NCBI RefSeq assembly: GCF_024448895.1
Contig: NZ_JAMOIC010000009.1
Location: 118,590-182,589, forward strand
Length of the DNA: 64,000 nt
Direction: 5' to 3'
Origin: Stutzerimonas stutzeri
GTDB taxonomy: Bacteria > Pseudomonadota > Gammaproteobacteria > Pseudomonadales > Pseudomonadaceae
Shown: one piece after another, positions 1 through 64,000 of the stretch
How the letters are laid out: every line of letters starts with the position of its first letter
Position numbering within the stretch: the first letter of the stretch is position 1
Notes under the pieces: generated by a model
Databases searched by the model: none
Told to the model about the DNA's origin: nothing
The model's input: the letters and a program-made list of their open reading frames with translations, nothing else
Position numbers and translations under genes: made by a program

Positions 1-164
1 GAAGCGCTGTGCCGAGCGGTGCGACCTCGATTCCTGAGCCGCGTTACTGAAAAGCTCTACAACAGCTCGGCAGGCGAGATCTTCTGGCGCATGTCTGATG
101 CAAATTCGTGCGCGATATTGGGCGTTCAATCGCCAGTTACCGGACGCTAGGCGTCTTTATTTCT

Positions 165-188
165 TGTACAAAAAAATCATCTGGTATA
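165..188 (+). promoter_or_regulatory. LitR/PplR-type operator and promoter of folE
   Basis: TGTACA (165-170), twelve bases, then GGTATA (183-188): one mismatch from the T(G/A)TACA-N12-TGTA(C/T)A operator I recall for the P. putida class II LitR proteins. A TATAGC -10-like hexamer (185-190) overlaps the second half-site, so a bound repressor would cover the promoter. The same layout recurs at 6875-6898. Confidence 0.65.
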
Positions 189-285
189 GCTTTGCCATCA
201 CCGGTAGGAAGCTAGCATGCAGCTCTGCAGCAGTGACCGCCCAATTCCACGCATGGCTACTGACACGCTGTCAAAGGACCGCCTG

Positions 286-843
286 ATGAACGATATGCCC
301 AACCATTTCCGCGAAATTCTCCTGGGTGTCGGCGAAGACCCGCAGCGAGAAGGGCTGCTCGATACCCCGAAACGTGCTGCCAAGGCCATGCAGTATCTGT
401 GCAATGGCTACGACAAGAGTTTGGAAGAAGTCGTGAACGGTGCGCTGTTCACCTCCACGAACGATGAAATGGTCATTGTCCGTGACGTGGAGCTGTATTC
501 GCTCTGCGAACACCACATGCTGCCCTTCATCGGCAAGGCGCATGTCGCGTACATCCCAACCGGCAAGGTACTTGGGCTGTCCAAGGTCGCGCGTATCGTC
601 GATATGTACGCACGCCGATTGCAGATCCAGGAAAATCTGACCCGCCAGATTGCCGAGGCTATTCAGGAAGTCACTCAGGCAGCTGGAGTCGCGGTCGTCA
701 TCGAGGCGAAGCACATGTGCATGATGATGCGCGGTGTGGAGAAGCAGAACTCGTTGATGAACACGTCAGTAATGCTGGGAGCGTTCCGCGAATCCTGCAC
801 CACTCGAATGGAATTCCTGCAACTGATCGGAGGCAATCGCTGA
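286..843 (+). CDS. folE: GTP cyclohydrolase I
   Basis: Converts GTP to 7,8-dihydroneopterin triphosphate, the first step to tetrahydrofolate and pterin cofactors; cytosolic homodecamer. The 185-residue product has the family signatures: SLCEHH (zinc Cys and His), [18 protein letters not shown], and a C-terminal [10 protein letters not shown] segment with the second zinc-ligand Cys. The ATG at 286 is chosen because AGGA sits 7 bases upstream and because family members begin about ten residues before the FREILLG stretch; an ATG at 253 is in frame but lacks a ribosome site. It overlaps folX by one base. The upstream LitR-like box suggests light induction, consistent with pterin or folate being the photolyase antenna chromophore (inference). 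Confidence 0.95.
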
Positions 844-1214
844 TGCCCAGACTGGAACCCGGTATGGCACGCATACGTGTGAAAGACCTGCGTCTGCGCA
901 CCTACATCGGTATCAACGAGGACGAAATCCTCAACAAGCAGGACGTGCTGATTAACCTGACTGTTTTCTACAAGGCGGTGGATGCCGTCCGGGATAACGA
1001 CATTGATACCGCGCTCAACTACCGGACCATCACCAAGGCCGTGATCGCCCATGTAGAGAACAACCGCTTCAGCCTGCTCGAGCGCCTGACCCAGGAAATC
1101 CTCGACCTGGTAATGAGTCGACCCAGCGTCGAGTACGCCGAAGTGGAAGTAGATAAGCCGCACGCGTTGCGATTCGCCGAATCGGTTTCGATCACGCTTG
1201 CCGGTAGCCGTTGA
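843..1214 (+). CDS. folX: Dihydroneopterin triphosphate 2'-epimerase
   Basis: FolB/FolX-fold protein of 123 residues acting on dihydroneopterin triphosphate, the product of the preceding enzyme. The segment [19 protein letters not shown] is the typical start of this fold; LNYRTI and the terminal [10 protein letters not shown] are conserved in FolX/FolB. Start ATG overlaps the folE stop (TGATG), indicating translational coupling in a folE-folX operon. FolB (dihydroneopterin aldolase) is the nearest alternative; the partnership with folE and the sequence favour FolX. Confidence 0.9.
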
Positions 1215-1464
1215 TAAGCCGCTGGCAGCAAACTCATCCATCTCAGCCCGGACGCGTAAGAATCTGAACACCCTTAATGGCGTCGGTCGGTAGAGCGTTC
1301 GGATCTGGCGGGGCCGGCGCGGTTCATATGCCACCGTCGATGCCGGCCCGCCAGTCGTCGGCCCATGGAGATATCAGCAAGCGAAACAGCCACGCTACAA
1401 AAGCGTTGTGCCGCGCCTGAAGAACTTGTTCTAGAATGCGGCGAAACGAACAAGAGACACCCAG

Positions 1465-1911
1465 ATGATCAATGCCAAGCTGCTGCAACTGGTAATCGAA
1501 GCCTCCAACGACGGAATCGTGGTAGCCGAGCAGGAAGGCGACGACAACATCCTCATCTACGCCAACCCCGCTTTTCAGCGACTGACCGGCTACAAGATCG
1601 ACGACATCCTCTATCAGGATTGCCGCTTCCTCCAGGCAGACGACCGTGACCAACCGGGCCTGGATGCCATACGCGAAGCCGTCCGGTCCAATACCCCATG
1701 CCGTCAGATCATCCGCAACTATCGAAAGGATGGCAGTGCGTTCTGGAATGAACTGTCCATTACGCCGGTCTTCAACGAAGGCGATCAGCTCACCTATTAC
1801 ATCGGCATCCAAAAGGACGTCACCCCTGAAGTCGAAGCCAAGCAGCGTGTGCGTGAACTGGAAGCCGAGGTTCAGGAACTCCGCGACAAGCTCAATGCAC
1901 TGAAAGGCTAG
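1465..1911 (+). CDS. Short LOV-domain blue-light photoreceptor (PpSB1-LOV/PplA-like)
   Basis: A 148-residue single LOV domain with no attached effector. The flavin-binding core reads QDCRFLQADD, and counting from the chosen ATG puts the photoactive cysteine at residue 53, as in PpSB1-LOV of P. putida. NDGIVVAE, YANPAFQRLTGY and the NELSITPVFNEGDQLTYYIGIQKDVT tail are typical LOV elements; residues about 122-147 form an amphipathic helix (VRELEAEVQELRDKL) fit for dimerisation. In P. putida the orthologue (PplA) acts with LitR-type repressors in light induction; the MerR gene at 8323 makes the same partnership likely here. No LitR-like box was found upstream, so its own expression may be constitutive. 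Confidence 0.92.
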   Translation: MINAKLLQLVIEASNDGIVVAEQEGDDNILIYANPAFQRLTGYKIDDILYQDCRFLQADDRDQPGLDAIREAVRSNTPCRQIIRNYRKDGSAFWNELSITPVFNEGDQLTYYIGIQKDVTPEVEAKQRVRELEAEVQELRDKLNALKG

Positions 1912-2125
1912 CCCCCTCCTCCGGTCTCTTTCTGACCTCCGACATTTCAGTTCGACACATCGCCGCCGACACTCTGCGCACGAGGCCTGCAAACAAGCAC
2001 GCCTCCACGTCGCATTGCGCGTGGAACGAGCTCCTCACTATGCAGGCGCCTCGTAAATACGAATAATAGCTATCTGCCATTAATCTACCGCCAACCCGGA
2101 CGGCGGTTGTACTCGGACTGGCTCC

Positions 2126-4762
2126 TTGACCACCTATGCTTTCGTTGAAAACGCTTTCGTGTTGCTTGCACTCTGCTGGCTGCTGTCGTTCACAGCACGA
2201 CATTGGGGGCAGAGCCACCAGCGGTGGGCGCAATGCACGGCCGGCGTCTGGTTCGGAGGGGCTTGCATCGTCGGCATGTTGATGCCGATTTCCGTTCAAT
2301 CCGGAATCATCTTTGACGCACGCTCGGTCGTGCTGAGCATGGCCGCTCTGTTCGGGGGACCACTTGTGGCGGGTATTGCCGGACTATTGGCGGGCAGTTA
2401 CCGGGCTTGGCTGGGTGGCTCGGGCGTCTGGGTCGGCCTGTTGAACGTTCTGCTGCCAATCGCGCTCGGACTGGCCTATCGGCATTACCATCGTCGCGGA
2501 CAGGTCGGCATTGGCTTGCTGCAACTGTTGCCGTTTGGCCTGTTGCTGCATGCATGCGTCGTGGCATCGCTGCTGCTCCTTCCCGCTCCGTTCGTGAGAC
2601 CGACCCTGGATCAGGTCGCCCTGCCGATGCTCCTGGTACTGCCAACCGCGGTGGTTCTGCTCGGCCTATTGCTGGCCGACCTTCTCAATCGAGCACAAAT
2701 AGAGCGAGCGATGCATCTCAGTGAGGCCCGTCTGCGCGCCATCGCTCAGGCCATCCCGGATGTTTTGCTAGTGGTCGACGAAGACGGCCGCTACCTGGAA
2801 GTGGTCGCCAACGATGACACCCTGATTCACGGTACTGACAAAACGCTGGTAGGCAAAACGCTCGACGACGTCCTTCCAGCCCCACAGGCGCAGCGGTTTC
2901 GTGAATTGATTCAGCAGACGCTCGCTAGCGATTCCCCCGGTCTGCTTGAATATTCCGTCCAGACCAAGGACGGGCTAAGGGTCTTCGAAGTACGCGCCCA
3001 GCGCCTGCAGCTGGCGCAACCTTACAAACCGGCAGTGGTGTGCCTGAGCAGAGACATTAGCGACCGTGCTAATGCCGAGCAGGAGCGCCGCATCGCATCG
3101 ATCGCGTTCGAGTGTCAGCAGGGCATGATCATTACCGATGCTGGAAACCGCATTCTGCGGGTGAATCAGGCATTCAGCGATATCAGTGGCTACAGCGCGG
3201 AGGAAGCGATAGGCAGGGACACACGCCTGTTAGCCTCCGGCCGGCATTCGCCCGACTTCTACCAGGCAATGTGGGAGAGTCTCGAGCGGAGCGGCGCCTG
3301 GCAAGGCGAGATCTGGAACCGCCGCAAGGGTGGCGAGGTGTACCCCGAGTGGCTGTCGATCAGCACGGTGCTCGACGCACAAGGCTGTGTCTCCAACTAC
3401 GTTGCGGCGTTCACCGATATTACCGAGCGCAAGGCTGCCGAAGAACGCATCCACCATCTGGCCTTTTATGATCCGTTGAGTGGCCTGCCCAACCGAAGGC
3501 TGTTGCTTGATCGTGTCAGGCAGGCGTTGGCCGCTACCGAGCGCAGTCAGCACTACGGCGCACTGATGTTCATCGACCTCGACAATTTCAAGAACATCAA
3601 TGACCTTCATGGCCACCAGGCAGGTGACCAGTTGCTCTGCATGGTCGCCGAACGGTTGAACCGTGAGGTTCGCAGCACCGATACAGTGGCCCGACTGGGT
3701 GGTGACGAGTTCGTGGTGATGCTCGAGGGTCTGGAATACAACGCCGAGTATGCCGCCGCACAGGCCGAGCACATTGGCGACAAGATTCTCTCGGCGCTCG
3801 CCCAGCCCTACCCGCTTGGCTCCCTCTTGCTGCATAGCAGTGCCAGTGTCGGCGTGGTGCTGCTCAATGCCGGCGAGGGCGACGCCGAGGAGCTCATGAA
3901 GCGCGCCGACATGTCCATGTACGAGGCCAAGCAAGCCGGCAAGAACGCGCTGCGATTCTTTGACCCTCGGATGCAGCAGGCGGTACAGGAGCGCCTGCGC
4001 CTGGAGGATGAAATACGGCGGGGTCTTGGTGCCGGAGAATTCGTGATCCACTTCCAGCCGCAGATCCAACGGCATCATGGCCTGGTCGGCGCAGAAGTGC
4101 TGGTGCGCTGGCAGCACCCGCAACGCGGCCTGCTATCACCCTTCCATTTCATTGGCCCAGCGGAACGTGCAGGGCTGATCGAGATGCTGGACTTCATCGT
4201 GTTGACCCAGGCGTGCGAACAACTCGCTGCCTGGGCTGGCCACCCTCGTTGGAGCAGACTGACACTGGCTGTCAACCTCAGCGCGAGCCTGCTGTATCAG
4301 CCTGACTTCGTCGCTCGCCTGTTGCAGATGCTGGGGCACAGCGGCGCCGATCCGCGGCTGCTCAAACTTGAAATCACCGAGTCACTGCTGCTGGACGACA
4401 TGGAAGAAGCCGTTGTGCGAATGACGACCTTGAAAGCGCATGGGATTCGTTTTTCCATCGATGACTTCGGGACGGGTTATTCCTCGATGGCTTACCTGCA
4501 ACAGCTGCCACTTGACCAGTTGAAGATCGATCAATCATTCGTGCGCCAGCTGGTGGATGACGCCAGCAGCCAGACCATCATCCGCGCCACCTGTGCGCTG
4601 GCAGCCGGGCTCAACCTTGAGGTCATTGCCGAGGGTGTGGAAACCGAAGCGCAGCGCCAGTTACTGATCGCCAACGGCTGCGAAATGTTCCAGGGCTACC
4701 TGTTCAGCCGCCCTGTGTCGCTGCTCGAATTCGAAGCCTTGGACCTCGAAGCAGTCGCATGA
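2126..4762 (+). CDS. Membrane sensor with 5TM-LYT, PAS, PAS, GGDEF and EAL domains
   Basis: 878-residue cyclic-di-GMP enzyme. Residues about 1-190 are a multi-helix membrane region with the 5TM-LYT-like stretch GGPLVAGIAGLLAGSYRAWLG. Two PAS domains follow (about 200-315 and 320-430), then GGDEF (intact RLGGDEF near residue 525) and EAL (about 620-875; signature reads EVLVRW rather than EALVRW, with later motifs EITES, DDFGTGYSS and AEGVET). Both synthesis and hydrolysis are therefore possible. The start is TTG with a weak ribosome site, so the true start is uncertain. The gene lies alone between the LOV gene and convergent hemH. Confidence 0.88.
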   Translation: MTTYAFVENAFVLLALCWLLSFTARHWGQSHQRWAQCTAGVWFGGACIVGMLMPISVQSGIIFDARSVVLSMAALFGGPLVAGIAGLLAGSYRAWLGGSGVWVGLLNVLLPIALGLAYRHYHRRGQVGIGLLQLLPFGLLLHACVVASLLLLPAPFVRPTLDQVALPMLLVLPTAVVLLGLLLADLLNRAQIERAMHLSEARLRAIAQAIPDVLLVVDEDGRYLEVVANDDTLIHGTDKTLVGKTLDDVLPAPQAQRFRELIQQTLASDSPGLLEYSVQTKDGLRVFEVRAQRLQLAQPYKPAVVCLSRDISDRANAEQERRIASIAFECQQGMIITDAGNRILRVNQAFSDISGYSAEEAIGRDTRLLASGRHSPDFYQAMWESLERSGAWQGEIWNRRKGGEVYPEWLSISTVLDAQGCVSNYVAAFTDITERKAAEERIHHLAFYDPLSGLPNRRLLLDRVRQALAATERSQHYGALMFIDLDNFKNINDLHGHQAGDQLLCMVAERLNREVRSTDTVARLGGDEFVVMLEGLEYNAEYAAAQAEHIGDKILSALAQPYPLGSLLLHSSASVGVVLLNAGEGDAEELMKRADMSMYEAKQAGKNALRFFDPRMQQAVQERLRLEDEIRRGLGAGEFVIHFQPQIQRHHGLVGAEVLVRWQHPQRGLLSPFHFIGPAERAGLIEMLDFIVLTQACEQLAAWAGHPRWSRLTLAVNLSASLLYQPDFVARLLQMLGHSGADPRLLKLEITESLLLDDMEEAVVRMTTLKAHGIRFSIDDFGTGYSSMAYLQQLPLDQLKIDQSFVRQLVDDASSQTIIRATCALAAGLNLEVIAEGVETEAQRQLLIANGCEMFQGYLFSRPVSLLEFEALDLEAVA

Positions 4763-4808
4763 CCGGCTGCGCATCACATGCTCGCAGCCAGCCACACGCA
4801 ACGGCTCA

Positions 4809-5834
4809 CTAGAGCGATAGAGGGGCGCGACGACACAGATCCACCAGCGCCTGCACCCACTGGTCATGGGTGTTCAGGCACGGGATCAATTGCAGTTCTT
4901 CGCCACCGGCCTCGATGAATTGCTCGCGACCACGATCTCCAATCTCTTCCAGCGTCTCAATGCAGTCGGCGACAAATGCCGGGCACATCACCAGCAGTTT
5001 CTTCACGCCCTGAGCAGCCAACTCTTCCAGATGAGCTTCGGTATAGGGCTCGATCCACTTGGCCCGACCGAGGCGCGACTGGAATGACACCGACCATTGA
5101 TCCGCACGCAATCCGGCACGCTCGGCGAATGCCGCTGCACTCTGTATGCACTGTGCGCGGTAGCAACTCGCGAGCACCGGGCCTTCGGCTCGCTGGCAGC
5201 AGTCGGAACTCTTCAAGCAATGCGACCCTGTCGGGTCCGTCTTGTGCAGATGGCGCTCCGGCAGGCCGTGGAAGCTCAGCAGCAGGTGGTCGAACGACTG
5301 CGACAGATGCGGCTTCGCGCTGGCGACAAGGGCGTCCAGATATTCTGGCTGATCGTAGAACGGTTGAAGGATCGACAGCTGAATGCTGAGGCCATGATCG
5401 CGGATCACGCGCCGCGCCTCTTCAATCGCGGTGGTCGTGGTGCTATCGGCAAACTGCGGATACAGCGGAGCAAAGGTCACCTTGCCAATGCCCTGGTCAG
5501 CCAGTTTCAGCAGAGACGTCTCGATGGAAGGCTCGCCATAACGCATCGCGAGCTCGACCGGGCCGTCTTTCCAGTACGGGCGTACGGCGTCTGTCAGACG
5601 CCGGCTCAGCACTACCAGCGGAGAGCCTTCGGGCCACCAGATCGACGCATAGGCGTGTGCGGACTGCTCAGGACGCTTGATCAGAATCAGCGAGACCAAC
5701 AAGCGGCGCACGGGCCACGGCAGGTCAATGACATAAGGGTCCATCAGAAACTGATTAAGATAGCGGCGCACATCGGCCACTTCCGTGGAGGCCGGTGACC
5801 CCAGATTGACCAACAACAACGCCTGCTCTGACAT
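4809..5834 (-). CDS. hemH: Ferrochelatase
   Basis: Inserts Fe2+ into protoporphyrin IX, the last step of protoheme synthesis. The 341-residue protein has the N-terminal LLLVNLGSP, the YASIWW segment, [12 protein letters not shown] with the metal-site histidine, and the C-terminal [22 protein letters not shown] stretch with the conserved Glu region. ATG at 5834 (MSEQALL) is preferred over the upstream in-frame Met because AGGA lies six bases before it and family members start there. The gene is transcribed away from the epimerase gene upstream and converges on the GGDEF/EAL gene. Porphyrins are photosensitisers, so its place in a light cluster makes sense, though no LitR box precedes it. Confidence 0.95.
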
Positions 5835-5905
5835 GCACATTCCTGACAACTGATTAAGGATCGCGCCGCGACCTGCTGGACGGCGGCGCCATTTTCACAC
5901 AGCGG

Positions 5906-6805
5906 TTACGCCTTGCGCAGGTCCGCCAATGCCGCATCCAGGGTGTCGAACTGGAAGTTGTAGCCTGCGGCGAGCAACCGTGACGGCTGCGCTTTCTGTC
6001 CGCCGAGGATCAAGCCCGAGAGCTCACCCAACCCGACCCTCAGCGCCAAAGCCGGTACCGGGAGAATTGCCGGGCGCCCCAAACTCTTCGCATAGGCTTT
6101 GGCAAAGTCCGCATTGCGCTCCGGGTGCGGTGCGCAGGCATTGTAGGGGCCAGCTGCATCGCTCTGCCGTAACAGAAAATCTATCAGGCCGATCTGGTCA
6201 TCAATGTGAATCCAGGGCATCCACTGGCGACCATTACCCTGTCTACCACCCAGGCCCAATGCGAACAGCGGCTTGAGTCGCTGCAGAAAACCGCCGTGTG
6301 GCGCGAGCACCAGCCCAGTCCTGACCAGCGCCACTCGGATACCAAACTGTTCGGCAACCATGGCGCTCTCTTCCCAGGCGACGCACAGCTGACTGGCAAA
6401 GTCATTGGTGACCGGCATGTCTTCTTCATTCAGCTCCCGCTCGCCACCGTTGCCATACCAACCAACGGCCGAGCCCGAAATCAGCAGCTTCGGCTTGTGC
6501 TCACGCATCGACAGCCACCCGACCAGTTGCTCAGTCAGCTTGATGCGGCTGTTCCATAACAAGAGTCGACGAGATTTGGTCCAGGGGCGGTCTGCAATCG
6601 GCGCACCGGCCAGATTGACCACAGCATCGAGCGATACCTCGTCGAGCTCGTTCAGCGCGCCGACTCCAGTGACCGCAGATCCGCACCGCTCATGAACCTC
6701 CTGCGGCGACCTGCTCCAAACCCAAAGACGATGGCCCTGTTCCAGCCAGCGCTTGCAAAGCGCTCGACCGATCAGACCCGTGCCACCAGTGATCAGAATG
6801 TTCAT
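5906..6805 (-). CDS. TIGR01777 family NAD-dependent epimerase (YfcH-like)
   Basis: 299-residue extended SDR. MNILITGGTGLIGRAL is the N-terminal Rossmann motif (GGTGLIG); VNLAGAPIADRPWT and the SGSAVGWYGNGGE segment are diagnostic of TIGR01777/YfcH. The C-terminal domain (about 240-295) matches DUF1731. Start ATG at 6805 is preceded by GAGGAGG; the longer open frame upstream lacks family similarity. Substrate is unknown for this family. A perfect LitR-like box (6875-6898) lies about 70 bases upstream and, read on this strand, also presents a TATAGG -10-like hexamer, so the gene is probably light-controlled like its relatives near LitR genes (inference). Confidence 0.88.
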   Translation of the reverse strand: MNILITGGTGLIGRALCKRWLEQGHRLWVWSRSPQEVHERCGSAVTGVGALNELDEVSLDAVVNLAGAPIADRPWTKSRRLLLWNSRIKLTEQLVGWLSMREHKPKLLISGSAVGWYGNGGERELNEEDMPVTNDFASQLCVAWEESAMVAEQFGIRVALVRTGLVLAPHGGFLQRLKPLFALGLGGRQGNGRQWMPWIHIDDQIGLIDFLLRQSDAAGPYNACAPHPERNADFAKAYAKSLGRPAILPVPALALRVGLGELSGLILGGQKAQPSRLLAAGYNFQFDTLDAALADLRKA

Positions 6806-6874
6806 GGCGCCTCCTCTAGTCAGACGCAGCCCGCGCCGACGATCAGCCTGCAAGCGTGGAACCGATAGTACACC

Positions 6875-6898
6875 TATACATGTGAATAATGTTGTATA
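6875..6898. promoter_or_regulatory. Perfect LitR/PplR-type operator in a divergent promoter
   Basis: TATACA (6875-6880), twelve bases, TGTATA (6893-6898): an exact fit to T(G/A)TACA-N12-TGTA(C/T)A. On + the second half runs into TATAGC; on - it runs into TATAGG. One site could therefore cover the -10 elements of both the epimerase gene and the Trp-rich gene. Confidence 0.75.
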
Positions 6899-7003
6899 GC
6901 TTTGTACGGCAAGCGTAGCCTATGTCCACACATCACCGGAGCGGCTCTAAGCCCCTAGAGCAGGTTATACCTGCGATCACAGCCTCTCATTCCTGGAGTC
7001 GCC

Positions 7004-7219
7004 ATGAATCGTTTCAACCCGGACAAGCTGCTGTTATCCAAGTGGACTGCCACACAACCGCAGAATAAAGAGAAGCACTTTCTCATTACCGAGCTTCAGC
7101 GCGACGAGGAAGGCGTCGTGCTCCAGGTCGAATTGCAGGCCGTCTACAGCAAGCGCAGTCAATGGCTGGACTGGCGCGAGCTGCGGGACGACCAGATCTG
7201 GCGACTTGGCTGGCAATAG
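7004..7219 (+). CDS. TIGR02450 family small Trp-rich protein
   Basis: 71 residues with five tryptophans, beginning MNRFNPDKLLLSKWTA and ending IWRLGWQ, which matches the TIGR02450 family of small Trp-rich proteins. The family has no established function but often sits close to photolyase or cryptochrome genes, as here. TGGAG precedes the ATG. The upstream perfect LitR-like operator suggests light induction. High Trp content next to a flavin-based light system invites a role in electron transfer or binding, but that is speculation. Confidence 0.85.
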   Translation: MNRFNPDKLLLSKWTATQPQNKEKHFLITELQRDEEGVVLQVELQAVYSKRSQWLDWRELRDDQIWRLGWQ

Positions 7220-7275
7220 ATCCATGATGTTGTACAAGGCAACACTGAACCCTCGCGTTTCTTATACGTACTCTA

Positions 7276-7303
7276 TTGACTTGTACAAGTAAGCCCCTAT
7301 GAT
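7276..7303 (+). promoter_or_regulatory. Sigma70 promoter of the DUF523-MerR-phrB-SnoaL operon
   Basis: TTGACT (7276-7281), 16-base spacer, TATGAT (7298-7303): a strong housekeeping promoter about 50 bases before the start codon. A lone TGTACA (7282-7287) lies in the spacer and another at 7231-7236; neither has a proper partner 12 bases away. Confidence 0.6.
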
Positions 7304-7313
7304 TGCCTCATGT

Positions 7314-7337
7314 TGTACAGACAAATTGATCTGTACA
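7314..7337 (+). promoter_or_regulatory. Perfect LitR/PplR-type operator before the photolyase operon
   Basis: TGTACA (7314-7319), twelve bases, TGTACA (7332-7337). It lies just downstream of the predicted transcription start and ends 20 bases before the first gene, so a bound repressor would act as a roadblock, or the site carries its own weak -10. Confidence 0.75.
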
Positions 7338-7357
7338 AGACACCATGAGGTCGTCCT

Positions 7358-8320
7358 ATGCCCAATACCCCTCGCCCACACATCAAGGTTGGTATCAGTG
7401 CCTGCCTACTCGGCAGCCCGGTGCGTTTCAATGGCGGCCACAAGGAATCACGCCTGTGCAGCGAAACGCTTGCCAGCCACTTCGAGTTCATCCCGATATG
7501 TCCTGAGGTCGCCATAGGGCTTGGTACGCCCCGTGAGCCCATTCGGCTGGTTGGCGATCCGCTGAGCCCGCGTGCAGTCGGCACGGTGCATCCTGAGCTT
7601 GATGTCAGTGATGCGCTGACCGCGTACGGCAAGCAGATTGCCGCCGAGCTGGATGACATCAGCGGCTACATCCTCATGCAGAAATCGCCTTCCTGTGGCA
7701 TGGAGCGGGTCAAGGTGTACCAGGCCAATGGACATCCCATCGATGGCGGCGGTTCGGGTCTATTTGCTCACGCGCTGATGCAGGCGCGCCCTGATTTGCC
7801 GATCGAGGAAGATGGTCGACTCAACGATCCGGTACTGCGGGAAAACTTTCTGACCCGGATCTTTGCTTATTCCGAATGGCATCGATTGCTGGAGACCGGC
7901 CTCACCCGCAAGGCGCTCGTCGAATTTCACTCGCGTTACAAGTACCAGCTGATGGCGACCGACCCCGTTCAATACAAGGCTCTTGGACAGCTGGTCGCGA
8001 CGGTCGGTAACAAGCCGCTGGACGAGTTCGCGCCGGTCTATTTCAGCCAGCTGATGTCGGCTTTGAAAAAGACTGCTTCGCGTGGCACCCACAGCAACGT
8101 CCTGCAGCACCTTAGCGGCTATCTGAAGAATGATATCTGCGGCGAAGACAAGCAGGAGCTTCAACACCTGATCAGCCAGTACCGCCAGGGAATCGTTCCG
8201 CTGGTGGTGCCGATGACGCTGCTCAAGCACCACTTCCGCCGGCATCCGGACCGCTACGTGGCCACCCAGGTCTACATGCAACCGCACCCGGAAGACCTCA
8301 GCCTGCGCAACGGCATTTGA
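7358..8320 (+). CDS. YbgA-like DUF523-DUF1722 fusion protein
   Basis: 320 residues. The N-terminal half (about 8-150) is DUF523, with KVGISACLLG, FNGGHK, the Cys-containing FIPICPE and KSPSCGME segments; the C-terminal half (about 190-310) is DUF1722, with RKALVEFHSRYKYQLMAT. The same fusion is common beside photolyase genes in gamma-proteobacteria, but its activity is unknown; the conserved cysteines suggest a metal or Fe-S site (inference). GAGG lies 7 bases before the ATG. It is first in an operon with the MerR regulator, photolyase and SnoaL-like genes, under a perfect LitR-like operator. Confidence 0.88.
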   Translation: MPNTPRPHIKVGISACLLGSPVRFNGGHKESRLCSETLASHFEFIPICPEVAIGLGTPREPIRLVGDPLSPRAVGTVHPELDVSDALTAYGKQIAAELDDISGYILMQKSPSCGMERVKVYQANGHPIDGGGSGLFAHALMQARPDLPIEEDGRLNDPVLRENFLTRIFAYSEWHRLLETGLTRKALVEFHSRYKYQLMATDPVQYKALGQLVATVGNKPLDEFAPVYFSQLMSALKKTASRGTHSNVLQHLSGYLKNDICGEDKQELQHLISQYRQGIVPLVVPMTLLKHHFRRHPDRYVATQVYMQPHPEDLSLRNGI

Positions 8321-8322
8321 AA

Positions 8323-9264
8323 ATGACCCTCACCGATGACGACGATATCGACGCAAGCTTTGCTGATGGCTGGTTTCCAATACGAGAGGTAGCGCGACTG
8401 ACAGGTGTAAATCCGGTCACGTTGCGCGCCTGGGAGCGCCGTTATGGCCTGATCGTGCCACGTCGCACGCCCAAGGGTCATCGACTGTACGACGACACCC
8501 ACGTCAAGCGGATCAACAACATTCTTAATTGGCTCAATCGCGGTGTTGCGGTAGGCCAGGTCAAGCAACTTCTGGATGCGCGTCAGACGCAGAATCTGGC
8601 CGAGCACAACCAGTGGGGCGGCATGCATGAGCAGATGCTGCAGGCCATTGGTGATCTATCCGAACGGCAGCTCGATGAAAGCTTCAACCGAGCCCTTTCG
8701 CTTTACCCGCCGCGCACCTTGTGCAAACACCTGTTGCTACCGCTGCTGTTGAGCCTTGAGCAACGCTGGGCAAACCAGTTCGGGGCCGAACTCGAGCGTG
8801 GGATGTTCAATTCCTGGTTGCGGACCAAGCTTGGCACTCGCGTGTACCACAGCAATCGTCAGTACAGCGGTACGCCGCTGTTGCTGGTGACGCTGTGCGA
8901 CCAGCGTTTCGAGCCGGGTCTTTGGCTCAGCGCGTGGCTGGCCTCGAGCGCGGGCTGCCCGGTCGAAGTGATCGAGTGGTCGGTGCCGCTAACCGAACTG
9001 CCCCTGGCGCTTGAGCGGATAAACCCACGAGGGCTGCTGCTGTACGCCAGCCAATCGCTGGACAGCGGCTATCTCCAGCGTCAGCTGCCGCGGCTTACCG
9101 CCCCGAACGGCATGCCGCTGCTGTTGGTGGGGCCTGCGGCGAGCATCCATCAGGCGGAACTGCGTGACATGCCCGGTCTGACACTGGCCATCGACCCACT
9201 GGCGGCGCTCGAAGCGCTTCAGGCGAGCCCGCTTTTCGAGAATCCAAAAGGCTATCTGGAATGA
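8323..9264 (+). CDS. MerR-family class II LitR-like transcriptional regulator
   Basis: 313 residues: N-terminal MerR helix-turn-helix (about 15-85; IREVARLTGVNPVTLRAWERRYG) and a C-terminal cobalamin-domain-like region (about 105-300). Where B12-binding CarH/LitR proteins carry a histidine in an E/DxHxxG motif, this protein reads CDQRFEPG and has none, as in class II LitR (PplR1/PplR2 of P. putida), which work with a LOV protein instead of B12. ATG at 8323 follows the upstream stop by two bases; a TTG at 8317 is also possible. Ends overlapping phrB by ATGA. Its likely targets are the three T(G/A)TACA-N12 boxes nearby, including its own operon. Confidence 0.88.
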   Translation: MTLTDDDDIDASFADGWFPIREVARLTGVNPVTLRAWERRYGLIVPRRTPKGHRLYDDTHVKRINNILNWLNRGVAVGQVKQLLDARQTQNLAEHNQWGGMHEQMLQAIGDLSERQLDESFNRALSLYPPRTLCKHLLLPLLLSLEQRWANQFGAELERGMFNSWLRTKLGTRVYHSNRQYSGTPLLLVTLCDQRFEPGLWLSAWLASSAGCPVEVIEWSVPLTELPLALERINPRGLLLYASQSLDSGYLQRQLPRLTAPNGMPLLLVGPAASIHQAELRDMPGLTLAIDPLAALEALQASPLFENPKGYLE

Positions 9265-10688
9265 ATCAGCTGATGTGGCTGCGCACGGACCTGCGCGTTA
9301 GCGACAACACTGCATTGGACGCCGCCATGAGCGCCGGACCGACTATCGCGCTCTACCTGATCACGCCTCAGCAGTGGCAGGCTCATGATGACGCGCCGTG
9401 CAAAGTCGATTTCTGGTTGCGCAATCTGGCCGAGCTTTCAATCCGTCTGACGGACTTGAACGTACCGCTTCTGATCCGCACCGTTGCTGACTGGCAAGCG
9501 GCGCCCGGCGTGATCGCGGAGGTGTGCCGATCCCATGAAATCAGCACGCTTCATGTGAACGACGAATACGGCGTCAATGAACAGCGGCGGGACGTGGCCG
9601 TCGGTGAGGCGCTGGAATCAACACCTACCATCATGCGCAGACACCTTGACCAACTGCTGTTCACGCCCGGCTCCGTAACTACCCTTTCGGGCGGCTACTT
9701 CAAGGTGTTCAGCCAGTTCCGCAAACTCTGCTATCAGCGCCTAACCCATTCGCTCCCACCATGTCTTCCCGTACCGCCTCGGCAGGCACCGCTGCTGATC
9801 AAGAGCGACAAGGTGCCTGAAAGCGTTGAGGGATTCGCGCAACCGACAGAGCATCTGCGTTCACTGTGGCCTGCTGGAGAGGACGTTGCGCGCAAGCGGC
9901 TGGCCGTATTTTCCGAGGAGGCTTTGGCCGATTACCAGCTGCGCCGAGACTTCCCTGCCGAGCCCGGCACCAGCCAGATCTCGGCATACCTTGCGGCCGG
10001 GGTAATCTCGCCGCGCCAGTGCCTGCATGCGGCGCTCAGAGCCAATCAGGGTGAACTCGACAGCGGCAATCCGGGTGCAGTTACCTGGATCAACGAGTTG
10101 CTTTGGAGGGAGTTCTACAAGCACATCCTTGTGGGTTATCCGCGGGTTTCGATGGGCCGCGCATTTCGCCCAGAGACCGATGCCCTCCCCTGGCGCCACG
10201 CCCCCGACGAGCTTGCCGCCTGGCAACAGGGCCGTACAGGCTTCCCGATCATCGACGCGGCGATGCGTCAGCTACTGGCCACGGGCTGGATGCACAACAG
10301 GCTGCGCATGCTGGTTGCGATGTTCCTGAGCAAGAACCTGCTTATCGACTGGCGTGAGGGTGAGCGATGGTTCATGCAACACCTGATCGACGGTGACCTT
10401 TCAGCCAACAACGGCGGGTGGCAATGGAGCGCTTCGACCGGGACCGACTCGGTGCCCTACTTTCGCCTGTTCAATCCCATCAGCCAGTCCGCCAAGTTCG
10501 ACCCGGACGGGCGCTTCCTCGAGCACTGGCTGCCGGAGCTGGCTGGTCTCGATAAACGAGCCATACATAACCCGGCAAAGCTGAACGGATTGTTCACGAC
10601 CGTCGACTATCCGCCTCCAATCATCGACCTGTCGATGAGCCGTGAGCGCGCGCTGAGCGCATTCAGGCAGCTCGGGGAAGCCCCATGA
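9261..10688 (+). CDS. phrB: Deoxyribodipyrimidine photolyase
   Basis: Light-driven repair of cyclobutane pyrimidine dimers using FADH- and an antenna pigment. 475 residues: alpha/beta antenna domain (about 1-130) and the helical FAD domain with WINELLWREFYKHIL, GRTGFPIIDAAMRQL, GWMHNRLRM, the catalytic ANNGGWQWSASTGTD and YFRLFNPISQS. Length and motifs fit class I CPD photolyase of the E. coli type. ATGA overlaps on both sides show tight coupling within the DUF523-MerR-phrB-SnoaL operon under the LitR-like operator. Confidence 0.96.
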   Translation: MNQLMWLRTDLRVSDNTALDAAMSAGPTIALYLITPQQWQAHDDAPCKVDFWLRNLAELSIRLTDLNVPLLIRTVADWQAAPGVIAEVCRSHEISTLHVNDEYGVNEQRRDVAVGEALESTPTIMRRHLDQLLFTPGSVTTLSGGYFKVFSQFRKLCYQRLTHSLPPCLPVPPRQAPLLIKSDKVPESVEGFAQPTEHLRSLWPAGEDVARKRLAVFSEEALADYQLRRDFPAEPGTSQISAYLAAGVISPRQCLHAALRANQGELDSGNPGAVTWINELLWREFYKHILVGYPRVSMGRAFRPETDALPWRHAPDELAAWQQGRTGFPIIDAAMRQLLATGWMHNRLRMLVAMFLSKNLLIDWREGERWFMQHLIDGDLSANNGGWQWSASTGTDSVPYFRLFNPISQSAKFDPDGRFLEHWLPELAGLDKRAIHNPAKLNGLFTTVDYPPPIIDLSMSRERALSAFRQLGEAP

Positions 10689-11116
10689 GCGGAGACTGTC
10701 TGCGGCAGATCTGTGACCGGTTCGCGCAGCTGGATGCTGGTTCTCTTGGCCGCCTTGGCGATCTTTATGACGACAAGGTTCACTTCACCGATCCGCTACA
10801 TGAGATATGCGGGCTGGATGAGCTGCGACGATATCTCGCTGAGCGATACGCAAACGTCACAGCGCTCGATTTCGAATTCTTCGCTTTTGACGAGGTGCGC
10901 CAAGGCGAAGGATATGTGCGCTGGGTAATGAGCTATCGCCACACCCGGCTCAACCGTGGGAAGCCGATCATTCTCGAAGGTTGCTCGATGCTGCGCTGGA
11001 ACACCGAGGGCAAGGTGGTGCGCCATAGAGACTATTTCGACGCCGGCGCCCTGCTGTACCAGCATGTTCCGATCGTCGGCACATTGATCCGCGAATTGCA
11101 TCAACGCATCGCATGA
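10685..11116 (+). CDS. SnoaL/NTF2-like protein
   Basis: 143 residues of the SnoaL-like/NTF2 fold: LGDLYDDKVHFTDPLHEICG near the start and GCSMLRWNTEGKVVRHRDYFDAGALLY near the end are typical. Starts inside the phrB stop (ATGA overlap), so it is the last gene of the light operon. In other pseudomonads homologues sit at the head of a light-induced run of short-chain dehydrogenase and fatty-acid-modifying genes; here that run is missing and a chemoreceptor follows. Function unknown. Confidence 0.8.
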   Translation: MSGDCLRQICDRFAQLDAGSLGRLGDLYDDKVHFTDPLHEICGLDELRRYLAERYANVTALDFEFFAFDEVRQGEGYVRWVMSYRHTRLNRGKPIILEGCSMLRWNTEGKVVRHRDYFDAGALLYQHVPIVGTLIRELHQRIA

Positions 11117-11287
11117 CCGTCGCAGCAAGTCTCGGTTAGATGACCAAGGCGTGAGCTTTTCGAGGACCAACCCCCAGCCGCCTCCGGTTGATGACTGCAG
11201 ACATTCTCGCCGACAGACGGCATGCGCCGTGACCTCCCCTCAGCCGATATATAAAGGCGCGTCCAAGCGCCCTCAGAGAGCTGTGCC

Positions 11288-12799
11288 ATGAACGAAAAAC
11301 CCCTCACCCTGCAAGACCATTATCGTAAAGCCGACCGGATCATGCTCGGTGTCTTGTGGTTCATGGCTGTCTGGTCGTTCGGCCTTGCCGCCGACAGCGG
11401 CACTTGGGGGCAGGCCCTAGTCATTGGTGGCGGCACCGCGCTGGCCATGACAGCCCTTCACGCTCTGATCGCCGGCGAACGCCTGATGCGATGCCTCATC
11501 GGCGCCGCGTTCATGGTGATGTCCGCGTTGCACATAAACCAGGAACACGGAATGCTCGAGATGCACTTCGGCATCTTCGCGCTGCTTGCCTTCCTTGTGT
11601 ACTACCGTGACTGGCTGCCGATCGTTGTGGCTGCTGCCACGATTGCTGTCCACCACCTGAGCTTCTTTGCCCTGCAACAGCAAGGCGCCGGAGTCTTCCT
11701 GATGCCGGACGGCACCTGGAGTGAAGTCTTTCTTCACGCCTTCTATGTTGTGCTGGAGAGCGCCATCCTCATCTATCTGGCAATCAAAGCGAATATCGAA
11801 GCGCGTGAAGGCGAGGCCTTGCTCAGTACCGCCGCTGAGATCACTCGCGATCCGACACACATCGATCTACGCCAGCGCTGCTCGGCGAACGGTCCGGTTG
11901 GCAACCGCTTCAATCAGTTTCTGGATCAACTATCCGAGCTCGTCAGCGCTGTAGTCAGCGACACACGAGGGCTCGACCAAACCGCAGGAAGTTTGAACAA
12001 GGCTACCCGCCATTTGCGCGAAGGTGCGGACCGTCAGCTGGCTGAAACTGCACAGATGGTCGACGCGATGCATAAAATGTCTTCGGCCATCGAAGAAGTT
12101 GCGAGTAATGCGGACCGCGCAGCTCAGGCCGCCCAGGCAGCCAATACCAAAGCAGAACAAGGCCGTGCGGCAGTAGCAAACAGTCAGAACGAGATCGGCT
12201 TGCTTGCCAAGCGCATCGATGGCACCGATGAAGTGGTGCAGGACCTTGCCGTTCAGTCAGAACAGATCGGTCGTGTACTGGAAGTGATCCGCAGCATCGC
12301 CGAGCAAACCAACCTGCTGGCCCTCAACGCTGCCATCGAGGCCGCCCGTGCCGGCGACCAAGGTCGCGGGTTCGCTGTGGTTGCCGACGAGGTACGCAAC
12401 CTCGCACAAAAAACTGCAACCTCGACGCGCGAAATCCAAGAGATCATCAGTCGTCTGCAGAGCAGTAGCCGCAAAGCTGCAGAATCCATGCAGGACAGCC
12501 GCCAGAGCGTGGTCCGTTGCGTCGATGACAGTCAGCAGACTACGGTTCTGCTCGAGTCGATGGCGAAGGAAATCGAAGCCATCAGCCACATGAACGAACG
12601 GATCGCCGCCGCCACCCATCAACAGACCGCCGTCTCGGCAGACATCTCCAGCCATTTGCACAGCGTTCAGCAGATCGCCGAGCAAAACGCCCTGGACGCC
12701 AACGAGCTGGACCAGGACAGTAACGGCCTGAGCACATTGGCGTCCCGCCTGGGGTCGCTCAGCGGACGCTTCGCGGTTCGTGAGGCGGCGAATCGCTAA
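11288..12799 (+). CDS. Methyl-accepting chemotaxis protein with N-terminal multi-TM region
   Basis: 503 residues. Residues about 18-170 hold some six hydrophobic helices with no periplasmic ligand domain, an arrangement seen in MCPs that sense from within the membrane or cytoplasm. The signalling hairpin [19 protein letters not shown] near residue 345 and flanking coiled coils are canonical. No PAS domain or C-terminal CheR tether pentapeptide was found. It stands alone between the light operon and the sirtuin gene. Ligand cannot be told from sequence. Confidence 0.9.
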
Positions 12800-13005
12800 C
12801 GGGACAGCCGACCCTTTCGGCGGCAACTGCTAAGCGCCGCATCAACCACTATCGCGCGCGTGCTGCCCGGATAATCGAGGCAGCCCAGCGCATCCGACAT
12901 TGCTTCAAAGCAGCACTCCGTTTCGCCACGTTGGCGTTCGTATGCATCGAATGCTATTTGTTGACGCCCCGCCAGGCCGTTCATGCCCGCAGAGGAGCCT
13001 CAACC

Positions 13006-13764
13006 ATGTTTTCCACATCGCTCATCGAATCGCTTCGTAAAGCCCGACACGTAGTGGTATTCACCGGTGCAGGCGTCTCGGCAGAAAGCGGCATCCCCAC
13101 GTTTCGTGATTTGCTGACAGGGCTCTGGGCGCGCTTCGATGCTGCATCGCTTGCTACGCCTGAAGCCTTCGAGACGGACCCGGCGCTGGTATGGGGCTGG
13201 TATGAATGGCGCCGCATGAAAGTGCTGCAGGCACAGCCGAATGCTGCACATCACGCGATCGCCGAACTGGCCCGTAAGGTTCCTCGTATGACTCTGATCT
13301 CTCAGAACGTCGACGATCTGCATGAGCGCGCCGGTAGCACTGACGTCATCCATCTACACGGCAGCCTGCACGCGCCACGCTGCTTCAATTGCGGCAAATC
13401 CCCTGACGTGCCCCTGGGCATGCCGGACGAACCGGAAGGCGGGCGTCGCTTGCAGCCGCCGCGCTGCTCAGCGTGTGGCGGGCTTCTGCGTCCTGGTGTC
13501 GTCTGGTTTGGCGAGAGCCTGCCGGTAGGGGCTTTGAACGCAGCATTCGAAGCGGCGGAGAATTGCGATTTGCTGATCTCCGTTGGCACCTCGGGCATGG
13601 TTTACCCGGCTGCCGAGGTTCCAGAGCTCGCGTGGCGAGCGGGCGCAGTCGTAGTACACATCAACCCACAACCGCAAGCCTGCCGCCATGATCGTGAATA
13701 CGCGCTGGCAGGCCTCGCTGGTGAACAATTACCCAGGCTGGTCGACTCCTTAAGAAATACCTGA
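13006..13764 (+). CDS. cobB: NAD-dependent protein deacylase (sirtuin, CobB type)
   Basis: 252 residues. FTGAGVSAESGIPTFR is the NAD-binding GAGxS motif, SQNVDDLHERAG and HLHGSL hold the NAD contact and catalytic histidine, and two Cys pairs (CFNCGK, CSACGG) form the zinc ribbon. WYEWRRMK supplies the Tyr-x-x-Arg pair typical of class III sirtuins that also remove succinyl and malonyl groups. The ATG at 13006 has AGAGGAG upstream; the longer open frame to 12931 is not conserved sequence. Confidence 0.92.
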   Translation: MFSTSLIESLRKARHVVVFTGAGVSAESGIPTFRDLLTGLWARFDAASLATPEAFETDPALVWGWYEWRRMKVLQAQPNAAHHAIAELARKVPRMTLISQNVDDLHERAGSTDVIHLHGSLHAPRCFNCGKSPDVPLGMPDEPEGGRRLQPPRCSACGGLLRPGVVWFGESLPVGALNAAFEAAENCDLLISVGTSGMVYPAAEVPELAWRAGAVVVHINPQPQACRHDREYALAGLAGEQLPRLVDSLRNT

Positions 13765-13792
13765 GATCACCCGCCACGCCAGGAAGCGACGA

Positions 13793-14120
13793 TCACAAGT
13801 TGACCGAACCGATGAACTGTTTGAGTTCGGCTGTTTGCGGATTGGCGAAAAGCGCGTCGGGATGCCCCACTTCATGCACCTTGCCGTGGTGCATGAACAC
13901 CAATTTGCTGCCGACTTCCCGGGCGAAACGCATCTCGTGCGTCACCATCACCAATGTCATGCCTTCGTTTGCGAGCTGTTTCACTACAGCCAGCACCTCA
14001 TTGACCAGTTCGGGATCGAGTGCGGACGTGATCTCGTCACAAAGCAATACCTTGGGCGACATCGCAAGCGCTCGCGCGATTGCCACTCGCTGTTGCTGCC
14101 CACCCGACAGTGCGGTGCGC
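13793..14120 (-). pseudogene. C-terminal remnant of an amino-acid ABC transporter ATPase
   Basis: Reads LSGGQQQRVAIARALAMS (ABC signature), then Walker B LLCDEITSALDP and the H-loop VTHEMRFAREVG, ending HPDALFANPQTAELKQFIG as in polar amino-acid importers (HisP/GlnQ/GltL type). The Walker A half is absent: similarity stops near 14,115-14,120 and the sequence then turns into an unrelated GntR remnant. Non-functional. The gene that once supplied the N-terminus was lost in a deletion. Confidence 0.85.
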
Positions 14121-14219
14121 TTACAGCTAGCAGTGCATCAGTGCGACGCGCCGCCAACCTCAATCACCGATATCGGAATCCGAACCAAGCCCACGCAATC
14201 GATCAACCGAGCAAGACCT

Positions 14220-14395
14220 GAATTTGCGGTCGCCTCGATCCGAAAGCTGATCGAAGACGACGCCTATAAACCTGGCGATGCGCTGCCGTCACAACTGGAG
14301 CTGGCCGAGCGATTCGGCGTCAGCCGGGCCGCCCTGCGCGAGGCGCTCTCATCGCTCAGCGCACTTGGTCTGGTACGCATCCAGCCGGCACCCCG
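14220..14395 (+). pseudogene. N-terminal remnant of a GntR-family regulator
   Basis: One frame encodes a GntR winged-helix start: LIEDDAYKPGDALPSQLELA followed by ERFGVSRAALREALSSLSAL and GLVRIQP. Similarity stops near 14,390, just before the stop codon of the convergent GST gene, so the effector domain is missing. It directly abuts the ABC ATPase remnant on the other side. Confidence 0.75.
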
Positions 14396-14406
14396 AACGG
14401 CCCTCC

Positions 14407-15027
14407 TCAGGTCAGCGGCGTCAGCACTGCAGCCTGATATGCCGGGCGTTGCCGCAACCGGTCGAACCAATCGCGCAGGTGCGGCAGATCCGGGCGCTCG
14501 ATGGGCATCTCGAACCAGGCATAGGCGTAACAACCCAGCGGGATGTCGCCCATTCCAAGCGATTCACCTGACAGATAGGGTTGTGTGGATAACGCCTGGT
14601 CTGCGATAGCCAGCAGCCTCCCGCACTCTTCAAGCGCCGCTTGCACGGCAGCCATGTCGCGTTGGTCGGGCGCGGTACGCACCATGTTCCAGAACACCGG
14701 GCGGAATGGTGCTGCAAGCGTGGACGTTGCCCAATCCATCCATTTGTCCGCCTGCGCGCGTTGGGCCGGGTCCGTATTCCATAGCACGCCCTGCCCGTAC
14801 TGTGCCGCCAGATACCGCACGATGGCATTGGATTCCCACAGGACGAGCTCGCCATCTTCCAGGCAGGGCACGAGTTTATTGGGATTTTTTGCAATGAAGT
14901 CCGGCTCGCCTACGATCCCGAAGACGCCGCCGGCATCAACGCGGGTGTATGGAACCTCGAGCTCTTCAAGGCACCAGAGCGGTTTTTTCACGTTGGTCGA
15001 GTTGCCGCGTCCCCAGAGTTTCAACAT
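14407..15027 (-). CDS. Glutathione S-transferase family protein
   Basis: 206 residues: N-terminal thioredoxin-fold domain (about 1-80; KLWGRGNSTNVKKPLWCLEEL, KLVPCLEDGELVLWESNAIVRYLA, where VP and ES-N are glutathione contacts) and an all-helical C-terminal domain. Substrate unknown. Its 3' end lies beside the GntR remnant, so it borders a deletion scar but is itself complete. Confidence 0.88.
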   Translation of the reverse strand: MLKLWGRGNSTNVKKPLWCLEELEVPYTRVDAGGVFGIVGEPDFIAKNPNKLVPCLEDGELVLWESNAIVRYLAAQYGQGVLWNTDPAQRAQADKWMDWATSTLAAPFRPVFWNMVRTAPDQRDMAAVQAALEECGRLLAIADQALSTQPYLSGESLGMGDIPLGCYAYAWFEMPIERPDLPHLRDWFDRLRQRPAYQAAVLTPLT

Positions 15028-15108
15028 GCGCTTGCGCTCCAGTCCGTTCAGATGGGTGGAAAGCTTTCACCCTATCCGTAGAACGCTGCCGTTTACCAGC
15101 GCCGCGGA

Positions 15109-17124
15109 CTAACGCGCCGTACTCCGATCAGCCAACAGACGCGTCGCACCCTGAGCTTTTTGCGTATACCAGAACACGCGGCTGACGCCGCGGGTGATTG
15201 CGACGTACGCCAGGCGCAGGTTCTCATCCGCCATGGCTTGGTCGTAGCTGTTGCGAAAGAAGCCGCTGTAGGCGTACAGCGCGTTGCGCAAGGGATGTCG
15301 CTCAGCCGGAAGGCAGTCATCGACAATGATCGCGACCTCTGCCTGCAGGCCCTTGGCGCGATGAATCGTGTAGGTCTTGACTGGCAGTTTGCGGTCCAGC
15401 TGCGACTCGATAGCACGCAAGGGTTCGTTGCGCCGGCTGAGCACCAGCACAGCATTGCGATCAGCATTGGGGCGCCCCGCTACGTATTCACACTGGGCTT
15501 GAATCACCTTGATCAGATCGGGAAGCCGGGCCTTGGCGTCGAAGCGCGTTACAAGCTTCACTCCGTGATCGCCTTGCTGCGTCGCCCGCGCTGCCTTGCT
15601 GACCTTGGCCTGCTTGAATGCGACACCACTCAGTACCGCCTCACCGTCACGGATGATGGGCTCGATGGAGCGGTAGTTGGTTTCCAGCATCAGCACCTGG
15701 CTCTTCTTCGATGCACCGCGGCCGGGGAAGTATTTATCGAAATCCATGAACAGCTCCGGTGAACTGCCGCGCCACCCATAAATCGACTGCCAGTCATCTC
15801 CGATGGCCATCAGGCTTACGGCTTCGCCCTGGCGAGACAGAGCGCGATGTAACGCTTGCAGCCATTGGACGATCTGTGGGGAGATGTCCTGAAACTCATC
15901 GATCAACAGATGACTGAACGGCGCCAGCGCATCGTTAGTTACAGCGGAACCTCCGGCTGCCAGCCGCTGGGTCAGCGATTGAAACGCGCCGTTGAAAGTA
16001 ATAAGCCCCTGACTGTCGAGCGCCGCCTGGAAATGCTTCCAGAACAGGATCAACGCTTCTACGAATGTCCGCTCACGAGGTGAGCATTCCATCCGCGCTG
16101 GCTGCATCTGTTCGATTTTGATGCCGATACTTTCGATGAATCCGGCTTGCGCGTAGAGCGCCTCGAACAACGGCATCGGAGTGAATTCACCAGTCATTTT
16201 GAAGGCATCCAGCGGTGCCCGCGGGACGCGTGCTCCGTTAGCGTCGCTTGGCGCTGGCAGCTGCAGCAGCTCATGCACCAACCCACGAAACGCTTCGTCT
16301 TCGGTATAGCAGTCCTGATAAGCCTGTTTCAGGAGGCGCTGTTGTGCGGGCCGCAGTCGCGAAGCCGTCAGCGGGTTGTCCAGTTCCGTAGCCGAGGCGC
16401 CCTTTTCATCCATCTGCTCAAACCAGACCGGCTTACCCAGCACTTCCTTGGCCAGCACCGCCATCGCGGAGTGGAATGTCCGTACGCATTGCCAAGCACT
16501 TGCGGGATCGAAATCGAAATTCCAGAACCCGAGCACGCGCACCAGTTGTTCGCGCAGTTGCGCGCAAGACGCATTGGTGAAGGAAATGACTGTCAGCCGC
16601 TCGGGCGAAATGCCCATGTGACAAAGCATGAACACCACGCGCAGGACCAGCGTCGTGGACTTGCCCGAGCCGGCGCCAGCGAAAATGCGTGTCACCGGGC
16701 TGTCACTGAGGATCATTACCCATTGTTCTTCGGAGGGCGCACAGATCACGCCCGCCTCTACCGCTCTGCCGACACGCAGGCGCATCGCCTGGGCCTGCGA
16801 GCCATCGACCGGCATTTTTGCCGGCCCGTAGATGCCGTCGCTGGGCTGACGGCTTTTAACTTTAGGCTTGGAAGGCTTGCCTGGTTCATCTTCCTGCTGT
16901 TTTGGCAGGCGCCCGGACTTTTTGCTCGACAGCCGCCCGGCCTGTTTACCTGCTCGCTTGGCGGATTGCTTGCCGTCCTGTTTGGTACCTGATTTGGGGG
17001 TGGCGCTCGGCCACCGACGAAGAACCAGATCTTCTTCAGATTGAACGTAGGCTGAGGTACGAGGAAAGCAACGCGCCAGCGCTCCGGACAGCAGGAGTTT
17101 GTAGCGTTTAACAGCAGACAACAT
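15109..17124 (-). CDS. UvrD/Rep-family ATP-dependent DNA helicase
   Basis: 671-residue superfamily 1A helicase. Residues about 1-110 form a Lys/Ser/Pro-rich, low-complexity extension (repeated KQ, KS, KP). The motor follows: Walker A FAGAGSGKSTTL (about 148-159), LLIDEFQDIS (motif II), GDDWQSIYGWRGS (motif III), LETNYRS (IV), TIHRAKGLQAEV (V) and LRLAYVAITRG (VI). It is shorter than UvrD or Rep. Such proteins unwind DNA in repair or replication-fork rescue; the specific role here is unknown. Single gene. Confidence 0.88.
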   Translation of the reverse strand: MLSAVKRYKLLLSGALARCFPRTSAYVQSEEDLVLRRWPSATPKSGTKQDGKQSAKRAGKQAGRLSSKKSGRLPKQQEDEPGKPSKPKVKSRQPSDGIYGPAKMPVDGSQAQAMRLRVGRAVEAGVICAPSEEQWVMILSDSPVTRIFAGAGSGKSTTLVLRVVFMLCHMGISPERLTVISFTNASCAQLREQLVRVLGFWNFDFDPASAWQCVRTFHSAMAVLAKEVLGKPVWFEQMDEKGASATELDNPLTASRLRPAQQRLLKQAYQDCYTEDEAFRGLVHELLQLPAPSDANGARVPRAPLDAFKMTGEFTPMPLFEALYAQAGFIESIGIKIEQMQPARMECSPRERTFVEALILFWKHFQAALDSQGLITFNGAFQSLTQRLAAGGSAVTNDALAPFSHLLIDEFQDISPQIVQWLQALHRALSRQGEAVSLMAIGDDWQSIYGWRGSSPELFMDFDKYFPGRGASKKSQVLMLETNYRSIEPIIRDGEAVLSGVAFKQAKVSKAARATQQGDHGVKLVTRFDAKARLPDLIKVIQAQCEYVAGRPNADRNAVLVLSRRNEPLRAIESQLDRKLPVKTYTIHRAKGLQAEVAIIVDDCLPAERHPLRNALYAYSGFFRNSYDQAMADENLRLAYVAITRGVSRVFWYTQKAQGATRLLADRSTAR

Positions 17125-17240
17125 CGAAAAACCAACCAGAGCACCGACAGATGGATTGATATGGTAAGGGTTTTCTGCGGCCGGCAGGCTCTGGTGTGAG
17201 GAATGGTGGCCGCATATGCAGGCAGCCTCTCGAAACGCTG

Positions 17241-19133
17241 TCAGCTTCTGGTGATGCCGTACTTGTTCAACTTGCGATACAGCGTGTTACGGCTGATACC
17301 CAGTTGCTGCGCTACGCGAGTCATATGCCATTGCCGCGCCTCCAACACCGTCAGAAGCGCATCACGTTCGGCATCGCCCAGCGGGTCTCGCGTTGATCCG
17401 ACAGGCTGTGCGAGCGGCAGAACCGCCTCGACATCCGCCGCTGCGATATAGCTGTGCTCGGCCAGTGCCGAAAGCGTGCGAAGTACATTTCGCATCTGCC
17501 GCACATTGCCAGGCCAGGCGTACGAAAGCAGCAGGCTCCGTGCTCGCGGCTCTAGCAAGATGGTCTCGCCGCGTGCTTCCTCCATCAACAAATGATCAAG
17601 CATGGCGTCACGGTCGCTGCGCTCGCGAAGCGGCAGCAGGTTCACTACCAAGCCGTTGAGGCGATAGTAGAGATCTTCGCGAAAAACGCCCTGAGCAACC
17701 AATGCCTGAAGGTCACGGTGGCTTGCACTGATCAGCCGAATGCTCAATTGAGTAGGCGTTTGAGCACCCAGCGGCACGATCTCCCGTTCTTCCAACACAC
17801 GCAGCAAACGGGTCTGTAGGGCCAGTGGCATGTCGCCGATCTCATCGAGAAACAGGATGCCGCCGTTGGCCTGTTGCAGTTTGCCGCTCATGCCTTCTTT
17901 ACGGGCGCCGGTAAAGCTGCCGCCGCGATAACCGAACAGCTCACTTTCAATCAGTGTTTCCGGGATGGCTGCGCAATTGAGCGCAACGAAGGGCTGCCTA
18001 GCTCGTGAACTGGCGCGATGCAGCGCCGAGGCAAACACCTCTTTGCCCGTACCTGTCTCGCCGTGCAGCAGCACCGGAACGTCCCGTTCCAGCACTCTGA
18101 GCGCCCGTTGAAAACTAGCGCGCACCGACGGGTCACCAAGACAAAGGCCTGCCGCTGCGCGCTCGATGTTTTGGTGTGGCGCAGATTGAATCACGCGTAT
18201 TTTGGGGCCACGCAGTTGTCCCTGCAGCAATTGCCCAGCCTGGGTATGCAGCGGCCAACAGGCGCCAGGCTGCGGCGTAGCGCGCTGCAATAACTCATCC
18301 AGACGGATGTCTAGAACCTGTTCCAGTGACTGCCCCAGTAAGTGGGCTCGAGTGGTCCCGAGTAGGCTCATGGCAGTATCGTTGACGGCGCTGATCTGCC
18401 CGCCACCATCGAAGGCCAGCAGGCCTTCACTGAGCAATCCGATGTACTCGGGCTGCGCATGAAAGCGCAGCAGATAGGCGCCTTCGCAGTGCTGTAGGAA
18501 AAAGCAGCTTTCAATGAGTTTCGCTGAAAGATTCGTCAGCGCCATCGTGTGAAAACGACGCTGGTGACTTAACTCTTCCCGCGCCGACGAAACGTTCAAA
18601 ACGGCCAGTAGCTCACCCTGCGGATCGAACACCGGGCTCGCCGAGCAGGTCAGCGTTGCATGACGCCCACGAAAGTGTTCGCCACGGCAAATGGTCAGGG
18701 CCTGGCGCTCGAGCAGGCAAAGCCCAACGCCGTTAGTGCCTTCGACAGCCTCATCCCACACAGCACCCAGCCAAAGTCCGGCACGCTGGAACTCCTGCCT
18801 TTCAGATTCGCTTGAAACACTATCGATCACGACCCCGCTGGCGTCGGTCAGCAGGATGGCATGACCATTACCACCCAATTGCTGATTGAGGCTGCTCATT
18901 TGCCAATGCGCCACGCCGACCACTTGCTGCAGTTGTTCCCTGTGCTCGCGCAGCCTCGTTTGCTCTACCACACAGGTCGCGCGAGCACTGGTGGGATCAA
19001 GGTGATGCTCGTCCAGGCAGCGTCGCCATGACCGGGCGATTGCAGGGTCAGCCGTCGGGCCATCTGGTGCATCCAGGCCTTCGCCGAAGCTGAGAACTCG
19101 ATGGGCGTGCCGGGCGATGTGCGGTGACGTCAT
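17241..19133 (-). CDS. AcoR-like sigma54-dependent Fis-family activator
   Basis: 630-codon open frame: N-terminal GAF-like sensory part (about 60-200), PAS-like part (about 205-310), AAA+ domain (Walker A GETGTGKE, Walker B GILFLDEIGDMP) and a C-terminal Fis HTH (RVAQQLGISRNTLYRKLNKY). The sigma54-contact loop reads GSFTGA instead of GAFTGA, a conservative change. ATG at 19133 has GGAG ten bases upstream. The gene is divergent from the flavin monooxygenase, whose promoter has -24/-12 elements and an upstream palindrome; this protein is the obvious activator. AcoR relatives respond to small ketones, alcohols or aldehydes. Confidence 0.9.
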   Translation of the reverse strand: MTSPHIARHAHRVLSFGEGLDAPDGPTADPAIARSWRRCLDEHHLDPTSARATCVVEQTRLREHREQLQQVVGVAHWQMSSLNQQLGGNGHAILLTDASGVVIDSVSSESERQEFQRAGLWLGAVWDEAVEGTNGVGLCLLERQALTICRGEHFRGRHATLTCSASPVFDPQGELLAVLNVSSAREELSHQRRFHTMALTNLSAKLIESCFFLQHCEGAYLLRFHAQPEYIGLLSEGLLAFDGGGQISAVNDTAMSLLGTTRAHLLGQSLEQVLDIRLDELLQRATPQPGACWPLHTQAGQLLQGQLRGPKIRVIQSAPHQNIERAAAGLCLGDPSVRASFQRALRVLERDVPVLLHGETGTGKEVFASALHRASSRARQPFVALNCAAIPETLIESELFGYRGGSFTGARKEGMSGKLQQANGGILFLDEIGDMPLALQTRLLRVLEEREIVPLGAQTPTQLSIRLISASHRDLQALVAQGVFREDLYYRLNGLVVNLLPLRERSDRDAMLDHLLMEEARGETILLEPRARSLLLSYAWPGNVRQMRNVLRTLSALAEHSYIAAADVEAVLPLAQPVGSTRDPLGDAERDALLTVLEARQWHMTRVAQQLGISRNTLYRKLNKYGITRS

Positions 19134-19238
19134 TTTTATTTTTCTCCGCGATATTTCAGGAGCGGTTTTCGCCAGCATAGGCCAATCGGCCACACACCGC
19201 ATGCCGTCTCGCAGAAGACACAGACTGTCACGTCAGGC

Positions 19239-19256
19239 TGTGTCAGATCTGACACA
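19239..19256. promoter_or_regulatory. 18-bp perfect palindrome, probable enhancer for the AcoR-like activator
   Basis: TGTGTCAGATCTGACACA is a perfect inverted repeat about 65-80 bases upstream of the -24/-12 promoter, the usual distance for an enhancer-binding protein. A partial copy (ACACAGACTGTCA) lies just upstream at 19219-19231. Confidence 0.65.
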
Positions 19257-19320
19257 AGCATTTGCCTCAGGCCTTCTTCAGTCTTCGTCCAACCCCTCTG
19301 GATCGCACCTTTCCTGCCAT

Positions 19321-19336
19321 TGGCCCAGCCCTTGCT
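19321..19336 (+). promoter_or_regulatory. Sigma54 promoter (-24/-12) of the monooxygenase gene
   Basis: TGGCCCAGCCCTTGCT matches TGGCACG-N4-TTGC(A/T) with correct GG-to-GC spacing. It lies between the sigma54 activator gene and the monooxygenase and reads toward the latter. Confidence 0.75.
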
Positions 19337-19381
19337 CTACTCGATGGGCGAACCGGATAACAACAAGATAAGGAGGTACCT

Positions 19382-19474
19382 ATGCGTCGTACCCGACCCG
19401 TACGTCTCCCCTCTGCCCTTCCGCCTGGCTTCCTTATCAACTGCCACGGTCTTCAGCGATTTGACGGCGGCTAG
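19382..19474 (+). CDS. Possible 30-residue leader peptide
   Basis: A strong Shine-Dalgarno (AAGGAGGT, 19370-19377) stands five bases before an ATG opening a 30-codon frame (MRRTRPVRLPSALPPGF..., ending DGG) that stops at 19474, well before the monooxygenase start. It lies within the transcript predicted from the sigma54 promoter. The peptide is Arg/Pro rich and not recognised. The ribosome site is better than that of the main gene, which argues for real translation, but conservation is unknown. Confidence 0.4.
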   Translation: MRRTRPVRLPSALPPGFLINCHGLQRFDGG

Positions 19475-19556
19475 CCTTGCTTTTATCCGACTCGCTATTC
19501 CACGCGGCGCAATCACGCGCAGTGTGCATAACAAGATCTTTGCGAAGGACGTATCC

Positions 19557-21386
19557 ATGAACATCAGCATTGACACCATGGCCCCTACCCATGCGCCAAC
19601 TGCCCAGCTGGCCGCCTGGGTCGACCAGCTCGGCAAGCGACTCACCCAACAGGACATACACGGCGCGCTCGAGCTGTTCGCCGAAGATTGTCACTGGCGT
19701 GACCTTGTTCTGTTCAGCTGGAACCTGGTGACTCTCGAAGGCAAGAGCGATATTCGCGACATGCTGGAAAGCCGACTGGCTCAAACCAAGCCTGAAAACT
19801 GGAAGCTCGAGGGCGAAGCGACATTGGCCGATGGCGTGCTCGAAGGGTGGATCAGCTTGGAAACCGACGTTGCCCGTGGCAAAGGTTACGTACGGCTCAA
19901 GGACGGCCTGTGCTGGACCCTGCTAACTACGATGCGCGAGCTCAAACACTTCGAAGAACCTATCGGACGTCGTCGACCGATGGGTGCAGAGCATGGCCAC
20001 GGCCGCGCTGACACACGTAATTGGCTAGAAAAGCGCCGGGATGAAGAGGCCGCGCTCGGCGTTACTGAACAGCCGTATTGCCTGGTCATCGGCGGCGGCC
20101 AGGGCGGGTTGGGCCTGGGAGCGCGCCTCAAACGTCTGGGTGTGCCGTCGCTGATCATCGACAAGGCGGAGCGGCCCGGTGATCAATGGCGCAGTCGCTA
20201 CAAATCTTTGTGCCTGCATGACCCGGTTTGGTACGACCACATGCCCTACCTGCCTTTCCCTGACCACTGGCCGGTATTCACGCCCAAGGATCAGATCGGC
20301 GACTGGCTGGAAATGTACGCCAAGGTCATGGAGCTCAATTACTGGGCCAAGACCAGATGCGTGAGCGCCAGCTTCGATGAAACGGCAGGTCATTGGACCG
20401 TGCAGGTATTGCGTGACGGCAAGCCAATGACACTTACGCCCACGCAGCTGATCCTCGCTACCGGCATGTCGGGCGTGCCAAACGTCCCGGTCTATCGTGG
20501 TGCGGAGAATTTTGCGGGGCAACAGCACCACTCCAGCGAGCACCCCGGTGGCAACGCTTGGCGCGGCAAACGGGCGGTGGTCATCGGCGCGAACAATTCT
20601 GCCCACGACATCTGTGCCGATCTTGTGGAAAACGGCGCCGAGGTAACCATGGTGCAACGGTCCAGCACTCACATCGTCCGTTCAGACTCGTTAATGGACA
20701 TCGTCTTCGGGCCTCTCTATTCCGAGGAAGCCGTCGAAGGCGGGCTGACCACAGACAAGGCAGACATGCTGTTCGCCTCAATTCCATACAAGGTTTTGCC
20801 GGAGTTTCACCGTCAGGCATTCAATCAGGTCAAAGAGCGCGACAAGGATTTCTATGATCGCCTCGCTGCTGCGGGTTTCATGCTCGACTTCGGCGACGAC
20901 GAGTCCGGCTTGTTTCTTAAATATGTTCGGCGTGGATCGGGCTACTACATAGATGTGGGCGCATCGGAGCTGATTGCGAATGGCACCATTAGGCTGAAAA
21001 GTGGGAGTGGCCTAAACGTGGAGCGAATCGAGCCCGATGCCGTAATACTTAATGACGGCAGCCGGTTGCCTGCAGATCTGATTGTCTACGCCACGGGGTA
21101 TGGTTCGATGAGCGGGTGGGCAGCCAAACTGATTTCGCAGGAAGTCGCCGATAAAGTCGGGCGCTGCTGGGGGCTGGGCTCGGGAACGACCAAAGATCCA
21201 GGCCCCTATGAGGGTGAGCTGCGTAATATGTGGAAGCCAACGCAACAGCAGAACCTCTGGTTTCATGGCGGCAACCTGCATCAGTCCAGGCACTATTCGC
21301 TGTATCTGGCGCTTCAACTGAAGGCAAGGTTCGAAGGGCTAGACACATCGGTGTATAGGCTTGCGCCTAGCTACCACCGCGGCTGA
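19557..21386 (+). CDS. Flavin-containing monooxygenase with N-terminal NTF2-like domain
   Basis: 609 residues. N-terminal SnoaL/NTF2-like domain (about 20-140) fused to a flavoprotein monooxygenase: FAD motif VIGGGQGGLGLGARL (near 178), the Baeyer-Villiger/FMO-like FAGQQHHSSEHPGG (near 318), NADPH motif VIGANNSAHDI (near 341) and LIVYATGYGSM. It likely oxygenates a small ketone, amine or sulfur compound; substrate unknown. ATG at 19557 gives the first sensible start. The sigma54 promoter, palindrome and divergent AcoR-like gene mark a substrate-induced one-gene unit, ended by a hairpin at 21397. Confidence 0.87.
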   Translation: MNISIDTMAPTHAPTAQLAAWVDQLGKRLTQQDIHGALELFAEDCHWRDLVLFSWNLVTLEGKSDIRDMLESRLAQTKPENWKLEGEATLADGVLEGWISLETDVARGKGYVRLKDGLCWTLLTTMRELKHFEEPIGRRRPMGAEHGHGRADTRNWLEKRRDEEAALGVTEQPYCLVIGGGQGGLGLGARLKRLGVPSLIIDKAERPGDQWRSRYKSLCLHDPVWYDHMPYLPFPDHWPVFTPKDQIGDWLEMYAKVMELNYWAKTRCVSASFDETAGHWTVQVLRDGKPMTLTPTQLILATGMSGVPNVPVYRGAENFAGQQHHSSEHPGGNAWRGKRAVVIGANNSAHDICADLVENGAEVTMVQRSSTHIVRSDSLMDIVFGPLYSEEAVEGGLTTDKADMLFASIPYKVLPEFHRQAFNQVKERDKDFYDRLAAAGFMLDFGDDESGLFLKYVRRGSGYYIDVGASELIANGTIRLKSGSGLNVERIEPDAVILNDGSRLPADLIVYATGYGSMSGWAAKLISQEVADKVGRCWGLGSGTTKDPGPYEGELRNMWKPTQQQNLWFHGGNLHQSRHYSLYLALQLKARFEGLDTSVYRLAPSYHRG

Positions 21387-21396
21387 ACGCGCAACG

Positions 21397-21427
21397 AAAC
21401 GGGACCTTCGGGTTCCGTTTGTTTTTC
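21397..21427 (+). terminator. Intrinsic terminator after the monooxygenase gene
   Basis: Stem AACGGGACC / GGTTCCGTT with a TTCG tetraloop, followed by TTGTTTTT. Confidence 0.75.
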
Positions 21428-21447
21428 ATCGCGTTCGTCAGATGTAT

Positions 21448-21469
21448 CGCACTGCGCGCGCGCAGTGCG
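21448..21469. promoter_or_regulatory. 22-bp perfect palindrome upstream of uvsE
   Basis: Alternating-purine/pyrimidine GC-rich palindrome with core GCACTGCGCGCGCGCAGTGC, perfect over 22 bases, 63 bases before the uvsE start. It has no T-run, so it is not a simple terminator; an operator or cruciform site is possible. Confidence 0.5.
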
Positions 21470-21531
21470 CACTAATCAGAACAGTCATCTTTCGCGCCCC
21501 GCTGCATGGCGCAGCCCAGCAATAGGTTGTT

Positions 21532-22554
21532 ATGTACAGAATCGGTTTTGCCTGCATGTATCGTCACCCCGGCCACAGCGCATCGCTGAAAGAGCTGGAA
21601 ACCATTGAGCGTGCCTTCAACCCGCGCTCGACCACGCTGCGCTGGCTCAACAGCGTGTCGCAGGAGGTGGCGCGGGAGAAGCTGAACGGCATCATCGAGC
21701 ACAATCTGGCGGCGCAATTGCGGCTACTCGACTACGTCGCAACCCTGCCAGCGCCGCTGCGCATGCTGCGCCTGAGCAGTGACCTGATGCCGTTTTACAG
21801 CCACCCCGAGGCCGCCGATTTTTATCGTCAAACCGAGGTTCGCACGGTGATGGAGACCGGTTTCGCCCAAATCGGGGAACGCGCCAGGGCATCGAATATC
21901 CGTCTCTCGCTGCATCCCGGGCAGTACTGCGTGCTGGCGTCGGACAAGCCTCAGGTCGTCGAGAACAGCCTGGCGGAGTTCGAGTACCACGCCGACATGA
22001 TTCGCATGATGGGCTTTGGACGACAGTTTCAGGACTTCAAGTGCAACGTGCATATCGCCGGTAAGCTCGGCGTTGAAGGCATCCGTTCCATCTGGCCTCT
22101 CCTGTCGCAGGAGGCACGCAACTGCATCACCTTCGAGAACGAGGAAAAGACCTACGGCGTCGATGACTGCCTGCAGCTCGCTGACCTCGCCCCCGTGGTG
22201 CTGGATATCCACCATTGCTGGATCAACGAAAACAGCTATATAGATCCGCATGACTCGCGCGTGGCGCGAATCATCGAAAGCTGGCACGGCGTGCGACCCA
22301 CCATGCACTACTCGCAGCCGCCGGAGGGTCTGATGGAGCTTGGATTCGCTGCCGACGACAAGCTGGAAATACCGGCACTACTCGAAAAGGTCAGCAAACG
22401 CGACCTCTATAGCCACAGCAAGCGCATGTGGAACCGCTGGACGAACCTTTATGCACGCGAGTTTTTGGACCGTTTCGACATCATGTTCGAAGCCAAGGAC
22501 AAGAACCTCGCAACGCTGGATTACTACCGCGACTACCTGGGTGAGTCTGTGTAA
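21532..22554 (+). CDS. uvsE: UV DNA damage endonuclease (UVDE family)
   Basis: 340-residue TIM-barrel nuclease that nicks 5' to UV photoproducts and some abasic sites. Motifs: IGFACMYRHP at the start, RLSSDLMPFYSHP, RLSLHPGQYCVLAS, VHIAGKLGVEG, FENEEKTYGVDD and VVLDIHHCWIN, which hold the His/Glu/Asp metal ligands. Length is normal. It provides a light-independent alternative to the photolyase encoded 11 kb upstream. No LexA or LitR box was seen; a 22-bp palindrome lies upstream. Confidence 0.93.
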   Translation: MYRIGFACMYRHPGHSASLKELETIERAFNPRSTTLRWLNSVSQEVAREKLNGIIEHNLAAQLRLLDYVATLPAPLRMLRLSSDLMPFYSHPEAADFYRQTEVRTVMETGFAQIGERARASNIRLSLHPGQYCVLASDKPQVVENSLAEFEYHADMIRMMGFGRQFQDFKCNVHIAGKLGVEGIRSIWPLLSQEARNCITFENEEKTYGVDDCLQLADLAPVVLDIHHCWINENSYIDPHDSRVARIIESWHGVRPTMHYSQPPEGLMELGFAADDKLEIPALLEKVSKRDLYSHSKRMWNRWTNLYAREFLDRFDIMFEAKDKNLATLDYYRDYLGESV

Positions 22555-22567
22555 TGCGGTTCAGTGA

Positions 22568-23410
22568 TTAGGGGCGATGCTCACGTCGTAGCATTTCCTT
22601 AAGCTCGGCAATTTCGCTTCGCAGGGAGCGGACCTCCTCATGCAGGTCGGTCTCGATATGATCTCGTGCGGCATCAATGCTCGACTGCGTGGCTTGGCGG
22701 TCTGCATCGGTCACGGTCTGCATGGCGTTGACGATGATAGCGATGAACAGGTTCAGCATAGTGAAGGTCGCGATCAGGATGAACGGGATGAAAAAAACCC
22801 AGGCATACGGGAAGACCTCCATCAGCGGGCGCACAATTCCCATCGACCAGCTTTCGAGCGTCATTACCTGAAACAGTGTGTAAACCGAACGTCCCAGGGT
22901 TCCGAACCACTCAGGAAAGTCGGCAGAAAACAGCCCGGTTGCAATTACGGCTGACACATAGAAAACCAACCCCAGGACCATCGCGATCGAGCCCAGCCCC
23001 GGAATGGCGGACAACAGCGCGCTGACCACCCGCCGCATCGACGGCACCATCGTCACCATGCGCATCACTCTCAACACACGCAAAGCGCGCAGCACACTGA
23101 GCTGCCCGGACGCAGGCACCAGAGCGATGGCGACTACTGCAAAGTCGAACAAACTCCAGGGATCGCGGAAGAAAGCAGCGCGATGAACATAGATGCGCGC
23201 TGTTATTTCTGCGACGAACACAGCCAGGATGATTGTGTCGAGCAGAACAAGGACGTCACCCCAACGAGCCATGACCGAGGCGGACGTCTGCATGCCGAGG
23301 ATGACCGCGTTGATGACGATCAACAGCAAAATGGTGCGCTGCACTGCTGGTCGCTCAATGAATTGCTCCAGACGGCCTTTCGAACGCGTTTCGGATGTTG
23401 CTAGCTGCAT
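22568..23410 (-). CDS. Bacterial voltage-gated sodium channel (NaChBac type)
   Basis: 280-residue 6-TM single-repeat channel. S4 carries spaced arginines (LSVLRALRVLRVMRMV); the pore loop has the TLESWSMG selectivity filter that marks bacterial Nav channels; S6 reads MLNLFIAIIVNAMQTV. A C-terminal coiled coil (ETDLHEEVRSLRSEIAELKEML) supports tetramer assembly. ATG at 23410 gives a length close to NaChBac (274); the open frame upstream to 23773 does not look like channel sequence. Converges on uvsE with a 13-base gap. In alkaliphiles such channels serve motility and pH control; role here unknown. Confidence 0.92.
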   Translation of the reverse strand: MQLATSETRSKGRLEQFIERPAVQRTILLLIVINAVILGMQTSASVMARWGDVLVLLDTIILAVFVAEITARIYVHRAAFFRDPWSLFDFAVVAIALVPASGQLSVLRALRVLRVMRMVTMVPSMRRVVSALLSAIPGLGSIAMVLGLVFYVSAVIATGLFSADFPEWFGTLGRSVYTLFQVMTLESWSMGIVRPLMEVFPYAWVFFIPFILIATFTMLNLFIAIIVNAMQTVTDADRQATQSSIDAARDHIETDLHEEVRSLRSEIAELKEMLRREHRP

Positions 23411-24135
23411 GATGCCTACTCGTGGTGACTTACATTGCCTCGGCACCGCTTGGCCTATCTGCCTGCGCGCCGAGATTCGCGGGCGCGAGTATGGCTCCGC
23501 GAATCGGGCCGGGGAAGCAGCGGAGCGCACCCGGGCGATTACTGATTGCAACCCGGTGTTTCGTTGCATGCTGGCGTTCAGGAACCCTGATTTCTTGGCA
23601 TATCGCCGCCAGCCATAGACCGGCGCTCCAGAGCCACCGCAAGACTCATGCAGGCACGGGCGGCGTTTGATCTGCTGGATCACCAGCGGAGCAGGCAACA
23701 TGTGACGCATCATGCTCGTTACAGGCCGACAAGCGCGCATGACAACCACGCACCGCATTTCGAGCCACGCCATAGACAGATGCGCTCAGCGTGACGTAGG
23801 CATGCCAGCGCAGCGATCAAAATTGTATTGGTTTCGAACTGCTGCTTTTGAGGAGTGAAACTAATTCGTTCGAGTCGCACCGACGGTTCATCGGTACTTT
23901 TCTGCATGGGCTCCCGGCAAGTGCAACTGCGTTCTCCTGCCGCACCAGACCGACCAAGCTGGACCTCGATCAGTAGGATGGCCACATCCAGAAAGGCATT
24001 GGCATTCACCCTGGGCAGACATTTTTGATCTTCTTTTTCGTGAACTTCATCCGCTGCTGAAGCGAAGCTCCCGACTGCCGCATTCGAAGCGGTCCGAATT
24101 CATTCCCACGCGCCGCCATAGCGAAGCTGAACGCG
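23411..24135. other. Intergenic region with no supported gene
   Basis: About 725 bases between the channel start and the diguanylate cyclase stop. Open frames here (for example 23719-24009, minus) have no recognisable domain or clear ribosome site. No terminator, repeat or RNA gene was recognised. Confidence 0.5.
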
Positions 24136-25158
24136 TTACGCCTGCTCAATACGGTTTCGACCGTGCATCTTGGCACGGTACATCGCTTGATCCGCTCGGC
24201 TCAGCAGACCCTCAAGCGTTTCATCGTCACGCCTGACGGCCACACCAACGCTGCCGGTAATGGATACTGTTTCGGGACCGCAAGCGATAGGCTTGTCAAC
24301 GAGCGCCAGCCGCACGCGCTCTGCCAGCATCTGCAACTCCTCGGCCTGGTTAACCAGTACTAAAATTGCAAACTCCTCACCCCCAAGTCGAACGAGTAAG
24401 TCGTCTGCGCGCAGTACTGTTTTGAGCTGGCGGGCGGCCTGTACCAGTACCTGATCACCGAAGGCATGACCGTACCGGTCGTTTACAGACTTGAAGTGAT
24501 CGAGATCGCAACACAATGCGCCCAGCTGCTTGGAGCTGGATTCCGATTCCTGAATCAGAATAGGCGCAAGGTAAGTCAGTCCGTCACGGTTCCACGCGCG
24601 GGTGAGCGGATCGGTCATTGCTCTCAACCGCTCGGCATCCAGTGCTTCGTACAGCGTGCGAATGTGCGTGCTCTGAATACGTTGAACTACGTAGCCCTCA
24701 GCGAGCGTTGCCAGGTCTTTAAGCATGGATTGCTCCGCACCTGTCAGATCGCGAGGGTGCGGATGAAGCAGACAAAACGAGCCCACCGGGAAACCGTTGA
24801 CGACTATGGGATGGCCCGCATAAAGGCGCACCCTTGGCGCCGCTGAAACGAGCGGGTTGTCACTGAACCTCGGATCCTTAAGTGCGTCCGGCACGATCAG
24901 CGAATCGGTTTGCAAAATGGTATGGCTGCAAAAAGAAATATCGCGCGGCGTCTCGCTGATGTCAGTGCCTTGCCTCGCTTTGAACCATTGCCGATCTCGG
25001 TCTATGAGGCTGATCAGTACCGTTTCTACGCCAAAGGCACTCTGGGCGACACGGACCAATGTATCCAGATGCACATCCGCCGCCGTGTCGAGCAAATTCA
25101 GACAGTCGAGCGTGTACTGTCGTAGTGCCTCTTCAGGGTGCGCCGGTGCGATGAGCAT
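24136..25158 (-). CDS. GAF-GGDEF diguanylate cyclase
   Basis: About 340 residues: GAF domain (about 30-165; FGVETVLISLIDRDRQWFKA, YAGHPIV, GSFCLLHPHPRDLT) and a GGDEF domain with DPLTRAWNRDGL, the intact active site RLGGEEFAIL and ADQAMYRAKMHGRN. It should make c-di-GMP from GTP. The ATG at 25158 (MLIAPAHPEEALRQY) is preferred; a TTG 48 bases upstream would add 16 residues. It is the last chromosomal gene before the tRNA scar. Confidence 0.87.
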   Translation of the reverse strand: MLIAPAHPEEALRQYTLDCLNLLDTAADVHLDTLVRVAQSAFGVETVLISLIDRDRQWFKARQGTDISETPRDISFCSHTILQTDSLIVPDALKDPRFSDNPLVSAAPRVRLYAGHPIVVNGFPVGSFCLLHPHPRDLTGAEQSMLKDLATLAEGYVVQRIQSTHIRTLYEALDAERLRAMTDPLTRAWNRDGLTYLAPILIQESESSSKQLGALCCDLDHFKSVNDRYGHAFGDQVLVQAARQLKTVLRADDLLVRLGGEEFAILVLVNQAEELQMLAERVRLALVDKPIACGPETVSITGSVGVAVRRDDETLEGLLSRADQAMYRAKMHGRNRIEQA

Positions 25159-25420
25159 TTCGGGTCCGAACAGTTGCTTTGATTTGATCCTAGCAGCGAA
25201 ATCCAAACGAGGGTTGCGAGTGCGCCGAGCTGCTTGGAAGCGACCTGTGACTGCCCACCGCTACCCCTGCTGAAATGGCGTAGGCTTGAGCGTTTGACTG
25301 GACTGGGACACGCCGACTGCGCACAGACAGCAGTCATCACCGTGTACACGCGCACGCATGTACACAGCGAGCTTCGTTGGCCCAGCTTTAACGAAGCGAA
25401 AAGGAAAAAAGCAGGCACAA

Positions 25421-25443
25421 AAAAGCCCCTATTACGGGGCTTT
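25421..25443 (-). terminator. Intrinsic terminator, probably of the former tRNA-Leu gene
   Basis: Minus strand reads AAAGCCCC, short loop, GGGGCTTTTTT. It lies about 45 bases past the tRNA 3'-end remnant in the tRNA direction, as expected for the original tRNA terminator left at this end of an insertion. Confidence 0.7.
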
Positions 25444-25486
25444 CAGGGATTTCCGAGTCCTCATAAGAGGCCAGGAAACCATTAGA

Positions 25487-25509
25487 TGGTGCGGACGGAG
25501 AGACTCGAA
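25487..25509 (-). other. Attachment-site remnant: 3' end of a tRNA-Leu
   Basis: Read on the minus strand this is TTCGAGTCTCTCCGTCCGCA followed by CCA: T-loop, 3' strand of the T-stem, acceptor strand CGTCCGC, discriminator A and CCA, as in the Pseudomonas tRNA-Leu with a GCGGACG acceptor. The 5' side of the T-stem and the rest of the tRNA are absent. A short tRNA 3' end joined to unrelated DNA is the product of site-specific integration; the intact tRNA should lie at the far end, outside this window. Confidence 0.75.
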
Positions 25510-26211
25510 TTATTAGTGTAAGCTACTGAATTTAAAGGTAATAAGTAAAGTCCAGCTGTGGTTAGGTACACATTTTCGTACACACGAGGGCACGCTGGAT
25601 ACGAGCGGTAAATCACTAACCTGCTGCTTTCTCCGCCCCTACGAGCTGCGCCTTCTTGACGCATCTTACGCCGACGTTCAGCTGTTCACTTCGGAAACGA
25701 TTACCACCGCACCGCCATTGGATTTCCTTCTTAATACGCCCAGCCTAGATGGAGTTAGCCTCACTAGGTCGCTGTTACAGCCACGGTCGATGAACATTGG
25801 CCGCAGAGACTGTTAGCGCTTCTCGCACGCGAGCTTGGCTACATGAACTCATCCCGCAGCACGCTGCAGAGCTGTCCGTAACTCACCTCCAGATTCTCCT
25901 AAAGGCACAGGCTCGAGCAGCCACTTCGGAATGTGGCGAAGACCTGAGAGATGGCCTGGCCCAATTCGGTTGGTCAGCCCCTGCGTCCTTGGCTCGTCGT
26001 GAATCCTGGCGGGATCGGGCCTGGGCCCGCAACCGTTCGCACCAAACATTTTCCCCGCCGGCGAGCGGCTTCCTCGCGATACAAATTGTTCGGTGCTCAC
26101 GGTCCTTCTCTACGTTTCGGCTGCCATGGCGGTGCGTACAGCCCTCACCCGCCGACCGGTTCACAACAAGGACGCGATGGGCGCGACCTTGATTCCGAAA
26201 GGAGTAACACC
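25510..26211. other. Island-side region with no supported gene
   Basis: About 700 bases between the att remnant and the DUF736 gene. Frames on both strands are open (25797-26192 plus, 25883-26164 minus) but show no domain. They may be decayed mobile-element sequence. Confidence 0.45.
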
Positions 26212-26517
26212 ATGGCCAACATCGGCACCTTCACCCCGTCCAAAGATGGCTTCACCGGCACTCTGCGCACCCTTACGCTTCAAGCGAAGGTCAACATCGT
26301 TCCAAACAACAAGAGCAGCGACAACGCTCCGGATTATCGAATCGTCGCAGCCGGCGGGCACGAGATCGGCGCCGCTTGGGAAAAGCTCAGCCAATCCGAT
26401 CGCCCCTACCTGTCGGTCAGCATAGATGACCCGGCACTGCCTGCTACCGTCTACGCTAACCTCATCGAGGGCGAGGACGGCAGCCACGCGCTAATCTGGA
26501 GCCGAAAAACCGAGTAG
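26212..26517 (+). CDS. DUF736 family protein
   Basis: 101 residues beginning MANIGTFTPSKDGFTGTLRTL with AGGHEIGAAWEKLSQSDRPYLSVSIDDP, a clear DUF736 match. The family is small, soluble and typical of conjugative elements and plasmids, of unknown function. AAAGGAG lies seven bases before the ATG. Its place just inside the tRNA scar supports a mobile origin for this region. Confidence 0.88.
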   Translation: MANIGTFTPSKDGFTGTLRTLTLQAKVNIVPNNKSSDNAPDYRIVAAGGHEIGAAWEKLSQSDRPYLSVSIDDPALPATVYANLIEGEDGSHALIWSRKTE

Positions 26518-26583
26518 CAGTCAACCGCGCCCTGTCACGACAGGGCGCATCTATAAATGCGGATTATTAGGTCTGTGATTCGC

Positions 26584-27489
26584 TCATTCCCGTTCCAGGT
26601 GCCGTGCATCAGAGCTGACCGCTTCCATGATTGATACCAGTTCTTCCAACAAGTCGGCGTGGTGTTGCTGCAGATAAGCCGCGATCGCATCATTGCGCAG
26701 GATTCGCAACAAATACCCCTTCGCGACCACCAAGATCAGCATGGTCTCACCCAGAGTGTCCTCGACCTGCTTGTAGTCGTGCTGAAGATTCTCCATCTCC
26801 CGTTCCATCCGCGCGATGTCGAGCGCGTTGTTCTCTGCAGACGGTTTTCGTTGCTTGTCGACCAGCATTTCCGGTCGAGTCGCTGCTAGCACCATCTGTG
26901 CGTAATTGAGCGTGAAGCAATTGGCCGAAATCATCATTTCGACCGTTTCGATCTGCCGCATCGGCTTCATCTTTCTCAATACGCGAAATATGTCCTGCGC
27001 GACCATTCTGACCTTCAGCATCTCAACGACTTCTGGTGCGATGCCTTCCAGCAAATTGCGTCTGTGGTGGATGCGCTCGACACTTACACCCAGTACTCGG
27101 GCAATCCGGGCCGGATCAATCCCTTTCTTCAGCGCTGCAAGAATCATCTTGTGTTCTTGAATGGGCGTTAACCGGTTGATCTGACGGTTATAAGTGAAGC
27201 CTTCATCGTCGGTTGATATCAGGCACAGCGCATCTACCCCACCGAGCTCCTTGAGCGCCTCCAACCTGAGGTGCCCATCAAGCAGAATGTAGGATGCGAC
27301 GCCTTGATCTAAAACCGGCTGAGGGTGAACGGCCAACGGCTCCACCACGCCGAGTTCTCGGATAGAGCTAAGAATGCAGGCGTACTTCTTGCTGCCCTGA
27401 ATACCCTTGTCCACCTGGCGCGTCGGCAGGATGCGATCCAAACCGATCGCCACAACCTGCTGCTCGAAGCCCTGCTTCACCTGTCTCAT
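26584..27489 (-). CDS. ParB/RepB-like protein (RepB C-terminal type)
   Basis: 301 residues. N-terminal ParB-like part: VAIGLDRILPTRQV, then LLDGHLRLEALKELGGVDALCLI in place of the ParB GERRxRA box, followed by an HTH (IDPARIARVLGVSVERIHHRRNLL). The C-terminal half (about 150-300) resembles the RepB plasmid-partition C-terminal domain, ending in a helical acidic tail. ATG at 27489 overlaps the previous stop (TGATG). Third gene of a recombinase-ParB-RepB operon with no ParA partner, so ordinary plasmid segregation is unlikely. Role unknown. Confidence 0.78.
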   Translation of the reverse strand: MRQVKQGFEQQVVAIGLDRILPTRQVDKGIQGSKKYACILSSIRELGVVEPLAVHPQPVLDQGVASYILLDGHLRLEALKELGGVDALCLISTDDEGFTYNRQINRLTPIQEHKMILAALKKGIDPARIARVLGVSVERIHHRRNLLEGIAPEVVEMLKVRMVAQDIFRVLRKMKPMRQIETVEMMISANCFTLNYAQMVLAATRPEMLVDKQRKPSAENNALDIARMEREMENLQHDYKQVEDTLGETMLILVVAKGYLLRILRNDAIAAYLQQHHADLLEELVSIMEAVSSDARHLERE

Positions 27490-28403
27490 CAGCAAGCCTC
27501 GCCATGGATACGATCAGCCAATGGTCGAGGCATATCCTGAATATCTTGATTGCGAAGCAGCGCGGCGAAATAGTCATCGGCCAGCAGTTTTCTCACGGCT
27601 GTGACGATGATCAGCAAGCGCTGCTCATTGATATCCGCCTTTTTGATCATCACCTTCTGGCGTCGGACTTCGGCCTGGTAGGTACTGAGTAGTTTTTGAG
27701 GCGTAGTAGGTCGATCCGTGTGCCCGTGCTGCCCATAGCGCTTACCAAGTGCGCTGCGCCTGTCGATCAGTCGTCGCACCTTGATCAGTTGCTCGCCCTT
27801 GAGCACGCCGGTCTCGTAAGCCTCAATCATCGCCTGCTGAATTTCGCCATCATCAGAACGGGCGATTTCCGCGGCGATTTTGATTGGCAGCCATCCCTTC
27901 TCTACCGCCGAGATCAGTCGCTCTTCTCCCTGGCGTAGCAACAGCAGGATGCAGCTGACATAGGTAGGATCCAGACTCGTCTTGGTCGCGATATCTTTAA
28001 TCGAGTAGCCCCGCTCCGACAGAATCTGAATGGACATCAGCAGGTCGCGATTGGAGTGTTTTCTGCGAGCGAGATTTTCAACCAGGCTGATCAGGAAGCG
28101 ATCCGCCTCGCTTGCGCTCACCACAATGCAAGGAATGCTCTCTTCTCCAAGTGCCTGGAACGCTTCGAGCCGCCCCTGCCCGCAGACGACCTCGAAGTGT
28201 TCACTGCCTGCAGTATCTTGGATGCAGGTCACCGTGATAGGCCGTTTGAGTCCTATTGTGGCGATGTTTTCCACCAGCTTGGCAAACACCTGCTTGTTGC
28301 GTACGCGAGGGTTGAGCACCCTGATTTGTTCCAGCGGGATAAGCCTTATGGTTGAGGCTCCGGAAATATGGAGCGGCTTCTTGGTCGATAAGTCGGTCGT
28401 CAC
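27489..28403 (-). CDS. ParB-family protein
   Basis: 304 residues. N-terminal ParB/Srx-like domain: IRLIPLEQIRVLNPRVRNK, FEVVCGQGRLEAFQALGEESIPCIVV (CGQGRLEA replaces GERRxRA), SLVENLARRKHSNRDL, then an HTH (YSIKDIATKTSLDPTYVSCIL). The C-terminal half is helical. GTG start at 28403 with AGGAGG upstream overlaps the recombinase stop. Similar in plan to the next gene, but the two differ throughout, so this is not a recent duplication. ParB-fold proteins bind CTP; whether this one does cannot be told. Confidence 0.8.
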   Translation of the reverse strand: MTTDLSTKKPLHISGASTIRLIPLEQIRVLNPRVRNKQVFAKLVENIATIGLKRPITVTCIQDTAGSEHFEVVCGQGRLEAFQALGEESIPCIVVSASEADRFLISLVENLARRKHSNRDLLMSIQILSERGYSIKDIATKTSLDPTYVSCILLLLRQGEERLISAVEKGWLPIKIAAEIARSDDGEIQQAMIEAYETGVLKGEQLIKVRRLIDRRSALGKRYGQHGHTDRPTTPQKLLSTYQAEVRRQKVMIKKADINEQRLLIIVTAVRKLLADDYFAALLRNQDIQDMPRPLADRIHGEAC

Positions 28404-29962
28404 GCTGCCCTCCTGTGCGCACTGCGGCGCGACAATTGCGCAATAATTTCCAGAGAATCGAACCGATAGATCTCTACGTCTGCGCGGTTGTTTTCGGCGA
28501 CTCGCAATTGGGAAGCGGTCATGTCGACTGTTGGAAGCACGTAATAATCAATCGCGCGTTCCTCACCTTCGCTCATGCGCACCGCAACCGTCAGATCAGG
28601 TCCCAGCCCCAGATCAAACCGAATCTTCCATCGTCTGGCCCCTGCAGACGTGAATTGACATCGACATAAAACAATAGAGAGCCGGATTTCCTGGTTGATT
28701 GCCAGCATCCCAGTATCGGGTTCGATATCAACACGCCCGCCAACCGCGCGAATCTGCTCAATCGTCTGCTGTAGAAGGTCAGGATGTAGCAGGCGCAACC
28801 GTCTATTGGCTTCCAGATACTGATAGTCCCGGCCAGGGGTGTAGCCGATCAGTGAATAGCAGCGCAGCAGACTGCCGAATCGGTATTTGTAAGCACTACT
28901 CGATGGGAAGCCCTCTGCCTCGTCAATAACGAGCCCTGACAAGCAACCGCAGCGCTCATGAATGATTTTGAGCAAGCGAAGCATTTCTTCATCCGGCATA
29001 CGATAAGAACGTGCATGAATGATTTCTTTCGCGGCCCTAAACTGCAGCTCGCTCACGATCGGTGGGTGGGTTCCATCGGCCCTCACCCAGTTCTCGGGGT
29101 CGTTTCTCGTCCGTGCTTGCTTGAGTTTGAAGGACGTACGATTCCACACGTTGTTGCCGATGTACTTTTCATTGATCAGCACCTGGTGAACAGCGCCACG
29201 TGTCCATGGCCGAGACCGATCGGTCAGAATGCCGCGAGCATTCAGCCGCTGAGCGATTTCGCCCTCGCTTCTGCCTTCGTCAACGAATAGGCGGTAGATT
29301 TGCTGGACGACGTCGACCTCCTCCTCTGGGCCGGGCACGAGTATCACTCGGTCAGTCTGAATGCTCTTGTGCTCGCCGAGAGCCAGATCGTATTTCGGAA
29401 CCCCGGACGCATCGACTAGGTGACGACGCAATCCGTATCCGGCCGGACCTCCCTGTCGATAACCCATTTCGATCAGTCGCGACTGTCCTGCGAAAACCTT
29501 TACCGAGAGTTCCCGGCTGTACTCTCCAGCCATCATTCGCTTAACGCTTTTGATGATATTGGAGACGGGAGAGCCGTCGTTGCTGAACTGCTCGGCGCAA
29601 TATTGAACCGAAACGCCCATCTGACGGCATCGGACCTCGTAGCTGGCGCTGATATCAGGGTCCTGAAATCGCCCCCAACGGCTGACGTCATAGACCAGTA
29701 TTGTCGTATAGCTTGCCTGCCCACTTTCAACGTCGTGGAATAGCTGCTTCAGGGCATCGCGGCCTTCGAGTAGAAGCCCGCTTTTGCCCGCGTCCGTGTA
29801 CACCCGCGTTATTTGCATGGCATGCGCGGCCGCGTAAAGCTTGATGGTGTCGAGCTGGTTTTCGGTTGAGTACTGCTGGTGTTCAGTCGACATCCGCACG
29901 TAGGCGGCTGCTAGCAACGGCCGGGGCATATCGCCTGCAGCGTCAACGGTGATAGTAGGCAT
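28400..29962 (-). CDS. Serine recombinase (resolvase/invertase N-terminus with Recombinase domain)
   Basis: About 520 residues. Catalytic domain (about 15-165) begins AAAYVRMSTEHQQYSTENQL, with YVRxS holding the nucleophilic serine, and includes YDVSRWGRFQD. The Recombinase domain (about 180-320) has GGPAGYGLRR and RPWTRGAVHQVLINEKYIGNNV. The zinc-ribbon region of large serine integrases is replaced by ERCGCLSGLVIDEAEGFPSS, without paired CxxC. ATG at 29962 is used; a TTG two codons upstream is also possible. It overlaps the ParB gene by GTGA. It could be the integrase/excisionase of this element, though tRNA-site integration is more often done by tyrosine recombinases. Confidence 0.88.
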   Translation of the reverse strand: MPTITVDAAGDMPRPLLAAAYVRMSTEHQQYSTENQLDTIKLYAAAHAMQITRVYTDAGKSGLLLEGRDALKQLFHDVESGQASYTTILVYDVSRWGRFQDPDISASYEVRCRQMGVSVQYCAEQFSNDGSPVSNIIKSVKRMMAGEYSRELSVKVFAGQSRLIEMGYRQGGPAGYGLRRHLVDASGVPKYDLALGEHKSIQTDRVILVPGPEEEVDVVQQIYRLFVDEGRSEGEIAQRLNARGILTDRSRPWTRGAVHQVLINEKYIGNNVWNRTSFKLKQARTRNDPENWVRADGTHPPIVSELQFRAAKEIIHARSYRMPDEEMLRLLKIIHERCGCLSGLVIDEAEGFPSSSAYKYRFGSLLRCYSLIGYTPGRDYQYLEANRRLRLLHPDLLQQTIEQIRAVGGRVDIEPDTGMLAINQEIRLSIVLCRCQFTSAGARRWKIRFDLGLGPDLTVAVRMSEGEERAIDYYVLPTVDMTASQLRVAENNRADVEIYRFDSLEIIAQLSRRSAHRRAA

Positions 29963-30072
29963 CGACAACTCGCTCCCGACAGGATCATCGTCTCGATGAC
30001 GGCATAGGTATTTGTTCAGTCGCCTCGAGCCGTCTTTAGCTTTCGAAACGATAGAAGACCGAGGGCGGAAAA

Positions 30073-30429
30073 ATGAGTACGAAAACGGGCAAAGTTTTTC
30101 TGAATCATGAGCAGTACGCGGTGGACATCGCGACAGCGCTACGACAAGAGCTTGGCAGCACTCACCAGGCCGCCAAGACCTTAATGCGATGGACTAATGC
30201 AAACGAGCGGACCGTAAAGAATTGGATGGCGGGCGCAAGTGGGCCCCGTGGAGAACATCTGATCGCACTGATCAAACATTCGGACGTCGCTCTGGCGGCA
30301 ACCCTTGCAATGGCCGACCGCCCCTTCGCAGGAACAGTTCTAGAGCTACCGCTGCTGCGAAGAAAGTTGCAGGCGGCCGTGGAAGGTATCGATGCCTTTC
30401 TTTATCTGGGTGGCGTGCAGGTGCGATGA
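30073..30429 (+). CDS. Small helix-turn-helix protein divergent from the recombinase operon
   Basis: 118 residues with an HTH-like stretch (STHQAAKTLMRWTNANERTV, KNWMAGASGPRGEHLIAL) reminiscent of phage or plasmid repressors. The ATG has a GGCGGA ribosome site. It starts 110 bases from the divergent recombinase gene across a spacer holding TCATCG-TCT-CGATGA (29985-29999), a possible operator. A regulatory role over the recombinase operon is inferred from position. Confidence 0.7.
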   Translation: MSTKTGKVFLNHEQYAVDIATALRQELGSTHQAAKTLMRWTNANERTVKNWMAGASGPRGEHLIALIKHSDVALAATLAMADRPFAGTVLELPLLRRKLQAAVEGIDAFLYLGGVQVR

Positions 30430-30562
30430 GCTAAAAGACGCCTAACTTGGAGATCCGAACACCTCTGGACGATCGAACGCCTCACAACCTGAGCGGGACG
30501 CGCTTTACCTGCTGGCTGTTGGCCGCTACCGTGCCGCACTTGGACAACACGGAGGTTTTCCA

Positions 30563-30808
30563 GTGATAACGAGTCGTCAATCCTTGGCCGCACGCGTAGA
30601 ACTTCAGCGCGCATTTTCGCCCCTTGCATGCAGTTATCTCCACGAACGGTCGAGCGTTCGACTGCGAGTTTATGAGCGTGACACTGGCCAGACGCAACTC
30701 ATCGTGGCGGGAATACCGGTATCACAAGTTGCAACGAGCCAAGGTTTGGCGAAGCTGATACGGGAGCTGCGGGATGAGCTCGATGGATCAACATTCAGGC
30801 GTAGCTGA
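30563..30808 (+). CDS. DUF1652 family protein
   Basis: 81 residues ending QVATSQGLAKLIRELRDELDG, the typical DUF1652 end, with the SVRLRVYERDTGQ strand before it. The family is small, largely restricted to pseudomonads, and has no known function. GAGG lies upstream of the start. Single gene. Confidence 0.8.
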   Translation: MITSRQSLAARVELQRAFSPLACSYLHERSSVRLRVYERDTGQTQLIVAGIPVSQVATSQGLAKLIRELRDELDGSTFRRS

Positions 30809-30917
30809 GCGGCGGTGTTCAGCAGTCCGGACCTATCATTATCGACACTCGATCGTACTCATTGCTGTCGGCATCGGATGAGCGAAGTGAGTCCGGACGC
30901 TTACGCAAAGATTCGCT

Positions 30918-33900
30918 TCACTGAAAATCACGGCTGCGAACATCCAAGCCAGTGAGCAGGTGGGTCAGGTTACGCATCCTACCGGCGATAATGTGCCGCA
31001 CTCCGCTTTGATACTCCAGGCGTCCGTTGACCTGCATAAGCTGAGACTCCAGAAGTTCGCGCCGCTGACGCTCGCCGAGGTCGGCCCAGAACACGACGTT
31101 CATCATCCCGTGCTCGTCTTCCAAGGTTACAAAGATCACGCCGCTTGCCGTTGAGGGTCTCTGCCTGCCCGTCACGAGCCCCGCCACCGCGATATGACGG
31201 CCATGCTCGACACCGGCCAAATCACTCGAACTCTTGCAGCCCATTGATCGCAAAGTCTCCCGCAACAGGGACAGCGGGTGCGGGCCGAGGGTAGTACCTA
31301 GCGTTTCGTAATCGGTGTACAGATTCTCGGCTACGGAGGGTGCAGGCAACGCAAAATCGGCCTCCTCTTGACGCTCGGCTGCTGCGAACAAGGGCAGTTG
31401 CGGTTCGATACCGGCCACGCTCCATCTGGCCTGATGACGGTGCCCTGCGAGGCCTTGTAGTGCGCCTGCGTCGGCCAGCTGTGCACGAGCGCGGTTATCC
31501 AGTTTTGCCCGCACGCAAAGATCTGCAGTATCCCGGAAGCCCCTGCCTGCCCTGGCCGCCTCGATACGGCGCGCATCCTCTTCTCGAAACCCACGAATCA
31601 TCCGCAGCCCCAGGCGTATGGCCGGCTGTTCGCCCTCGTCTGGCTCAAGCGTGCAATCCCAGTCCGAGTGGAGTACATCAGCGGCGCGCGTCGAAATCCG
31701 GTGCCGGCGGGCGTCCTGAAGGATTTGATCCGGGCTGTAGAAACCCATGGGCCAGCTATTGATCAAGGCGCAAGCGAAGGCTGCCGGCTCGTGGCACTTG
31801 AGCCAGCAGCTGGCATAGGTCAACAGCGCAAAGCTTGCGGCGTGCGATTCGGGAAAACCGTAGCTGCCAAAACCCTTGATCTGCTCGAACACCTTTTCGG
31901 CGAATTCGACCGGGTAGCCGCGTGCGAGCATGCCCTCCATCAGTCGCTTCTGGTGCGGCTCAAGCCCACCGTGGCGCTTCCAGGCGGCCATGGAGCGGCG
32001 CAGCTGATCGGCCTCCCCCGCACTGTAGCCTGCTGCGACGATGGCCAGCCTCATCACCTGCTCCTGAAACAGCGGCACGCCCAGAGTTCGCTCGAACACC
32101 TCCTTGAGGTCCTCGGATGGATAGACAACCGGTTCCTCACCGTTTCGACGCCTCAAATAGGGATGAACCATGTCACCAACGATGGGGCCCGGCCGTACGA
32201 TCGCCACTTCGATGACCAAATCGTAAAAGGTCTTGGGTCTGAGCCTCGGCAACATGGCCATCTGAGCTCTGGACTCGATCTGAAACACCCCAACCGTGTC
32301 GGCCCGGCTGATCATGCGGTAGGTAGCTGCATCCTCGGCCGGAATGGTCGCAAGCGTCAGATCGCGCCGATCGTAGCGGCGCAGCAAATCGAGCGTTCGG
32401 CGTATGGCAGTCAGCATCCCGAGCGCGAGCACATCAACCTTCAGCAGGCCAACGGCATCCAGATCATCCTTGTCCCATTGGATGATCGTGCGATCGGGCA
32501 TGGCGGCATTTTCAACCGGCACCAAGGTATCTAACGGCTGTTCAGAAATGACGAACCCGCCCGGGTGCTGCGACAGGTGCCGTGGAAAACCAATCAGCTC
32601 GTCAGTAAGGACCAGTACCCGGTGAAGGATCGGGCTCTCCGGATCGAAGCCCGCCTCGACTAGACGCTCGACCGGTGGCAGCCGATCCGTCCAGCGGCCA
32701 CCACAATCGGCCAGCATCTTGACCTGATCAGGCGGCATGCCAAGCGCCTTGGCCACATCGCGGACCGCGCCGGCAAAATGGTAGGTGCTGGCCACAGCGG
32801 TCAATGCAGCACGCGCGCGTCCGTAGCGCTGGTAGATGTACTGGATGACTTCCTCGCGTCGCTCGTGTTCGAAATCGACGTCGATATCCGGCGGCTCGTT
32901 ACGCTCTCGCGATATGAAGCGTTCAAACAGCATGCTCATGCGGGACGGATCCAGCTCGGTAATACCCAGGGCAAAACACACCGCCGAGTTGGCTGCCGAA
33001 CCGCGTCCCTGGCAAAGAATCGATCGCCCACGAGCGAAATGAACAATGTCCCTGACCGTAAGAAAGTAGCTCTCATAGCCAAGCTCAGCGATCAGCTCCA
33101 GTTCGTTTTCAAGCTGAGCACGGGCCTTTTCCGGGATACCTTCGGGCCACCGCCAACGCGCGCCCTCCTCCGTCAGTTGCCGCAACCAGGCCGTAGGTGT
33201 GGTGTTTGCCGGAACGACTTCGTGAGGATACTGATAGCGCAGCTCACCAAGATCGAATGTACAGCGTCTGGCAATGCGCAGTGACTCTATAAGCGGTTCG
33301 GCTGGGTATAGCTCGGCAAGTGCGGCGACTGGCCGAAGGTGGCGCTCACCGTTCGGATAAAGGTAGTGACCCGCTTCGGCTACAGGGACATGGTGACGGA
33401 TCGCTGTGATGGTGTCCTGCAGCGCACGCCTACCCCTGGCATGCATATGCACGTCTCCCGTAGCGACCAGCGCGATGCCGAGCTCATGCGCAACCGCTCC
33501 GAGCTGCGCCAGACGTGAGGCATCGTTTGGCCCCCGGTGAAGCTCGGCGGCCAGCCAGACCCGATCGGGAAACCGCTCAAGAAGCCATCGACCCTGTGCT
33601 GGGACTACCTCAACGGCCGGCACCCATAATGCAAGTAGCCCTTCAAGCGGTGCGGTGAGGTCGTCCGGTTCGAGCCTGTAATGACCCTTCTCCGAACGCC
33701 GACGCGCTAGCGTGATGAGTCGGCACAGTGCCTGGTATCCCGCCAGGTTCTCAACCAGCAGGACGATTTTGGGTCCACCTTCCAAGGTGATCTCACTGCC
33801 GATGATCAATGGCAGCCCTACGGCTTTGGATGCCTGCCAGGCCCTGACGATACCCGCCAGGGTGCATTCATCGGTGATTGCCAAGGCTGCATAGCCGTGA

Positions 33901-34016
33901 ATCTTGGCTCGTTCGAACAGTTCGCGCGCACTGGACGCGCCTCGCTGGAAACTGAAGTTCGATAAACAGTGAAGCTCGGCGTAGCCGGGCGAAGCCGCTG
34001 CGATAGAAGAAACCAT
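30918..34016 (-). CDS. dnaE2: Error-prone DNA polymerase DnaE2
   Basis: 1032-residue C-family polymerase for translesion synthesis. PHP domain at the N-terminus ([26 protein letters not shown]), polymerase core with [19 protein letters not shown] and [29 protein letters not shown] (acidic catalytic residues), [12 protein letters not shown], and a C-terminal OB fold. ATG at 34016 matches the usual DnaE2 start; the 56 extra codons upstream are not family-like. DnaE2 usually works with ImuA and ImuB; neither is in this window. A consensus LexA box lies 15-34 bases upstream. Confidence 0.93.
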
Positions 34017-34030
34017 GGAAGGCAACACGA

Positions 34031-34050
34031 TACTGTATGAATAAACAGTA
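34031..34050. promoter_or_regulatory. LexA (SOS) box between dnaE2 and the SRAP-like gene
   Basis: TACTGTATGAATAAACAGTA: CTGT-N8-ACAG with the flanking TA and TA of the gamma-proteobacterial consensus. It lies in the 95-base divergent interval and could control both genes. Confidence 0.85.
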
Positions 34051-34111
34051 GATCGAATTTGGATATCGCAGGTCAATTGAAAAACGAGGTGTGCGACGGT
34101 CGGAGGAGCGC

Positions 34112-34534
34112 ATGTGCGGAGGAATCGAAGCGCGGGATGCCGAGAAGAGCTACAAGGTGTATTTCCCCTCACCCAAGGCGGCAATCCCGGTTTTGGGCGA
34201 AGGCGGTGAGGATCTCGGCTGGGTACGCTGGGGGCGGCGCAAGGGCGAGCCAGGCGCGAGCCCGCAGGGCGGATGGGCGAAGCTCGAAACCATCGAGCGC
34301 GGCGGATGGGAGCGCTACAACCCGCAGCGTGTCCACGGCCTGGTACATCGTTTCATGGAAAAGGATGCCGAGCGGGTATCGCACTGGTTCGACGTTGAGC
34401 CAGGTTACGCCTTGCAGTGCTTGCTCGTAGGCCAAGGAGATGATCGCAGGCTCTATGTTGTGACGAGCTCCCCTTCCCCCGAATACGCCTGGCTCCATGA
34501 TCGCTGGCCGCTGGTCACCCCTATCCCCCAATGA
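34112..34534 (+). CDS. Compact SRAP/HMCES-like protein
   Basis: 140 residues starting MCGG; Met removal would expose Cys2, the residue with which SRAP proteins (YedK/HMCES) cross-link abasic sites. HDRWPLV near the C-terminus resembles the HDRMPVIL of SRAP with its catalytic His. The central NARxET region reads WAKLET and the FYEW region reads WFDV, so the conserved Asn and Glu are changed, and the protein is much shorter than usual (about 220). CGGAGGAG precedes the ATG. Shared LexA-box interval with dnaE2 supports an SOS repair role. It may be a distinct SRAP branch; not verified. Confidence 0.65.
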
Positions 34535-34882
34535 ACGCGGAGGCGATAGGTGCAAGCCTGGGCATCATTTTTATGGCAGGGCTGCAGACGTGCATAGGCT
34601 GCGCCAACGGTGCCGTCACCGGTGATTTACTCGATTGAGTGACGAGTTGCCTCGCTTCGTCTCGCCGTGGAAGGCGCGGACCGGATTTACATCCGCAGTT
34701 TCATAGCAATATAAATGCACTCAACTGGCATTATTATTCTTTTGCCGAATATAAGGATGGGCATCACACTCTCTTCCGCTCACCTCAGCGCCCATGACCT
34801 CAGGCAACGAGGTAGACCCCATCAGAGGGCAAAGCGATCACTAGGTGGGCAAACCATCTTCTTGCATGCAACGGAAGTATTC
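34535..34882. other. Upstream region of ccoN with no supported gene
   Basis: About 350 bases. I looked for an FNR/ANR box (TTGAT-N4-ATCAA) and found none. The ccoN open frame runs back to 34715, but the conserved start is at 34883. Confidence 0.45.
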
Positions 34883-36337
34883 ATGTCAAACGTGAGCGTC
34901 ACCGCCTCTTCCATCGATACCTACAACTACCGAGTCGTTCGCCAATTCACCCTGATGACTCTGGCATGGGGCATTCTCGGCATGGGCTTGGGGGTGTTTA
35001 TCGCTGCTCAGCTAGTCTGGCCGCAGCTCAATTTCGACCTACCCTGGACCAGCTTTGGCCGCATCCGGCCGCTCCATACCAACCTTGTGATCTTTGCATT
35101 TGGAGGCAATGCATTGTTCGCAACGTCCTTATATGTCGTTCAGCGCACCAGTCGGGCGCGGCTCGTCTCGGACGACCTGGCCCGTTTTGTTTTCTGGGGT
35201 TGGCAGACGGTAATTGCCGCCATGTTGGTGAGCTACCCGCTGGGCTATACCACGTCTAAAGAATATGCCGAAATGGAGTGGCCAATCGCGCTCTTGGTCA
35301 CTGGCGTCTGGCTTGCCTACATGTATCTGTTCTTTGGCACCATCGCTAAGCGCACGGTCAGCCACATTTACGTCGGAAACTGGTTCTACGGGGCGTTCAT
35401 CATTGTCACGGCGATGGTCCACATCGTTAATCACATGTTGGTGCCGGTCACACTTCTAAAGTCCTATCCGATCTATTCAGGCGCCACGGACGCGATGGTG
35501 CAGTGGTGGTACGGGCACAGCGTGGTTGGCTTCATTCTTTCGGTCGGATTTCTGGGCATGATGTATTACTTCGTACCCAAACAGGCCGAGCGGCCGATCT
35601 ATTCCTATCGACTATCGATCGTGCATTTTTGGGCGATTATCACGCTATACATATGGGCCGGCCCGCATCACCTGCACTACACCGCACTGCCGGATTGGGC
35701 GCAGAGCTTGGGCATGGTGATGTCGATCATCCTTCTGGCACCGAGCTGGGGTGGCATGATCAACGGAATGATGACCCTATCTGGTGCCTGGCATAAGCTG
35801 CGTACCGACCCAATCCTTCGCTTTCTAGTAGTGTCTCTGGCGTTCTACGGCATGTCGACCTTTGAAGGTCCGATGATGGCGATCAAGACCGTCAATGCGC
35901 TGTCCCACTACACCGACTGGACCATTGGCCATGTACATGCCGGCGCCCTGGGCTGGGTGGCCATGATCAGCATCGGTACGCTGTATCACATGATCCCCAA
36001 GCTCTGGGGGCTGAAACAGATGCACAGCGTCAAGCTGATCAACGCACATTTTTGGTTGAGTACCATTGGAACCGTTTTGTACATCGCCTCAATGTGGGTT
36101 AACGGCATCACGCAAGGCCTGATGTGGCGCGCAATCAACGAAGACGGCACGCTCACCTATTCCTTCGTCGAAGCGCTTGAAGCCAGTCACCCTGGCTACG
36201 TGGTGAGGCTGGCTGGCGGCGGTTTGTTTGCCTTTGGCATGTTGCTCATGGCCTACAACACCTGGTGCACGGTGCGCGCCGGTAAAAGGGCGGTACATAC
36301 GCCCCTTCAAAACCTCGCGAATACGGTGCAGGCATGA
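34883..36337 (+). CDS. ccoN: Cytochrome cbb3 oxidase subunit I (orphan CcoN)
   Basis: 484-residue, about 12-TM catalytic subunit of a high-affinity terminal oxidase. Heme and copper ligand regions are visible: [45 protein letters not shown] and [11 protein letters not shown]. The gene overlaps a small CcoQ-like gene; no ccoO, ccoP or ccoGHIS follows. It thus resembles orphan ccoN genes such as P. aeruginosa ccoN4, whose product joins complexes from the main cco operons and helps under cyanide or phenazine stress. The ATG at 34883 is the conserved start. Confidence 0.92.
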
Positions 36338-36549
36338 TGCTTCTGGGCCTGTTGACCGTGGTGATCGTCGGTTGTGCGATTTTGACGGTCACGACGATGA
36401 CCGACCACGATGCGCAGCAGACGGCGCTGCTACCCTTCGCCGACGACCCTGAAGCGGCGAAGACGATGAGCGAAGAAACCGGGTTGGTGTGCGAGAAGAT
36501 CATACGGCCGGCTCCCGAACCGGCGCCGCCATATCATTTCGAGGCGTAG
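36334..36549 (+). CDS. Small CcoQ-like membrane protein
   Basis: 71 residues: one N-terminal hydrophobic helix (about 2-22) then [19 protein letters not shown], a motif seen in small proteins encoded after orphan ccoN genes. It overlaps ccoN by ATGA. Probably the CcoQ partner for assembly or stability of the oxidase. Confidence 0.7.
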
Positions 36550-36655
36550 TTCGCCGACCGCTTAGACCGCGCCATCTGACCGGTGCAGATCGCTAGAACA
36601 GCTGCCTCTATCCAGGCGCCACGGCTTTGCGGCCATGGCCTCGAAGACAGACATC

Positions 36656-37363
36656 CTAGCTGTTGTGACTGGAGAGCGCGCCAATTGGCTTGGCACGTAA
36701 CCTTTGCGCTTGAATGTAGGCATCCTTTGACGGGGCCAGATGCCCACGACATAGCGCCACCAAACACTCCCTATCGGCGCCACGCAGGGCATCAATCAGC
36801 TGCCAATGTTCCTGACGAGAGCGCTCCAACTGCGCTGGCATGACAATGGTCGATGACCGTATGGAATGCGCTCGCTGGGCATGGTTGCTGATGGCTTCGA
36901 CAAGCACGGGATTGTCCGCAAGGCTGAAAAGCTCGCGGTGAAATCGCACATTTAGCCGAAACACCTGCCGAAGGTCGCCCTGCCTAACCGCGTCATCGTG
37001 AGCACTCTGGATAGCCAGTAGCGGCTGGAGCCGCTCTTCAGAAACGGGCAAGTTGATCAATCGCATGCAATGCGTCTCGAGCAGCTCACGAACCTCGTAA
37101 AGGTGCTCAACCTCCTCCACCGTGTACGCCTTTACCAGGGCACCGACGTTTCGCTTGCGTTCGACCAGCCCCATTTGCTCAAGCTCACCGAGGACGTTGC
37201 GAACGACGTGACGCTTGAGGCCGAATCGCGCCATCAACTCATCCTCAACCAGCCGCTCGCGCGGGTGAAGCGAGCCAAGCACGATCTCCTCCTCAAGCGT
37301 TGCGATCACCGATTCCGAACTGCACGGCCCCGCCGGGTGCGTTGATTTCTGCGTGTCATTCAA
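36656..37363 (-). CDS. GntR-family (FadR subfamily) regulator
   Basis: 235 residues: N-terminal winged helix (VIATLEEEIVLGSLHPRERL, VEDELMARFGLKRHVVRNVL) and a helical FCD effector domain (LYEVRELLETHCMRLI, VRFHRELFSLADNPVLVEAI with metal-site histidines). Start is TTG at 37363. Divergent from a sugar-acid dehydratase/permease pair, so it most likely represses that pair until the sugar acid appears; TTGATA-N4-TATCAA before the dehydratase gene is a candidate site. Confidence 0.87.
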   Translation of the reverse strand: MNDTQKSTHPAGPCSSESVIATLEEEIVLGSLHPRERLVEDELMARFGLKRHVVRNVLGELEQMGLVERKRNVGALVKAYTVEEVEHLYEVRELLETHCMRLINLPVSEERLQPLLAIQSAHDDAVRQGDLRQVFRLNVRFHRELFSLADNPVLVEAISNHAQRAHSIRSSTIVMPAQLERSRQEHWQLIDALRGADRECLVALCRGHLAPSKDAYIQAQRLRAKPIGALSSHNS

Positions 37364-37488
37364 GGTGGCGTTCCAGGTTCACTTAACTAACAGCCCGACT
37401 ATAGAGGGATTCTAAAGGCTGCTCAATGAACAGCCCGGTGCGGGTTGTCAGCGTGCACAAGTCATGGCTAAATGGCGTTCCGCGATTA

Positions 37489-37504
37489 TTGATAATAATA
37501 TCAA
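37489..37504. promoter_or_regulatory. Inverted repeat, candidate GntR operator
   Basis: TTGATA-ATAA-TATCAA, perfect six-base arms, just upstream of the dehydratase ribosome site (AAAGG, 37506-37510). The spacing excludes an FNR box (which needs N4 between TTGAT and ATCAA). Confidence 0.5.
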
Positions 37505-37518
37505 CAAAGGTAAACCTT

Positions 37519-39276
37519 ATGGTGGACAAGAGAACTGACGACGCCGTGGTCGTACCCACGGGGTTGCGCAAAGGCCTGACGAACTATGGGGACACGGGGT
37601 TCTCGCTGTTCCTTCGCAAAGCCTTTATCAAGGGCGCTGGCTATACCGACGATGCCCTGGACCGAACCATCGTCGGGATCATCAATACGGGCAGTGGATT
37701 CAATCCATGTCACGGCAATGCGCCCCAGTTGATCGAGGCGGTTAAGCGCGGCGTGATGCTCGCGGGCGGCCTGGCGATCGATTTCCCGACAATCTCTATC
37801 GGCGAGAGTTTTTCATCGCCCACAAGCATGTATCTGCGCAACCTCATGTCGATGGACACCGAAGAGATGATTCGCGCTCAGCCCATGGACGCCGTCGTGC
37901 TCATTGGTGGATGCGACAAGACCGTTCCGGCGCAGCTGATGGGGGCAGCCTCGGCAAATATTCCCACCGTTCAGCTGATCACCGGCTCCATGCTTACCGG
38001 CGGACACCGTGGCGTTCGTGTTGGCGCCTGCACGGACTGCCGCCGCTATTGGGGGCAGTATCGTGGACAGGAGATTGACGAAGCCGAGATTGTCGAGGTG
38101 AATTCAAAGCTCGTCGCAAGCGTTGGCACATGCTCGGTAATGGGCACCGCAAGCACAATGGCCTGCATAGGCGAAGCGCTCGGCATCGTGCTCCCCGGCG
38201 GCGCGACGCCGCCGGCGGTTACCTCCGACCGCATGCGGATCGCCGAACTCACCGGAAAGCAGGCCGTCGAGATGGCCCGGACCGGACTTACGCCGGACAA
38301 GATCCTCACGCCCAAGGCCTTTGAAAACGCCCTGCGCGTACTGCTCGCAATCGGCGGCTCGACCAATGGAATCGTGCATTTGACCGCGATTGCCGGACGC
38401 ATGGGCTACGACGTTGATCTGGAGGCCTTTGACCGAATGAGCAGGGACACCCCGGTGCTCGTCGATCTGAAGCCGTCCGGTCAACACTATATGGAAGATC
38501 TGCACCGCTCAGGCGGACTGCAGACAGTGCTTCGAGAGCTGCGCCCGCTGCTTCACCTTGATGCGCTTACCGTTACCGGCCGCACCCTGGGCGAGGAACT
38601 GGACGATGTGCCGGCTTTTGCCCAGGAGGTGGTGCGTAGCGTAAATAACCCGATCTATCCGGTCGGCGGCATCGCGTTCTTGCGCGGAAGCCTCGCCCCA
38701 GAGGGGTCAATCATCAAGCAGTCGGCCGCCGATGCGACACTGATGGAGCATGAAGGCCGTGCGGTCGTCTTCGAGAACTCCGAAGACCTGGCACTACGAC
38801 TGGATGACCCGGATCTTGACGTTAATGCTGACGACATCTTGGTGCTTAAGAACATCGGTCCAATAGGCGCCCCCGGCATGCCCGAGGCGGGTTATCTGCC
38901 TATTCCGAAAAAGCTCGCCCGTGCGGGCGTTAAGGACATGGTCCGAATATCGGACGGCCGCATGAGCGGCACCGCAGCCGGCACGATTGTGCTGCATGTC
39001 ACCCCCGAAGCGGCATTGGGCGGCCCTCTGGCACTCGTACAGAGCGGCGACCGCATCCGACTGAGCGTATCTCAACGCAGCATTGATTTGCTGGTAGCCG
39101 ATGAGGAATTGGAACGCCGTCGCGCCGCGCTCGTGTTGCCGACGCCCCAGAACGCCGAACGTGGCTACCGCAAGCTGTTCTTCGAGCAGATCACTCAGGC
39201 AGATGAAGGCTGCGATTTCAAGTTTCTACGCCCGCCAACCATGCAGGGCCGTATCCCCACCACCCCGCACGACTGA
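37519..39276 (+). CDS. IlvD/Edd-family sugar-acid dehydratase
   Basis: 585-residue Fe-S dehydratase. Cysteine ligands lie in NPCHGNAPQ, IGGCDKTVPAQ and VGTCSVMGTASTM; the C-terminal swivel domain has KNIGPIGAPGMPEAGYLPIP and RISDGRMSGTAAGTIVLHV, in which the Ser of GRMSGT is the likely base. It resembles the branch acting on aldonic acids (arabinonate, xylonate, galactonate) more than IlvD proper, and the GntP permease next door and GntR regulator fit. Exact substrate unknown. ATG at 37519. Confidence 0.85.
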   Translation: MVDKRTDDAVVVPTGLRKGLTNYGDTGFSLFLRKAFIKGAGYTDDALDRTIVGIINTGSGFNPCHGNAPQLIEAVKRGVMLAGGLAIDFPTISIGESFSSPTSMYLRNLMSMDTEEMIRAQPMDAVVLIGGCDKTVPAQLMGAASANIPTVQLITGSMLTGGHRGVRVGACTDCRRYWGQYRGQEIDEAEIVEVNSKLVASVGTCSVMGTASTMACIGEALGIVLPGGATPPAVTSDRMRIAELTGKQAVEMARTGLTPDKILTPKAFENALRVLLAIGGSTNGIVHLTAIAGRMGYDVDLEAFDRMSRDTPVLVDLKPSGQHYMEDLHRSGGLQTVLRELRPLLHLDALTVTGRTLGEELDDVPAFAQEVVRSVNNPIYPVGGIAFLRGSLAPEGSIIKQSAADATLMEHEGRAVVFENSEDLALRLDDPDLDVNADDILVLKNIGPIGAPGMPEAGYLPIPKKLARAGVKDMVRISDGRMSGTAAGTIVLHVTPEAALGGPLALVQSGDRIRLSVSQRSIDLLVADEELERRRAALVLPTPQNAERGYRKLFFEQITQADEGCDFKFLRPPTMQGRIPTTPHD

Positions 39277-39353
39277 CACCTCTCAAACCTTCCTGGCGCG
39301 CCGGTCTATACCGGCGCGCGTTTACGCTCCGCACAATAACAATTGGAGTTTGT

Positions 39354-40706
39354 ATGGAAAGCAATGCCCTGATACTGACGGTCACTGCATCATCGATCGT
39401 CGCGCTGCTTCTGTTGATCGTAAAATTCAAGCTGCAGCCTTTTCTTGCACTGATCCTCGTGAGTCTTGGAGCGGGCCTGGCCATCGGCATGGCGCCACAG
39501 AATCTGCTCGATTTCGTGGTCAAATCAATGGGAGGCACGCTGGGCTTCGTTGCATTGATCATCGGCCTAGGCTCCATGTTTGGCGAGATGCTGCGCGTCT
39601 CCGGGGGCAGCGAGCGCCTGGCCCTGACGCTGATAAATAAATGCGGCGATCGCACTGTGCCCTGGGCATTGGGACTTGTTGGATTTCTCGTCTCGATCGC
39701 GGTATTCATTGATGTGGCCATCGTTATTCTGGTGCCGCTGATCTATGGCATCGCAAGGCGCACCGGCAAATCGCTGCTCTACTACGGCATTCCTCTGTGC
39801 GCAGGGTTGAGCGTCACCCATACCTTTCTGCCGCCTACGCCCGGCCCGATCGCTACGGCAAGCATTCTTGGCGCAGACCTTGGCTGGGTCATCATCTGGG
39901 GCGTGATTGCGGGGCTCCCGGCGATGGCTGTTGCCGGCCCGCTGTTCGGGAAATTCATCTCGAATCGAATCTTCGTACCGGTGCCCGAGTACATGGTGCA
40001 GGGCGAAAGCAAGTTCGATGACCCTAGCAAGCTTCCAGCATTCAAGGGCGTTGTTCTCACCCTGCTGCTGCCGCTGGCACTGATCCTCGGAAACACGTCG
40101 GCCGAAATGCTGTTGGCAGAAGGCAATCCGTTGCGCGACATATTGATGTTTATCGGTAACCCGATCATCGCGTTGCTGCTGACCACGCTCCTGACCTTTT
40201 GGGTATTCGGACACAATCGCGGCTACTCGGCCGACCAGCTGCAGAAGATAGCGACCAAGGCGCTGGAGCCGGCCGGGATAATTATCCTGATCACGGGCGC
40301 AGGCGGCGTGTTCGGCAAGGTGTTGGTCGAGTCGGGCGTGGGCAAGATCCTGGCTGATGCCATGCAGGACATGAACATGCCCCTAGTCCTTTTCGGCTTT
40401 ACCACTGCGGCCATCATGCGTATTTCGCAAGGCTCGGGCACGGTTGCGATGATCACCGGCGCGAGCCTGACCGCACCAGTCGCGCAGCTGCTTGGCGCCA
40501 GTCCGCAAATGCTTGCCCTGTGCACAATCGCTATTGCCTGTGGCGGTGCCGCCTTCTCTCATGTCAACGACTCGGGTTTCTGGATGGCCAACCGGTACTT
40601 CGGCATGAGCGTCTCGGATACCCTCAAATCCTGGACCGTGATGAAGACACTGGTCGGGCTTACGGGGCTGTGCATATGCCTTGTGATTAGCTTGTTCATT
40701 ACATGA
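39354..40706 (+). CDS. GntP-family gluconate/sugar-acid:H+ symporter
   Basis: 450 residues with about 12-14 membrane helices; FIDVAIVILVPLIYGIARRTG, HTFLPPTPGPIATA, RISQGSGTVAMIT and FSHVNDSGFWM are GntP signatures. It follows the dehydratase by 77 bases and is closed by a hairpin at 40791, forming an uptake-plus-dehydration cassette under the divergent GntR. No aldolase or kinase for the product is present, so the pathway must finish elsewhere. Confidence 0.9.
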   Translation: MESNALILTVTASSIVALLLLIVKFKLQPFLALILVSLGAGLAIGMAPQNLLDFVVKSMGGTLGFVALIIGLGSMFGEMLRVSGGSERLALTLINKCGDRTVPWALGLVGFLVSIAVFIDVAIVILVPLIYGIARRTGKSLLYYGIPLCAGLSVTHTFLPPTPGPIATASILGADLGWVIIWGVIAGLPAMAVAGPLFGKFISNRIFVPVPEYMVQGESKFDDPSKLPAFKGVVLTLLLPLALILGNTSAEMLLAEGNPLRDILMFIGNPIIALLLTTLLTFWVFGHNRGYSADQLQKIATKALEPAGIIILITGAGGVFGKVLVESGVGKILADAMQDMNMPLVLFGFTTAAIMRISQGSGTVAMITGASLTAPVAQLLGASPQMLALCTIAIACGGAAFSHVNDSGFWMANRYFGMSVSDTLKSWTVMKTLVGLTGLCICLVISLFIT

Positions 40707-40790
40707 ACGCGATCGGTGGGGGGCAGACATGTCGTCAGCAATGGGCGTCTGTAACCTGGCCCGTTTGAGCGCAATAGACACCTAACCGAT

Positions 40791-40815
40791 AAGCCCCGCT
40801 CGATGCGGGGCTTTG
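40791..40815 (+). terminator. Intrinsic terminator after the GntP gene
   Basis: AAGCCCCGC, TCGAT loop, GCGGGGCTTTG. Confidence 0.75.
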
Positions 40816-40949
40816 CTTGCCGGCGCTGTCTGGCTTGATGCCTATTTCGTTTTCTCAAGGACGTATTGAAAAAGCATGTTGCATCCTGTGTCCGAACGAC
40901 CGTCGCGCTCTGAGCTCTATTGATACAAGACCGTACAGAGGACCACATC

Positions 40950-41174
40950 ATGGACAATTATCATATCCTGCCCACTGACGCTGGCTGGGAGCTGCGAAAG
41001 GAAGGTGCAGTCAGAGCATCCAAGACAGCCAGCACGAAGGGCGAGCTAATCACGCTCATGGGGACCTTCATGGAAGGTAAGACGGCGTCGGTCAAGATCC
41101 ATAAAAAAGACGGGGCGATTCAGGAAGAACGCACGTATCCAAGGGCAGCGGATCCTCGCCAGACCAAAGGCTGA
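40950..41174 (+). CDS. DUF2188 family protein
   Basis: 74 residues: YHILPTDAGWELRKEGAVRASK, then a helix and SVKIHKKDGAIQEERTYP, the compact DUF2188 pattern. AGAGGA precedes the ATG. Function unknown; the family often occurs singly in accessory DNA. Confidence 0.82.
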   Translation: MDNYHILPTDAGWELRKEGAVRASKTASTKGELITLMGTFMEGKTASVKIHKKDGAIQEERTYPRAADPRQTKG

Positions 41175-41318
41175 CCTGAGCATTTATACTTAATACTCTG
41201 CTTTACAGGCCGCTAGTGGGTCCATTGATTTAGTCAGGTGACATGATGGTAACCCCTCGCCCCGCACTTCCGCGTGCGCGATGGGATGACGACGGTTATA
41301 CGAGGCCCCGGGTCAATA

Positions 41319-41681
41319 ATGAAATCCCTTCCCCCAGTTCCGAATGCGTTCACCAGCGTGGTCGCCAGCAGATACTTTGAGCTGAACAATCCCAATAACT
41401 CAAAAGGTTTGCTTCTGGAGGTCGGCGCTCCTCTCCAGGACGTAGTCACCGTGTCCGGCAACGATTGGAGGTGTCCGATTCGTATCACTGAGGCCGGATT
41501 AGAGCAGGTGGTTTCTGTATGCGGGGTGGATTCATTCCAGGCGCTGCACCAAGCCTTCCGCTGGGTGACGGCTGAAGTACAGCGACGCGAGCGCGACACT
41601 GGGTTGCAGCTGCTCTTTCTTGGAATGCCATACGATCCCGAGACTCACCTACCTCAGACAAATGGATCTAACCCAAGTTAG
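41319..41681 (+). CDS. DUF6968-like hypothetical protein
   Basis: About 120 residues. LLLEVGAPLQDV, WRCPIRI and CGVDSFQALHQAFRWVTAEV resemble the DUF6968 pattern, a family of unknown role. No clear ribosome site decides the start; in-frame ATGs exist at 41274 and 41286 as well. Confidence 0.6.
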   Translation: MKSLPPVPNAFTSVVASRYFELNNPNNSKGLLLEVGAPLQDVVTVSGNDWRCPIRITEAGLEQVVSVCGVDSFQALHQAFRWVTAEVQRRERDTGLQLLFLGMPYDPETHLPQTNGSNPS

Positions 41682-41924
41682 CAGCTGTTACCGCGCCCGC
41701 CCCTTGTGCCTAATTTCTACTGCAATTGGCCAGCCATGCCACTTGCAGTAAGACGGCACCACCCCAAGCAGTGCTAATGATCGGCGTTACTCCGCACGAA
41801 AAAAGACGTTTGACCCCCACGAGTCGACCGTTGTATTGCGGGCGGTTGGATGTGCGCCGAGCGTAAAGTCGAATTTTGAATCAGGCGATGTATCTTTGAT
41901 CAATGAGAGCCAAAAGGAACACTG

Positions 41925-43637
41925 ATGTTCGCGATCGACCAACTGCTTCTGTTAGCCGCAATTCTGATCCTGTTTGGTGTTCTTTCCAGCAAGCTTTCGG
42001 CCCGCCTGGGTCTTCCTGTATTGGTTCTCTTCTTGCTCACCGGCATGCTTGCGGGCGAAAACGGGATCGGAGGCATTGCGTTCGACAATGCAGCTGCGGC
42101 CCATGCGCTCGGCACGCTTGCGTTAGCAATGATCTTGTTCGATGGCGGGCTTCAGACCCCGGTCTCATCCATCAAGATGGTCTGGAAGCCTGCGTCGGTA
42201 CTCGCTACGGTCGGTGTAATCGTTACGGCTACGATCGCCGGCCTGGCGGCCGCGTGGATGCTTGGTCTGCCTGTCCTAGAAGGCATGCTGCTCGGCGCCA
42301 TCGTCGGCTCGACGGACGCGGCGGCGGTATTCTCGCTTCTGAGGAACGCCGGGATCCATATCAACAAGCGCCTCAAATCAGTGCTGGAAATCGAGAGTGC
42401 CTCCAACGATCCCATGGCGATCTTCCTCACGGTGGGTTTGCTAGAGATATTGGTGAACGGCTTACCGATTGGATGGGGCCTGCTTCAGCTCTTTGTAATG
42501 CAGATGGGGATTGGTGCCCTGGTTGGTCTAGGAATAGGCTGGGCCGTCCTGAAACTGCTGCACCGTATTCAACTGGTAGCCTCAGGGCTGTATCCGGTTC
42601 TGGTCACAGCTGGCGGACTCCTGGCCTACGGTGTCGCCGCTAATCTGGGCGGCAGCGGCTTTCTCGCGATCTTTATCGCAGGCGTCATGATCGGCAATCA
42701 GAAGTTCCTGTTCCAGCGCAGCACGTTCCTCTTCATGGATGGGCTGGCTTGGCTCGGCCAGATCACCATGTTCGTTGTACTGGGATTGCTGGTTCATCCG
42801 GCATCATTGTTGGAGGTATGGTTCGAAGGTTTGGTGATTGCTGTGGTTTTGGTTCTGGTAGCGCGCCCTCTTGCCGTCGCGCCTGTACTGAAGCTGTTTG
42901 GATTCAATCTCAGGGAAACGGCGCTTGTATCTTGGGTAGGCTTGCGAGGGTCGGTACCTATTATTCTGGCCATTTTTCCGTTGCTGTTCGGCCTGCCAAA
43001 CGCGCCTCTGATCTTTAACGTGGTTTTCTTCGTCGTGCTTATCTCAGCTACAGTCCAAGGATCAACGCTGCCTCTGGTTGCTCGCAAGCTAGGATTGACC
43101 GAAAAGCCGCCAGCCGCGCCGGCCGCCACGCTCGAAATTAGCGCTCTTCAGGACGTAGATGCAGAGATCGTGAAATATACCTTGGGCGACGATACGCGGG
43201 CAGCCGGCCGGCTGCTTTCGCAGATGGCGCTTCCTGAAGGCGTAGTCGTCGCCATGATCACAAGAGGGACTTCCGTCATTCCGCCTCGGGGATCGACGAC
43301 TCTCGAACCTGGGGATCATTTGTTTGTTGTGCTCAAGCCGGAGAATCTAGCGTTCGTCGACTGCGTGTTCTCTCAAGCGCTGGAAGCAGCTCAAAGTGAT
43401 TTGCCCGACCAAGAGCTCAGGCTCAAGGGCAGCACAAAGCTCGAGAACGTATGGTCATCGTACGGCATTGATTTGGCTACGGACAAAAGCCAGACACTCG
43501 ATCAATTTCTGAAGGATGCGCTGGGAGCAGATCTTCGGCCCGGAGCGGAGCTTTTGGCTGGGACCGCGCTGCTCTCAGTGCGCGAGCAATTGCACGGACG
43601 TATTACAACGGTCGGAATTCGTGCATTTTCAGACTAA
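41925..43637 (+). CDS. K+/H+ antiporter, NhaP2/CvrA type
   Basis: 570 residues. Membrane part (about 1-390) of the CPA1 fold with LFDGGLQTP, GSTDAAAVFSLL and the ion-site ESASNDPMA; GLRGSVPIILAIFPLL follows. The C-terminal cytosolic part (about 400-490) is an RCK/TrkA-C-like regulatory domain (GTSVIPPRGSTTLEPGDHLFVV) with a CorC-like end. It exports K+ or Na+ for pH and volume control. Single gene. Confidence 0.9.
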   Translation: MFAIDQLLLLAAILILFGVLSSKLSARLGLPVLVLFLLTGMLAGENGIGGIAFDNAAAAHALGTLALAMILFDGGLQTPVSSIKMVWKPASVLATVGVIVTATIAGLAAAWMLGLPVLEGMLLGAIVGSTDAAAVFSLLRNAGIHINKRLKSVLEIESASNDPMAIFLTVGLLEILVNGLPIGWGLLQLFVMQMGIGALVGLGIGWAVLKLLHRIQLVASGLYPVLVTAGGLLAYGVAANLGGSGFLAIFIAGVMIGNQKFLFQRSTFLFMDGLAWLGQITMFVVLGLLVHPASLLEVWFEGLVIAVVLVLVARPLAVAPVLKLFGFNLRETALVSWVGLRGSVPIILAIFPLLFGLPNAPLIFNVVFFVVLISATVQGSTLPLVARKLGLTEKPPAAPAATLEISALQDVDAEIVKYTLGDDTRAAGRLLSQMALPEGVVVAMITRGTSVIPPRGSTTLEPGDHLFVVLKPENLAFVDCVFSQALEAAQSDLPDQELRLKGSTKLENVWSSYGIDLATDKSQTLDQFLKDALGADLRPGAELLAGTALLSVREQLHGRITTVGIRAFSD

Positions 43638-43834
43638 ACGGCGCATTCAAAAAAGGGTAATGGCAAAAGGTCCAGTACGTCCCTGTACTTCCGGCTTCGC
43701 CACCATGCATCTTCTATCGAGCACCTCGCCGAAGCCTACCTGAGGCAGTGGCTCGTTCTCGCACCACGTCACAGCGTTATCAATGTTGTGGGCGGTAAGC
43801 ACGTCCGCCTAGCTTTCAAATTTTCTACTGTCGT

Positions 43835-44200
43835 ATGAACAGCAAGAAGATCGATAAGCGCGCGTTGCAACTACCTCATTCTGCGATTGGAGATTCTGAC
43901 TCGCTAGATATTGCGGGTAATAGCTTCTTCCATTCGTGCGGAGCCTACGAGTTCTCGCTGAGCAGTGCAGTGCAGTGCAGTGCAGTGCAGTGCAGTGATT
44001 GGTTGGAGGATTTTCAGGTATTAAACAGCATGCACTTTAGGGCTGGGGTAACAAGAGCCTACACGGTGGAACCCGGACACCGACATGATCTTTCTGAACC
44101 CGTCGACTCGTCCGGTCCTCATGAAGGACAGCTTCTGGCCGATCGCGGTCATTCGGTGTCCGCCTCCGGCCCTAAGCCGGCCCGGACCATTGCAAGCTAG
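43835..44200 (+). CDS. Uncertain ORF containing a pentanucleotide repeat
   Basis: 121-codon frame with no recognised domain. Seven GCAGT units within it (43962-43996) encode SAVQCSAVQCS-like residues. No clear ribosome site. Listed because the repeat would make it phase-variable if it were a gene. Confidence 0.2.
   Translation: MNSKKIDKRALQLPHSAIGDSDSLDIAGNSFFHSCGAYEFSLSSAVQCSAVQCSDWLEDFQVLNSMHFRAGVTRAYTVEPGHRHDLSEPVDSSGPHEGQLLADRGHSVSASGPKPARTIAS
43962..43996. repeat. (GCAGT)7 pentanucleotide tandem repeat
   Basis: Seven perfect copies of GCAGT in a row. Five-base units change the reading frame when copies are gained or lost. Confidence 0.9.
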
Positions 44201-44298
44201 CCCGCAGATTCAGGTACTACTGCAAGCCGGGGGTTGGGGTCACATGTATGTTCCTGATCCGCAGTTTGCACGCCTGGCCTCCGCCATATGCCGAGCAG

Positions 44299-45428
44299 CT
44301 ATTGCTGAAGCGTCACCAGGTTGCCGCTGCCGCTCTGGGTCGCGCTCAGGCTATTGCGAACGCCACGCTGAATCACAACTAACCGATTCATGCTCCATGA
44401 CTGCGTGATGGTGGCCGCCTGGCCGACCCCAGACTGAGCGATATCGATCGCGTTACCGTTGCCCTGACTAATAGCCGTCACGTGGTGAGAGTGCCCGATC
44501 TGGCTCAGTACGAAATCAAGGCCGTCTCCTGTCTGTTCATAAAACAGCTCATTGTCATTGCCGAGCTGAGCCACCGATATCAGGTTGTCGTTACCCTCCT
44601 GCGTCATAGATTGGTCGCTACCATCAAGGGTGCCGTTAACCACATTGGCTGTGCCTGATTGGTAGATATCGATGTCATTGTCGTAGCCATATTGGCGGGC
44701 GCGGGTCAGGTTCGATTCGCCCACCTGAATGATGGAGGCAGTATTGTATTCGAGCGCCTGCTGGCTCAAGGCGTAGTTGTTATTGCCTACCTCGCTAATC
44801 GTGATATCCGAGTAATTATTGTGAAAATAACTCTGATCCGCGTGCGCTTCGTTGTTGTCGCCTTCTTGTCGAACAGCGCTCACCAACTGAGTACCGGACT
44901 CGAAGGTGCTCGCCCAATTCCCACTACCACGCTGATAGATTGAGGTCACGCTGGCTGAGCCAAAGGGCTGGGTCACGCTGGCGTGATTATTGCTTAAAAT
45001 GGTCTCGAATGCCGCCGACGCGTTACTCACTAGCCTCTGATGAGCCCCTCCGGTGTTGCCGTTACCTTCCTGGTAGGTTGAGATCGATGAGTCGATACTG
45101 TCGACCTGAGAGTTGTAATGGTGGTTGTTATTGCCGACCTGCTCGGTGCTGGCCGCACTTCCGCTACCCCCGAGCTGCAGGACCCACGAACTGTCGCCAT
45201 CACCCTGCTGGATGTCGACGAGCTCGCTCCCGGTGCTCACCTGTCGAATCACGGAAGTGTTGAAATCCCCTGCCTGAACATGGCCAATGCGATTGCCAAT
45301 TCCTGCCTGGCTGATCTTCGCGTCATTGGCATTGCCTTCCTGAGTCAGCTCGAGGCTATTGCTTGAGCATGAGCAAATACAACCTGCACCGCCAAGATGG
45401 GGGCGTTAGAGAGTTTGACGAGCGTCAT
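44299..45428 (-). pseudogene. Curlin-repeat (CsgA/CsgB-like) protein gene with a frameshift
   Basis: The long frame encodes more than 300 residues of curlin-type repeats (recurring QxGxxNxxxxxQ, as in QEGNGN, QVGNNNH, QLGNDNE, QSGSGN), the amyloid-forming motif of curli. Its start codon and signal sequence are in another frame: an ATG at 45428 with GGAG upstream gives MTLVKLSNAPILAVQVVFAH then AQA and soon a stop, while the repeat frame continues as NSLELTQEGNAND. Adding one base near 45,360 joins them into one secreted protein. No csgC/D/E/F/G genes are near. Either a recent inactivation or a sequencing error. Confidence 0.8.
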
Positions 45429-45921
45429 GACTAGTCACTCCGTATGGGTTACGCAGCAATCGAGGGACAGCGTTGGGCGATGCGAACAAGCACTTGAACG
45501 TAAGCTGGTAAAGGAACGCTCATGGTTGAAACAGTCCGGCCGGCAAGAATGATTTGACAACGGCGGGTGCGGCAGTAGCTGTTGAGTCTTTCGCCTGTGA
45601 AACACCTATAAAGCCGCCCGATAGGGCCCGGCCTTCCGGCCGCGTTGTCGAGCTTTCGGGCTCTCGTCCCTTCGGACTTTGATAGTGCCCTCCCCCTGGT
45701 CGGCTGAGGCCTGCGCGCTCCGTTTGCCCGTCCGTGCCAGAGAGTGGGTATGGGGCGTTCTTGCTGGTTCCTTCACCTTGTCACGGCGTGCTCGCCGTCA
45801 AGGGCTGCACGCGCAGGGCGCGTTTGCGGCCGAGGGCCGGCGGTGCCCCTGTGACCGCTTGCGCTGCGCCGTGCCGGGTCGGTTCCGGGCAATTTCGCCC
45901 GAGCAACCGGAGCACGATGCC
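45429..45921 (+). other. GC-rich leader region of radC with several hairpins
   Basis: About 490 bases without a supported gene. Short inverted repeats occur around 45620-45675, such as GGCC-TTCC-GGCC and GAGC-TTTCGG-GCTC. The open frame upstream of radC to 45679 is not conserved sequence. Confidence 0.4.
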
Positions 45922-46428
45922 ATGGCACAGTTTTCATTTTCCTTCGACGCTTCCCTCCTCGTTCGAGATGATCAGGGTCACTACCTGCCTGCAACGGCCG
46001 AACAGATCCTTGAAGCGGCACGTCAGGTCGTCGACCAGAAGGTGCGCCGCGGTGCTCCGTTTACGTCGCCTGATATCGTCAAGGAGTACCTGGGTGCCAA
46101 GCTCGCTGGATTCGAGCACGAGGTCTTTGCGGTGCTGTTTCTAGACAGTAGAAATCGTCTGATTCGTTACGTTGAAATGTTCCGGGGGACCATCGACAGC
46201 GCCTCTGTGCATCCGCGTGAAGTGGTCAAGGAAGCCCTTAAGCTAAATGCGGCAGCCGTAATCTATTCGCACAACCATCCAAGTGGGCATCCGGATCCAA
46301 GCGAGGCGGACAAGGTGCTGACCGGCCGGCTAAAAGAGGCTCTGGGTCTTGTAGATGTCCGGACCCTAGATCACATCATCGTGGCCGGCCACGAGCGGGT
46401 GTCGTTCGCAGAATTGGGACTGCTTTAG
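45922..46428 (+). CDS. radC: Short RadC-like JAB/MPN domain protein
   Basis: 168 residues with the JAMM metal motif SHNHPSGHPDPSEAD (H-x-H...S-x-x-D). It lacks most of the N-terminal helix-hairpin-helix of chromosomal RadC, as is usual for the RadC copies carried by islands and plasmids. Start ATG at 45922 with GGAG nine bases upstream. The biochemical role is unresolved; a DNA repair function is not established. Confidence 0.88.
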   Translation: MAQFSFSFDASLLVRDDQGHYLPATAEQILEAARQVVDQKVRRGAPFTSPDIVKEYLGAKLAGFEHEVFAVLFLDSRNRLIRYVEMFRGTIDSASVHPREVVKEALKLNAAAVIYSHNHPSGHPDPSEADKVLTGRLKEALGLVDVRTLDHIIVAGHERVSFAELGLL

Positions 46429-46434
46429 GGCAGC

Positions 46435-46455
46435 GGGGGCTTCGGCCCCCTTTTT
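46435..46455 (+). terminator. Intrinsic terminator after radC
   Basis: GGGGGC-TTCG-GCCCCC followed by a T run. Confidence 0.8.
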
Positions 46456-46614
46456 GTCCCATTGCAATCAGGCGCCATGGGCCGGGCTTTCAGACCATCG
46501 CCGTCCCCTATCAGCTGCCATGGCCCAATCGATTAATTGATTTGAGTGACCCAAAATCCCGGACCAAGTGATAGGAGCAGCACGCCGTTGCTGCCGTATT
46601 GCCTGAAAGGTAGA

Positions 46615-46633
46615 CTAACCAGGTTAGCTAACC
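46615..46633. promoter_or_regulatory. Overlapping palindromes, likely antitoxin autoregulatory site
   Basis: CTAACC-A-GGTTAG-CTAACC: three half-sites forming two overlapping palindromes immediately before the antitoxin ribosome site. Phd-type antitoxins bind such repeats to repress their own operon. Confidence 0.65.
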
Positions 46634-46644
46634 CGGAGAACGGC

Positions 46645-46905
46645 ATGACGGTCGAGAAGAATCCGAACGATGGTCCCAAGACCGTCAATATCCATGACGC
46701 AAAGACGCACCTCTCGCAGCTGATCCTCGAGGCCAGTCAGGGTAATCCCTTCGTGATTGCGAAGGCCGGAAAGCCGATGGTAAAGGTAGTTGGCATCAAC
46801 CAGGAACCCAAACCGCGGCTTGGCATGCTCCGTGGGGCTTACGTGGTTCCAGTGGATATCGATTCGCCTTTTCAGGATGAAATCGAGGCGATGTTCCAGG
46901 TATGA
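46645..46905 (+). CDS. Phd/YefM-family antitoxin
   Basis: 86 residues: KTVNIHDAKTHLSQLILEASQ is the DNA-binding Phd/YefM N-terminus, followed by FVIAKAGKPMVKVV and a C-terminal toxin-binding tail. Start at 46645 with CGGAGAA upstream. Overlaps the PIN toxin by ATGA. The operator immediately upstream fits autorepression. Confidence 0.9.
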   Translation: MTVEKNPNDGPKTVNIHDAKTHLSQLILEASQGNPFVIAKAGKPMVKVVGINQEPKPRLGMLRGAYVVPVDIDSPFQDEIEAMFQV

Positions 46906-47291
46906 AGCTGTTGCTAGATACTCATATCCTCCTATGGGCGTGTGCCGAGCCCGCGTCGCTGCCTGCCGAAGCCGTCGATCTCATCGAAGACCGGAGCAAC
47001 GAGCTGATTTTCAGCGCAGCCAGTATCTGGGAAGTCGCCATTAAGAGTGCAATGGGTAAGGCCAGCTTCCGGTTCGACCCGGCCGTACTCAGAAGAGCCC
47101 TGCTGGACGCCGACTACCGGGAGCTGGCCATGACAGGGCAACATGGCATCGCAGCGGCCGCACTTCCGCCCATCCACAACGATCCGTTCGATCGGATGCT
47201 GATTGGGCAGGCGCTTACGGAGGGTTTCGTTCTGGTAACCAAGGACCACGCCATCGCCAAATACTCCGGTCCGATCAGGCATATCCAGTAG
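46902..47291 (+). CDS. PIN-domain toxin (VapC-like)
   Basis: 129 residues: LLLDTHILLWA (first catalytic Asp), SAASIWEVAIK (Glu), and NDPFDRMLIGQAL with VTKDHAIAKY (later acidic residues), the full PIN ribonuclease set. VapC toxins cleave tRNA or rRNA when the antitoxin is lost. Overlap with the antitoxin gene shows a complete, apparently intact module. Confidence 0.9.
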   Translation: MKLLLDTHILLWACAEPASLPAEAVDLIEDRSNELIFSAASIWEVAIKSAMGKASFRFDPAVLRRALLDADYRELAMTGQHGIAAAALPPIHNDPFDRMLIGQALTEGFVLVTKDHAIAKYSGPIRHIQ

Positions 47292-47501
47292 CATCAAATG
47301 GGAAGTGTCGGCCTCGCCTAAACCGACTTGGCGACGCGGCTCCGATGCACAAGTCGCCAGCCGGCCAAGCTACAGATGCACCTATCTGGATGAACGGGAT
47401 ATAGGCGCCACCCATATTGCGCACTGACCTTGTAGCTAATATGTGGGCAACCTAAGAGCCATCTATGCTGTTGGTATACCCGCTTGTGGCACTGCACCGA
47501 C

Positions 47502-48047
47502 ATGAAATCAAACGAACGAGACAAGCTGCTTCAGATCCTGAAGGATCGCTTCGAGAACAATAGGAACCGCCATCCGGATTTCGCGTGGGATGAGATCGAA
47601 TCAAGGATTGAATCCCGGTCCGACCTTCTGCTTTCGCTCAGTTTGATGGAGACAACGGGGGGCGAGCCGGACGTTGTTGCTTTCGATCATGCGCAAAGCC
47701 GGTACACGTTCTGCAACTGCTCAGCCGAGAGCCCGAATGGTCGTAGGAGCCTGTGTTACGACCAGGCGGCACTCGACCAACGCAAGGCCAACAAGCCTCA
47801 AGGTGGCGCCGTCGAGGTCGCGGCCGAAATGGGCGTTGAGTTGCTGGACGAACAGCAATACCGAACCCTGCAACTGTTCGGCGAATTCGACACCAAAACC
47901 TCCAGCTGGGTAACGACACCCAAAGGCATTCGCTCGCTCGGGGGCGCACTATTCTGCGATCGCCGCTACGGTGTGGTATTTACCTACCACAACGGCGCAC
48001 AGTCGTACTACGCGGCCAGGGGATTTCGCGCCCTTCTCCACATCTGA
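47502..48047 (+). CDS. DUF4256 family protein
   Basis: 181 residues: LLQILKDRFENNRNRHP, LSLSLMETTGGEPDVVAF, RRSLCYDQAALDQRKANKP and the terminal GGALFCDRRYGVVFTYHNGA are DUF4256 features. Function unknown. ATG at 47502 is preferred over the upstream ATG at 47484. Confidence 0.85.
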   Translation: MKSNERDKLLQILKDRFENNRNRHPDFAWDEIESRIESRSDLLLSLSLMETTGGEPDVVAFDHAQSRYTFCNCSAESPNGRRSLCYDQAALDQRKANKPQGGAVEVAAEMGVELLDEQQYRTLQLFGEFDTKTSSWVTTPKGIRSLGGALFCDRRYGVVFTYHNGAQSYYAARGFRALLHI

Positions 48048-48135
48048 TCAGCGTCGCGCCTCGGTAGCAACCGTCTACGCCGGGCGGGGTCGGACGAGCT
48101 GACGCGGGTCTTGGCTGTAGCGTGATTAGCGAGCA

Positions 48136-48333
48136 TCACGAGATGGCGCAATCATCCCGCTTGCATATCGTGAACTCGACAGTCAGGACATCGCCTTGCT
48201 TGCCGGCCGGATGGTCGCTTGGCGCGCGATGGACGGCCTCCACTGCGCTGTCTGCAAAGGTCTCGGCATAGAAAGTTGCCGCCTCGAGTGCGGTGCCGTC
48301 ATACCAGAGGCAGATGGTGTTCTTGCTGGTCAT
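48136..48333 (-). pseudogene. N-terminal remnant of a PhnB-like VOC protein
   Basis: 65 residues: KNTICLWYDGTALEAATFYA matches the start of PhnB/3-demethylubiquinone-methyltransferase-like VOC proteins (normally about 150 residues). Similarity ends at LTVEFTI, after which an unrelated tail leads to a stop. The metal-site and second half are missing. The upstream GGAG and ATG remain intact, so a short peptide may still be made. Confidence 0.75.
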
Positions 48334-48492
48334 CTTGAGGCTCCACTGATCACTGATAGATGAATGTAGCCGAGCAGGTAGCCTGCTGACGGCGGGACAC
48401 AGCGTCCGTCGTTCGCTCGACGCTGTCGGACGCGAACGCTGTCAATCTGCCGCGCATAGGCGGGACGAGTCCGCTTGGGCACAGCCGGGGAT

Positions 48493-49152
48493 CTACCCAG
48501 CCACCACCGCATCGCCGACAACGGCCTGGTTGTCCGGCGGCGCAGACGCCTCCGCGATGCGTGGCGGAGCCTTGGGTCGGGCGTACATGGACGTCAGATA
48601 CGCTTTCAACCTCGGTGCGTCCTCGAGCAGTTGCTCTTCGTTCGCCCAGTCCAACGTATAAGCGGCGTTGAAGTCGGCTACGCTGACCTGATCGGCAACA
48701 ATGAATGCGCGGTCCTGCATGTGACGATCGAGGACCGCAACCATTTCCAAGCATTCCTGCCTTGCCAGCTCGACATCCTGGGGCAATCGCTTCTCTGGCG
48801 GGTAAAGGAAGGTTTGACGGGCGATGCGCCACAAGGGCTGCTCGATCTCGGTCATCAGGAAGAAAATCCAGCGATACATCTGGGCCCGATCCTCCACTGA
48901 CTCCGGGATAAAACCGGCTTGGGGATACTTCTCGGCCAGGTAGAGTTGAATCGCGGCCGATTCGGTTACCACCAGGCTTCCGTCGACCAGCACCGGGACC
49001 TTGGCAGCGGGGTTGAGCGCTAAAAAGTCTGGTTGTCGGTTTTCACTATCCACGATGCTCACGGGGTGCATTTCGTAATCCAGCCCTAGCTCGTTGAGTA
49101 ACCAGATGGCGCGCAAAGCGCGGGTCGGGGGTGTTCCGTACAGTTTGATCAT
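48493..49152 (-). CDS. Glutathione S-transferase family protein
   Basis: 219 residues: KLYGTPPTRALRAIWLLNEL, KVPVLVDGSLVVTESAAIQLYLAEKYP (VP and ES glutathione contacts) and a helical C-terminal domain with VADQVSVADFNAAYTLDWA. ATG at 49152 with GGAG upstream. Substrate unknown. It is not a close copy of the GST at 14,407. Confidence 0.88.
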   Translation of the reverse strand: MIKLYGTPPTRALRAIWLLNELGLDYEMHPVSIVDSENRQPDFLALNPAAKVPVLVDGSLVVTESAAIQLYLAEKYPQAGFIPESVEDRAQMYRWIFFLMTEIEQPLWRIARQTFLYPPEKRLPQDVELARQECLEMVAVLDRHMQDRAFIVADQVSVADFNAAYTLDWANEEQLLEDAPRLKAYLTSMYARPKAPPRIAEASAPPDNQAVVGDAVVAG

Positions 49153-49444
49153 GGCCAGCTCCGTCGGGTTAAACAGACAGATTTCCGTCATTACCGATCT
49201 AGTCGTACAGCTCCCAATGAAATCGACACCTGCATCAAAATTCGTCGCGTTCGGTTTAGCCGGAGTTCTACGGGACGTGCCGCAACATGTCGGCCTTCAT
49301 GTCGCACAGCAGCGCCCTGCCTCACCAGAAATCCGAAAGGTGCCAAGCGCGAGCGCGGCGGCCGAATCAGGTTCTGCGTTAGCGCTGCCCGTTATCGGCA
49401 TGCCTACGCAGGCAAATGCAAACAAAGAGCTGTGTCTGAAAGCG

Positions 49445-49538
49445 CCCTTGGCCGACGAAGCTGCTCTAGGCTTGGTACAATTCGCAGCTTCCCCTTGGCC
49501 GACGAAGCTGCCCTAGGCTTGGTACAATTCGCAGCTTC
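49445..49538 (+). repeat. Two tandem 47-bp repeats carrying a promoter-like element
   Basis: The 47-base unit occurs twice with one mismatch, plus a short partial third copy. Each unit holds TTGGTACAAT, an extended -10 (TGG-TACAAT at 49476-49481 and 49523-49528), about 50-100 bases before the next gene. The promoter appears duplicated. Confidence 0.8.
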
Positions 49539-49583
49539 CCCTGGGCCGCTGAGCTGGCTTAATCGAATAAGGAACTCACTGCC

Positions 49584-50087
49584 ATGGCGTCCACGGATAA
49601 ACAGCACAAGCGTGCCCAGCGGGCTAAGGCCAAAGCGCAGCAGAACCGTTCAGGCCGGAAAAAGGCCGGGCTCAACGCCTTGCATTCGCTGCTGGCCAAT
49701 CCGCTGGTCAACGAGCCTTTCGATGATGTCGAAATCGACCTCAGCACCTTTGATTTCAAGGACATTGAAGAAAACGGCTTCGATCCGGCGCACTTCGACG
49801 ATCTGTTCCAGGCGATGAAAGTTGGCGAAGGCATCAGCCTGCTCGCAATGTGCCTGATCTTCCTCCAGTACCCGGTGCTCGAGCTCGTGGTCGCTGAGGA
49901 ATCCGAGGATGCTGCCATCGATTTCATGATGGGCTTGCTTATCGTCTATCGCAGTATGTTCCACGGCGACGACGAAGAAGCTGCGGTTAAATGGGTAGGC
50001 GGCGACACCTTCCAGCGCGCCTACAACGAAGCGTCGATGCTCCTGCAGAAGAAGTACAATCGCAGTGCCTCCCCTACTCGCGATTAG
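49584..50087 (+). CDS. Conserved hypothetical protein with basic N-terminus
   Basis: 167 residues. The first 30 are strongly basic (DKQHKRAQRAKAKAQQNRSG), the middle is acidic (DDVEIDLSTFDFKDIEENGF) and the rest helical and hydrophobic. No domain recognised. It is preceded by a duplicated promoter-like repeat and transcribed toward the HEAT-repeat gene. The basic tail suggests nucleic-acid or ribosome contact (inference). Confidence 0.7.
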   Translation: MASTDKQHKRAQRAKAKAQQNRSGRKKAGLNALHSLLANPLVNEPFDDVEIDLSTFDFKDIEENGFDPAHFDDLFQAMKVGEGISLLAMCLIFLQYPVLELVVAEESEDAAIDFMMGLLIVYRSMFHGDDEEAAVKWVGGDTFQRAYNEASMLLQKKYNRSASPTRD

Positions 50088-50169
50088 CCTGCAAACGGAA
50101 CAGCCACCGCTGCCCCGCGGTCACGCCAAACAGTTCCTAATAACGGACCATCTGGCTGCCTCAGCTCGA

Positions 50170-51525
50170 TTACCTGATGACACGTTGAACACTATCGCTG
50201 CGCAACAGCCCCCTGGAGACCAGGTGTTTCAGCTCGTCGCTGATCGCCTCGCGCTGCTTCTGGGGCGTCACCGGATCGACCATCAGATGCTGGCGATCAC
50301 ACCACAGCATCAATTGGCGCAGCCAGAAGGCTTGCAGTCCGTCCTTCGCGCCCAGGCGCGCCAGCAGGAATGCCAGTTGCTGCCAGCTGGGCAGCAGATG
50401 GAGCATTGCTTCACGGCGCGCCGGTGGCAGACCATGCCATCGCTGACCCAACATATCCTCCAGTTCAGGTGCCAGCCTTGACCAAGGTTGACTGCGTAAG
50501 CGCACGATTGCGGCATCAAATACACGGCCGGACGGATCATCCATAGCGTGGATGAGTTGAGGTAGATGCTCGTCACGCAATAGCCCCACCGCTGCGTGCC
50601 GGACGGTCGGATACGCCGAGCTCAGTGCTTCCATCAGCCACCTCGAGTCCAGCTCGACGTCAAGCTCCTTCGCTAGCCCAAGCACGCCTAGCCAACCCCG
50701 CTTCGTGCAAGGTCGTGCCTGGGTTAAACGCGTATGGAGCACCATTGCAGCATCAAGGCCATTCCGTGATGCAGCCCATCGCGCAAAACATCGGATGGCA
50801 GGCGAGGCATCCAGCAACGCCTCGCTTAACACGGCCTGTGGATCCTCGAGCAATGGCAGCAATGCACGCAGCACGCGCACGCGCACACTGGCGCCAGGTC
50901 GTACTGCCGCTTCGGCCAGTAAAGGCCGAGCCAGGGAAGGAGCCAACTCGCTGCAGGCTGATACGGCCATCAGGCGCACCGTAAGTTCTCGATGAGCGAG
51001 CGCAGCACTCAGGAGTGCCTCAGGCTCAGTACAGCCCTCCAGTAGTAACTCGAACAGATAGCGCGCAGCCCTACCCTGCCTGGTCAGGAAGTTTCGGTAG
51101 ACCTCATCTCGGATGGCGGGCGTTTGCAACACGACGCGCGCGGCCATAAGCGTCGGGCCGTGATCAGCGCGTTGCCGCGCCCCCAGCGCAAGGAGTGGAT
51201 CGAGAGCAAATAGCAACGCTTGCGTGTGGGATGCCGTCAGGTAGCGGTTCACTTCTGTTGCGGCGAGATCTCGTACCTGCGGCACCCAATCGTTGAGACG
51301 ATAAATCAGGGCCACCAGCGCCTGCGGAGAAGGCGCGTGGCTGAGCTCCCTTACCGCCACCTCCCGCACGAAGCCATTGTAATGGCGGCTCAACTCCATC
51401 CACGTTGCACTATCGCCAGAGCTGGCGAGCAGTTCGAGCGCCTCGTTGCGCCGGTAGTCGGCCGGTGATCGGTTGGCCGCCTGCCTGCTCTTCAATCGAT
51501 CCAGCCACCCTAATAATCCGCTCAA
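50170..51525 (-). CDS. HEAT-repeat protein
   Basis: 451 residues of helical hairpins of the HEAT type, for example REVAVRELSHAPSPQALVAL, VPQVRDLAATEVNRYL, LTVRLMAVSACSELAPSL, AIRCFARWAASRN and YPTVRHAAVGLLRD. No enzyme motif. Such solenoids are scaffolds. Start appears to be TTG at 51525. No signal peptide, so cytosolic. Confidence 0.78.
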   Translation of the reverse strand: MSGLLGWLDRLKSRQAANRSPADYRRNEALELLASSGDSATWMELSRHYNGFVREVAVRELSHAPSPQALVALIYRLNDWVPQVRDLAATEVNRYLTASHTQALLFALDPLLALGARQRADHGPTLMAARVVLQTPAIRDEVYRNFLTRQGRAARYLFELLLEGCTEPEALLSAALAHRELTVRLMAVSACSELAPSLARPLLAEAAVRPGASVRVRVLRALLPLLEDPQAVLSEALLDASPAIRCFARWAASRNGLDAAMVLHTRLTQARPCTKRGWLGVLGLAKELDVELDSRWLMEALSSAYPTVRHAAVGLLRDEHLPQLIHAMDDPSGRVFDAAIVRLRSQPWSRLAPELEDMLGQRWHGLPPARREAMLHLLPSWQQLAFLLARLGAKDGLQAFWLRQLMLWCDRQHLMVDPVTPQKQREAISDELKHLVSRGLLRSDSVQRVIR

Positions 51526-51673
51526 CTCTAGACGCCTCTCACCACGTGAAAAGCCATTATCTACCTAGACATTGATGCTGATTGTGCGGCTGACCCCATC
51601 TGCGCGTCGTCTTGGCAAAACTGCAGGATCCAGGCCACTGCCCACGCTTGCTATGCCGGCAACCCCTACAGGC

Positions 51674-51994
51674 CTATATGAAAATCTGCCCAGATCTGCC
51701 GCGCGGCAAGCGGTTTCGGCCCGGCAGTTGCGCCAGACGTTGTTGCCACTGCACGCGGGGTGACGGGCCCACGCTAGCTTTTGCAGCCGCAGCCGTCAGG
51801 GCTTTTTCTGCCTTGGCAGCCGCCCTCAACTCGGCAAGGCTTGGGGCCTTGCGCACCGGTTCGCTAGCAATCTTCTGGACCGAGCGAAGGCAGAGCTTGC
51901 ATGTGACCTCGGCGATTTCCGGAGTGTTTTTCAGGCTTGTCCCCGTGCGTCCACATGCAATGTTCGCCTCGGACGCGGAAAAGTGGATGGCCAT
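51674..51994 (-). CDS. Small hypothetical protein with a CxxC pair
   Basis: 106 residues: IACGRTG and VTCKLCLRSV give three cysteines that could bind zinc, followed by an Ala-rich helix (LAELRAAAKAEKALTAAAAK) and a basic tail. AGGAGA lies before the ATG, which supports translation. Not recognised. Confidence 0.6.
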   Translation of the reverse strand: MAIHFSASEANIACGRTGTSLKNTPEIAEVTCKLCLRSVQKIASEPVRKAPSLAELRAAAKAEKALTAAAAKASVGPSPRVQWQQRLAQLPGRNRLPRGRSGQIFI

Positions 51995-52234
51995 CGTGTG
52001 TCTCCTGCGTTTTTTGGGCGCGGGATTCTACACGGTTGCGCCACGGCCGAAAGACATGGGTGCTAACCCGCCGGAACGGTACGCCCCCTCATCGTCCCTA
52101 ACCGCTTGGCTGAATCTGCTTTGGCACGCCTCACAAAACTGAAGAATTGTGATCCGGGACCTTCCTGCCTCGAGTCGCTTGGCTAGCATGCGCATCCTTT
52201 TAAACCATTACGTCAAACCGCAAAGGAACTGCCA

Positions 52235-52675
52235 ATGAAACGACCAATTCTGCTTGGTCCCCTCCTCGCGCTGGCTATGTTGTCTGGTTGTGTCAGCTAC
52301 GAGCCTGAAACCTGGCTAAACAGGGGCCCGATCACCATAGACGCCAGCAGAACAGGGTATTGCTACACCGATGCCAACCTCATTGATGGCAAACGCATCT
52401 CGGGCACGCTTTGCGCAACGCCGACGTCTGGCTTCCTGATGAAGGGCGAACCTGAAATCCAGTTTGGCCCCTGGGGCATGAAATTTATGAAGGAGCTGGT
52501 TAGCAATACGACACAGGGGGTTGAGTACGACTACCAAGACAAGCGTGTTCGCCTTCAGTGTTCACCCGTGTTGGACAGTGCAAGTCAGGAAACGGGCCGT
52601 GACTGCACGGTGACGATGAATGCTCAACATCTGGTCAGCGCGACCTTCCTGTTCGTGCCTCAAGCGGCCCAATAA
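52235..52675 (+). CDS. Putative lipoprotein
   Basis: 146 residues with a type II signal peptide (MKRPILLGPLLALAMLSGC; lipobox LSGC). The mature part has four further cysteines (GYCY, TLCA, LQCS, RDCT) that could pair in the periplasm. AAAGGA precedes the start. No recognised domain; followed by a second lipoprotein gene on the same strand. Confidence 0.8.
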   Translation: MKRPILLGPLLALAMLSGCVSYEPETWLNRGPITIDASRTGYCYTDANLIDGKRISGTLCATPTSGFLMKGEPEIQFGPWGMKFMKELVSNTTQGVEYDYQDKRVRLQCSPVLDSASQETGRDCTVTMNAQHLVSATFLFVPQAAQ

Positions 52676-52752
52676 GCAGACGTTTGCCTTCGGAATTTCC
52701 CCAGCAGCGCGAACGCGCAACACCTAAACTCGTTACTCATGGATGACGCCGC

Positions 52753-53577
52753 ATGCCTAGAAAACTGTTTCCAATCTGCCTAACCGCGTTCTTCATAGCC
52801 GGATGTGCGGGCAAGGCGCCAAGCAATGAACCCCTGTCGCTTGCACAGAACGAAGAGCACCTGGTTGGTATCTGGGCCATGGTGCCGCTGCGTAACGGCA
52901 TCGCGAATGTCGTCGAGTACAGGGCTGACGGCAAGGCACTGCTGCACCCTTTCAACTGCGCAGAGTCGGGTCAGCCTGAAGTCGAGCAATCGGACTATCG
53001 GGTCGCCGATGACGGTCAGACGATCCACGTCAGCTCGCCGCATGATGAGTTCGATCTGAAGGTGCTGGAGTTCAACCGTCGCACAATGCGCCTCGGCCTG
53101 CATGTTGCAGGCTCCGGCCTGAAGTTTGCGTATCTCAAAGTTGAGAAAGCCGCGCCGCTGTGCGCGCTGTATCAGATGGACAATCTGCAGGCTAAGGCGA
53201 CCCCTTATCAGCAGAGCGATTTCGTCCCTGCCCCACGTGTACCCGCTCGCCCGGACCTGGATCGCTTCATCGGTAAGTGGGCGATCGACACCGGGCAGGT
53301 GCAGATTGGAATTCGGCGCGATGATGACGGCCAAGCTTTTCTCTACCAGGCCAACAGCGAGAACTGGCGTCACCTTTACAACGCAGTGCACTGGGTGGGC
53401 GATGAGTTGCACTACCAAAGCTACGCGTACTCGGAAAAGGAGTCGCTATACCGACATCCTTACCACAAGTCACAACATGCGACGATCATGCAGGCGCAGC
53501 CCGACGGCCTGATGAAACACTCATTCTTTATCGGTGAAACCAGGCACGATCTTGTGCTGAAGCGAGTCTCCGATTAA
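52753..53577 (+). CDS. Putative lipoprotein
   Basis: 274 residues with a lipoprotein signal (FPICLTAFFIAGCAG; lipobox IAGC). The mature protein appears beta-rich with lipocalin-like openings (LVGIWAMVPLRNGIANVVEYRAD; FIGKWAIDTGQVQIGI), perhaps two related modules. Function unknown. Follows the preceding lipoprotein gene by 77 bases and may share its transcript. Confidence 0.78.
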   Translation: MPRKLFPICLTAFFIAGCAGKAPSNEPLSLAQNEEHLVGIWAMVPLRNGIANVVEYRADGKALLHPFNCAESGQPEVEQSDYRVADDGQTIHVSSPHDEFDLKVLEFNRRTMRLGLHVAGSGLKFAYLKVEKAAPLCALYQMDNLQAKATPYQQSDFVPAPRVPARPDLDRFIGKWAIDTGQVQIGIRRDDDGQAFLYQANSENWRHLYNAVHWVGDELHYQSYAYSEKESLYRHPYHKSQHATIMQAQPDGLMKHSFFIGETRHDLVLKRVSD

Positions 53578-54387
53578 CGAAGCCACACGAGCGCGAGCTG
53601 ACTGTCGGTCACCGGTGGTCCTGTGTTGCAACCCCAAATGCGCGTACTCCCTGGATTCGCGGAGCACGCGTGCAGGGTCCAAATCGCATTTATTGCATTG
53701 TAGATATGCAAACCGGCACGGTGCTCGAAAACGCTGTGCGTGCCGTTTAGACATGACGCCGCCGCGCGCAATTTTGCTGGCCTTGGGCAACCGTGCGCAG
53801 CTACGGGCGATGCTCCGTGATGCCCGCCAATCTATCGCGTCATCACTGAGCAACTTCGAGTCGCTACCACCGTGCTGAACAAACTGGCGCCGCCGCTCGG
53901 TAACGCGCGAGGAATAAAAAAACCCCGCCGAAGCGGGGTTCTATAGCATGCGGTCTTTCCATTTGTCCTAGGCACCGCAATCCTCGCGGCGATCCTTTGG
54001 CCATCCAGGCTCGGCGCGCGTCCTGCGTCAATGCGTGCGCACTATGGGGCTAGCGGCCAAGAGTATCTACGGCTTAATCACGACGCAGAGCGTAGGCGAA
54101 TGCTTACAGCCGAAACATTTACGATGGTGCGCACTGTGCGCTGCCAAGACCCTACGGCGATAAGCGAAATCCTCATCGCAGCGTTGAGAATCACCAACTA
54201 CAAGGATTATTCCCGGACTGTAGTCGAGAAGGTTACGGACAGGTGAAGCGCTGGTCCGAAGAGCCTGGGGGGCGGCCCTTGACCCGGGCGCACCGGAAGC
54301 ATGGGGCCAGGCGTGGCTTAGCATGCTCAAGGAAATGAGTGTTGCGCCTCGATATGGGGAGCGATGACGCATGCGCCTTCGAGGTAA
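53578..54387. other. Intergenic region with a bidirectional hairpin
   Basis: About 810 bases between the lipoprotein and deacetylase genes. A hairpin AACCCCGC-CGAA-GCGGGGTT (53921-53940) with an A tract on its left could end minus-strand transcripts from the polysaccharide genes. The frame 54031-54246 shows no domain. Confidence 0.5.
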
Positions 54388-56325
54388 CTATTTACCTAGG
54401 CTAATCGTCATGGTGCCTGCGGGAACGTCGCTGATCAGCCATCGTCCATCGGGTAGTTTTTGCAAGACGCTGCTAGGGGCCGGCCGCAGGTCATCTGGCA
54501 ACTCGAACGCCAGACCTTTTATCGGCTCTTGAGCTTGAACTTTGAGTTCTATACCCCCGTGTTGCGCCAGCACGTCGACTTCAACCTTATCGCGCGCAGC
54601 CCACCAGCTGCCGTATTGATTTAACGTACCAAACCAGGCGAAAGGTTTGAGCCGAGGAAGAACTTGCTCCAGGAAACGGAATTTATGATCAACCTCGTTG
54701 GGGTGAAGCAGCATCACAAAACTGGCGCCATACCGCGCAAGTTTTTCGGCTAGCTCAACTGCCTCCTCGACTCGCTGATCCATAATCGGCGGTATCTCAT
54801 CCTCCACCGCAATTGGAAATTCAAATACCGACGTTTCGCTGCTATACATTCGCTGAGCATTGGTGCGAAACGGCAAGTGCGTGGTGAGATTTCCGGCGGT
54901 CGCCGAGCTCGAGAATCTATAGCCCGACGCCGCTAACGCCTCTGGAAGGCGAGGCGGTGTTGCCAGATAGCCCGGGCGGAAGGAGACCACCTGCCCACCT
55001 GTCAGTTGCTCCAGCAAGAAACGGCTCACCCTGAGTTCACCCAATACCGTTGCACCTCGCGTATCGCCCAGCGACTGAACCCGCGGCTGGTATGTCGGAT
55101 ATCGCTCGGTCCCGTCACCAAGTGGCACCGAGGCGTACATGTCAGAATGGCTGACAGAGTGACTGGCGATTTCCATGCCAGCCTCGACCAAGGCATCCAT
55201 CGCAATAAGGGTACGGTCGTTGAAAAAGCCTTCGTCTTGAAAATCGCGGTAGTACTTCGTTTGAAGGAAAAAGGTGGCCGGTACCCCTTCGCGTACGAGC
55301 AAGTCCCGGTAGGCAAGCAGGTTGCCCATCGACTCGACGTAATCCACGTCGAAAGTCACAACCGCTGCAAGTTGCCGGCCTTCCGGTACGGAGGCTATCG
55401 TGACGGCTAGCGGCTCGTGCTCGCGATACACCGCCCTGAGCCAGCGCAGCCAAACGTCCACAGAGGGTTCATAACCGTTTGCATATGCGCGGTACCCTTG
55501 GTCGTTGCGGTCGTTGTGCGCTCGCATGATGAAAAAGCCGAGGTCAAAACCTAGCGCATAAGCGCTCCCACCCGCTTCATTGTCGCCTTTGACCATCGCT
55601 GCCGATCCGTCCTCGAACCTGGCCAATACCTGCTGAGCATTCTCGTAAGATTGCGTGCCTGTCCAACTGGTCGGTAACTCCGGCTGGCCAAGCAGTACTG
55701 TCTTTTCGTTCGGATCACTGATCCAATCAAGGGTCGGCACGTGCTCGAAGATGATGCTGTGGTGGGACCGAGACTCTATCGTCGATTCAAAGCCGAACAG
55801 GTCCTGCACGCCACCGCCTAACACCTGGGTGGCTATGAGCGTTCGGCCTTCTTCCACGTGACGGCGAAGTGCCATTCGTCCAGCCTCGTCAAGCGTGCGT
55901 CCGGAGATCAATGGATACACCAGCACGACGTTATGACGAGTGGCCTCGGTGACGTCATCGGTGATAGTGAACGGCACGCCAATACTTCTGAGGCCGTGCG
56001 CCAGGCCGAGCCAGGCGGAATCCTCATCGGTCAACAAAATCGCAAGGCGAGAGCGTTCTCCGCCGGAATAGCGTTTCCAGTCAGAACGCGTCTGCTCCGA
56101 GATATAGCTCGCTTCGCCTGGTCCATTGAGCTTATCCAGGCGGACAAACGTATTTCGATCGATAAAAGCAGTAACGCCAGCTATCAACAAACTGACGATA
56201 AACACAACAGCAACGACACGTGCCGCGAAGGCAGGCTTGTCCCAGAACGGCACGAAAACCTCATCGGTAAAGGTTGGAAACCAGCATATCGGAACGCTAC
56301 GAGTCAGGCGAACCTTAAGGGACAC
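54388..56325 (-). CDS. Membrane-anchored polysaccharide deacetylase-like protein
   Basis: 645 residues. One N-terminal membrane helix (about 33-53; VVAVVFIVSLLIAGV), then a flavodoxin/GATase-like domain (about 90-270; RLAILLTDEDSAWLGLAHGL) and a NodB/CE4 deacetylase domain (about 320-560) with VVTFDVDYVES (catalytic Asp pair), ASHSVSH (metal histidines) and RPGYLATP. GTG start. This order recalls parts of PelA. It lies 111 bases downstream of a TolC-like/glycosidase-like gene, so the two probably modify and export or trim an extracellular polysaccharide. Confidence 0.82.
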   Translation of the reverse strand: MSLKVRLTRSVPICWFPTFTDEVFVPFWDKPAFAARVVAVVFIVSLLIAGVTAFIDRNTFVRLDKLNGPGEASYISEQTRSDWKRYSGGERSRLAILLTDEDSAWLGLAHGLRSIGVPFTITDDVTEATRHNVVLVYPLISGRTLDEAGRMALRRHVEEGRTLIATQVLGGGVQDLFGFESTIESRSHHSIIFEHVPTLDWISDPNEKTVLLGQPELPTSWTGTQSYENAQQVLARFEDGSAAMVKGDNEAGGSAYALGFDLGFFIMRAHNDRNDQGYRAYANGYEPSVDVWLRWLRAVYREHEPLAVTIASVPEGRQLAAVVTFDVDYVESMGNLLAYRDLLVREGVPATFFLQTKYYRDFQDEGFFNDRTLIAMDALVEAGMEIASHSVSHSDMYASVPLGDGTERYPTYQPRVQSLGDTRGATVLGELRVSRFLLEQLTGGQVVSFRPGYLATPPRLPEALAASGYRFSSSATAGNLTTHLPFRTNAQRMYSSETSVFEFPIAVEDEIPPIMDQRVEEAVELAEKLARYGASFVMLLHPNEVDHKFRFLEQVLPRLKPFAWFGTLNQYGSWWAARDKVEVDVLAQHGGIELKVQAQEPIKGLAFELPDDLRPAPSSVLQKLPDGRWLISDVPAGTMTISLGK

Positions 56326-56436
56326 ATTCGCCCCCGCGAGACCTCATCGGGCAATGAGCGTCAGCGTATTTCCTTGCCGGGGCTCGCTGTCGTCACCGCA
56401 CGACGGTGCGCCTGCTACATTCGCCGAAACCACTTT

Positions 56437-58467
56437 TCAAGGCTGTTGCTTGGATGGGTAATGTTCCCATGCTTGCCAATCGATACCCCCGACAGCAAAC
56501 GGCTGTAACCCGGCCCGCCAGCGGCTATCCTGCTCCTGCAGCATAGCTTGCGAAGCGTCAGCCCACGTTTCGTCAGGCGCCAGCTCAGGTTCTACGCTCT
56601 GCGCGAGTCGAAAGTGCACTGCAGGCCAGCGTCGTGCAATTTTCTCTGTGAGCTCAGCGCTACGTTCGGCGCTGCGGGTGTAAATCATCAGGCTCACTCT
56701 ATTAACACCGAGTGAGGGTAGCTCGCACGGTGCGCAGGGCATCCCGCCCATCTCCTCGGTGAACCAGCGATAATGGCTCGATATTTCGACCGGCCAAGGG
56801 CTGGCGGTTGCCACTTGCTTTAGCGTGTCCAGCCATTCACGCACGTGCTGAGGCGCAACCGGCCAGCCACGCTGCTCCACCTCCAAGTCCAGGTGAAGAG
56901 CTGCGAAACCCACCGAACCTAGCTTCGAAATGATCGCAATCAGCGAAGCGCGGTGTTCTGGCACCATCCAGTCCGGATCGCCCAACAGCAGCACAGGCTC
57001 AAAGCCACGGCTGTCGAGTGCCATGACTGTCGCATCGAGCATGCGAATAATATCCGGCTGCGCGAGTTGTTCAGCGCTTAGCCCGATATAGAGACGCTTG
57101 ATGCCCGCACGCTCAAGACGAGCCAGTGTTTCAGCCTGGGCAGCAGAACTGAGCAGTGCACGGCTATCCCACATGTAGACGCCCTGCTCCCAGTTACTGG
57201 ACGCTTTGAAGTCAGCCGTATTCGCATTCAAAGGCACCCAGTGAGCCATGTTGCCTCCGGTAAGCGCGGTGCGCTGAGCATTGTCGGTGAAGAACAGCTG
57301 TACACCAGACAATTGCTGCCAAACCGTGTACCAGCGATTGATCACCTCCAATGCTGCGCGGTGTACCTCAAGCTCGCTCATCTGGAGCGCCCCAATGTCC
57401 GGCTCAGCACCGGCCGCGTTGCTAAGCTGCTGCTCGGTTAGCGCAAGCTTGGCGACATTGAACCGCTCTTGAGCGGGCGACAGACTCAACGAGGCCCTGT
57501 GCTGTGCAGTAAGTGCATGCTGCAGTGCCTGAAGAATTGCCCCATGTTCTGCCCGTAAATGCTCTCTTGAGCCCAGGCCTTGTTCTGAGCGCTCCGGATC
57601 TCTGATTTTTTCGTCGCTCATTAGGTCGATAGACGATGAGAGCGTCGGGCTGGCAACGGGAGCGTCGCCGGATCGTGAGGTCCCCTGCCTGCCCTCTGAG
57701 CCCTGGGCCGAGCTGAACCCAGATCGCTTGTGGCTCAGCTCCGCCGCGCGACCATAAACAGAAAGGTTCAGATCAAGCCGTTTCCTCCAAGTTTCAATTG
57801 GCTGAACCGTCAATGAGAGCGGCTCGGCAATCGGCTCCATGAACTCCAAGCTACGCTGACTCAGCCGTTCCAGCAGGACCTTGCTCGCCGTAAGGGCTTG
57901 GCCAGAGGCAAGACACTCCACTGTAACAGCCTGCCACCGGCTATCTAACAGCATTGCTTCAGAAGCCAGAAGCGAGCCACTGTGTACACGTCCTGCTATT
58001 TCAGCGCGCGCCTGCACAGGCCTGGTTCCCAGGCTTTGGCACCACCGCACGGTTTCGCTGGCTCGCCACCAATCAGCGTAAGCGGAGCTCACGATCAACC
58101 GCTGCTCTGCACCGGCTAGCTGCTGAATCGCTATTTGCTGTTCAGGCTCGCTATTTACCGCGCTCAGTTCAATTACATGCTGACGGAGAGCGCTTAGCAA
58201 AGGGTGGCGGATGCCCAGACTGTGAGCTAGAGCGTCACTAAGAGATTTGTCGATGGCGCGATTTACATGCCTCGAGGCATTGCGCGGCCATCCGGCCTCA
58301 GTGTTGGGCGGCTCAGGCAACTGACCCGGCATCGATAAGTCGGCTATTGCTCCATCTACCGACGCCCTAGCGGATATCCCACTGAGCAGGTCATCCAGCG
58401 GCAGGACCTCGGCGGGCGCAGCAAACGCCAAGCAGCTCAACAAGCTGCCACCTATAAATTGACGCAT
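56437..58467 (-). CDS. Outer-membrane-factor-like protein fused to a glycosidase-like barrel
   Basis: 676 residues with a signal peptide (MRQFIGGSLLSCLAFAAPAE). Residues about 50-390 resemble one side of TolC-type outer membrane factors: long helices with HPLLSALRQHVIEL, SSAYADWWRASETVRW and VHSGSLLASEAMLLDSRWQA. Residues about 400-665 look like a TIM-barrel glycosidase or PelA-like hydrolase (YMWDSRALLSSAAQAETLARL, GFAALHLDLEVEQRGWP, RVSLMIYTRSAE). It precedes the deacetylase on the same strand. The fusion is unusual; domain limits are judged by eye. Confidence 0.6.
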   Translation of the reverse strand: MRQFIGGSLLSCLAFAAPAEVLPLDDLLSGISARASVDGAIADLSMPGQLPEPPNTEAGWPRNASRHVNRAIDKSLSDALAHSLGIRHPLLSALRQHVIELSAVNSEPEQQIAIQQLAGAEQRLIVSSAYADWWRASETVRWCQSLGTRPVQARAEIAGRVHSGSLLASEAMLLDSRWQAVTVECLASGQALTASKVLLERLSQRSLEFMEPIAEPLSLTVQPIETWRKRLDLNLSVYGRAAELSHKRSGFSSAQGSEGRQGTSRSGDAPVASPTLSSSIDLMSDEKIRDPERSEQGLGSREHLRAEHGAILQALQHALTAQHRASLSLSPAQERFNVAKLALTEQQLSNAAGAEPDIGALQMSELEVHRAALEVINRWYTVWQQLSGVQLFFTDNAQRTALTGGNMAHWVPLNANTADFKASSNWEQGVYMWDSRALLSSAAQAETLARLERAGIKRLYIGLSAEQLAQPDIIRMLDATVMALDSRGFEPVLLLGDPDWMVPEHRASLIAIISKLGSVGFAALHLDLEVEQRGWPVAPQHVREWLDTLKQVATASPWPVEISSHYRWFTEEMGGMPCAPCELPSLGVNRVSLMIYTRSAERSAELTEKIARRWPAVHFRLAQSVEPELAPDETWADASQAMLQEQDSRWRAGLQPFAVGGIDWQAWEHYPSKQQP

Positions 58468-58719
58468 TGAATAACCTCTTGGCTCGGCGCAAAACCGTCA
58501 CAGCATCCTGGCTGTCTGCTTGAGGACGGCCAGCATTTGTATGCGGATGGCACTCCGGCACTAACGGCTTAGTGCCTTTAATCAGAATGGCTGGCCAGAT
58601 GAGTGGGGCGGGCCGAGATTTGGATGTCAAAAAATCAGTGCACGAGAATCCCGAGCAAATCACGTGCCTGGCCAAGACCTACCGCTTCGGCTTTCACAGC
58701 GGCCAGCTCATCGCTGACA

Positions 58720-59080
58720 CGATTAGCTTGCTGGCCTGGACGGTTGCGGCTCAGGCGAAGATACCCGCATCCGCCCTGCCCGACCTGGCCTTGCGCAGTT
58801 CGGAAGCCACATTCGCATCAAGGACGAGCATTAGAGAAGACCGACTTGGCGGGTCTGGATTTACGCCCGCGGCGGTTCGAACGCAATGTCTTCGGCACCT
58901 GGCATGGCCAGCAAGTCGAGATGCTCGCGTTACCGCCAGCGAGGCGTCGGTACTCTTCGATCGAAAGCAGAACATGCGCAGGCCTGCCCCGATCGGTGAT
59001 GAACGCAGGACTGGGGAGCGCAGCCATTTTTGCGCCGCTGGCGTCTCGATCGAATTCGCGGCTGCTTATCGTGGTGGGCA
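58720..59080 (-). pseudogene. Decayed phd-vapC toxin-antitoxin module, copy A
   Basis: From an ATG at 59080 the antitoxin reads MPTTISSREFDRDASGAKMA through LLSIEEYRRLAGGNASI; a missing base near 58,920 shifts the frame, and the expected end (LLAMPGAEDIAFEPPR) continues in the next frame. The following vapC begins LVLDANVASELRKARSG, hits a stop where a Trp codon is expected, and fades after ASKLIVSA. Both genes are dead. A second copy lies at 60,840-61,120. Confidence 0.8.
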
Positions 59081-59168
59081 TGGTCGATACCTCCCGAGGC
59101 GTAATGTAGGGATGTTGCTTCATTGCCGGACGGTCAACGTGACGCTGCCAACTGATGGCATGGGCGGC

Positions 59169-59210
59169 AAACTATAAGTTTTTCAACGAAATTCGTGTAA
59201 ATTATAGTTT
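59169..59210. promoter_or_regulatory. Inverted repeats in the fic promoter
   Basis: AAACTATAA (59169-59177) and TTATAGTTT (59202-59210) are perfect nine-base arms; between them lies ACGAAATTCGT (palindromic). TATAGT inside the right arm is a likely -10, so a binding protein would control fic. Confidence 0.55.
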
Positions 59211-59237
59211 TCTCGCACTGCTTATAGGAAATTTGTC

Positions 59238-60770
59238 ATGCGGCAACCCATTGAACGGGCCGGATACAGCTGGCTGATCAACGCCCTCGATCTACGCTGC
59301 GTGCCGCTTGATCATGAGTGCGTCATAGGTTCGCGTCCAGCGCTCTCTCAGTCCGTTGGCGGTGCGAAGGTAGAGGTCTTCACCAAGGGTTACGCCAGAG
59401 AGCATCGCCCCATCGATCAGATGCTGTTTGCGCTCTCGTACGAGGGGGTAAATCTGGGCGTCCTGGAGCGCGCCTTCCAGATTCCGGCTGTCCGGGATGA
59501 CCTGGCTGCTGCAATCGCTGAGAAGCCCGCCAGCGGCTACCTACGCCGGCTCTGGTACATCTGCGAAACCATCGCAGGCCACCAGCTGCCTCTGCCCGAT
59601 GCCGCGCAGAACATTCCCTACGAGCACCTACTCGCGCCGGACAAGTATTTCACCGGCCCAGAGGAGTTGTCGCGCAGACATCGCGTGCGGATGAACCTGT
59701 TGGGAACGCCTCAGCTTTCAGCCCTGATTGGCCGCCAAGGCTGGACCGATGGCAGTCTTCTGAATGCGCAAATCGTCGAGCGCATGCATGACCAGATGAT
59801 CGATTTTTCGGTCACCGAGATTGCAAGAGCCGCTCAATACCTGCTGACGACCGAGACCCGCAGCTCATACGAGATCGAGCATGAGCGTCCTGCTCCTGAT
59901 CGAATCTTGCGATTTGTGCGAGTGCTGGAACAGGCGGGGCAGCGTCCGCTGGACGAAGAGTTTCTGTTCGACATCCATCGGATAGCCCTCGGCACTGGGC
60001 GTCCCGATCCGTCCATCGGCGCATACAGGCATCTGCAGAACTGGCTCGGCCGGGGCGATCTGATCCACCTGATCCCGCCGGCACCAGAAAAAGTGCCTGA
60101 AATGATGGAGCAATGGTTCGTCATGCGTGAGCGCGTCATGCGCGCTGACGCCCCAGCGCTAGTGAAGCTAAATGCAATCGCGCACAGCTTCATCTACATC
60201 CATCCTTTCATGGACGGCAACGGCCGGCTGTCCCGCTTCATCATGCAGGACATCCTGGCCAATGAGAGCCTCAAGATGCAGGGCATCATCCTGCCTATTT
60301 CTGCGGGGCTTCTGGTCAATCTGGACAGCTACATCGGCACGCTAGATACATTGTCACGGCAGCTACTTAGCGCCACGCAGTACCACCGACGGGACTTGGC
60401 AAGCGATCCTGAGCTGGACGAGGACAATGCCCATCTATTCGCCCACCTGGACTTCACTGAGCTGCAGAGCGAGGTCAATAAGAGCGCGGCGAAAGTTCTC
60501 GATGGGCTCATGCGCGATGAGGTCAGCCATCTGGTCCGGCGTGATAGGTTCAAAGACCAGTTAAATCGCGAGCTGGATCTGTCGAATCGGGATCTTGAGC
60601 TGCTTATCGCGGTGATCTATGAGAACAACGGGCGTGTCTCCAAGCGTAAGCGGACCGGCTTGTTCCAGCACCTAACAGATGAGGACATTGCGCTAGCAGA
60701 GAGCATCCACGCCGATCTACATGCGCCGGAGACACCAAACTCCGAGGTGACTCAGAATCCCTTGCCGTAG
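59238..60770 (+). CDS. Fic-family AMP transferase
   Basis: 510 residues. The Fic core motif HPFMDGNGRLSR (near residue 322) is complete, with the catalytic His. An inhibitory-helix-like SSYEIEHE (near 209-216) lies N-terminal, which fits class II Fic proteins that restrain themselves. The C-terminus (about 440-490) resembles a winged helix (LNRELDLSNRDLELLIAVIY...GRVSKRKRTGLFQ). Fic proteins usually transfer AMP to Ser/Thr/Tyr of target proteins; targets here are unknown. AGGAA precedes the ATG. The gene lies between two decayed copies of a phd-vapC module. Confidence 0.88.
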   Translation: MRQPIERAGYSWLINALDLRCVPLDHECVIGSRPALSQSVGGAKVEVFTKGYAREHRPIDQMLFALSYEGVNLGVLERAFQIPAVRDDLAAAIAEKPASGYLRRLWYICETIAGHQLPLPDAAQNIPYEHLLAPDKYFTGPEELSRRHRVRMNLLGTPQLSALIGRQGWTDGSLLNAQIVERMHDQMIDFSVTEIARAAQYLLTTETRSSYEIEHERPAPDRILRFVRVLEQAGQRPLDEEFLFDIHRIALGTGRPDPSIGAYRHLQNWLGRGDLIHLIPPAPEKVPEMMEQWFVMRERVMRADAPALVKLNAIAHSFIYIHPFMDGNGRLSRFIMQDILANESLKMQGIILPISAGLLVNLDSYIGTLDTLSRQLLSATQYHRRDLASDPELDEDNAHLFAHLDFTELQSEVNKSAAKVLDGLMRDEVSHLVRRDRFKDQLNRELDLSNRDLELLIAVIYENNGRVSKRKRTGLFQHLTDEDIALAESIHADLHAPETPNSEVTQNPLP

Positions 60771-60839
60771 GCTTCGCTCAGGACTGAATAGTAAGGGGCA
60801 CTGCTCGGCTCGAGGATCAGGCGACGACAGCTACATCCG

Positions 60840-61120
60840 CCCTGCCCGACCTGGCCTTGCGCAACTCGGACACCTCATTTGTATCAAGGACGAGCATCAG
60901 GAAAGATCGACTTGGCGGGTCTGGATCCGCGTCCGCGGCGCATCAAAAAACGCAATGTCCTCGGCGCCTGGCATGGTCGGCAAAGCCCTGGTACTCCTCG
61001 ATAGAAAGCAGAACATGCGCAGGCCTGCCCTGCTCCGTAATGAAAACAGGACCGGATAGCGCAGCCCTTTTTGCGCCGCTGGTGTCGTGAGCGAATTCGC
61101 GACTGCTTATCGTGGTGGGC
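60840..61120 (-). pseudogene. Decayed phd-vapC toxin-antitoxin module, copy B
   Basis: From an ATG at about 61120 the antitoxin reads MPTTISSREFAHDTSGAKRA to LLSIEEYQGF, then a deletion removes the middle and the frame is lost; the end (MPGAEDIAF) and vapC start (LVLDTN...SELRKARSG) are still readable. Same orientation and clearly related to copy A, but differently damaged. Confidence 0.8.
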
Positions 61121-61186
61121 ATGATCGATACCTCCCCGAATACAATGTGGGCCTGTTACTACATTTCAGGGAACGGTCAGCCCGTC

Positions 61187-62239
61187 TTACATAGCGTCGA
61201 ACGCGGCTTGCAGGTCTTCTTGCCCCTTCTTCCCGCTTTGCAGAAGCAGCATCAGTAGAATTCGCGCTTTCTGTGGGCTCAGATTGCCGGCCATGACGGC
61301 GCCCTCATCGGCGGTCGTTTTACCGCCGCCCTCGAAGCCGTAGTTGGCCATGACCCGCCCGTTATAGACACGTGTCGAGATCACTACTGGTACCTGCTTA
61401 CCTAGCGCGTATTTCACCGCCTCGAACATCGGCTGGTTCATGTTTCCCATGCCCAGTGCCTGCACCACGATTCCTTTCGCGCCCTGATCAACTGCGCTGC
61501 GCAGCAGGCTGCCATCGGCCCCGCCGTACATGGCAATTATTTCCACTTTTGGCATGGTGTCGGCTTGGATTTCAATGTGCTGTCGGCGCAGCGGCTCCCT
61601 CGCAAAGATCACACGGTCGGGATAGACCTCTCCGAGAAAGCCGTAGTCCCCGGACTGAAAGGTTTCTACGTTGGCTGTATGGGTCTTGGTTACATGCCGG
61701 GCGGCATTGATCTGGTTGTTCATGGCCAGCAGGACCCCTTTGCCCTTCGCTTGCTCATCGACAGCAATACGCACGGCATTGAGCAGGTTGCGCGGGCCAT
61801 CGAAGTCAGAAGATGAGGCGTTGCGCTGGGCTCCGATGACAACGACCGGTTTGTCCGATTCGACGGTCAGGTCAAGCCAGAATGCGGTTTCTTCAAGCGT
61901 ATCGGTGCCGTGCGAGACGATTACGCCTGACACCTCTGGGCGCTGCAGCGCAGCGTTAACCGCTTTGGACAGTTCGTTCCAGCGCGGCGGATCCATGTAG
62001 TCGGAAGGCACGTTCGATAGGTTTTCAACTTCAATCTTCGCGAACTCCGCCACCTCCGGCACCGTTGCGAGCAAGTCATCTCCGGAAATGGCCGGTACAG
62101 GCGCCTTCTTGACCGGGTCGATCTTCATTGCAATTGTTCCGCCAGTCGCAATGAACTGAACCGTGGGCTTTTCCTGTGCGTAGGCGTTACCAAGCAGGGC
62201 TGCACAGAACCCGGCGATTAGAAATGGGCTTTTGCTCAT
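61187..62239 (-). CDS. ansB: Periplasmic type II asparaginase/glutaminase
   Basis: 350 residues with a signal peptide (cleaved near AYAQE). Active-site ATGGTIA (nucleophile Thr near residue 32) and SHGTDTLEETAF (second Thr, Asp) are complete; MNNQINAARHVTKTHT and TADEGAVMAG follow. It hydrolyses Asn, probably also Gln, to ammonia and the acid in the periplasm. AAGGAA precedes the ATG. Family members in Pseudomonas are glutaminase-asparaginases. Confidence 0.93.
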   Translation of the reverse strand: MSKSPFLIAGFCAALLGNAYAQEKPTVQFIATGGTIAMKIDPVKKAPVPAISGDDLLATVPEVAEFAKIEVENLSNVPSDYMDPPRWNELSKAVNAALQRPEVSGVIVSHGTDTLEETAFWLDLTVESDKPVVVIGAQRNASSSDFDGPRNLLNAVRIAVDEQAKGKGVLLAMNNQINAARHVTKTHTANVETFQSGDYGFLGEVYPDRVIFAREPLRRQHIEIQADTMPKVEIIAMYGGADGSLLRSAVDQGAKGIVVQALGMGNMNQPMFEAVKYALGKQVPVVISTRVYNGRVMANYGFEGGGKTTADEGAVMAGNLSPQKARILLMLLLQSGKKGQEDLQAAFDAM

Positions 62240-62504
62240 GGCAGTTCCTTACCGATATTCATATGAGGGTAAAGAAACTGACAAGCGATCCTCTGTTTGG
62301 TTGGGGTGGTGCCATCAGGCCGCATCACTACCTCACGATGCCCCGAAAGCTCGCCGGCAATTGCCCGGTGGACTTGGCTCGTTCATGGGCCTGTCCTGCC
62401 ACAGATCACTGTAAGGTTACAGCGACCTGCCGACCGTGGACGGCTATGATCGGCTGATCTTGGCCAATGTCCCCGCTATCTAAGGCTGGCGGCTCCACCT
62501 GCGC

Positions 62505-63671
62505 TTATGTCGCCGTAGCTGCAACAGCTCTCAAGCGCCAGGCAAAAGCCAGCACCATCAGCAGGCCCAGCGCAGCCATCGCGGCTCCGGCCAAGGAGAC
62601 TGCTGGGTAGCCAAGCCCAGCATTGATCACTGCACCGCCTAGTGCCGCACCAATTGCGTTGCCGAAATTGAAGGCGCCGATATTCACCGCCGAGGCGAGA
62701 TTGGGCGCGTCCTTGGCAGCTTCCATCACACGCATCTGTAACGGCGGCACCAAAGCAAAACTGGCGATACCCCAGACCAAGATGGCAACGGCAGCCGGCA
62801 GCGGCCAGCGCATCAGTACGGTGAACGCCAGCAAGACAAGAATCAGCACGCTCAGCGAAACGATCAGGGTGCGGTCAATTGGTCGGTCGGCGGCCTTGCC
62901 GCCCCACATGTTGCCCAATGTCAGCCCCACACCGAATAGCACCAGCATGGCAGTGATGAAAGCCGTGGACGCGTGGGTCTCGCTGCTGAGGATCGGCGCG
63001 ATGTAAGTGAAGACGGTGAACATTGCACCCGAGCCGACCACAGTCAGAGCCAACGCCCCTAGCACCGGCCCACGGCCCAGCACCCGAATTTCGGCCAGTA
63101 CACCCACGCTTTTCGGGGCCGGAACGTTGGGCAGGGCGATCCACAAAGCGGCCATGGCTACCACGCCTAGACCGGTAATTCCCCAGAATGCGGTGCGCCA
63201 GCCGAACAGTTCGCCAAACCAGGCGGCCAGCGGCACGCCGCCGATGGTCGCCAGGGTCAAGCCCATGAACATGGCCGCAACCGCCCCGGCACGCTTCTCC
63301 GGAGCGACCACGCTGGCGGCGACAACGGAACCGATGCCGAAGAACGCACCGTGGTTCAGTGATGTCACCACCCTGGCGACCATAAGGCTGTAGTAATCGG
63401 TCGCCAATGCTGACATCAGATTACCCAGCGTGAAAATCGCCATGAGCCCGATCAGCAAGTACCGTCGGGGAATCTTCCCGGTGGTCAGGGTCATCAGCGG
63501 TGCGCCGAGCAGCACGCCCAGGGCGTAAGCACTGACCAACAGACCTGCGGCGGGAATGGAAACGCCGAGATCCGCAGCGATGCTTGGCAACATGCCCATC
63601 GGGGCGAACTCGGTCACGCCGATGCCGAAGGCACCGATGGCGAGTGCTACAAGGGGTGGATTGATGCGCAT
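62505..63671 (-). CDS. MFS transporter, DHA1 (AraJ/YdhP-like) family
   Basis: 388 residues with twelve predicted helices. GVTEFAPMGMLPSIAADLGVSIP at the start and LLVSAYALGVLLGAPLMTL with the following GKIPRRYLLIGLM are typical of DHA1 drug or sugar exporters of the AraJ/YdhP branch. Probably a proton-driven exporter of a drug or metabolite. Its 5' end abuts a pobA remnant. Confidence 0.88.
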   Translation of the reverse strand: MRINPPLVALAIGAFGIGVTEFAPMGMLPSIAADLGVSIPAAGLLVSAYALGVLLGAPLMTLTTGKIPRRYLLIGLMAIFTLGNLMSALATDYYSLMVARVVTSLNHGAFFGIGSVVAASVVAPEKRAGAVAAMFMGLTLATIGGVPLAAWFGELFGWRTAFWGITGLGVVAMAALWIALPNVPAPKSVGVLAEIRVLGRGPVLGALALTVVGSGAMFTVFTYIAPILSSETHASTAFITAMLVLFGVGLTLGNMWGGKAADRPIDRTLIVSLSVLILVLLAFTVLMRWPLPAAVAILVWGIASFALVPPLQMRVMEAAKDAPNLASAVNIGAFNFGNAIGAALGGAVINAGLGYPAVSLAGAAMAALGLLMVLAFAWRLRAVAATAT

Positions 63672-63682
63672 GGAGTGCCCTA

Positions 63683-64000
<318 letters not shown>

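Follow-up and report, generated by a model that had tools for sequence, protein, structure and literature searches.

A near-obligate gene block of a serine recombinase and two ParB-fold proteins, probably for moving or keeping genomic islands

A large serine recombinase (REC) and two ParB-fold proteins (PB1 and PB2) are encoded in a near-obligate gene block that is inherited as one unit in many bacteria. In marine relatives of the Stutzerimonas stutzeri copy, one end of a mobile island is often formed by this trio, and some of these islands are rich in anti-virus genes. The trio thus probably acts as a little-studied machinery by which such islands are moved or kept. For large serine recombinases, which also serve as genome-engineering tools, a near-obligate ParB pair would represent a new mode of control.

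Gene layout in Stutzerimonas stutzeri

The block lies in a 64,000-nucleotide stretch of S. stutzeri DNA, here called the window, with the following features:

28400..29968, minus strand: REC, large serine recombinase, 522 aa
27489..28403, minus strand: PB1, ParB_N and RepB protein, 304 aa
26584..27495, minus strand: PB2, RepB-family ParB-fold protein, 303 aa from the first start
30073..30429, plus strand: divergent HTH-like gene, 118 aa, in phrog_23106 (function unknown) at 1.5e-7
30563..30808, plus strand: DUF1652 gene (PF07865)
26527..26548: 22-bp inverted repeat GCGCCCTGTCACGACAGGGCGC between the convergent PB2 and DUF736 genes, from sequence reading and an inverted-repeat scan
26212..26517, plus strand: DUF736 gene (PF05284), convergent neighbour

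The original prediction described three overlapping genes and a divergent HTH gene, and both are found. On the minus strand, the overlap is 4 bases between REC and PB1, and 1 base between PB1 and PB2 when PB2 starts at an alternative ATG two codons in. The divergent HTH-like protein matches no Pfam family, and a comparable divergent neighbour is seen at many Pseudomonas, Rhodobacteraceae and Burkholderiales loci; it is likely a repressor of the trio. A conserved attP was sought between this gene and REC, where conservation is limited to the HTH leader.

The same genome holds a second trio copy in different surroundings, and similarity between the two loci stops near the 3' end of the DUF1652 gene. 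This gene is present in 4 of 88 sequences (the window, L005, L006 and the C39 copy) and belongs to the block only in Stutzerimonas-type copies. The DUF736 gene is outside the conserved block and is absent beside the C39 copy. Judged from its sequence, GCGCCCTGTCACGACAGGGCGC is a candidate terminator or binding site.

Conservation and linkage of the trio

The order REC-PB1-PB2 recurs well beyond this strain and beyond chance: the 88 gene-called sequences contain 64 contiguous runs, and both junctions lie between -11 and +1 bases in 54 of these runs. The trio occurs in many bacteria, and no published description of it was found in the open-licence literature, preprints excluded; it is thus neither confined to the strain nor, within that literature, a known element.

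The linkage is seen in surveys of 398 Pseudomonadota genomes, in which the best candidates of each genome (up to three for REC and five for PB1/PB2) were scored, so that the counts are lower bounds. PB1 adjoins all 24 high-scoring RECs, PB2 also adjoins 22 of the 24, and REC lies upstream of 31 of 33 PB2 matches. The divergence of REC, PB1 and PB2 is matched (Mantel r 0.912, 0.936 and 0.975, 29 loci), although shared host descent alone would also give a correlation. Among RECs at 550-700 bits, five of eight have a RepB-like match but no PB1, and all ten at 500-550 bits have neither, so both ParBs are not required across the wider REC family. In 55 genomes a match to the PB1 profile at 1e-15 occurs without REC; most of these matches are weak and they are likely other ParB proteins.

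REC resembles large serine integrases

REC contains a Resolvase domain (aa 20-167, PF00239) and a Recombinase domain (aa 215-318, PF07508), and both families match all 40 REC members. S27, D94, R97 and R100, the nucleophilic Ser and the conserved Asp/Arg of the catalytic domain, are invariant across the 40; with its catalytic residues intact, REC is predicted to be active. The best Foldseek matches are serine integrases, namely 9dxd, Bxb1, a Streptomyces phage enzyme and phiC31; 9dxd is the SPbeta enzyme, which also matches REC at the profile level. The best match covers about 325 columns, with TM at most 0.46 by query length.

Typical large serine recombinases carry a zinc ribbon with a coiled coil. 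The C-terminal domain of REC spans aa ~325-522 and has no such ribbon: zinc-ribbon families match 0 of 40 members, and the C-terminal half lacks conserved Cys pairs. A zinc ribbon is therefore rejected for REC; of the predicted serine recombinase with a degenerate zinc ribbon, the recombinase is confirmed and the ribbon is not. HNH_repeat (PF18780) is matched in 1 of 40 members, at 5.8e-4.

The large serine integrases SPbeta YokA, Bxb1 and phiC31 share the catalytic and Recombinase domains of REC by Pfam, profile and fold, but unlike them REC has no zinc ribbon and its C-terminal ~200 residues have no clear solved match. REC is also adjoined by ParB-fold genes, while PDB entries such as 9dxd show an RDF instead. 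The SCCmec ccr modules likewise place a serine recombinase within a cargo island, and CcrB is a distant profile match of REC (65.8 bits, against a cut-off of 900). However, the trio differs from these modules by its tRNA-Ser end and its ParB partners.

PB1 and PB2 are altered ParB-fold proteins

ParB-fold proteins are sliding clamps in chromosome and plasmid partition. PB1 matches ParB_N (PF02195) and RepB (PF07506), and its solved relatives are Spo0J, Noc, ParB and KorB. PB2 matches RepB (PF07506), as do all 38 PB2 members, and its model (pLDDT 79) has Foldseek matches to Noc, KorB and ParB. Both proteins share the ParB fold, the helical HTH region and the RepB family with ParB, RepB, KorB and Noc. 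In contrast to these, the GERR nucleotide-binding box is replaced, by CGxGR in PB1 (34/34) and by DGHxR in PB2 (32/38), and two relatives are encoded with one recombinase. GERR itself occurs in 0 of 34 PB1 and 0 of 38 PB2, which agrees with the predicted pair of ParB-fold proteins with altered GERR boxes. The second boxes are ENxARR in PB1 and QEHxM in PB2. PB1 falls in phrog_3951 (1.1e-38) and PB2 in phrog_31451 (5.1e-50), both of unknown function; these are single-protein clusters and give no description of the three-gene block.

Island ends at tRNA-Ser in most Rhodobacteraceae-type loci

The Rhodobacteraceae-type group is labelled from record titles; one of its records is titled Halothiobacillus, one is an uncultured alphaproteobacterium or otherwise vaguely titled, and L091 and L092 are viral-collection sequences. 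The block ends at TGGCGGAG, a tRNA-Ser 3'-end motif, in 23 of the 27 loci with that side present, against a chance expectation of 0.08 for each locus if the GC content is taken as 62%. Extended right flanks were scanned in 13 sequences, and seven contain tRNA-Ser. Four of the seven count as complete islands (L061, L069, L073 and L044), since in L046 and L078 the tRNA-Ser keeps its apparent native downstream sequence and in L067 the left end was not found. No tRNA-Ser is present in the 80-kb stretch around L050.

The complete islands are 20-43 kb long and end at tRNA-Ser(GGA) with an end repeat of 7-8 bases. Element borders are thereby mapped at both ends of four Rhodobacteraceae islands; borders were also sought for the window copy and none was found, its flanking genes lying scattered in relatives. 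L061 and L073 have both end types in common and differ in cargo and size. An empty tRNA-Ser site for the Ruegeria island is seen in G072, one of four other genomes of the genus searched. In the other three, different sequence abuts this tRNA-Ser, which may therefore also be a target of other elements.

Tyrosine-integrase islands inserted at tRNA genes likewise have a short direct repeat where the tRNA gene ends 3', but three of the four complete trio islands (L061, L069 and L073) have no match to PF00589 at E<=1. In L061, REC is the only PF00239 match and the sole site-specific recombinase, while L069 and L073 contain a second serine recombinase. L044 is the weakest of the four; here, REC is split into two ORFs, and the island contains an integrase fragment that scores below threshold.

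Proposed role of the trio

The adjacency (24/24 and 22/24), the matched divergence and, in Rhodobacteraceae, the placement at island ends support the idea of a ParB-recombinase module. Of the predicted recombination or element-maintenance module with ParB-like proteins, this much is upheld, while a new kind of transposition is not borne out.

We suggest that the trio carries out the integration and excision of a family of genomic islands, with the ParB-fold pair serving REC, a reading to which we give an even chance. REC would be the DNA-joining enzyme acting on the island ends, and PB1 and PB2, from overlapping genes, would be its dedicated accessory factors. The two proteins would most likely load at a nearby site and set when, and in which direction, REC acts; alternatively, they may protect the excised island circle. 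The divergent HTH-like protein would repress the block. In Rhodobacteraceae, the islands adjoin tRNA-Ser(GGA) at its 3' end and can carry defence genes, and the Stutzerimonas copy may work in the same way at another site. If true, the trio would be a probable vehicle of tRNA-Ser defence islands in marine bacteria, and would offer one testable explanation for the movement of islands that lack a tyrosine integrase. Against an integration module, an end repeat of 7-8 bases would suit a tyrosine integrase equally well.

Copies on plasmids and in other Pseudomonadota

No tRNA-Ser end is found at the trio in eight further Pseudomonadota neighbourhoods, two of which contain a tRNA-Ser farther off, at 13 kb (G217) and 30 kb (G334); tRNA-Ser is thus ruled out as a universal target. 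No left boundary is conserved across the Pseudomonas copies. Among the matches listed, the P. sichuanensis group has a common ~4.7-kb unit, bounded by TATCGACCC on one side and by the complement of this sequence on the other. We do not adopt the reading of a small Pseudomonas transposon with terminal repeats, because we take TATCGACCC-like sequences to be repeats scattered through Pseudomonas and the other Pseudomonas copies show no common end.

DNA-level matches to parts of the block occur in 53 plasmid records, none over 80% of the query. Among the 20 plasmid matches listed, the matching stretch covers REC together with PB1 and PB2 in three (H1-H3). A fourth, H4, is a 30-kb Paraburkholderia plasmid with all three genes by annotation, a tyrosine integrase and no replicon typed. 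Tyrosine integrases also adjoin the C39 copy, occur on p12939-PER and, by sequence reading, lie beside L005; they could move those islands instead.

Together with the RepB/ParB homology of PB1 and PB2, the plasmid copies and the integrases at C39 and on p12939-PER are consistent with a different role as a maintenance module and passenger, in which REC resolves multimers, the ParBs segregate plasmids or excised islands and other integrases do the moving. We regard this as a tentative possibility, somewhat unlikely overall. ParABS partition systems have a ParA ATPase gene next to ParB; of the 17 window proteins scanned with Pfam, none matches a ParA or replication-protein family, and the annotated plasmid stretches name no ParA in their gene tables, which are incomplete. 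Moreover, the copies L023, L061 and L078 sit on contigs of 3.8-4.8 Mb and are therefore chromosomal, and three complete islands have no tyrosine-integrase match.

Defence cargo and the inverted repeat beside PB2

The three islands without a tyrosine-integrase match carry defence genes, and defence neighbours are also found at some Verrucomicrobia and other loci. In Pseudomonas and Burkholderiales, 0 of 10 scanned neighbourhoods match a defence family proper, the one match being to a TnsB transposase profile; defence linkage as a general feature of the trio is not supported there. The Pseudomonas copies, the window copy among them, thus have little defence cargo as well as no tRNA-Ser end.

About 215 bases 3' of PB2, an inverted repeat is found in 28 of 32 Rhodobacteraceae-type loci (at most 2 mismatches). 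In an alignment of 31 loci, similarity is lost at its outer edge in most, and the cargo differs beyond. The repeat could be a recombination site that takes up defence cassettes, in part like the attI of an integron or an SCC att site. In L056, a second copy (nhmmer E 2e-8) lies between a restriction-type cassette and a WYL-led block, and a right half in L058 has the same kind of placement; in L091 and L071 it is the first site that directly precedes such a block. However, the copy in L056 is the single clear duplicate in the loci and islands that were scanned, and the L058 repeat extends over 212 bases at 86%, which homologous recombination could have produced. Several pairs and triples of loci also share the same DNA past the repeat, and outside the clade there is only a different repeat, at a similar offset, in one set of closely similar Pseudomonas copies. 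A cassette site is therefore unlikely in our judgement. Decidedly unlikely is a wider version, a serine-recombinase counterpart of the integron, in which REC would join islands at a fixed chromosomal site and PB1 and PB2, as nucleotide-switched ParB-type clamps loaded on the PB2-side repeat, would control its direction and the capture of cargo; this repeat would also be the acceptor of new defence cassettes.

That the trio is itself a defence or regulatory system and not a mobility module is very improbable: defence genes lie nearby in Rhodobacteraceae and the other loci named above, and passages of PMC10853773 propose ParB-superfamily proteins as effectors in other conflict systems, but the scanned Pseudomonas and Burkholderiales neighbourhoods have no match to a defence family proper, PADLOC matches none of REC, PB2 and the HTH protein and hits PB1 only weakly, with methyltransferase-like and PD-Lambda-5 models, and the catalytic residues of REC are invariant.

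Gene content of the recombinase-ParB block

The block and its neighbour consist of the following genes:

28400-29968, minus strand: REC, large serine recombinase (Pfam Resolvase + Recombinase)
27489-28403, minus strand: PB1, RepB-type ParB-fold protein (Pfam ParB_N + RepB)
26584-27495, minus strand: PB2, RepB-type ParB-fold protein (Pfam RepB)
30073-30429, divergent from REC: HTH-like gene

As in the original prediction, the REC, PB1 and PB2 ORFs are consecutive, REC overlapping PB1 by 4 bases and PB1 overlapping PB2 by 1, and the HTH-like ORF beside them points away from REC. The catalytic residues S27, D94, R97 and R100 of REC are kept in 40/40 members. The predicted model of REC (pLDDT 79.9, pTM 0.49) has serine integrases as structural matches, the best over ~325 columns, with modest TM-scores (<=0.46 by query length). 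The degenerate zinc ribbon that had been predicted is absent from the C-terminal part of REC in the 40 members, one of which matches a homing-endonuclease-associated repeat (5.8e-4).

PB1 is related to PB2 through its N-terminal part (hhalign probability 97.9 over 141 columns). Both proteins resemble Noc, Spo0J, KorB and ParB, and PB2 has a weak additional resemblance to free serine kinase. Their GERR boxes are indeed altered, to CGxGR in PB1 (34/34) and DGHxR in PB2 (32/38), with GERR itself in none. Individually, PB1 and PB2 are already catalogued as PHROG families of unknown function, and single trio proteins carry GenBank names such as 'plasmid partitioning protein RepB C-terminal domain-containing protein'. 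The trio might have been a known element; no description of it was found in the literature searched.

Distribution and linkage

Of 90 matches to PB2, the best 80 were kept and resolve into 77 loci, spread over Pseudomonas, Burkholderiales, Pasteurellaceae, Rhodobacteraceae, Verrucomicrobia, a planctomycete and others. The gene order recurs across many taxa: our gene calling on 88 sequences found 64 contiguous REC-PB1-PB2 runs, the other loci being broken, ended by a contig edge or missed in gene calling, and in 54 of the 64 both junctions lie between -11 and +1 bases. A 7.5 kb faecal scaffold carries all three genes and, by our reading, a divergent HTH-like ORF. Partial DNA-level matches to the block occur in 53 plasmid records, none covering >80% of the query. 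The block is accessory, since PB2 is present in just 4/56 genomes of the genus (own one counted), one of the four truncated. Two diverged blocks lie close together in L024 and L025 (Paraburkholderia, Burkholderia). A circular 30 kb Paraburkholderia plasmid (NZ_CP134199.1, L086), possibly an excised island, combines the trio with a tyrosine integrase and type I restriction genes, with no replicon typed.

The linkage was surveyed in 398 evenly drawn Pseudomonadota genomes, scoring at most 3 to 5 candidates per genome. REC genes above 700 bits (n=24) have PB1 adjacent in 24/24 and PB2 in 22/24, the two misses being one truncated PB1 and one contig end. Between 550 and 700 bits (n=8), a PB2-profile match is found in 8/8 and PB1 in 3/8; below 500 bits (n=8, mostly partial), both are found in 1/8. 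REC is upstream of the PB2 match in 31/33. Between-locus distances of the trio proteins correlate (r 0.912, 0.936 and 0.975; 29 loci; 0/2000 permutations as high), part of which could be explained by the hosts' shared descent alone. Among RECs of 500-550 bits, 0/10 have a PB1 or PB2 match (G113, G278, G295, G412, G442; <=3 matches per genome; two neighbourhoods read), and this subfamily is a useful control for the ParB contribution. In four genomes (G129, G149, G249, G352; neighbourhoods read in three), REC is followed by a single RepB-like protein whose match to the PB2 profile is confined to the C-terminal portion.

Islands at tRNA-Ser in Rhodobacteraceae

The conserved block is best read as a candidate island mobility module, with a proposed mechanism. 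In Rhodobacteraceae, 27 loci have the HTH side of the block available, and in 23 of them this side gives way to foreign DNA at TGGCGGAG, a match to the 3' end of tRNA-Ser; the L058 match in this count looks like chance, and L050 has the motif though missed by the rule. The chance expectation is 0.08 per locus, assuming 62% GC. In R. pomeroyi SZCCDBG043, a 20.0-kb stretch has the block at its start and tRNA-Ser(GGA) at its end. Of four other genus genomes searched, one has both flanks joined as an empty site (33 bases of left flank plus tRNA, 88%), and in three a different sequence abuts the same tRNA-Ser.

Three further complete islands measure 25.0, 42.8 and 19.6 kb. Within the L061, L069 and L073 islands there is no tyrosine-integrase match at E<=1; REC is the sole serine recombinase of L061, while L069 and L073 have one additional serine recombinase each. 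In the L044 island REC is split, and a sub-threshold integrase fragment is present. Of the other Pseudomonadota genomes, G217 has a tRNA-Ser at a distance of 13 kb from its trio and G334 one at 30 kb. A ParD/ParE-like toxin-antitoxin pair (our labels) adjoins the HTH gene in many Rhodobacteraceae copies (L041, L043, L044, L055, L063, L069, L071, L081 and others); the ParE-like cluster occurs in 13/88 sequences.

Cargo and its junction

Proteins selected from the larger ORFs of the L061, L069 and L073 islands were scanned against PADLOC families (E<=1e-5). Raw counts were 7/8 proteins in L073 (DISARM, type I restriction and others), 4/4 in L061 (TmtA, MkoA, WYL, PDC-S36) and 6/7 in L069 (ZacB, ZacC, DndD-like, DndH-like, type I methyltransferase). 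Pseudomonas and Burkholderiales neighbours match in 1/10, a TnsB transposase profile, and a mixed set in 7/10 (raw count; 5/8 from other taxa, 2/2 Rhodobacteraceae). In a Verrucomicrobia MAG, a 1056-aa protein after the trio (L034:11260-14430) matches a Cas9 profile (2.8e-39).

An inverted repeat, GGCGTGYCG...CGGCACGCC, lies ~215 bases past PB2 in 28/32 Rhodobacteraceae-type loci. The DNA beyond it comprises many different sequences, several common to two or three loci. A second copy, L056:15495-15550, has a restriction-type cassette on one side and a WYL-led block on the other; at L058:14535 the right half of the repeat lies between two such units, and in L091 and L071 the first site directly precedes a WYL-led block. 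These arrangements suit cassette insertion at the repeat. Homologous recombination is also allowed as the source of the L058 arrangement because of a 212-base repeat at 86% there.

The window copy

Mapping of element borders succeeded for island ends in Rhodobacteraceae but gave no clear borders for the window copy, whose neighbour genes are dispersed among relatives; a tRNA search across the 64-kb window found none. The predicted mobility or maintenance module is best read as an island mobility module, which for the window copy we infer. A second trio copy in the same genome (contig C39; REC 88%, PB2 89% identical) has a tyrosine integrase adjoining its PB2. DNA similarity between the two copies spans the trio, the HTH-like gene and the DUF1652 gene (30563..30808, plus strand), ending on both sides. 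A DnaE-type polymerase gene adjoins the Stutzerimonas copy or remnant in the window (30918-34184) and in L035, and umuDC-like genes (identity by our reading) adjoin that in L082.
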